Positions 1 to 34,293 of a stretch of 34,293 bases of DNA are shown in pieces. A program made the position numbers and the translations under genes. The notes under the pieces were generated by a model. That model did not search any database, was not told where the DNA came from, and saw nothing but the letters and a program-made list of their open reading frames with translations. The DNA comes from Bacillota bacterium (lineage in GTDB: Bacteria > Bacillota > Dethiobacteria > DTU022 > UBA8154). Location of the stretch: the NCBI GenBank assembly GCA_029778075.1, contig JAKORA010000031.1, positions 1 through 34,293 on the forward strand. Direction: 5' to 3'. The number at the start of each line of letters is the position of its first letter. Position 1 is the stretch's first letter.

Positions 1-987
1 CTAATGCTTGTGGGGAATATAATTATTGCTACAGGCTCATCTTTTGCTGTCCTGGCGGTGGGGCGATTTATCGCCGGGATCGGGGGGACAACCATTGTAA
101 TTGCTGCAGCCCAGGCACTCACCCGCGCCTTTATAAATAACCGCGGGTTGGGAGCGGCTATGGGGATTTTCAATGCGGGTGTACCCGCCGGTACTATCTT
201 TGCCCATAACGTATTCAGCAGAGTTGTCACAGTATGGGGCTGGCAGGTCCCGATCTTGTTTTCCGCCCTTGCCTGCCTGCTGATGCTGGTTGTTTTCTGG
301 AGATGCCTGGAGACTGAAAGCGTTTTTGCCCAGCGCAGCGAAAACAATACCTCAGCCGCCGTTTCCGGCCGCATCACGGATTCCATGGGTTACCTGAGAG
401 ATTTTCGCTTTTACTGGGGCGTTTGGCTGGTTTCCTTTTCCTGGATGGTGTTCGTTGCCGCCAGGATAGGTTCTATCAGCTTCGCGCCGGATTATTTTTT
501 GAGCATCGGTTACGAATATGCCTATGCCGGCTTTCTAGCCAGCCTTTTTACAATGGGTTCGCTGGTGATCTCTCCACTCACCGGTTACCTTATTGATAAA
601 ACAGGCCGCGAGGAGCTGTATTTGATTTTAGGAGGGCTTATCCTTGGCGGACTATATCTTTTGCTATTTGTCACTACGCAGCACCTGCTGCTATCGGCCT
701 TGATCGGTGTGGTAGGAGCGGTTGGCCCCGTTTCAATCTTTGCCTTGGTGCCAAAGCTCCTGCCGGCAGACAGGTTGGGGAAGGGCTATGGGATCCTGCG
801 CATCTGTGAAAATGCCGGCATGCTGGCGGGGCCTTTCCTGGTAGGGCTCTCCTATGACCTCAGCGGCTCCTATTTTTACAGTTTCCTCCTTTTTACTGTC
901 TTACTCCTGGGCTCTTCTGCCTTTGCCATATTATTGAAGGTTTTGCTTACAAAAAAGGGTAAGGAAAATCCCCAAACAAGTTCTTAG
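1..987 (+). CDS. MFS transporter, 5'-truncated by window edge
   Basis: Multi-TM protein with MFS-like segments (GRFIAGIGGTTIVIAAAQALTRAF; GYLIDKTGREELY). The frame is open to the window edge and the N-terminal helices appear to be missing. Confidence 0.8.
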   Translation, partial: LMLVGNIIIATGSSFAVLAVGRFIAGIGGTTIVIAAAQALTRAFINNRGLGAAMGIFNAGVPAGTIFAHNVFSRVVTVWGWQVPILFSALACLLMLVVFWRCLETESVFAQRSENNTSAAVSGRITDSMGYLRDFRFYWGVWLVSFSWMVFVAARIGSISFAPDYFLSIGYEYAYAGFLASLFTMGSLVISPLTGYLIDKTGREELYLILGGLILGGLYLLLFVTTQHLLLSALIGVVGAVGPVSIFALVPKLLPADRLGKGYGILRICENAGMLAGPFLVGLSYDLSGSYFYSFLLFTVLLLGSSAFAILLKVLLTKKGKENPQTSS

Positions 988-1033
988 GCAAACAACATCG
1001 TGGCAGCGCTTAAATATTGTTTATTTGACCGCC

Positions 1034-1067
1034 GGAGGGAACTAACTGATGGTTCCCTTCGTCTTTT
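1034..1067 (+). terminator. Probable weak rho-independent terminator after the MFS gene
   Basis: AGGGAAC (1036-1042) pairs with GTTCCCT (1052-1058), followed by a T-rich stretch (tcgtctttt). Confidence 0.45.
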
Positions 1068-1147
1068 AAATTAGAGATGCGCTCTCATTAATAATTTTTT
1101 AATGAGATTCTGTACTCTCCAAAACAAGCAAGGAGGAAATACTTACA

Positions 1148-3346
1148 GTGCAAAGAAGAAAATTATGTGTATGGGCGATCTGTATGTTTCTGCTTCTCGC
1201 CGCCGCGGCGGGGTGCAGCGGGGATCCCGGGCAACCGGAACATAGTACCGGAGTGGAGCAGGGCGGCAGTGAAGGAGAGGAACAAAATCCTCTGGAAGAA
1301 AAGGTGGCTCCGCCTCCGGAGCCAGCTCTTAAGTTTGCCGCTTATGAAGAGGTGCCGGTGAATTTTACCCCGGCAGTGCAGCCTTACGAAGTAGAGCCCG
1401 GGCTGGGTAATATCACTAACCGGGAGATGTTTGAGCTCTCCCCGGCGGCGGAGCGGCTGCTGGCGGAAAACAGCTTTGTGGTGGTGCCGAGCCAGCACCA
1501 CCGGGAGTTTTTCATGCTCTATGAGATGAACAGCTACAGGCCGGTGCCCAGCTTTATTACTACCGACTCCATGCTGCACAACTACCACCTCTTTTTCAGC
1601 CACCTGCTGCGGGTGATAGAAAAGGAAAAGCTGGCACCGGAGCTAAAAGAGCTTACCGCCTCCATGCTCTCCGCTTCTCAAAGGCAGTACGAGGCCCTTA
1701 AGGGCACCGGCTGGGAGAACGCCGCCAAACGGAATATGGGTTTCTTTGCCGTGGCCGGGAGGCTGCTTGATCCGAAGATTCCTGTTCCGGCGGAGGTGCG
1801 GGGGGTAGTGGGAGAGGAGCTTAAGCTGATCGAAAACCGCGCCGGCATCGAGGTTTCACCTTTAATGAACATGGGGCAGGAGCTTACGCCTCTGGATGCC
1901 CTGATGGAAGATTATTCCCAGTACATTCCCCGCGGGCACTATGATACTGACGAGCTGTTGCGGTCATATTTTAAGGCCATGATGTGGTGCGGGCGGATGA
2001 CCTTCCGGCTGAAGAGCGAGGATGAGACCCGCTCCGCGGTTTTGATGACGCTGGCTTTGGGCGAGGGCGACAGCCTTCAAAGATGGGATAGGATTTACCA
2101 GCCCACCTGCTTCTTTGTGGGGAAAAGCGATGACCTTTCCTACTGGCAGTACCGGGAACTGCTGGAGGAAATTTACGGTAAAGAGCTGAAGCTGGAGACG
2201 CTCTCCTCCGGCGGGGAAAAATGGGAGGCTTTTCTGGAGGCAGCGGCGGAGCTGGAGCCCCCGGTGATAAACTCTATCCCTATCTTTGAGGAAGCAATAC
2301 AGCCCGACCGCGAGGGGGAGATTAAAGGTTTCCGCTTTATGGGGCAGCGCTTTACCCTGGATGCCGCTATTTTCCAGCAGCTAATTTACCGCGCCGTCCA
2401 AGAAAACAGCGCGGGAGAGAGGAGAATGCTTCCCCGGGCGCTGGATATCCCCGCGGCCATGGGCTCCGCGGAAGCATACGCCATCCTGGAGGCCGAGGGG
2501 GAGACAGACTACGCGGGCTACCGCGAGAATATGGGCAAACTGCAGGAATTTATCGCCGGTCTGGACAAAGAGACCCGGGTGCAGAACCTCTACTGGAGCT
2601 GGCTTTACACCCTTGATACCCTGCTCGGGGAGAAGGGGGAGGGGTTCCCCTCCTTTATGCGCAACAAAGCCTGGACCAGGAAAGAGCTGAACACCTATCT
2701 GGGCAGCTGGACCGAGCTCAAGCATGATACCATCCTTTACGCCAAGCAGGTTTACGCGGAAATGGGCGGCGGCTGGGACGATGTGGACGACCGCGGCTAC
2801 GTGGAACCCAACCCGCACCTTTATGCCCGCCTGGCTGCGCTGGTGCGGATGACGCGGGAGGGGCTCGCCTCACGTGAGCTTTTAAACGACAGGGATCGGG
2901 AGAGCCTGGAGCGGATGGAGCAGTTGGCCCTCTCCTTGAAGACCATCTCGGAAAAAGAGCTGTCCGGAATCCCTCTTTCCGAAGAGGAATATGACCTGAT
3001 CCGCTCCTACGGCGGGCAGCTGGAGCATTTTTGGCTGGAGGCGCTGCGCGATACAGGGGTGGAGCACCGCTCCGCAATCGGTGATAATCCGGCGGCTCTG
3101 GTGGCCGACGTAGCTACCGATCCCAACGGCGCGGTGCTGGAGGAGGCTACAGGGCATATCTTTGAAATTTACGCTGTTGTGCCCGTTGACGGCACCCTGA
3201 GAATCGCCAAAGGCGGCGTCTTCTCCCACTATGAGTTTCTCTGGCCTATGGAGGACAGGTTAACGGACAGGAAATGGCACGCTATGCTGGATTCCGGCCA
3301 GGCGCCCCCCCTGGCCCGGTGGACGGAAACCTTTATCGCCCCGTGA
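1148..3346 (+). CDS. DUF3160-type lipoprotein
   Basis: GTG start preceded by AAGGAGG; lipoprotein signal (FLLLAAAAGC); overall resemblance to the DUF3160 family (FVVVPSQHHREFFMLYEMNSYRPVPSFITTDSMLHNYHLFF). Confidence 0.75.
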   Translation: MQRRKLCVWAICMFLLLAAAAGCSGDPGQPEHSTGVEQGGSEGEEQNPLEEKVAPPPEPALKFAAYEEVPVNFTPAVQPYEVEPGLGNITNREMFELSPAAERLLAENSFVVVPSQHHREFFMLYEMNSYRPVPSFITTDSMLHNYHLFFSHLLRVIEKEKLAPELKELTASMLSASQRQYEALKGTGWENAAKRNMGFFAVAGRLLDPKIPVPAEVRGVVGEELKLIENRAGIEVSPLMNMGQELTPLDALMEDYSQYIPRGHYDTDELLRSYFKAMMWCGRMTFRLKSEDETRSAVLMTLALGEGDSLQRWDRIYQPTCFFVGKSDDLSYWQYRELLEEIYGKELKLETLSSGGEKWEAFLEAAAELEPPVINSIPIFEEAIQPDREGEIKGFRFMGQRFTLDAAIFQQLIYRAVQENSAGERRMLPRALDIPAAMGSAEAYAILEAEGETDYAGYRENMGKLQEFIAGLDKETRVQNLYWSWLYTLDTLLGEKGEGFPSFMRNKAWTRKELNTYLGSWTELKHDTILYAKQVYAEMGGGWDDVDDRGYVEPNPHLYARLAALVRMTREGLASRELLNDRDRESLERMEQLALSLKTISEKELSGIPLSEEEYDLIRSYGGQLEHFWLEALRDTGVEHRSAIGDNPAALVADVATDPNGAVLEEATGHIFEIYAVVPVDGTLRIAKGGVFSHYEFLWPMEDRLTDRKWHAMLDSGQAPPLARWTETFIAP

Positions 3347-4968
3347 AATCGTTACGGCTGATACTGCTGGCCCTGCTGCTGGCCTCCGGGCTTGCGGGCT
3401 GCTCCGTCACCGGCCTGCAGCAACCCGCCGGCAGCAGGGTTTTCCCTGATATCGCCTCCTTTAGGGAAGCCCGCCTGAGGCTCCCGGAGAGACATGAGCC
3501 CATCTGCCTGGTGGCGGTGGGTGACATCATGCTCTCCCGGTACGTAGCCCAAAAGATCGAAGAGCATGGCGACCCGGGGCACCCCTTTGCCGGAGTTAAA
3601 TGGTTTATACAGGAGGCAGACCTGGCCTTCGGCAACCTGGAGGGGCCGCTGACTCCGGGGAGAGAGGTTAAAGTACACGAAATGCTCCTGCGGGCCGATC
3701 CCGCTATGGCTCCGGCCCTGAAGGAAGCCGGTTTCAATATCCTCTCCCTGGCCAACAACCATGTGCCGGATTTCGGTGCCCGGGGGATAAGGGACACCAT
3801 GCGTTATCTTGATAAAGCGGGGATCGGCTATGCCGGCGCCGGCAGAAATAAGCAAGAAGCCTATGCCCCCCGCTATATGGAGATAAAGGGTCAAAGGCTG
3901 GCTTTTTTGGCGTTCACCGACCCTGCCGTCATACCGGAGGCGTACAGCGCGGGCGACACCCCCGGCACCGCTGTCCTGGAACCGCAGGAAGTGGCCGCTG
4001 CCGTCAGTGAGGCTGCAGGCAACGCTGATTTCACGATAGTCTCTCTCCACGCCGGCACCGAGTACGCCGCCGAGCCGGATGATACCCAGGTGCGCTTTGC
4101 CCGCCTGGCTATCGATGCCGGAGCTGATCTGGTGCTGGGCAGCCACCCCCACGTAGTGCAAAAAGCCGAGGAGTACCGCGGAAAGTACATTTTTTACAGC
4201 CTGGGGAACTTCATCTTTGACCAGCTCTGGTCCCGGGAGACCAGGGAGAGCCTGGCCGTCAAGTTCTGGATCGGCAATGAGGGCGTAGAAAAAATGGAGT
4301 TTTTACCGGTCTATATAAGCAATGACGCCCGCCCGGTACCCCTAAGCGGCCGGTCGGGACGGGCAGTGGTGGAAAAACTGGGGCTGGAACTGGAGGAGGA
4401 CTCTGTTCCGGCCTGGGATAGTGAAAATGGAACTTTCACGACTAAAGAGCAGTATCTATTTACGTGCCAAAAAACTCTGCCGGAGTCAAGGCTGGCTCAG
4501 TACCGGCAGTTCGACATGGACAGCGACGGCCTCCCGGAATACTATACTCTGCGCAGCGGCATATTAACGGTCAGAAGCGGCTCCCGCCTTATCTGGCAAT
4601 CACCGGATGACTGGTGGGTAGACTATTTCTTCCTTGGTGACGCCGACAACGATGGTGCCCCGGAGCTCAACCTGCTGGTCTGGAAAGAGGGGAGCTTCGG
4701 TCCTCACAGGCCCTTTTGGGTGGAAGAAGATGATACCAGCGTTAAAAACCACCTGTTCGTCTTCAGGCTGGAGAAGGGCAGTTTTAAAGCGGTATGGCAG
4801 TCCTCCAATCTGGACTGCCCCATCTACCGGGCTGCTCTTGTAGATCTGGACGGCGACGGCGAAAACGAGCTGCTGGTTACCGAGGGAAGTTATACCGATC
4901 CCGCAACGCGGGAAATAACCCTCTGGAAATGGAGCGGCTGGGGCTTTTACCGGATTAACCTTAATTAA
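3343..4968 (+). CDS. CapA-family (PGA_cap) lipoprotein with C-terminal DxDxDG repeats
   Basis: GTG at 3343 overlaps the upstream TGA (GTGA) and opens a lipoprotein signal (VKSLRLILLALLLASGLAGC). CapA motifs are VAVGDIMLSRYV, NLEGPLT, LANNHVPDFG and GSHPHVVQ. The ORF-track start at 3274 lies inside the upstream gene and is less plausible. Confidence 0.85.
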   Translation: MKSLRLILLALLLASGLAGCSVTGLQQPAGSRVFPDIASFREARLRLPERHEPICLVAVGDIMLSRYVAQKIEEHGDPGHPFAGVKWFIQEADLAFGNLEGPLTPGREVKVHEMLLRADPAMAPALKEAGFNILSLANNHVPDFGARGIRDTMRYLDKAGIGYAGAGRNKQEAYAPRYMEIKGQRLAFLAFTDPAVIPEAYSAGDTPGTAVLEPQEVAAAVSEAAGNADFTIVSLHAGTEYAAEPDDTQVRFARLAIDAGADLVLGSHPHVVQKAEEYRGKYIFYSLGNFIFDQLWSRETRESLAVKFWIGNEGVEKMEFLPVYISNDARPVPLSGRSGRAVVEKLGLELEEDSVPAWDSENGTFTTKEQYLFTCQKTLPESRLAQYRQFDMDSDGLPEYYTLRSGILTVRSGSRLIWQSPDDWWVDYFFLGDADNDGAPELNLLVWKEGSFGPHRPFWVEEDDTSVKNHLFVFRLEKGSFKAVWQSSNLDCPIYRAALVDLDGDGENELLVTEGSYTDPATREITLWKWSGWGFYRINLN

Positions 4969-5113
4969 AGGAAGGGAAATGGGGTAGGGGGATAGAAATA
5001 CTAAAGTATAAAAGGTGTTGTTCTTAATATGAAAAGAGAGCAGCGATAGCTGTAGGCGGGCTTATGGGTTTCGCTTGTAAAGTTCTATAAAATTAATAAA
5101 GCAAGGTAGCGAT

Positions 5114-5803
5114 ATGGAAAAAATTAAAAGCACGGTACTGGAAGTTGTTTTCGCCGTTTTACCGGTGACTATTTTTGTTATTATTTTGCAAGTATTATTG
5201 CGATTGCCGCTCCAGGTTATGGCACAATTCTTGATTGGTGCAGCTATGGTTACTATTGGATTGGCTTTATTTTTGCTGGGTGTTCAGCTCGGCCTGCTTC
5301 AAGTTGGCGAAGCTGCCGGAGCGGCGCTGCCCAAAATAGGTAAAGTGTGGGTTTTAGTCTTTTTCGGTTTTCTTTTAGGTTTTGCGGTAACAGTGGCTGA
5401 GCCTGATGCCCTGGTGCTGGCAACGCAAGTTGATCTTGTTTCGGAAGGGGCTATCCCCAGAAGCATTTTAATGATCACCGTGGCTTTGGGGGTGGGCATC
5501 TTTGTGGGTTTGGCCATGTTGCGGGTTCTGCTTGGTATACCCTTGAAATACATTTTAATGGCAAGTTATGGCCTTGTGTTTCTCCTGGTTGCCTTTACGC
5601 CCGCTGAATTTGCCTCTCTCTCTATAGATTCCGGTGCTGTGACTACCGGACCTTTGTTAGTAGCTTTTATCATGGCTTTGGGTGTCGGGGTCGCTTCTGT
5701 GTTGGGCAGGAGAAGCGCTTCTGCTGACGGATTTGGGTTCGTCGCGTTGAGTGCTATTGGGCCTATTTTAGCCTTGTTGTTGCTGGGAGTGATTTACGGT
5801 TGA
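5114..5803 (+). CDS. DUF1538-type membrane protein, paralog 1
   Basis: Hydrophobic multi-TM protein with AEPDALVLATQVD and DSGAVTTGP motifs shared with the downstream paralog. Confidence 0.75.
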   Translation: MEKIKSTVLEVVFAVLPVTIFVIILQVLLRLPLQVMAQFLIGAAMVTIGLALFLLGVQLGLLQVGEAAGAALPKIGKVWVLVFFGFLLGFAVTVAEPDALVLATQVDLVSEGAIPRSILMITVALGVGIFVGLAMLRVLLGIPLKYILMASYGLVFLLVAFTPAEFASLSIDSGAVTTGPLLVAFIMALGVGVASVLGRRSASADGFGFVALSAIGPILALLLLGVIYG

Positions 5804-6558
5804 ACGGGATCCAGATCTTCACAGGTTTTGACCAGGTTTTGCTGGAAGTGGCTGCTGCCCTTCTCCCCCTCACCGTTATATATTTATTCCTACAAATTTG
5901 GCTGTTAAAATATCCAAAACTGAGGGTGCTTAATTCTTTAAAGGGTATATTTTTAACTTTTATAGGCCTGTCAATTTTTTTGCAGGGCGTTTATATTGGT
6001 TTTCTGCCGGCGGGCAAGATAATGGGGGAGATTATGGGCGGTTTATCTTACAACTGGGTGTTGATACCTATAGGCTTCATCCTGGGTTTTGTGGTTGCCT
6101 TTGCGGAGCCTTCAGTACGCGTGGCAAATTATGAGGTAGAGAAGGCGTCGGGAGGTTACATCTCGCAGCAAGTAATGCTCTACACGGTGTCCCTTGGAGT
6201 TGCCATCTCCATCGCATTGGCCATGTGGAGAATTCTAGCCGGTTTTCCCCTATGGTATTTCATCATTCCAGGCTATATAATGGCTTTTATCATGGCACAC
6301 TACTCTTCGCCCACCTTTGTGGCGGTAGCTTTCGATTCCGGAGCAGTGGCCACCGGACCGATGACCGTAACTTTTATCTTAACCGTGGCGATAGGTGTTG
6401 CCTCCGCTATAGAAGGTCGAAATCCCCTAACCGAAGGCTTTGGGATAGTAGCCCTTGTTTTTATTGCTCCGATTTTGACGGTTTTATTGCTGGGGCTGCT
6501 CTACCGCAGAAAGGAGAAGCAAAGTGAACGCGAACTTTCCGAGATATCCGAGATATAA
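5800..6558 (+). CDS. DUF1538-type membrane protein, paralog 2
   Basis: TTG start overlaps the upstream TGA (TTGA); shares AEPSVRVANYEVE and DSGAVATGP motifs with paralog 1. Confidence 0.75.
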   Translation: MNGIQIFTGFDQVLLEVAAALLPLTVIYLFLQIWLLKYPKLRVLNSLKGIFLTFIGLSIFLQGVYIGFLPAGKIMGEIMGGLSYNWVLIPIGFILGFVVAFAEPSVRVANYEVEKASGGYISQQVMLYTVSLGVAISIALAMWRILAGFPLWYFIIPGYIMAFIMAHYSSPTFVAVAFDSGAVATGPMTVTFILTVAIGVASAIEGRNPLTEGFGIVALVFIAPILTVLLLGLLYRRKEKQSERELSEISEI

Positions 6559-7273
6559 GTTGCTCATAACCATTGTAAATTATGGTATGGCCCGCAAAGC
6601 AGTTAAAGCTTCAAAAGAGGCCGGAGCCGAGGGGGGGACCACTATTATCGGGAAAGGCACCGCAAGCCATGACATAACAAGTTTTCTGGGGATTCCCCTT
6701 GAGCCGGAAAAAGAAATAATTCTGATCCTGGCAACTGATGATAAGATAGACAATATTTTACAGGCGGTCATCTCTACCGCTAAACTGAATAAGCCCGGTC
6801 ACGGGATTGCTTTTATTGTTGATATTAACAAGGTGGCGGGAATCCGTCATCTGCACATGCCTGCAGAGACATCTGATCGCACTTTGGGAGGGAATACAAT
6901 GGCCGATAGCAGCGGGGTTTTATATGATTTAATCGTAACCATAGTAAATAAAGGTGAGGCGGAAACAGTAGTCGAGGCCTCGAAAAAGGCCGGTGCTGAA
7001 GGCGGAACAATACTATTTGGGCGCGGGACGGGAATTCATGAGCATGCCAAATTATTCGGCATCACCATAGAGCCGGAGAAAGAAATCATCCTGACTTTGA
7101 TTAACCGCCAAAAAAGCGGAGATGTCTTGAACGCTATTGTAAACGAAGCTGAGCTGAACAAGCCCGGAAAAGGAATTGCTTTTGTTTTAGAAGTGGATAA
7201 AGTCGCCGGTATCAATCACCCTATTAACAGGATGGCCAAGGAAGGGCTTCAAGGGATTAAACCATCGCTATAA
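6524..7273 (+). CDS. Tandem PII-like (GlnB/GlnK-fold) regulatory protein
   Basis: Two homologous halves offset about 123 aa (KLLITIVNYGMARKAVKASKEAGAEGGTTIIGKGT / DLIVTIVNKGEAETVVEASKKAGAEGGTILFGRGT), each ending in a PII B-loop-like segment (LNKPGHGIAFIVDINKVAGI / LNKPGKGIAFVLEVDKVAGI). Overlaps the upstream gene by 35 bp. Confidence 0.8.
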   Translation: MNANFPRYPRYKLLITIVNYGMARKAVKASKEAGAEGGTTIIGKGTASHDITSFLGIPLEPEKEIILILATDDKIDNILQAVISTAKLNKPGHGIAFIVDINKVAGIRHLHMPAETSDRTLGGNTMADSSGVLYDLIVTIVNKGEAETVVEASKKAGAEGGTILFGRGTGIHEHAKLFGITIEPEKEIILTLINRQKSGDVLNAIVNEAELNKPGKGIAFVLEVDKVAGINHPINRMAKEGLQGIKPSL

Positions 7274-7506
7274 GCACTTTTGCCTCTCAAAAAAAGGGAT
7301 CACTGAGATAACAACTGCAGGCCAAAACACGTGTTCCGTGGTCCACCGCGGAGTTGACTTTAATTATGGAAAAATGTAATATTATAAGAGATCTTTTGGC
7401 AGCCGTGCAAAGGTATCTTATTTTATAACATAGCTGTCTTAAGCAGGATAATAGTATCATTTTTATAATTTTATAATAAAGGTATTAATAAAAGGAGACT
7501 TAGGAG

Positions 7507-10161
7507 ATGGCTGTTAACCTTCCACCTGTTTATGAGCCGGAAAAAGTTGAAGACAAAATTTACCAGTTCTGGTTGGAGTATGATTATTTTAAAGCTCACA
7601 GGGAAGCAGGCAAAAAGACTTTTACAATTGTTATACCTCCGCCCAATGTGACAGGCTCTCTGCATATGGGACACGCCCTTAATAACACCATTCAGGATGT
7701 TCTTGTTAGGTGGAGGCGCATGCAGGGTTATGATACCCTCTGGCTCCCGGGGACGGATCATGCCGGCATCGCTACGCAGAACAAGGTGGAGGAGCACCTT
7801 GCTTCCGAAGGTTTCTCCAGGCATGATCTGGGAAGGGAAAAATTTTTGGAACGGGCCTGGAAGTGGAAGGAAGAATACCATGGCCGAATTTTGCGCCAAC
7901 TGCACAAGCTGGGGGTTTCCTGCGACTGGTCCCGGGAGCGTTTTACCATGGACGAAGGCTGCTCGCGGGCAGTGCGGGAAGTGTTTGTTTCCCTTTACGA
8001 GCAGGGGCTCATTTATAGAGGGGATTACATGATTAACTGGTGTCCCCGCTGCCACACGGCGATTTCCGATATTGAGGTGGAACACGAGGAAAAGGGTTCC
8101 ACCCTTACCCATATACGCTATCCGGGAGTGGGATGGGACGGTTTTATCGTGGTGGCCACCACCAGGCCGGAAACAATGCTGGGCGATACCGCCGTGGCTG
8201 TCCACCCGGATGATCACCGTTACCGGGAACTGGTGGGTAAAAAAGTACTGCTCCCGTTAATGAACAGGGAAATTCCTATCATCGCCGATGAATATGTCGA
8301 CCCCTCTTTTGGTTCGGGCGCTGTAAAGATTACTCCCGCTCATGATCCCAATGACTTTGAAATCGGCCAGAGACACGGTCTGGAGACGATCAGGGCTATT
8401 GGCGAAGAGGGCACAATGACCCCGGAAATGGGAAAATATGCGGGAATGGATCGTTACGAGGCGCGCCGGCAGGTTGTACGCGACCTGGAAGAGCTGGGTC
8501 TGGTGGAAAAAATTGAGGAGTATACCCATGCTGTAGGGCACTGCCAGCGCTGCAAAACAGAGATTGAGCCTCTGGTTTCCCGGCAGTGGTTTGTCAGGAT
8601 GAAGCCTCTGGCAGAACCGGCCATTAAGGCGGTAACGGAGGGAAAAACGCGCTTTGTTCCGGAGCGTTTTACCCGCACGTACTTGAACTGGATGGAAAAT
8701 ATTCGTGACTGGTGCATTTCCCGGCAGATCTGGTGGGGGCACCGTATCCCGGCCTGGTACTGTTCCTGCGGAGAGGTGGTTGTCTCCAGGGAAGATCCTG
8801 CTGCCTGCCCCTCTTGCGGCAGTACCGAGCTTCAGCAGGACCCTGATGTGCTGGATACATGGTTCAGTTCGGCGCTCTGGCCTTTCTCCACCCTGGGCTG
8901 GCCCGATATTACTCCCGATCTGCAACATTACTTCCCTACCAGCACACTGGTGACCGGTTATGATATTATCTCTTTCTGGGTGGCGCGCATGATCTTCATG
9001 TCCCTGGAATTTATGAAAGACATACCCTTTTCAGAGGTCTGCGTCCACGGCCTGGTGCGTGACGCACTGGGAAGAAAAATGAGCAAATCTCTGGGGAACG
9101 GCGTCGATCCGCTGGAGGTAATCGAGAAGTTCGGCGCCGATACTTTGCGCTTTACTCTCATTACCGGCCAGGCTCCCGGGAATGACCAGCGTTTCAGAGA
9201 TGAAAACGTGGAGGCGAGCCGTAATTTTTCCAACAAGATCTGGAACGCCTCCCGCTTCGTGCTCATGAACCTGGAAGGATTTCAGCCGTCAGAGCTGCCG
9301 CCAACCCTGAACCGTCATGACCGCTGGATCCTGGATCGCTTTAACGGGGTGGTAGAAAAAACTACCGCACTTTTGGAGCAGTATGAACTGGGAGAAGCAG
9401 CCCGCACAGTTTACGATTTTATCTGGGGCGATTTTTGCGACTGGTATATAGAGTTGAGCAAAGTCTATCTTTATGGGAATGAAGAAAAGGAAAAAGAAAG
9501 GTCGAAGGCTGTCCTTTACCACGTTCTGGAAGGATCGTTGCGGCTACTGCACCCCTTTATGCCCTTTATTTCCGAGGAAATATGGCAGCACCTGCCGCGC
9601 CGCTCTAAAACGGAGAAAGCACTGGTTGTTTCATCCTGGCCTGAACCCGAGGCCGGCTTGACAGATCCAAAGGCTCGGCGGGAGATGGAGCTGGTGATGG
9701 AAACAATCAGGGCGATCCGCAACCTGCGCAGTGAAATCGGCCTTGCCGCGGGACAAAAAACCCCCGTGATTTTAAGGGGCCCGCAGGAATCCCTGTCCCT
9801 GCTGCAGCAGGAGCAGACTTTTCTGGAGAAGCTTGCCCGGGTGGGGGAGGTTGTGTTCCTTGCAAACACGGAGGAGAAGCCCTCCCAGGCTCTGACCGCC
9901 CTGGTGGAGGAGATAGAGATCTACCTGCCCCTGGAGGGAGTAATTGATATAGCCCAGGAAACAGCCCGGCTGGAGAAAGAGTTGCAGGGAGTAGAAAAGG
10001 ACCTGGCCCGGGCCACAGCCAAGCTGGCCAATGAGAACTTCAGGCTTAAAGCCCCGGCAGAGATCATTGAAAAAGAAAGTAAGAAAAAGGAAGAGCTGAG
10101 CATCAGGCGCGAAAAGCTCTTGGCGAGAATAGCAGAACTCAGCAAACTCGGGGGTGTATAA
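7507..10161 (+). CDS. valS: Valyl-tRNA synthetase
   Basis: Class I aaRS HIGH motif ([16 protein letters not shown]), KMSKS ([10 protein letters not shown]), [11 protein letters not shown]-terminal coiled coil; SD aggagact. Confidence 0.97.
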
Positions 10162-10164
10162 AAC

Positions 10165-11475
10165 TTGGACTACGGGGAGGCTCTTTCCTGGATTCACAGT
10201 ATCGGCAGGTTCGGCATGAACCAGGGTTTGCAGAGGATCGAGCTGCTGCTCCGCTACCTGGGGGACCCCCACAAAAAACTAAAATTTCTGCATATCGGCG
10301 GAACTAACGGCAAAGGCTCCACAGCCGCTTTCGCCGCCTCTGTTCTGGAAGCGGCGGGATACCGGGTGGGGCTTTACACTTCACCCTACCTGGAACAGTT
10401 TACCAACCGCATGTCAATCAATGGAAGCGACATTTCCAGGGAACGCTTGGTAGAGCTCGTGCAGAGAGTTAAACCTTTGGTGGAAAAGATCGCGACGGAG
10501 TCTCCTTACGGCCATCCTACGGAATTTGAAGTGGTAACAGCGCTGGCTTTCTGCTATTTTGCCGAGGAAGCTCCCGATATTGTCGTTCTGGAGGTAGGGC
10601 TGGGGGGGAGGCTGGATGCCACCAACACCGTCCAACCACTGGTTACCGTTATCACCACCATCAGCCTGGAGCATACACAGGTGCTGGGAGACACTGTGGA
10701 GGCCATTGCCCGGGAAAAAGCGGGTATTATTAAGGCGGGCAGCCCGGTAGCAACCCAGGCCGGCGGTTCCGCACTGGAGGTTTTGCAGAATGTGTGCCGG
10801 GAGAAAAATGTTCCCCTTTTCAGCCTGGGAAAAGATTTTAGCGGAGAAAAAATTGCCGGTGATCTGAAGGGGCAGTCTTTTAATTACCGGGGACTAAGGC
10901 ATAATTTTTCCAATTTACATATTGGGTTGCTGGGAGACTATCAGATAGATAATGCCGCCCTGGCCCTGGCGGCGCTGGAGTTGCTGGAAGAAAAAGGTTT
11001 TGCTATCCCGGATGAAGCCTTCCGGCGCGGCCTGCACAATACCAGGTGGCCGGGCCGCTTGGAAATTATGCGCCGCTCCCCGCTGGTCGTTATCGATGGA
11101 GCGCACAACCTGGAAGCTTTTCGGAAACTCCGGCAGGTACTGAAACGTACCTTTGCTTACCGGCATCTCATACTGGTCCTCGGGATACTGGGCGACAAGG
11201 CTGTGGAGGAGATATTGCAGGAAATCTTACCGGTAGCGGATGTTCTGATAATTACAACCCCAAACAGTCCCCGTGCAGCGAAGCCGCGTGACCTGGAAAA
11301 AATCGCCTCTAAAATGATATCCGCTCCTGTTTATGTTGAGGAAAGCATTCCAAATGCCGTTAAGCTGGCCCTTTCGCTGGCCCGCGCCCCGGACCTTGTG
11401 CTTGTGGCCGGTTCGCTGTATCTAATCAGCGATGTGCGGGAGTTATTCAAAAAAAATATTTTTAAAATTATTTAA
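10165..11475 (+). CDS. folC: Bifunctional folylpolyglutamate synthase/dihydrofolate synthase
   Basis: HIGGTNGKGSTAAF P-loop, TSPYLEQFTNRM, EVGLGGRLDATN, DGAHNLEAF. TTG start 3 bp after the valS stop. Confidence 0.95.
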   Translation: MDYGEALSWIHSIGRFGMNQGLQRIELLLRYLGDPHKKLKFLHIGGTNGKGSTAAFAASVLEAAGYRVGLYTSPYLEQFTNRMSINGSDISRERLVELVQRVKPLVEKIATESPYGHPTEFEVVTALAFCYFAEEAPDIVVLEVGLGGRLDATNTVQPLVTVITTISLEHTQVLGDTVEAIAREKAGIIKAGSPVATQAGGSALEVLQNVCREKNVPLFSLGKDFSGEKIAGDLKGQSFNYRGLRHNFSNLHIGLLGDYQIDNAALALAALELLEEKGFAIPDEAFRRGLHNTRWPGRLEIMRRSPLVVIDGAHNLEAFRKLRQVLKRTFAYRHLILVLGILGDKAVEEILQEILPVADVLIITTPNSPRAAKPRDLEKIASKMISAPVYVEESIPNAVKLALSLARAPDLVLVAGSLYLISDVRELFKKNIFKII

Positions 11476-11552
11476 CGCCTGAACAAGTTGGCTGAACAGC
11501 TGAGATTGATTGGTTGGCCTGGATTTATGCCGGCAATTATCTTTTCCCATTA

Positions 11553-11711
11553 CTACTTATGACCGTGTGTATAGGCGATAAGCACTATTTCCTGCTCATT
11601 TTGCTCCTTGTTTTGCTGTTGGTGCAGGTTGCTAAGAGATTTCTCGGCTTCCTTTAGCTTTTGCAGTTCTTTTTCCGACAGGTTGGCGATAGAATATTGT
11701 CCGCAGGTCAT
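11553..11711 (-). CDS. 52-aa small protein (MTCGQYSIANLSEKELQKLKEAEKSLSNLHQQQNKEQNEQEIVLIAYTHGHK)
   Basis: Complete ATG..TAG ORF on the minus strand with a strong SD (AAGGGGGTG) about 6 nt upstream; below the ORF-track length cutoff. Confidence 0.6.
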   Translation of the reverse strand: MTCGQYSIANLSEKELQKLKEAEKSLSNLHQQQNKEQNEQEIVLIAYTHGHK

Positions 11712-11905
11712 TTTTTCACCCCCTTGAGGCTGTGGTATTTTTTAGGAGGTTTACCCTTCAAGTATATTATGCGCCTGCGGATTTGAATTATACGGTTAAA
11801 AAACAGTAGAGTGGTAAAACTATAAAAGAATGCGCAGTGCTTTTAACTGTACAGCTATTCCAGCCCGGGGGGTGTCGCCGGCCTTTAAAACAGGCCGGAA
11901 AGAAG

Positions 11906-12097
11906 ATGCATGACGAAGAGTATTTAACACCGGAAGATGCTTCCAGGTACCTGCGTCTTTCCCTGAGCAGCGTCTACAGGCTTATCCGGCAAAGAGAGCT
12001 GGGTGCCTCCAGAGAAGGACGTTTCTGGAGGATCAGGCGCTCAGACCTGGAAGATTTTGCCGAGAATCTGGGAGAGAGGGAAGAATTCCCCGATTAA
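11906..12097 (+). CDS. Excisionase/MerR-like helix-turn-helix DNA-binding protein
   Basis: YLTPEDASRYLRLSLSSVYRLIRQRELGASREGRFWRIRRSDLEDF is a typical winged-HTH 'excisionase family' domain. The ATG at 11906 follows a ggaaag SD-like element and is preferred over the 11837 start. Confidence 0.8.
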   Translation: MHDEEYLTPEDASRYLRLSLSSVYRLIRQRELGASREGRFWRIRRSDLEDFAENLGEREEFPD

Positions 12098-12116
12098 TAA
12101 AAAGAGGAAGGGTAGT

Positions 12117-15100
12117 ATGGAAACGGTAGCGCAGAAATTTGTAGAAATGGCCAGGCTGGTAAATGAGCGGGCGGAAGGGAACATTACCCTTGAAGAGATG
12201 AAGCGGTTTGCCGACGGCCTGACAATCGTAGCCCCTACAGAAAATGCCCTGAAGGTGGCGGCCAACCGCTATTTCCGCCGTGACGAAGAAGGAAATATCT
12301 GTGAGGACTGGCACGGGATGCTGGAAAGAGTGGCCACGGATATTGCTACTGAAGAAGATGGAACAATAAACGAAACTCTGGCTTATGTTTTCCAGTGTCT
12401 CATGGAAGCAGGCCTTTTTTTCCCCAACAGTCCAACCCTGATGAATGCAGGGACCCCGGTGCAGCAGCTGCAGGCCTGTTTCGTCCTGCCCATCGATGAC
12501 TCCATGGAGAGCATTTTTGAAACCCTGAAGCACTCCGCCCTGATCCAAAAAAGCGGCGGCGGGGTGGGTTATTTTTTGGGCAAGATCCGTCAGAAAGGTG
12601 CCATCGTCCGTAGTACCGGTGGACAGGCCTCCGGTCCCCTTTCTTTTCTTTCCATCTACAATAAGGTCAGCGATGAAATACGCCAGGGGGGACGGAGACG
12701 CGGCGCCAGTTTGGCTACGCTGAACTATAATCATCCGGATATTATGGAATTTATCGATAGCAAACGCCGGGGAGGCGAGCTGAGCAATTTTAATATTTCT
12801 GTCCGCGTGGACAACAGGTTTATGGAGGCTGTGGAAAAAAACGAGGAGTATGACCTGGTGGATCCCCATACCGGCCGGCCTACAGGGCAAAAATTAAAAG
12901 CCGGCGATGTTTTTGCACGTATCTGCGAAAATGCACATCTAAACGGGGAGCCGGGCTTATTGTTCTACGATGCCATCAATGCGGAAAACCCGACACCTCA
13001 TTTAGGGGAAATCGAGGCTACTAATCCTTGTATTACAGGTGATATGCTTATATCGACGGACAGGGGCCTGGAAACCATGGAAGCGCTATACCGGCGGGGC
13101 GAGGCCATGATCCTTACGGACGATCGGGTTTTACGTGTAAAAAAACTGGAACCGGCCTGTGTTTCTATAGGAAATAATGCTCTATTAATAGTTGAGGTTG
13201 CTCCTATATATAGCAGGGGTTTTGCCACCTTGCGCCCCGCAGTTAAGTTCTGGCGTCAGGGTGTGAAGCCTGTCTTTCGCTTAAAAACAAGGTCCGGATA
13301 TTCTATCAAGGCTACAGCAGAACACAATATTTTTACGGAAAAAGGCTGGAGGCCTTTAAAGGACCTGAAAACAGGGGACAAAGTTTGTATACAGGCCGGG
13401 CAGGGATTTTTTAACAAGGACAGCACGCTTCCTGTGAACATGGAAAATGAAATAAAAGGGAAAAATGGGAGAATTTATAGCTTTAATTTTCCTACCAGAT
13501 GGAGTAAAGAGTTGGGAGAAGTCCTGGGCTGGCTGGTGGGAGACGGCTGGCTCCGCCTGGCTCCGGGCGAGGAAAGGGTAGGTTTTTGTTTTGGAAAGGC
13601 AGATAGCCGCATTTTTGCTTATTTGAAAAAAATTTTAGACAACTATTACGGTAAAGCGGTTAAGGAGGTAAGCAGAGAAAACGGGTGTATCCATCTGAGT
13701 TATCACTCCCGTTTTTTTGCCCGTTTTTTTGCCTCTCTTGGTGTAAAACCTGTTTCTGCCGGCGAAAAAAGAGTTCCCCCTTCATTGTTTACAGCCACCG
13801 AAGAGGCTGTGGCCGGTTTTTTAAGGGGTCTTTTCAGCGCTGATGGGACGGCAAGATTTTCTTCAGGTAAAAGCGCTTATGTCCGTCTAACCTCCCGATC
13901 ACTTAAACTTTTACAGGAGGTTCAACTTTTGCTGTTAAACCTTGGTATTAAGTGTTCTTTATACGACAGGCACAGGAAGCCCCGCTATACTTTTCCTTAT
14001 GTTTCCCAAGAGGGTGCGCAAAGGAGATATTATTCGGATGGAATACTATACGAACTCCAGATTTCCAGGGATAGCCTGCCTCTTTTCTTGAATAAGGTTG
14101 GCTTTTTATGTGGGAAACATGCCCAGACAATTTCCTGTTTTAATAACCAGAGTTTTTATACGGATCGTTTTATGGAAGAAGTTGTAGAAATTATACCCCT
14201 GGGGGAAGAAATGGTTTATGACCTGGAAGAGCCCGTAACAAACTCCTTTATAGCTAACGGCATCGTTGTTCATAATTGCGGGGAACAGCCCCTTTTGCCT
14301 TATGAGAGCTGTAATTTGGGGAGCATTAACCTGGCGCGGATGCTTAAAAAAGAGGGGGAGCGTTTTGTTCCTGACTGGGAAAAGATCCGTTATGTTGCAC
14401 AAATCGCCACCATTTTTCTGGACAGGGTTATCGATCGCAACAGATCTCCTCTTCCCCAGATTGATAAAGTCATGCAGGGAAACCGCAAAATCGGGCTGGG
14501 GATTATGGGGCTGGCCCAGTACCTGATCCGGCAGGGCATTCCTTATAACTCTGAAGAAGGTTTCCGGGCCGCGGAGATGGTGATGAAAGAGATAGCAGTG
14601 CAATCCAAAATCACCTCCCGGGAGCTTGCCGCTGAAAAGGGTCCATTTCCAAATTATAAAGGCTCTATCTGGGATAAACTGGGGCTGCCCCAGCGCAACG
14701 CTACCACAACGACTATTGCGCCAACCGGATCACTTTCTATTTTTGCCGATGCCTCACCCAGCGCCGAGCCCCTTTTTGGTGTCGGCTTTGCCCGCAATAT
14801 TATGGATGGACGCTTTATCCAGGTAGATGCCGTCTTTGAAGAAATGTGGCGGGAACGCTTTGGCGAAGAGCTTCCCCAATTCATTAAGGAACGTATTGGC
14901 GAAAAAGGCCCCGAAGGTATTAGTGAAATTGCGGAGATCCCGGAAGAGCTGCGCTCCCTTTTTCTATGCGCACATGATATTTCTCCCCTTGATCACATTC
15001 GCATGCAGCTGGTTTTGCAAAAGTGGGTGGATAACGCTGTGTCGAAGACGATCAACGCACCCAACCATGCCACGATTGAAGATTGCCGGGAGGCTTTCCT

Positions 15101-15701
15101 CCAGGCCTGGCGCGGCGGAGCCAAGGGCATTACTTACTACCGCGACGGCTCCAGGGAAAGCCAGGTAATTACTTCAACGATTGATAAGAAAAAGGCGGAC
15201 GGGGTTGCCAAGGGAGAACGAGGAGTCGTGCCGCGGGAGCGTCCGGAAACCACTTTTGGCCAAACGACACGCAAGCGTATCGGCTTTTGCGGGAAACTAT
15301 ATGTGACGGTAAACAAAGAGTTGAGGGAAGACGGGACAGAGCAGGTTTGCGAAGTTTTTACCTCCGTAGGAGAGGAAGGATGCCCCCCTCTGTCCAATGC
15401 CCTGGCCAAAATTATCTCTATTTCTATCAGGGCGGGTGTAGATATTGATGAAATTGTAGAACAGTTGCGGGAGGAAAAATGCCCCTCCTGTTTAATGCAC
15501 CCTGAGACCACCGTGTTGTCCTGCACAGATTTTATCGGGCAGGAGCTGGCCAAGGCCGCCAAAGGAAAAGTGGCTTACCGTCTTAATGCACCGGGGGGGC
15601 CCAAAAATATACGCATCTGCAGTGTATGTAAAATCGGCAACATGATTCCCGATGCCAAGTGCAGTTACTGCGACTACTGCGGATTCAGCACCTGCGGCTA
15701 A
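12117..15701 (+). CDS. nrdJ: Adenosylcobalamin-dependent (class II) ribonucleotide reductase, interrupted by an intein
   Basis: RNR motifs (FFPNSPTLMNAGTP, GGGVGYFLGKIR, NPC//GEQPLLPYESCNLGSINLAR, TTTIAPTGSLSIFADASPSAEP) and a C-terminal Cys motif (CSYCDYCGFSTCG). The ATG at 12117 follows gaggaag; the track start at 12003 is an upstream extension. Confidence 0.95.
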   Translation: METVAQKFVEMARLVNERAEGNITLEEMKRFADGLTIVAPTENALKVAANRYFRRDEEGNICEDWHGMLERVATDIATEEDGTINETLAYVFQCLMEAGLFFPNSPTLMNAGTPVQQLQACFVLPIDDSMESIFETLKHSALIQKSGGGVGYFLGKIRQKGAIVRSTGGQASGPLSFLSIYNKVSDEIRQGGRRRGASLATLNYNHPDIMEFIDSKRRGGELSNFNISVRVDNRFMEAVEKNEEYDLVDPHTGRPTGQKLKAGDVFARICENAHLNGEPGLLFYDAINAENPTPHLGEIEATNPCITGDMLISTDRGLETMEALYRRGEAMILTDDRVLRVKKLEPACVSIGNNALLIVEVAPIYSRGFATLRPAVKFWRQGVKPVFRLKTRSGYSIKATAEHNIFTEKGWRPLKDLKTGDKVCIQAGQGFFNKDSTLPVNMENEIKGKNGRIYSFNFPTRWSKELGEVLGWLVGDGWLRLAPGEERVGFCFGKADSRIFAYLKKILDNYYGKAVKEVSRENGCIHLSYHSRFFARFFASLGVKPVSAGEKRVPPSLFTATEEAVAGFLRGLFSADGTARFSSGKSAYVRLTSRSLKLLQEVQLLLLNLGIKCSLYDRHRKPRYTFPYVSQEGAQRRYYSDGILYELQISRDSLPLFLNKVGFLCGKHAQTISCFNNQSFYTDRFMEEVVEIIPLGEEMVYDLEEPVTNSFIANGIVVHNCGEQPLLPYESCNLGSINLARMLKKEGERFVPDWEKIRYVAQIATIFLDRVIDRNRSPLPQIDKVMQGNRKIGLGIMGLAQYLIRQGIPYNSEEGFRAAEMVMKEIAVQSKITSRELAAEKGPFPNYKGSIWDKLGLPQRNATTTTIAPTGSLSIFADASPSAEPLFGVGFARNIMDGRFIQVDAVFEEMWRERFGEELPQFIKERIGEKGPEGISEIAEIPEELRSLFLCAHDISPLDHIRMQLVLQKWVDNAVSKTINAPNHATIEDCREAFLQAWRGGAKGITYYRDGSRESQVITSTIDKKKADGVAKGERGVVPRERPETTFGQTTRKRIGFCGKLYVTVNKELREDGTEQVCEVFTSVGEEGCPPLSNALAKIISISIRAGVDIDEIVEQLREEKCPSCLMHPETTVLSCTDFIGQELAKAAKGKVAYRLNAPGGPKNIRICSVCKIGNMIPDAKCSYCDYCGFSTCG
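13029..14276 (+). other. Intein (416 aa) with LAGLIDADG/DOD homing endonuclease inside NrdJ
   Basis: Begins C-ITGDMLISTDRGLETMEAL (block A), TAEHNIFTEKGW (block B), DOD motifs LGWLVGDGWL and LRGLFSADGTA, and ends VYDLEEPVTNSFIANGIVVHN followed by extein Cys (blocks F/G). Confidence 0.95.
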
Positions 15702-17229
15702 ATTGAAATTTAAGAAACGCGGCCACCAGGAGCATCAAACAGATGAAGAGAAAATAATCGCCCCAGAGGCAGTAAAGGGTGCGGCGTCTTGGCATCTCGC
15801 TCTCCAGCAGGGCGACGCCTTCGCTTAAAACAGGAAGTTTTAATATTTCCCTTCCGGTAAAGTCAAAGGATATGGTGTACCCGGTGTTGGCTACCTGTGT
15901 AACACCCAGCCCTGTCTCCAGCGCCCTGACAGCCGCGGCGTGAGCATGCTGCTCCAGGCCGTTGCTGTCCAAAAACCAGGCGTCATTGCTAAGCACGAAG
16001 ATGTGTTCCCCGCCCTTTTGGGGTATGCTCAGAGCAGGGCGGGGAAAATAGGATTCAAAGCATACAATGCCGCCAAATTTAAAATCTCCCAATTTAAAGG
16101 TTCGTGGGGCGGCTCCGGCTGTATAGGTGCCCAGGGAAAGATCCATTTCCCAGATGCTGTTCAGTATGCCGGGAAAGGGAAAATATTCGGCAAAGGGAAC
16201 CAGTCTTATCTTGTCGGTGCGCTGTTTTTCCTGCCCGAGACCCTTGGTGCTATCGTGGAGCAGGATGGAATTGAACACTTCCCCGCGGGATTTGTCTTCA
16301 TACATAGCCCCATAAAGGATAGAGGCGCCCGACTCTTCAGCGAGAGCGGCAATTTCCTTTTCTGCCGCAGGGTAATTTTGCTGCACAGAAAGGGAAAAGA
16401 CCGTTTCCGGCCACACGATCAGATCCAAAGGGGCATAAAGAGCATCAGCTTTTCTGGACAACTCCAGGTATTTCAGGAAATTATCTGCGGTCATGGAGGG
16501 ATCGAGAATGTTTTCCTGGGGGATATTCCCCTGAACCAGTGCGATACGCAATACCCTGTCATTTTTCTCGACAGGGAAGAGGGAGGGAAAATAGACGCCG
16601 CTTCCCAGCATAGCTATAAAAAGTAAAAGAGGCAGTGCTGCGGTTTTTACGGCGATTTTTTTATTTCCTTCCCTGAAGCTGCGCCATGCGAAAAAAAAGA
16701 TTGCCTGGAACAGCACCATTAAAAAAGGCAGCCCCCAGTAACCGTAGAGGGCAATACACTGGAGCAGCGGGATAAAACTTTGGCTATATCCTAAAAAGCC
16801 GCCTGTATGACCGAGAAACCCCAGCGAGCGCAGATATTCCAGTAGCACCCAGGCCGCGGGTGCAGCCAGGCAGGATAAAGTTGTCCCCGTGTTTCTGAGT
16901 AAAAAGAAAAGAAAAAGGGAGAAAAGCCCGTAAAACAAAGCGGAATATAAAGCCGAGGCTGCGACTACCAGCACTCCTACGTAGCGCGGCAAGACGAAAT
17001 TTACAGAAAGGGCCATATAGGCATAAAGATAGAGGAAAAAAAACAGCCCTGTGCTGAAACCACCCCATAAGCTTTTCCGGTAAGAAACCTGTTCGCCGCA
17101 GTAAAAAAACAGCGGCAAAAGGCTTATCCACGCAAGGTATTCCCTGTTCCAGGGGGGGAAGCTCAGGATAAGGAGAAGCGCCGATACAAGCGGCATGATT
17201 TTCCACCAGTGCTTTTTCTTTGCGGTCAA
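15685..17229 (-). CDS. lnt: Apolipoprotein N-acyltransferase
   Basis: N-terminal TM domain (FPPWNREYLAWISLLPLF) plus nitrilase-like domain: LVQGNIPQ, IVWPET, DKIRLVPFAEYFPFP, GGIVCFESYFP, NDAWF, HAAAVRALETG. Confidence 0.9.
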   Translation of the reverse strand: MTAKKKHWWKIMPLVSALLLILSFPPWNREYLAWISLLPLFFYCGEQVSYRKSLWGGFSTGLFFFLYLYAYMALSVNFVLPRYVGVLVVAASALYSALFYGLFSLFLFFLLRNTGTTLSCLAAPAAWVLLEYLRSLGFLGHTGGFLGYSQSFIPLLQCIALYGYWGLPFLMVLFQAIFFFAWRSFREGNKKIAVKTAALPLLLFIAMLGSGVYFPSLFPVEKNDRVLRIALVQGNIPQENILDPSMTADNFLKYLELSRKADALYAPLDLIVWPETVFSLSVQQNYPAAEKEIAALAEESGASILYGAMYEDKSRGEVFNSILLHDSTKGLGQEKQRTDKIRLVPFAEYFPFPGILNSIWEMDLSLGTYTAGAAPRTFKLGDFKFGGIVCFESYFPRPALSIPQKGGEHIFVLSNDAWFLDSNGLEQHAHAAAVRALETGLGVTQVANTGYTISFDFTGREILKLPVLSEGVALLESEMPRRRTLYCLWGDYFLFICLMLLVAAFLKFQFSRRC

Positions 17230-17405
17230 GTGTTTTCACTCCCTCTGTTACTGTTAAGTGTAACAAAAAGTTCCCGGTTTATAAAGAAGTAAAAAAGAGG
17301 GATAACCCGCTATGGCCTGTGAGGGCCATAAACGGGCAAACTGTTGTAGAAAATCACGCCAGAAAATGCACCAGACGTACTTTCCGGATTTTCCGAAAAA
17401 AGTAA

Positions 17406-17434
17406 TTGACGAGTAAAAGTAAATATGCTTTAAT
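17406..17434 (+). promoter_or_regulatory. Sigma-A-like promoter for the ferredoxin gene
   Basis: TTGACG (17406-17411), 17-bp spacer, TTTAAT (17429-17434). Confidence 0.6.
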
Positions 17435-17488
17435 AGGAATTGGTTTATTATAATAATCTTAAAATATCTATCCTGGGAGGGGAAAAAT

Positions 17489-17662
17489 ATGCCGGCTAAA
17501 GTAGACCCGGAAAAATGCTCCGGATGCGGTAGTTGTGCTGATGTATGTCCTACAGAGGCTATTTCCGTTGACGAGGTTGCCGTCGTTGATGCCAATGAAT
17601 GTACCGAATGCGGCTCCTGTGTTGACGAGTGCCCCGAAGAGGCTATTGAGCTGGAAGATTAA
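17489..17662 (+). CDS. 2[4Fe-4S] ferredoxin (57 aa)
   Basis: MPAKVDPEKCSGCGSCADVCPTEAISVDEVAVVDANECTECGSCVDECPEEAIELED: two CxxCxxCxxxCP clusters; SD gggagggg; too short for the ORF track. Confidence 0.95.
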   Translation: MPAKVDPEKCSGCGSCADVCPTEAISVDEVAVVDANECTECGSCVDECPEEAIELED

Positions 17663-17680
17663 TTAAAATTTGCATTTCCA

Positions 17681-17714
17681 AAAAAGTACGCCGCAGAGGG
17701 CGTACTTTTTATTT
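17681..17714 (+). terminator. Rho-independent terminator after the ferredoxin
   Basis: AAAAAGTACGCC-GCAGAG-GGCGTACTTTTT, a perfect 12-bp stem ending in a T tract. Confidence 0.9.
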
Positions 17715-17757
17715 TAAGGTGCATCACAGATTAAACACACAAAAATGTGGCATGGAG

Positions 17758-17786
17758 TTGACAGAAGAGAGAAGAGTAGCTATAAT
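17758..17786 (+). promoter_or_regulatory. Full-consensus sigma-A promoter for tRNA-Ala
   Basis: TTGACA (17758-17763), 17-bp spacer, TATAAT (17781-17786), starting 55 bp before the tRNA 5' end. Confidence 0.9.
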
Positions 17787-17812
17787 GTAAAGGGCGCAAC
17801 GAGAATAAATAT

Positions 17813-17887
17813 GGGGCTGTAGCGCAGTGGGAGCGCGCTTCCTTGGCATGGAAGAGGCCGCGGGTTCGACTCCCGCCAGCTCCACCA
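17813..17887 (+). tRNA. tRNA-Ala (anticodon GGC), encoded CCA
   Basis: Cloverleaf by eye: acceptor GGGGCTG/CAGCTCC with G3:U70 Ala identity, anticodon stem-loop CTTCC-TTGGCAT-GGAAG, T arm GCGGG-TTCGACT-CCCGC, ACCA end. Confidence 0.95.
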
Positions 17888-17901
17888 TGCAAAATTTAAG
17901 T

Positions 17902-17937
17902 AAAGGACTTGAACCCTCGTGGTTGAAGTCCTTTTTG
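17902..17937 (+). terminator. Terminator after tRNA-Ala
   Basis: AAAGGACTT...AAGTCCTTT with inner AACC/GGTT stem, followed by Ts. Confidence 0.8.
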
Positions 17938-18004
17938 CTTATATTGTATTTATGGATATATTAAGAATATAAGAATATAAGGAAGATGAAAATGGTGAAA
18001 AATC

Positions 18005-18201
18005 ATGAAGGAATATAAAAGGGAATATCCCTTGTTTTCTTTATGTGGTCTTAACTGTGGGCTTTGCCCAAGATATCAAAGCGAGGGAACATCAAGGTGT
18101 CCCGAATTTATAAATCGGAAGTCAAAGCGCCGGCAGATATTCAGCTGTCTTTTGTCCAATTTGCGCAGGCAATGGTGGATATGTACGACATAGCAGGCTA
18201 G
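18005..18201 (+). pseudogene. Truncated DUF3795-like cysteine-rich protein
   Basis: MKEYKREYPLFSLCGLNCGLCPRYQSEGTSRCP is a DUF3795-like N-terminus; similarity stops after SRCP. A different frame then reads RIYKSEVKAPADIQLSFVQFAQAMVDMYDIAG* to 18201. Confidence 0.55.
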
Positions 18202-19625
18202 TCAGTTCCTTCAATCTGACTGAAACCACATGTAACGATCACGGCCTCCTCCTCATCGAGGAAGCGCTTCGAATTGCTTGTGAAAAGGCTCTCATTGACT
18301 CTTTCAAATGTCAGATTTTCATTATTTGAGAGAACTGTGAACCAGAAATCGCATTCCGCATTTGGAGAACGTCCCGTTAATGTCAATATGTAGCGGTATG
18401 TGATGCCATTTTCAGCAGTATAAGTTCCGTCGGCGTTTTGTGTGTAAGAAATCCATTGGCCAGTTTCCCTGGGCTGTATCTTAATTGTCCCATTCTTAAA
18501 CACAAGCTCGCCGGATAAAATAAGCTCTTCTTGCATAAATTTACGCTTTTCTGCAATCAGTTTCCCGTTTTTCATATTCAGCACATAGTCGTAGTTCATG
18601 CGGTCAGACAACTCATAGCTTACACCTCCGGCATAATCATAGATAATAATGCGGTTATCTATGATTCCAGAGCCAATGCTGATTGTCGAACAAAGCTCTG
18701 GTTTTCCATCTCCTGTCAGATCACAGAAATAGACATTCCATATCGGCATACCTGTGTAAAGCGTAATTATTTCTTTGTCAGTTACTGCTTCGAGCTTCTC
18801 GGCATGACAACGGAAGGTTACCTCCGGAAATGCATCAAGATTTATTTCACGCACGCCGTCCCATATCATTTCATCACCGTGGAGATTGTCAAACCATTTT
18901 GTTGCAGTTGATTTAATTGAATCATCTTCAACCAGACTAAACACCCACCGAATGTTTGTATCATCAGAGCCGGGATCGTCCTTTTCTGAAGCGTCATAAT
19001 ATCCGTAAGTAAGATATACGTCCCCGTTTTTCTGCAAAAGCAAATAGTAGAATATCGTGTCTGGCAAGTCAGTTACCAACAAACGCCAGGCTTTTTGATT
19101 GTTCCTGCGCAGACTGCTGGCAAAGCCGTGAACTCCTAAAAAGTATCGATCAAAATTGTCTTTTGTTAACATAAATTCTTCAAATGTGCCTACATTCAAC
19201 CAGTTGGTGGAACTCTTGTCCTCTAATACCAATAACTCTTTTTCATTTGTGACGCAATACTTTGGTGCAGTTTCTGTTGTATAACTGAAGGCATATATGC
19301 CTGACTCAAAAATGATATCTCCTACTTTATAGTATTTTCCAAAAGGATCTATTCTTTTAGAATCAGAATCTTTTGGATTTGTCAAAAAGCAGACCGCAAC
19401 CACGATGCAGGTAGCCACGGCGGCAATAATAATCCAAAATGCCGGCTTCTTATAGTTCATCACATGTTTCACCCCTTCTTTCACGCCCGCCTCACCGAAG
19501 GCCAGCGGGCAGGCCGCAATGCGTCGGCGGTGAACGCTGCAATTGTGAATTGCAGTGGAATACGCCCGTAGAGCCTCTCTGTCCATCTTCCTCACGACCT
19601 TCTCATCACAGGCGGCCTCCGGCAC
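18198..19625 (-). pseudogene. C-terminal fragment of a BlaR1/M56-family sensor with extracytoplasmic domain
   Basis: Starts mid-domain at PEAACDEKVVRKMDREALRAYSTAIHNCSVHRRRIAACPLAFGEAGVKEGVKHVMNYKKPAFWIIIAAVATC, the usual tail of M56 peptidase domains; no HExxH or N-terminal TM region. The remaining ORF is open for 475 aa, so it may still be expressed. Confidence 0.6.
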
Positions 19626-19643
19626 AGAAGGATATACGCTGCT

Positions 19644-19672
19644 AGTCTAACAGAGTAGACAAGGAAAGTCAA
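19644..19672 (-). promoter_or_regulatory. Promoter with dyad operator upstream of the M56 fragment
   Basis: On the minus strand TTGACT, 17 bp, TAGACT; palindrome GTCTA-N6-TAGAC (19645-19660) overlaps the -10. Confidence 0.45.
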
Positions 19673-19765
19673 AGGGGGTACTTGAATGTTTACAGAACGA
19701 TCGCGATTGCAAATGTGTGGATATTGCGTGGATATAAAAAGGCTCCCCACCGTCGAAATTCATTA

Positions 19766-19996
19766 CATTCTTGCCTTGCCCCTGATATAATATTGGAACT
19801 CGTCCTGATTGGTATGCCAATGTATCTCCCTCATAGCACCTGGTTCGACTGTTACGAGAGCTGCTGCTACAGTTGTGCAGGCCGGAAAATTGCGATTGTC
19901 AAGAATTTGAATGGTTCCTCCGTCGCCTTTGATTGGCTGTACCTTGCAAAGCTCATGCTTGTATGAAAGAGGAACCTTCCCTGTAGGAGACTCTAC
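19766..19996 (-). pseudogene. Oxalate decarboxylase (bicupin) relic
   Basis: Minus-strand reading VESPTGKVPLSYKHELCKVQPIKGDGGTIQILDNRNFPACTTVAAALVTVEPGAMREIHWHTNQDEFQYYIRGKARM*. It contains an exact cupin motif G(X)5HXH(X)4E(X)6G. No start codon or C-terminal cupin is present. Confidence 0.8.
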
Positions 19997-20115
19997 ATTA
20001 TGAACAGATATCGCGAGAATGAAACTATTTTTTTTCTTCCTTTCCCAAGCAATGGTAGACAGAGAGAATATCGCGGAGGCTTGATTAATACATTGGCAAT
20101 AATAGGCTTACAGAG

Positions 20116-20209
20116 ACCCTGATTTTACTGAGCCCTTCTGTGGTCGGAAAATCGAACCTTGCCGTTGCCCTCGGTTATTGAAGCGGTAAATGGCGGTTAT
20201 CAGTATCTA
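20116..20209 (+). pseudogene. IstB-like (IS21-family helper ATPase) relic
   Basis: TLILLSPSVVGKSNLAVALG then, after a 1-nt frameshift, IEAVNGGYQYL; resembles the IstB Walker A region (NLLLLGPxGVGKTHLAVALGxEAxxxGYxVYF). Confidence 0.6.
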
Positions 20210-20285
20210 TAAAATCCTAAGATTTTTTCCGCTACGGAAAGGATTTTGCTTTCAACTAAAAGAACTATATTCACATGAATCACAT

Positions 20286-20343
20286 GAGGAACCTCTGTCT
20301 CCTTCGAGGGGGTATTCATTTTTGTCCGAATATGAGGTTCCTC
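20286..20343 (+). promoter_or_regulatory. Structured leader element upstream of the ABC exporter
   Basis: Perfect 10-bp inverted repeat GAGGAACCTC (20286-20295) / GAGGTTCCTC (20334-20343) enclosing a CUCCU-UCG-AGGGG hairpin and UAUUC/GAAUA. Confidence 0.45.
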
Positions 20344-20424
20344 TTCTATATTTATAATGATGTATGCTAATCTGGTCAGGATGGAAGATGAAATAAAATT
20401 AAAAAAAAGAGAGGACATAATGTA

Positions 20425-22164
20425 ATGAGACGGTATTGGAAATATGTGAAACCATATCTGTCTGCATTTATCATAGGCCCTATTCTTATAATCGTGGAGG
20501 TTATCGGTGAAGTGCTGATGCCTCTGTTGTTAAGAAACGTCATAGATTACGGCGTAAGCGGCGGCAGGGGCATTTCTTATATCATAGCAATGGGTATAAC
20601 GATGGTCATCACAGCACTATGCATGATGGCGGGCGGTGTAGGAGGGGCTTATTTTGCCATTAAGGCCTCCACAGGATTTGCCAACGACTTGAGAAAAGAT
20701 CTGTTTAATCAGATCCAGAAGTTCTCCTTTACCAATATTGATCAATACAATACAGGTTCTTTGATTACTCGGTTAACCAATGATATCACCCAGGTACAGA
20801 ACATGATCCAGATGATGTTAAGAATAGCTTTAAGGGCGCCCGGCATGCTTATCGGTGCGCTTATAATGGCTTTTGTACTAAATCCCAAACTGGCATTGGT
20901 AATCCTGTGCGTCATACCTTTGCTATCTGTTGCCATCTACTTCATCATGAAAGTTGCCTTTCCGCGGTTCACAATTATGCAGAAGAAGCTGGACGCACTA
21001 AATACGACCACCCAGGAAAATTTAACGAATATCAGGGTTGTAAAATCATTTGTAAGAGAACAGTATGAAGAAGACAAATTCAAAAAAGCGAATACGGAGC
21101 TGAAGGATAGCACAATAAATGCAATGAATGTTGTAATTTTTACCATGCCCCTCATGCTCATTGCCATGAATATCACGACTTTGGCTGTGGTGTGGTTTGG
21201 CGGAAATCAGATTGTTGCAGGCAGCATGACTCCCGGTGTTCTGACTGCGTTTATAAATTATATTTTCCAGATTCTCATATCGCTGATGATAGTTTCCTTC
21301 ATTATTCTGAGCAGTTCCAGAACCCTTGCATCGGCAAAACGTATCAATGAAATCCTTTGTACAGACATCGACCTGACCGACGAGAAAGCTTTGCATAAGG
21401 ATATTGCCGTTCAATACGGCAAAATCGAATTTAGGGGAGTTTATTTTAAATACTATAAAAACAATGAAAAGTGGGTTCTGGAGAATATCAACCTTGTGAT
21501 AAATCCAGGTGAGACGGTCGGCATCATCGGTTCAACCGGCAGCGGCAAATCAAGCCTTGTGCAGTTGATCCCCAGATTATATGATGTAGACCGGGGAGAA
21601 GTGCTGGTTGATGACGTGAATGTGAAAGACTATGCACTAAAGAACCTGCGTAACGGAGTCGGCATTGTGCTCCAGAAAAATGTCCTGTTTTCCGGAACGA
21701 TCAAGGAAAATCTCAAATGGGGCAACCAAGATGCGAATGATGATGAAATATATCAATGGGCAGAAAGTGCGCAAGCTCATGGATTTATCTCTTCATTTCC
21801 GGACGGGTATGAGACCGAACTCGGACAGGGCGGTGTCAATGTATCCGGCGGACAGAAGCAAAGACTATGCATTGCCAGAGCACTTTTGAAAAGACCGAAG
21901 ATCCTGATTTTTGATGACAGCACAAGTGCAGTTGACACAGCAACGGAAGCAAAGATTAGGGAAAGCTTCAAGAAGGAGTTGAAAGGGACAACGAAGATCA
22001 TCATTGCGCAAAGGATTTCTTCAGTAAGCGATGCGGATAGGATTATCGTTCTCGATGATGGAAAGATTGTCGGCATGGGTAATCACGCAGAATTGCTGCA
22101 AAGTTGTGAAGCCTATTCTGAGATTTATTACTCCCAGGTGGATAAGAAGGTGGCAGCATCATGA
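20425..22164 (+). CDS. ABC transporter permease/ATP-binding protein (heterodimeric exporter subunit, degenerate site)
   Basis: ABC TM domain; Walker A GSTGSGKS, signature VSGGQKQR, Walker B ILIFDDSTSA with Asp in place of the catalytic Glu. Confidence 0.93.
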   Translation: MRRYWKYVKPYLSAFIIGPILIIVEVIGEVLMPLLLRNVIDYGVSGGRGISYIIAMGITMVITALCMMAGGVGGAYFAIKASTGFANDLRKDLFNQIQKFSFTNIDQYNTGSLITRLTNDITQVQNMIQMMLRIALRAPGMLIGALIMAFVLNPKLALVILCVIPLLSVAIYFIMKVAFPRFTIMQKKLDALNTTTQENLTNIRVVKSFVREQYEEDKFKKANTELKDSTINAMNVVIFTMPLMLIAMNITTLAVVWFGGNQIVAGSMTPGVLTAFINYIFQILISLMIVSFIILSSSRTLASAKRINEILCTDIDLTDEKALHKDIAVQYGKIEFRGVYFKYYKNNEKWVLENINLVINPGETVGIIGSTGSGKSSLVQLIPRLYDVDRGEVLVDDVNVKDYALKNLRNGVGIVLQKNVLFSGTIKENLKWGNQDANDDEIYQWAESAQAHGFISSFPDGYETELGQGGVNVSGGQKQRLCIARALLKRPKILIFDDSTSAVDTATEAKIRESFKKELKGTTKIIIAQRISSVSDADRIIVLDDGKIVGMGNHAELLQSCEAYSEIYYSQVDKKVAAS

Positions 22165-24089
22165 GTCCTATCACCGCAGAAAGAAAAGAAACATTATTGC
22201 GCAGATATGGTAGTAAAACGATAAATGCCAACGCCGGTCCCGGAGGTAGGAGGCCGGGCGGCTTCCGAGGACCTGGAGCGCCGCCCATCGGCATAAAAGG
22301 CGGCAAACCGAAAAACATAGCGGCGACCATCAACAGGCTGCTTGCTTATATCGGGCGGGATAAGGTTAAAATCCTGTTTGTTTTTGCCTGTGTAGTGAGC
22401 AGCAATTTGTCCAGTTTGGGCGGAAGCTATATTTTACGGCCTATCATTAATAATCTGGTATCTGCAGAACGTTCTGTGGAAGAAAAAATAAACAACCTTG
22501 TCATGGGTATCCTGATTTTGGCATGCATCTATTTGGTCGGTGTCATATGTACCTATCTGCAGCAGAGAATCATGATAGTGGTGTCCCAGAATGCCCTAGT
22601 TAAAATCAGGGAAGAACTCTTTCGCAAGATACAAAAGCTTCCTTTGAAATACCATGATGCGCATACCCATGGTGATATTATGAGCCGTTTTACGAATGAC
22701 CTTGATTCGGTTGGAGAGATGCTCAATCATACCATGGTACACATCTTTTCAGGTGTTCTTACCTTGATTGGCACAATCATACTGATGTTTGTCACCAATT
22801 GGTTGCTGGCAATCGTTACTACTGCCACAATACCTTTGCTAATCTATGCGGGAGGCCTGATCGGAAAGCAGAGCAGAAAATATTTCAAAGATCAGCAGCA
22901 GGCGCTTGGCGCAGTTAATGGGTATATCGAGGAAACTATTGCCGGCCAGAAGGTTATAAAGGTATTCTGCCACGAAGAAACAGCGATGGAAGAATTCGCA
23001 TTCCTGAGCGATGACCTGCGCAAAAAGCAAATAATGGCCCAATTTTTCGGCGGCATTATGGGACCTGTCATACATAATCTAAGTCAGATAAGCTATGCAA
23101 TCTCTGCGACGGTCGGTGGTATCCTGTGCCTGACATCCAATTTTGATATCGGCGGTCTCACCATATTTACCAACTATTCAAGACAGTTTGCAAGGCCCAT
23201 TAATGAATTAGCCATGCAGATGAACACGATCTTCGCAGCATTAGCAGGGGCGGAAAGAGTTTTTGAAGTAATGGATGAGACGCCGGAAGCGGCAGACCCG
23301 GCGAAGGCAATTGAAATCTGCTCTGAGGCGAATAAGACAGAAGGAGCACGGGTGGTAAAAGGGGAAGTGGTGTTGAAGGATGTGACCTTTGGCTATATTC
23401 CCGGTAAGACCGTACTGAAAAATATCAATGTCATAGCAAGACCCGGTCAGAAAATTGCTTTTGTCGGCTCTACAGGAGCCGGAAAAACAACCATTACGAA
23501 CCTGATTAACAGATTTTATGAGATTGAAGAGGGAGAGATATTAATAGATGGTATCAATATTAAGAATATCAAGAAGGATTCATTAAGAAGCAATATAGCA
23601 ATGGTGCTTCAGGATACCCATTTATTTTCGGGTACAGTCAGAGAGAATATTCGGTATGGACGTCCTGATGCAACCGATGAAGAAGTTGTCGCCGCAGCTA
23701 AGATAGCATGCGCGCATTCCTTTATCAAAAGACTACCCGAGGGATATGATACGGTGTTGGAGGGTGATGGCGCTAATTTGAGCCAGGGTGAGCGCCAGCT
23801 TCTTAATATCGCGCGGGCTGCCATATCAAAAGCTCCTATTCTGATACTCGACGAGGCTACCAGTTCTGTCGATACGAGAACGGAAAAATACATTGAACGG
23901 GGTATGGACCAGCTCATGAAGAACAGAACAACCTTTGTCATTGCCCATCGACTGTCCACTGTCCGAAATGCTGATAAGATTATAGTATTGGAACATGGCG
24001 AGATCATTGAGCAGGGTACCCATGAAGAACTTCTGGAAATGGCCGGAAGATACTATCAACTTTATACCGGAGCAGTTGAGCTGGACTAG
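22161..24089 (+). CDS. ABC transporter permease/ATP-binding protein (heterodimeric exporter partner)
   Basis: ATGA overlap with the upstream gene; Walker A GSTGAGKT, signature LSQGERQ, canonical Walker B ILILDEATSS, H-loop AHRLST; Gly/Pro/Arg-rich N-terminus. Confidence 0.93.
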   Translation: MSPITAERKETLLRRYGSKTINANAGPGGRRPGGFRGPGAPPIGIKGGKPKNIAATINRLLAYIGRDKVKILFVFACVVSSNLSSLGGSYILRPIINNLVSAERSVEEKINNLVMGILILACIYLVGVICTYLQQRIMIVVSQNALVKIREELFRKIQKLPLKYHDAHTHGDIMSRFTNDLDSVGEMLNHTMVHIFSGVLTLIGTIILMFVTNWLLAIVTTATIPLLIYAGGLIGKQSRKYFKDQQQALGAVNGYIEETIAGQKVIKVFCHEETAMEEFAFLSDDLRKKQIMAQFFGGIMGPVIHNLSQISYAISATVGGILCLTSNFDIGGLTIFTNYSRQFARPINELAMQMNTIFAALAGAERVFEVMDETPEAADPAKAIEICSEANKTEGARVVKGEVVLKDVTFGYIPGKTVLKNINVIARPGQKIAFVGSTGAGKTTITNLINRFYEIEEGEILIDGINIKNIKKDSLRSNIAMVLQDTHLFSGTVRENIRYGRPDATDEEVVAAAKIACAHSFIKRLPEGYDTVLEGDGANLSQGERQLLNIARAAISKAPILILDEATSSVDTRTEKYIERGMDQLMKNRTTFVIAHRLSTVRNADKIIVLEHGEIIEQGTHEELLEMAGRYYQLYTGAVELD

Positions 24090-24120
24090 GAGGAAATATA
24101 TAAAATACTTGTGAAATCTG

Positions 24121-24157
24121 GTGAGATATTTTCTAACGAGGATATCCCACTTTTTTT
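24121..24157 (+). terminator. Probable terminator after the ABC exporter
   Basis: GTGAGATAT...ATATCCCAC (one A/C mismatch) followed by TTTTTTT. Confidence 0.65.
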
Positions 24158-24283
24158 ATGTCCTAACTTCATGCAGAAAGGGCGGTTAGGTATAGACTTT
24201 TTTTTAACGAAAAGAAAATAAAAAACTTTGAAACGTTTATATACAAGCTGAGTCTTATAAACAGGGGAATAGGAGGTGAGCAA

Positions 24284-24760
24284 GTGACGGATTTCGGAGA
24301 AATATATACAAAGCACTTTTCTGATGTATATAAATATGTGCTAACGCTATGCCGGAACGAGGCTATTGCGGAAGAGGTTACGCAGGAAACTTTTTTTAAA
24401 GCCATGCAGCATATAGACCAGTTCAATGGAAGCTGCAGATTATATGTTTGGCTTTGCCAGATAGCGAAAAATACTTACTTCTCACTTTCCCAGAAGCGAA
24501 AGCGGATCGCTCCGGATGTAAATGCGGATATTGCAGATATAGCATTAGATATAGAAAAAGATTACTTCGATAAAGAAGCGGCAATGCGATTACACGCTCT
24601 GCTTCATAATTTAAATGAGCCATACAAAGAGGTCTTTACTTTACGGGTATTCGGAGAACTGCCATTTTCTCAAATCGGTGAGTTATTCGGGAAAACCGAT
24701 AGTTGGGCAAGGTTGATTTTTTATAGGGCAAAAAAACAGCTACAGGAGGCAATGAAATGA
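24284..24760 (+). CDS. ECF-type RNA polymerase sigma factor
   Basis: YKYVLTLCRNEAIAEEVTQETFFKAMQHIDQF (region 2) and PYKEVFTLRVFGELPFSQIGELFGKTDSWARLIFYRAKKQL (region 4). Confidence 0.9.
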   Translation: MTDFGEIYTKHFSDVYKYVLTLCRNEAIAEEVTQETFFKAMQHIDQFNGSCRLYVWLCQIAKNTYFSLSQKRKRIAPDVNADIADIALDIEKDYFDKEAAMRLHALLHNLNEPYKEVFTLRVFGELPFSQIGELFGKTDSWARLIFYRAKKQLQEAMK

Positions 24761-25089
24761 AAATATCTTGTGAGATCATTAGAGATTTGCTGCCATTATA
24801 TCACGATGGCGTTTGCAGTAATGACAGCAAAATGATGGTTGACGAGCATCTTGCTAATTGTGATAGCTGCAGAGCCGAGTTGCAGGCAATGGATGATGAA
24901 TTACCTATTAACAATGCGGAACAGAATTTAAACGAAGCCGAAGCGGTAAAAAAGCTGTCACTGAGGTGGAAGAAAGGAATGAGAAAATCGTTATTGAGAG
25001 GCATTTTAATCACTATAGTGATTATTGCCCTCATTGCCCTTGCTATTTATAGCTTTATGGATTTTAGAATTTTACCTAAACCATATTAA
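24757..25089 (+). CDS. Zinc-finger (zf-HC2) anti-sigma factor
   Basis: [42 protein letters not shown] (H-x3-C-x2-C) plus one TM helix; ATGA overlap with the sigma gene. Confidence 0.85.
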
Positions 25090-25105
25090 ATTTGGAGGAA
25101 AATAT

Positions 25106-25288
25106 ATGAGCCACTACCTTTTAACAGCAGAGCATATCCAAAAACAATACTACGGAAATACGGTTTTACGGGATGTTTCCATTCGTGTAAAGAAGGGTGA
25201 AATTTATGGATTGGTTGGTAAAAATGGTTCCGGGAAAACGACCCTATTTCGTATTTTGACAGGGCTTATTCCAAGATTAATTCATTAA
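25106..25288 (+). pseudogene. Truncated ABC transporter ATP-binding protein
   Basis: [60 protein letters not shown]: good SD (ggagg) and Walker A, but no signature or Walker B. Confidence 0.85.
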
Positions 25289-25439
25289 TCTCTTAATTCA
25301 TTACCGCCTGGAGGCCGCCATCGACCTGTCGGGATGCATGAACTGGCACCCCATTGGAAACAATGCTTTAAAATTATATCATTTATGTCTACTTACCTAT
25401 TGCCAAATCGTGATATTGGGGTAAACTAAGAGTTGGGAC

Positions 25440-25483
25440 AAATATTTACCTATACATAACAAAATATTTAGCTATATATAACA
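25440..25483 (+). repeat. 22-bp tandem direct repeat (2 copies)
   Basis: AAATATTTACCTATACATAACA / AAATATTTAGCTATATATAACA, immediately adjacent, 20/22 identical. Confidence 0.85.
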
Positions 25484-25540
25484 GAACAAAATGATTCTGG
25501 CAGAAAGTAAACAGACTTAATAACGGCAGGGGGTATAGAT

Positions 25541-28042
25541 GTGGAAGAGTATAATGCCAGGGAAATCGAACCCAAGTGGCAGGCTTACTGGGAAGAAAAT
25601 GACTTTTACAGGTCAGAGAGTGATTCGTCCAAGGAAAAATATTATGTTTTGGAGATGTTTCCTTATCCTTCCGGGAAGCTGCACATGGGCCATATGAGGG
25701 TTTACTCCATCGGTGATGTGCTGGCACGGTTTTTAAGGATGCGGGGATATAATGTGCTGCATCCCATGGGCTGGGATGCTTTCGGCTTGCCGGCGGAAAA
25801 TGCTGCCATTGAGCACGGAGCGGATCCGGCGGAATGGACTGCTTCCAATATTGCGGCTATGAAAAAACAGCAAAAAGCACTGGGCCTGAGCTATGATTGG
25901 GAGCGCGAGGTGACGACCTGTCATCCTGAGTACTACCGCTGGAACCAGTGGCTTTTTTTGCTTTTTTACCGCCATGGGCTGGCCTATAAAAAGAAGGCGC
26001 CGGTGAACTGGTGCCCTTCATGCCAAACGGTGCTGGCCAACGAGCAGGTTGTTAACGGCGGATGTTGGCGCTGCGGCACTGAAGTTTCCTCTACCGAACT
26101 GGAGCAATGGTTCTTGAAAATTACCGCTTATGCCGATCGCCTGCTGGAAGACTTGAAGCTCCTGGAAGGATGGCCCGAAAGGGTTAAAACAATGCAGGAA
26201 AACTGGATCGGGCGCAGCTACGGTTCGGATATAGTCTTTACCGTAAAGGAAACAGGAGATGAGCTGCCCGTTTTTACTACCAGGCCTGATACCCTTTTTG
26301 GAGTAACCTATATGGTCTTGGCCCCGGAGCATCCCCTGGTCGAGAAGCTGATCGCCGGTAAGCCCCAGGAAAAAGAAATCAGGGATTTTATCCGGCAGAT
26401 GCGAATGGAAAGCGAGATTAACAGGACCTCCGCCGAAACAGAGAAAGTCGGTTTCTTTACCGGCGGCCATGCCATAAACCCTATCAATGGTGAAGAGGTC
26501 CCCATTCTGGTGGGCAACTATGTCCTCATGAGCTACGGCACCGGAGCTGTTATGGGGGTGCCGGCCCATGACCAGAGAGACTTCCTTTTTGCCGCCAAGT
26601 ACAACCTTCCTGTACGCGTCGTAATTAATTCACCGGAGAAGGATTTAACGGCCGGGCCTCTGCTGGAAGCTTACGAGGGCCCCGGTTACCTGGTTAATTC
26701 CGGGGAATTTAACGGCTTGCCCAATGAAGAGGCACAGAAGGCCATTACCGACTGGCTCATTAAGCGGGGAAAGGGAGACTACCGGGTAAGATACCGCCTC
26801 CGGGACTGGTTGATCTCACGCCAGCGTTACTGGGGAACTCCCATTCCTGTTATTTATTGCGACGAATGCGGTACGGTTCCTGTTCCGGAAGAGGATCTTC
26901 CTGTCATGCTACCGTCCGGTATTAACCTGACCGGGCAGAATCAATCCCCCCTGGCCAACTGTGAGGCTTTTGTGCGCACAACGTGCCCCCGCTGCGGTAA
27001 GGAAGCACGGCGGGAGACCGATACAATGGATACATTTTTCTGTTCCTCCTGGTATTTTATGCGTTATGCGGATCCCCGTCAGGACAAAGCACCCTTTAAT
27101 AAAGCAGAAGTCGATTACTGGCTTCCGGTGGATCAGTATATTGGCGGTATTGAGCATGCCGTGCTGCACTTGCTCTACTCCCGCTTTTTTACCAAGTTTC
27201 TCTATGACCAGGGCATGGTCAGTTTCGTAGAGCCTTTTCAGCGCCTGCTGGCGCAGGGCATGGTTTATAAAGAAGGCGCCAAGATGTCCAAATCCAAGGG
27301 AAATGTTGTTACCCCGGACGAGATTATCGAGCGTTATGGCGCCGATACCGGACGTCTTTTTATCCTCTTTGCCGCTCCGCCGGAAAAGGACCTGGATTGG
27401 AGCGACCGGGGCGTGGAAGGCTGCTACCGTTTCCTGCGCCGGGTCTGGCGCCTCTTGGAGCAAAATATGGACCTTTTCCGGGATGGAAAAACCTCCGGAA
27501 GAGAAGAAGCCGAAGAGATTCCCCTCTCCGGCCGGGCCAAAGAATTGCAGCGGGCCAGGCATGCGGCCGTCAAGAAAGTCACCGCCGACATTGAAGAGCG
27601 TTTCAATTTTAATACTGCCATCAGCGCCATCATGGAACTGGTCAATGCAGCCTACGGTTTTCTGAATGAAATCTCTGCGGAAGAAAGGGAGCGCCACAGA
27701 GCGCTTATTGGCGAGGCCCTGGAGACGATTATCGTTCTCCTGGCTCCTTTTGCCCCGCATATCTGCGAGGAGCTCTGGCACAGGTGCGGCTTTGCGGGCA
27801 GCGTGCACAAGCAGCAGTGGCCTTCCTATAATCAGGAGATGCTGCAGGTGGAAGAGGTAGAGGTTGTTATCCAGGTAAACGGCAAAGTCAGGGGCAGAAT
27901 CCTTGTTCCTGCAGGTTTATCCGAGGAGGAACTGCTGGAGGAAGCGCGCCAAAATGAAAAGGTCCGTCCTTACCTGGAAGGCAAGGAGCTAGTCAAGGCC
28001 ATTACTATACCCGGAAAACTTGTCAATATTGTTGTCCGCTGA
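25541..28042 (+). CDS. leuS: Leucyl-tRNA synthetase
   Basis: HIGH motif (FPYPSGKLHMGHMRVYSIGD), GWDAFGLPAENAAI, KMSKS (GAKMSKSKGN), HLLYSRF; SD ggcaggggg upstream of GTG. Confidence 0.97.
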   Translation: MEEYNAREIEPKWQAYWEENDFYRSESDSSKEKYYVLEMFPYPSGKLHMGHMRVYSIGDVLARFLRMRGYNVLHPMGWDAFGLPAENAAIEHGADPAEWTASNIAAMKKQQKALGLSYDWEREVTTCHPEYYRWNQWLFLLFYRHGLAYKKKAPVNWCPSCQTVLANEQVVNGGCWRCGTEVSSTELEQWFLKITAYADRLLEDLKLLEGWPERVKTMQENWIGRSYGSDIVFTVKETGDELPVFTTRPDTLFGVTYMVLAPEHPLVEKLIAGKPQEKEIRDFIRQMRMESEINRTSAETEKVGFFTGGHAINPINGEEVPILVGNYVLMSYGTGAVMGVPAHDQRDFLFAAKYNLPVRVVINSPEKDLTAGPLLEAYEGPGYLVNSGEFNGLPNEEAQKAITDWLIKRGKGDYRVRYRLRDWLISRQRYWGTPIPVIYCDECGTVPVPEEDLPVMLPSGINLTGQNQSPLANCEAFVRTTCPRCGKEARRETDTMDTFFCSSWYFMRYADPRQDKAPFNKAEVDYWLPVDQYIGGIEHAVLHLLYSRFFTKFLYDQGMVSFVEPFQRLLAQGMVYKEGAKMSKSKGNVVTPDEIIERYGADTGRLFILFAAPPEKDLDWSDRGVEGCYRFLRRVWRLLEQNMDLFRDGKTSGREEAEEIPLSGRAKELQRARHAAVKKVTADIEERFNFNTAISAIMELVNAAYGFLNEISAEERERHRALIGEALETIIVLLAPFAPHICEELWHRCGFAGSVHKQQWPSYNQEMLQVEEVEVVIQVNGKVRGRILVPAGLSEEELLEEARQNEKVRPYLEGKELVKAITIPGKLVNIVVR

Positions 28043-28142
28043 CAGGCGGCCGGCGGCAGCTGCATCTTTTAAGGACTGCCTGGCAGTAAGAAAAGAGGGC
28101 ATATAAAAGGGGAGACTGTTCCGGCGCACGACGGGTTGTATA

Positions 28143-29174
28143 TTAGCTGCGATAATAGAGCATGACCCCGTCCCGGAGTTCACTTTTTATCTGTCCTCTT
28201 TCTTCCATATATTTTAAATGCGCCAGTGTTTCCGCCAGGGCCATCCATTTCAGATGGGGCGGAAACTGCTCCCAGGGCAGGGGAATGTTCCAGCTCGCCT
28301 GGGAGGCTATCTGGTAAGCGTTTTTCCCGTCAACGTCGAGAAAAGAGGCCATTTCTTCTTTTCTGTAATAATGGTGCTCTTTGAGCTCGGAGATCCTTTC
28401 GCGGTAATCATGGAAGACTTTGCGGTGGCCGGGCAGGACAGCCGCCACCTCCAGCTCCATAACTCTGTCCAGGCTGTTTAAGTACTCTTTCAAAGGATTG
28501 CGTTTATCACCCGGCCAGAGAAATACGGCCGGGGTGATATCTTCCAGGATGTGGTCCCCGGAAAATAAAATTTTATGCCGGGCTTCATAAAGGCAGAGGT
28601 GCCCGCTGGAATGCCCGGGTGTCATCAGGCACTCGAAGGAGTACTCCCCTATATTTAAAATGTCCCCATCGCATAAAAAGTGAAAACGTCTGCTTTTCGG
28701 AACGTCATCGCAGGCAGATCCCTCCAGGGCTTTGTTAAGCTCCTCCAGGGAGTTGGTTTTAATAAATTCGTCCCTTTGCCTCATTGCTTTTTGTACTTCA
28801 TCCACAGGGAATCCGTTCAACCTGGCATATACAAGATCTTTCCCCGGCACGCGTAGATCTTTAAGAAATTCAGCATCCCGAGCGTTCAAGTAGATGGTGG
28901 TCTCCTTTGAGGCCAGCGGCATGGCCAGGCCGAAGTGGTCGTGATGGAGATGGGTAATAAAAATATCAATTGTTTCCGGTCCGGTTCCCAGCTCCCGGAG
29001 GGCAGACAGCAAAGCTTCCCAGCATTCTTTCTTATTCATCCCCGTGTCAACAAGTAGATCCCTTTCTTCCCCTTTCAGCAAATAGGAATTTACCGTTTTT
29101 AGCGTTTCATCGGGAAGGGGCACTTCAATTCGATATATTCCAGGTATAACTTCTTCAATCATGATTGGGCGCAC
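28143..29174 (-). CDS. MBL-fold metallo-hydrolase
   Basis: FITHLHHDHFGLAM (HxHxDH), LMTPGHSSGHLCLYEARHKILFSGDHIL, AVLPGHRKVF. The start could be the internal Met (MIEEVIPGIY). Confidence 0.92.
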   Translation of the reverse strand: MRPIMIEEVIPGIYRIEVPLPDETLKTVNSYLLKGEERDLLVDTGMNKKECWEALLSALRELGTGPETIDIFITHLHHDHFGLAMPLASKETTIYLNARDAEFLKDLRVPGKDLVYARLNGFPVDEVQKAMRQRDEFIKTNSLEELNKALEGSACDDVPKSRRFHFLCDGDILNIGEYSFECLMTPGHSSGHLCLYEARHKILFSGDHILEDITPAVFLWPGDKRNPLKEYLNSLDRVMELEVAAVLPGHRKVFHDYRERISELKEHHYYRKEEMASFLDVDGKNAYQIASQASWNIPLPWEQFPPHLKWMALAETLAHLKYMEERGQIKSELRDGVMLYYRS

Positions 29175-29429
29175 TCCTGTTTTGTTTTGTAAAAGTCATA
29201 TTGCTAATAGCGCCTAGCTGACTCTCTTGGCCGGCAATTTACGGTACTCTCGATCTTTTCGCGTGATTTTTTCTTCAATTACCGGGCAGTTAATGATATT
29301 TTAACATAATTTTCTTCCGCAGACACTATTAAAGCCATAATCAAAGAAGGAAATAGCCATAACCTGTCGAACTTTCAAAAATACAGAAAAAAAGAGTAAT
29401 TTTTCCGATATGCCTCGGGAAGGGATAGG

Positions 29430-30068
29430 TTGGTAAAGGTGTTTAAACTAACACCCAAGGAGCAAAAACTGCTGATTTTGCTGGTATGCCTCCTCGCTTT
29501 AGGCTTGGTTTTACGTTTTGTTTTACCCGGACATGATACCTCTCTTGTCGCCAAGAAAGCTGAGTCGGGTAGTATGGATAGCGCTCGTGAGGAGAAAGAA
29601 GGAGAAGGGAGCCCGGAGGCGGAAAAAGATCCGGAGGATGTTGTGGTTGTCCACGTAACCGGCGCTGTTAAAAATCCGGGTGTATATATCTTGCCGAAAG
29701 GTTCACGTGTTTTCCATGTTGTGGAAGAAGCAGGCGGGGCGGTGGAAGAGGCGGATCTGGAACGAATCAACCTTGCACAGCCGCTGTATGACGGACAGCC
29801 TGTCCATGTGCCGCGGAAAGGAGAGGAGAACTCCTCCCAGTCTTACCAGGGAGAAGCTCCCGCTGTCGGCATGACAAAAATTAATATCAATACAGCCGGC
29901 AAATCCCAGCTGGAAACGCTTCCCGGTATTGGCAGCGTAAAAGCGCAGGATATTATCAACTATCGTGAGAAGAACGGGCCTTTCCAGAGTATTGAGGAGT
30001 TAACCAAAGTAAGCGGAATAGGGGAGAAAACCCTGGAGAGAATTAGAGACTTAATCACTATTTATTGA
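29430..30068 (+). CDS. comEA: ComEA-like helix-hairpin-helix DNA-binding protein with SLBB domain
   Basis: N-terminal TM; SLBB VVVHVTGAVKNPGVYILPKGSRVFHVVEEAGG; HhH TKININTAGKSQLETLPGIGSVKAQDIINYREKNGPFQSIEELTKVSGIGEKTLERI. Confidence 0.93.
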   Translation: MVKVFKLTPKEQKLLILLVCLLALGLVLRFVLPGHDTSLVAKKAESGSMDSAREEKEGEGSPEAEKDPEDVVVVHVTGAVKNPGVYILPKGSRVFHVVEEAGGAVEEADLERINLAQPLYDGQPVHVPRKGEENSSQSYQGEAPAVGMTKININTAGKSQLETLPGIGSVKAQDIINYREKNGPFQSIEELTKVSGIGEKTLERIRDLITIY

Positions 30069-30255
30069 TGCAGCCCACTTTTTATTAATGGAGCGCAGTT
30101 AGGTTTTTTGTAAGTTGAAGTTAACATAATAGTATATTAAAAAAGTATAATATAAAGAATAAAGGCTTAAATATAATAAGCAGAGTAAATTATAGAGTTA
30201 AAGGTTTTCTTTTTGAAGGGAGGCTGAACCTGATCGGAAAGAATCGGGTTTTAAG

Positions 30256-33024
30256 ATGAGCTTGAGAGCTACACTTATCGTTGTGATTATTATCACCCTG
30301 GGATTGGTGCTATGGGCTTCAGGTCTGTATACCGACCTGCTGTGGTTTGAAAATCTGGGTTACGGTGCTGTTTTCTGGAATGTTTTTCTATCCCAGTGGG
30401 CGGTGAGGCTGGCAGGCTGGCTGATCTTTTTTCTTTTCCTTTTCGTTAACCTCCTGTTTACGCGTCATGTCCTGGTAAATCTCCCCAACCTGGAGTTAAG
30501 AGAGAAAATTATCGGAACCTTCCTGGGAAGATATTTAACCCCCCGTAAAATTACGCTCTTTCTCTTTGCATCGAGCCTGTTTCTCTCCTTTCTCTTTTCT
30601 TCCTATACGGCAAACCTCTGGCTGGAAGCCCGTCAATTCATGCAGGGGGCAGAATTCGGGTTAATTGATCCCGTCTTTCATCGCGATGTCTCCTTTTATG
30701 TGTTCCAGCTTCCTTTCCTGCGTTCTATTTATGCTTTTTTACAGAGCATGGCCATCTTTACTATCATTTTAACCGGAATAGTGTACTTTGTCGCCAACCC
30801 CCCGGTTCAGGTCGGCAGGAGGGTCGTTTTTCTGCCTTACCATGGACAGGGACATCTCTCGCTGTTGCTGGCTTTTTCCTTCGCCTTAAAAGCCTGGGAT
30901 TATCGTTTAAAGATGTTCGAGCTGTTGCTCTCGCCGGGCGGGTCATTCTTTGGCCCGGGGTATATGGACTTAAAAGCCAAGCTGCCGGCGCTGTGGATTC
31001 TTTTGTTTATTGCACTGCTCATAACCGGACTGCTGGTTTTTAACATATTCCGCCGTCAGACCCGTCTGATCTTTATCGGTATCGGAACGCTGATTGCCGC
31101 TTCCATTATCGTAGGGAGCATCTTCCCTTCACTGGTCCAGCAATTCAGGGTGGACCCCAACGAGTTTGCTTTTGAACGCCCTTTTCTGGAGAACAACATC
31201 AGCTTTACCTTAAAAGCCTATAACCTGGATAAGGTTACAACGCAAAATTATGCCGGCCTTTCTCCGCTGGAGGTTGAAGACCTGGATGCTGCGGCGGGAA
31301 CAATTGAGAATGTGCGCCTCTGGGACTACCGTCCTCTGCTGCAGACATATAACCAGCTTCAGGGCATACGGCAGTATTACGAGTTTGTTGATGTCGATAC
31401 CGACCGTTATTACCTGGATGGGAAATACAGGCAGGTAATGCTTGCCGCCCGGGAGCTGAACCAGAGCCGCCTGGCCGAACAGGCCCGGACCTGGATCAAC
31501 CTCCGCCTGCAGTACACCCACAGCTACGGACTGACCATGAGTCCGGTAAATACCGTTACGAAGCAGGGCCTCCCCGAATTTGTCATAGGAGATATACCGC
31601 CTTTTGCTTTAGGCGGACTTAAAGTGGAAAGGCCGGAAATTTACTACGGGGAAATTAGCGGCAACTATGTAATTGTCAATACCAGGACGCCGGAGTTTAA
31701 CTATCCCCAGGGCGACGAAAATATTTACACGCATTATGAGGGAACAGGCGGTGTTCCTCTGAAGGGTATTGGGAGGAGACTTCTTTACGCCCTCAAGTTT
31801 TCTGATTATCGCATTCTTCTCTCCGGGGAGATAACAAATGAAAGCAGGATTATGTTTAACCGCAGCATCAGGGAAAGGGTTGCCAAAATAGCGCCGTTTT
31901 TGCGCTACGATGATGATCCTTACCTGGTGCTTTCCTCAGGCCGGCTTTACTGGATTTTGGACGCTTATACCGTCAGCAGGAGCTTTCCCTATGCCGAGCC
32001 CTTTGGCGGTATCAATTACATGCGCAACTCCGTCAAGGTCGTCGTGGATGCCTACAATGGCTCCGTTGATTTTTATATGGTCGATCCTGCTGATCCCGTT
32101 ATCTTAACATATGCCAAAATATTCCCGGGACTTTTCCAGACCCTGGAGGAGATGCCTGCCGAGTTATTTGCCCATATGCGTTATCCCGAGACCTTTTTGT
32201 CACTGCAGGCCCGTGTTTATGCCACTTATCATATGAGAGACCCCAAGGTATTTTATACCAGGGAAGACCTCTGGCGGATCCCCAACGAAAAGTACGCCGG
32301 TTCCTTTCAGCCCGTAGAGCCTTATTACACTATTTTACAGCTTCCCGGTGAAGAGGAGCCCGAGTTCGTCCTGATCATACCTTTTACACCGGCCCAGCGG
32401 GACAACATGGTCGCCTGGATGGCGGGGCGGTGCGACGGGGAAAATTACGGAGAACTGCTGGTTTACCTTTTCCCCAAAGACAGGGTTGTTTATGGACCTA
32501 TGCAAATCGAAACGCGCATTGACCAGGATACCCTTATATCCCAGCAGCTGAGCCTCTGGGATCAGAGGGGCTCCCGGGTTATCCGCGGCAATTTGCTGGT
32601 GCTGCCTGTTAATGAGTCAATTTTATATGTCGAGCCTGTCTTTCTCCAGGCAGAACAAAGCGAGCTGCCCGAACTGGTGCGTGTCATTGTCGCCTTCCAG
32701 GATGTGGTGGTCATGGAGCCTACTCTGGAGCAGGCCCTGCTCTCCGCCTTTGGGGTGACGGGAGCGCCTGCACCGGAAGGAGAAGAGCCTGACCGGCCGG
32801 TTGAGCCGGAACCCGGTGACACAGTGGAGCCGGAGCCAGGGTTGGAGCCACCGGCGACCGTTCCCGGGCTGGCGCAGCGCGCCCAGGAAGTTTTTCAGCA
32901 AGCCCAGGCAAGCCTTAAGAATGGTGATTGGGCCGGTTACGGGCAGCGGCTGCAGGAGCTGGAGCAGATCCTGGAAGAGTTGGTCAGGTTAAGCGGTGCT
33001 GCCGTGGAAGAAACAGAGCCCTGA
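30256..33024 (+). CDS. UPF0182 family membrane protein
   Basis: Multi-TM N-terminus plus large extracytoplasmic region with UPF0182/COG1615-like segments ([32 protein letters not shown]-like [31 protein letters not shown]-like); Pro/Glu-rich C-terminal linker. Confidence 0.9.
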
Positions 33025-33094
33025 TGCTTGTTATTATAGAGGAGGCTAAGATTACCATGCCATTCAACAAGAGATAAACTGCCTAAAAATAATA

Positions 33095-33141
33095 ATACTT
33101 GCCTTTCCTCAAAATTGTTGAGGTGAGGGCAAGTATTTTTA
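33095..33141 (+). terminator. Rho-independent terminator after the UPF0182 gene
   Basis: ATACTTGCC...GGCAAGTAT with inner CCTCAA/TTGAGG stem, followed by TTTTT. Confidence 0.9.
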
Positions 33142-33326
33142 TTATAAAATTATAAAAGGAAGGTATCTCCGGCAGAAGATTATTGCCTTTCCGGGAAAAT
33201 AAGCATATGAAGTTTTTTCAGGAATGATTTTATTTCTGAAACATATTACTACCATAGAACGTCTAAAGAGTAGAGCTGTTAAGGGGCGGCTCTTTAAAAT
33301 ATTGACCTGGGAAGGGAAGATAAAGG

Positions 33327-34293
33327 ATGAAAAAAGTCAGTCTGCTGCTTGTACTTCTCCTGCTGTCCAATCTAGGGTTGGGGGCGATTATGGTACTGGC
33401 CGCCGGTACTCCTGCGGCACCCTCAAACTTAAACGCAGAAGCCGTATCGGGTTCGGAAATTAAATTAACATGGACCGATAAATCCGATAATGAAACGGGG
33501 TTTATAGTGGAAAGAGGTGTGTCGGAAGGCGGCCCTTACTCTGAACTTCCTGCTGTTGGTGCAAACGTGACGGAGTTAGTCGATACAGGGCTTAACCCGG
33601 ATACTACTTACTATTACAGGGTAAGGGCTTACAAGGCCGGTACACCGAATATATATTCAGAATACTCCGTTGTGGCCAGCGCCACTACTTTTCCGTTTCC
33701 TCCCTTTCCCCCAGAGAATCTGGTGGCAGCTGCTGTAACCGATGCACAAATTAACCTGTCATGGACGGATAAGTCCAATAATGAAAAAGGTTTTAAAATT
33801 GAGCGGAAGACCTCCACGACCGATTTTCAAGAAATTGCTGCTGTCGGGGGAGATATAACGGCGTATGCTGATACGGGCCTTGAGTCCGGCATTACCTACA
33901 CTTATAGAATAAGAGCTTATAATGATGGAGGACATTCGGCTTACTCCAACGAGGCCAAGGCCACGACGGGAGGTAAACCTTCGGCACCCACAAATCTTAA
34001 AGCTGTGGCAGCTTCCAGCTCGCAGATTAATTTAACATGGGTTGATACCTCTGATAACGAAAAGGGGTTCAAGATTGAGCGAAAAGCGGCGGGGGGTAGT
34101 TGGAAGGAGATCGCTGCCGACATCGGGAAAAATGTTGTTTCCTATTCTGATAAGGGGCTTTCCGCCGGCATTTACACTTACAGGATTAGGGCGTATAACG
34201 ACGCCGGGGATTCAGATTACAGTGCGGAGGCCAGTGCGGAAATCGGCGTTGTTCCTGCCGCGCCCTCCAACCTGTCGGCGGAGGTTGTGTCCA
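33327..34293 (+). CDS. Secreted fibronectin type III repeat protein, 3'-truncated by window edge
   Basis: ATG after aaagg; signal peptide MKKVSLLLVLLLLSNLGLGAIMVLAAG, then FnIII repeats (APSNLNAEAVSGSEIKLTWTDKSDNETGFIVER...; PPENLVAAAVTDAQINLSWTDKSNNEKGFKIER...; APTNLKAVAASSSQINLTWVDTSDNEKGFKIER...). Open to the window end, so absent from the track. Confidence 0.92.
   Translation, partial: MKKVSLLLVLLLLSNLGLGAIMVLAAGTPAAPSNLNAEAVSGSEIKLTWTDKSDNETGFIVERGVSEGGPYSELPAVGANVTELVDTGLNPDTTYYYRVRAYKAGTPNIYSEYSVVASATTFPFPPFPPENLVAAAVTDAQINLSWTDKSNNEKGFKIERKTSTTDFQEIAAVGGDITAYADTGLESGITYTYRIRAYNDGGHSAYSNEAKATTGGKPSAPTNLKAVAASSSQINLTWVDTSDNEKGFKIERKAAGGSWKEIAADIGKNVVSYSDKGLSAGIYTYRIRAYNDAGDSDYSAEASAEIGVVPAAPSNLSAEVVS
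33417..34293 (+). repeat. Tandem FnIII-encoding repeats, period about 276-291 bp
   Basis: Repeat starts at 33417, 33708, 33984 and 34260 (A/P-P-x-NL motif). Confidence 0.85.

Follow-up and report, generated by a model that had tools for sequence, protein, structure and literature searches.

A DUF1538 membrane protein pair and its tandem PII-like neighbour: a probable cation/proton antiporter with a proposed PII-like control subunit

The DNA analysed was a 34,293-nt stretch of a Bacillota bacterium (assembly GCA_029778075.1, contig JAKORA010000031.1, positions 1 to 34,293, forward strand), and this entire stretch is called the window. The operon at 5114-7273 consisted of three open reading frames, which encode two membrane proteins (A and B) and a PII-like protein (Table 1). 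An earlier note had described two DUF1538 paralogs joined by a TTGA overlap and followed, with a 35-bp overlap, by a protein of two PII-like domains. The coordinates and the Pfam matches agreed with this description. Both membrane proteins exceeded the gathering cut-off of PF07556 (22.6 bits). The third protein matched PF00543 in two stretches above its cut-off of 25 bits, and each domain also exceeded this value in the genome scan. The AEP and DSGAV(T/A)TGP motifs lay where the note had placed them and were conserved across the DUF1538 family. A plausible ribosome-binding site, AAAGGAG, was read from the sequence 7 bases upstream of the PII gene's GTG start codon. The overlaps were conserved among relatives selected by the PII protein: the two membrane genes overlapped by 4 bp in 29/52 pairs, and the membrane-gene/PII junction was overlapping in 45/60. 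The genome scan of the window's assembly, which is about 87% complete, found no other DUF1538, no other PII domain and no AmtB. Within this assembly, the lack of AmtB and of another PII fits the PII-like protein being a dedicated partner. No riboswitch, including the ion- and nucleotide-sensing types, was found with Rfam upstream of the operon in the window and 29 related loci, so that no clue to the substrate was obtained from this side.

Table 1. Positions of the operon's genes, overlaps and motifs in the window
Feature	Position	Strand	Basis
A, first DUF1538 membrane protein, 229 aa	5114..5803	+	PF07556, 225 bits, E 6e-67
AEP motif of A (A95-E96-P97)	5396..5404	+	E96 is E in 94-100%, eight classes
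DSGAVTTGP motif of A (D172-P180)	5627..5653	+	D172 conserved in 91-100%
TTGA stop/start overlap of A and B, 4 bp	5800..5803	+	Sequence
B, second DUF1538 membrane protein, 252 aa, TTG start	5800..6558	+	PF07556, 236 bits, E 3e-70
AEP motif of B	6103..6111	+	Sequence and family conservation
DSGAVATGP motif of B	6334..6360	+	Sequence and family conservation
Tandem PII-like protein, 249 aa, GTG start, 35-bp overlap with B	6524..7273	+	PF00543, 52 bits, two stretches
First PII domain, GKGTASHD ... LEPEKE; signature usually degenerate in the family	6548..6859	+	Motif conservation
Second PII domain, single-domain signature GRGTGIHE ... IEPEKE kept	6920..7231	+	Motif conservation
GRGTGIHE signature, T-loop base of second PII domain	7019..7042	+	Motif conservation

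A and B were 40% identical over 215 aa. They were thus two co-encoded paralogous subunits, as in a UmpAB-type antiporter, and DUF1538 pairs or fusions were present in most loci surveyed. The earlier note had proposed a channel or transporter with no substrate evident from the neighbours, and had named an established function of DUF1538 as something that would speak against its reading. Such a function has been published: a DUF1538 pair, UmpAB of Halomonas zhaodongensis, was reported as a Na+(Li+,K+)/H+ antiporter. UmpA and UmpB formed a heterodimer in co-immunoprecipitation, the antiport was pH-dependent, and activity was observed only when both subunits were expressed; the antiport evidence came from one group, which expressed the genes heterologously in a single E. 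coli strain (PMC5484666). DUF1538 was also listed independently among pH-adaptation families (PMC13255231). With the UmpAB function, the channel or transporter of the earlier note is better described as a probable cation/proton antiporter.

The window pair resembled UmpAB in having two adjacent DUF1538 paralogs of about 230-250 aa with the same AEP and D-x-GG-V motifs. Glu96, Arg137 and Asp172 (A numbering) were conserved in 71-100% of sequences, mostly more than 90%, in each of the eight classes, the UmpA/UmpB clade among them. These residues, common to the window pair and the UmpA/UmpB-clade proteins, supported the antiporter reading. However, A and B scored only 98-111 bits against the UmpA and UmpB equivalog models (NF041627 and NF041628), of which the cut-offs are 490 and 500 bits; A reached 108 bits with NF041627. 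None of the genomes searched exceeded the UmpA cut-off of 490 bits either, and the best Pseudomonadota relative reached 416 bits. The Halomonas umpAB locus itself was thus not among them, and the linkage described below for this phylum was that of UmpAB relatives. A tree of 124 DUF1538 domains, rooted only at the midpoint, contained three strongly supported groups. The first-gene or N-half domains, with A, and the second-gene or C-half domains, with B, formed two of them. The third was a Pseudomonadota branch that held umpA and umpB, which in this tree seem to go back to a duplication of their own. A and B were therefore not placed as orthologs of UmpA and UmpB. The separate, strongly supported branches suggested that, with a midpoint root, paired DUF1538 paralogs apparently arose more than once. 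By their sequences, A and B are classed as members of the DUF1538 superfamily and not as UmpA/UmpB equivalogs, and the scores meant that the substrate of the window pair was extrapolated over a large distance.

This distance and the strongly supported separation from the UmpAB clade left room for another explanation, in which DUF1538 pairs move another substrate (a metabolite, another ion, or a nitrogen or carbon compound) under PII control and the UmpAB antiport is secondary or clade-specific. The best-known PII partners, Amt, Nrt, Urt and SbtA, are nutrient transporters (PMC10710835). In addition, the screening approach used for UmpAB, in E. coli KNabc, has led to salt tolerance or antiport being assigned to many families that are unrelated to one another, one of them a dehalogenase (PMC13284043). 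However, the conserved acidic and basic residues were the same in both clades, and the listing of DUF1538 as a pH-adaptation family came from an unrelated analysis. No consistent metabolic neighbour gene was noticed when the neighbours were viewed unsystematically. We consider another substrate unlikely, though it deserves real weight.

A fused DUF1538 homologue (L136) was modelled from a 15-row alignment, with a pLDDT of 81.6 and a pTM of 0.80. The predicted helices were broken exactly at AEP (helices 79-95 and 98-111) and at D-x-GG-V-x-T (helices 169-179 and 185-199), and such breaks were present in both halves. Many ion-coupled transporters have interrupted helices that bear acidic residues. 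When single DUF1538 proteins were aligned together with fused proteins, all of them fell on the first half, and no internal inverted repeat was detected in a profile comparison of the halves. No sequence relative of DUF1538 was found in the PDB. The L136 model gave no Foldseek match at E <= 0.001, and the matches listed had TM-scores near 0.1-0.2, which is noise. Since no solved relative was found, no mechanism could be taken over from a solved transporter.

The linkage of DUF1538 with PII-like genes, which the earlier note had proposed to survey, was examined in three samples. DUF1538 alone was used in the window's phylum, where 139/399 genomes were positive and 94 of the 96 fetched loci were testable. 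The UmpA model was used in Pseudomonadota, with 125/399 positive genomes and 39 testable loci among 40 fetched. The third sample was the reverse: the window PII protein was the only query, and 80 loci were fetched. The DUF1538 loci fetched were the better-scoring ones, and the sample stands for these rather than for the weakest members. In the window's phylum, a PII-like domain was located within 1 kb of DUF1538 in 93/94 loci, always on the same strand, downstream in 92, and with a median gap of 55 bp. In Pseudomonadota, the same distance held in 37/39 loci and in 15/15 of a second draw, giving 52/54, mostly from the UmpAB clade; a PII-like gene was thus downstream in nearly all UmpAB-clade relatives examined. 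The linkage was conserved in 145/148 testable DUF1538 loci overall. Conversely, DUF1538 was beside 79/80 of the PII-selected loci, and the sole exception starts at a contig end. The PII-selected loci came from Bacillota, Actinomycetota, Balneolota, Chloroflexota, methanogens and Pseudomonadota. The region within 1 kb of one PII gene makes up about 0.1% of a 2.4-Mb genome, and linkage by chance was therefore excluded.

Several loci departed from the common arrangement. L086, L259 and L274 carried DUF1538 with no PII-like gene within reach. The order was reversed in four loci of Marinilactibacillus and Alkalibacterium (L183, L188, L193 and L202), where a tandem PII was upstream of a fused DUF1538. 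In the Alphaproteobacteria Methylocystis and Chelativorans (L309 and L311), the DUF1538-DUF1538-PII cassette was located on mobilizable or conjugative plasmids, and the first DUF1538 gene of the Chelativorans plasmid was annotated at only 273 bp. Annotation pipelines labelled the plasmid cassettes as DUF1538-DUF1538-"P-II family nitrogen regulator". This label and the Pfam P-II match would suit an ordinary nitrogen-status PII (GlnB/GlnK) that is merely co-transcribed and acts on nitrogen enzymes. However, such a protein would not be expected beside DUF1538 in 79 of 80 relatives. The window protein reached only 23-28 bits against GlnB/GlnK equivalog cut-offs of 181-202. Its T-loop was shorter in an alignment with GlnB-1 of 3o8w, and no conserved tyrosine of the modifiable Tyr51 type was present in the T-loop of the aligned relatives. 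With AmtB absent from the scanned assembly as well, this candidate was largely refuted by the linkage and was rejected as very improbable. This also meant that 2-oxoglutarate sensing cannot be assumed.

The linkage extended to a gene fusion. In one Pseudomonadota genome (L296, 3494-5443, minus strand), a single open frame of 650 aa contained two DUF1538 domains followed by a PII domain at the C terminus. Pfam gave 438 bits for the two DUF1538 domains and 31.6 bits for P-II (cut-off 25), and all of them were above their cut-offs. The three-part fusion was present in this genome only, and the other long frames were separate genes; elsewhere, only one in-frame stop divided the frame of a fused DUF1538 from that of the PII protein. 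A fusion that occurs in nature is a classic, though indirect, sign that the parts associate physically. The core of the earlier note's idea, a heteromer with a dedicated PII partner, was strongly supported by the two linkage counts and this fusion.

Domain architectures were counted in 176 loci (L035-L210). The most frequent form paired two single DUF1538 genes with one PII domain (58/176), followed by a fused DUF1538 with a tandem PII (45/176). The window type, two single DUF1538 genes with a tandem PII, was present in 22/176 loci, and two single DUF1538 genes with two PII genes were present in 15/176; the remainder were rarer forms. Most relatives had one PII domain rather than two. A rule that a fused DUF1538 always goes with a tandem PII was true for the 45 loci of the window's phylum but was rejected, since the Pseudomonadota fusions had one, two or three PII domains. 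Chains of three PII domains were observed in L241 (Desulfonatronovibrio, 2300-4745 and 1300-2400, minus strand) and in L325 (3638-4810, plus strand). They adjoined long fused DUF1538 proteins, with a 739-aa frame in L241, and are possibly single-chain PII trimers.

The tandem PII protein was examined for its fold and motifs. Its two halves were 54% identical over 99 aa. An AlphaFold model (pTM 0.66) contained two beta-alpha-beta-beta-alpha-beta domains, the ferredoxin-like double beta-alpha-beta fold of PII proteins. The best PDB matches of this model in Foldseek were GlnK/PII chains with target TM-scores of about 0.7-0.8, including the GlnK of the AmtB complex 2ns1, and the T-loops of the model were of low confidence. 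Motif conservation differed between the domains. In single and second PII domains, the R was kept in 93-100% and the RGxG glycine in 90-97%. In the first domains of tandems, the signature was mostly lost, with R in 29-60%, the RGxG glycine in 20-25% and H in 17-20%. Single-domain PII proteins outside the UmpAB clade kept RG-x-G-x-H-E and EPEKE (R 100%, E/D 99%, K 96%). The UmpAB-clade PII proteins kept the RG-x-G core, but not the His-Glu and EPEKE parts. Since only the second domain of tandems keeps the complete signature, the first domain is probably a scaffold. This asymmetry, seen in the sequences, suggested that one domain of the tandem may sense or dock and that the other may serve as the scaffold.

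These motifs bore on a further explanation, that the PII-like protein serves the membrane complex only in assembly or stability and has no sensing role. The near-obligate linkage, the overlap and the fused form would all suit such a subunit. So would the fact that the T-loop has lost the canonical PII modification site and that several ligand residues are gone. However, the R-G-x-G ... H-E ... EPEKE signature was near-invariant in single-domain forms outside the UmpAB clade, as in a functional loop. UmpA and UmpB alone gave antiport in E. coli, so that no third protein was needed for assembly there (PMC5484666), although the host's own GlnB/GlnK might in principle have stood in for it. The activity of UmpA and UmpB alone made modulation a likelier role for the PII protein than that of an essential subunit. 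We regard a purely structural role as rather improbable.

Few signalling proteins in nature are as widespread as the PII proteins. According to a 2023 review, they directly control Amt, Nrt, Urt and SbtA, and their use is apparently confined to transporters that work as trimers (PMC10710835). The window operon resembled GlnK-AmtB in that a PII-fold protein is encoded beside its membrane partner. However, AmtB belongs to an unrelated transporter family, as no DUF1538 relative was present in the PDB. The window PII protein itself differed from GlnK in the lack of a conserved uridylylation tyrosine, the shorter T-loop and the tandem form. It resembled SbtB, a PII-like protein dedicated to a single neighbouring secondary transporter, but SbtA comes from another family and transports bicarbonate as a trimer (PMC10710835). 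The solved PII-transporter complexes contain trimeric transporters (PMC10710835), whereas UmpAB was described as a heterodimer. The terms "PII" and "P-II" were absent from the main text of the UmpAB paper (PMC5484666), and published UmpAB has two components, whereas the window operon has three. No report linking PII with DUF1538 was found among openly available journal papers, and the association is apparently unreported.

Taken with the linkage and the fusion, which were observed directly, the best explanation was that the antiporter has a dedicated PII-like partner, which binds it and tunes its activity according to a ligand; we infer the binding, the ligand and the direction of control. The operon thus probably encodes a heteromeric, UmpAB-like DUF1538 cation/proton antiporter and, as a control subunit dedicated to it, the PII-like protein. 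A and B would pair up in the membrane, and the interrupted helices with AEP and D-x-GG-V-x-T would probably form the ion site. The pair would exchange Na+ (or Li+/K+) for H+, as taken from the literature on one DUF1538 pair. The short T-loop region of the cytosolic PII-like protein, RGxG-I-H-E ... IEPEKE, would be where it docks on the pair, and the protein might then set a more or less active state according to a small ligand, by analogy with GlnK/AmtB and SbtB/SbtA. In tandem forms, the second domain, with the complete signature, would do this while the first would probably act as a scaffold.

We lean, with somewhat less confidence, towards a broader statement that the UmpAB-type DUF1538 antiporters are a general three-component class, that a PII-like subfamily directly controls cation/proton exchange, and that the tandems combine a sensing and a degenerate domain. 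The results pointed to the PII-accompanied DUF1538 pump as a widespread and apparently undescribed control of ion exchange. Should DUF1538 antiporters prove to be a PII target, PII control would extend from nitrogen and carbon uptake to ion and pH homeostasis, across many bacterial phyla and methanogens. The window operon would then belong to the first PII-regulated cation/proton antiporter, and the sole published study of a DUF1538 antiporter would have covered two of three components.

Two observations were made elsewhere in the window. The 475-aa open reading frame at 18198-19625 (minus strand) had no Pfam match. The large chain of ribonucleotide reductase at 12003-15701 (plus strand) contained an intein with Intein_splicing and LAGLIDADG domains at about residues 406-758.
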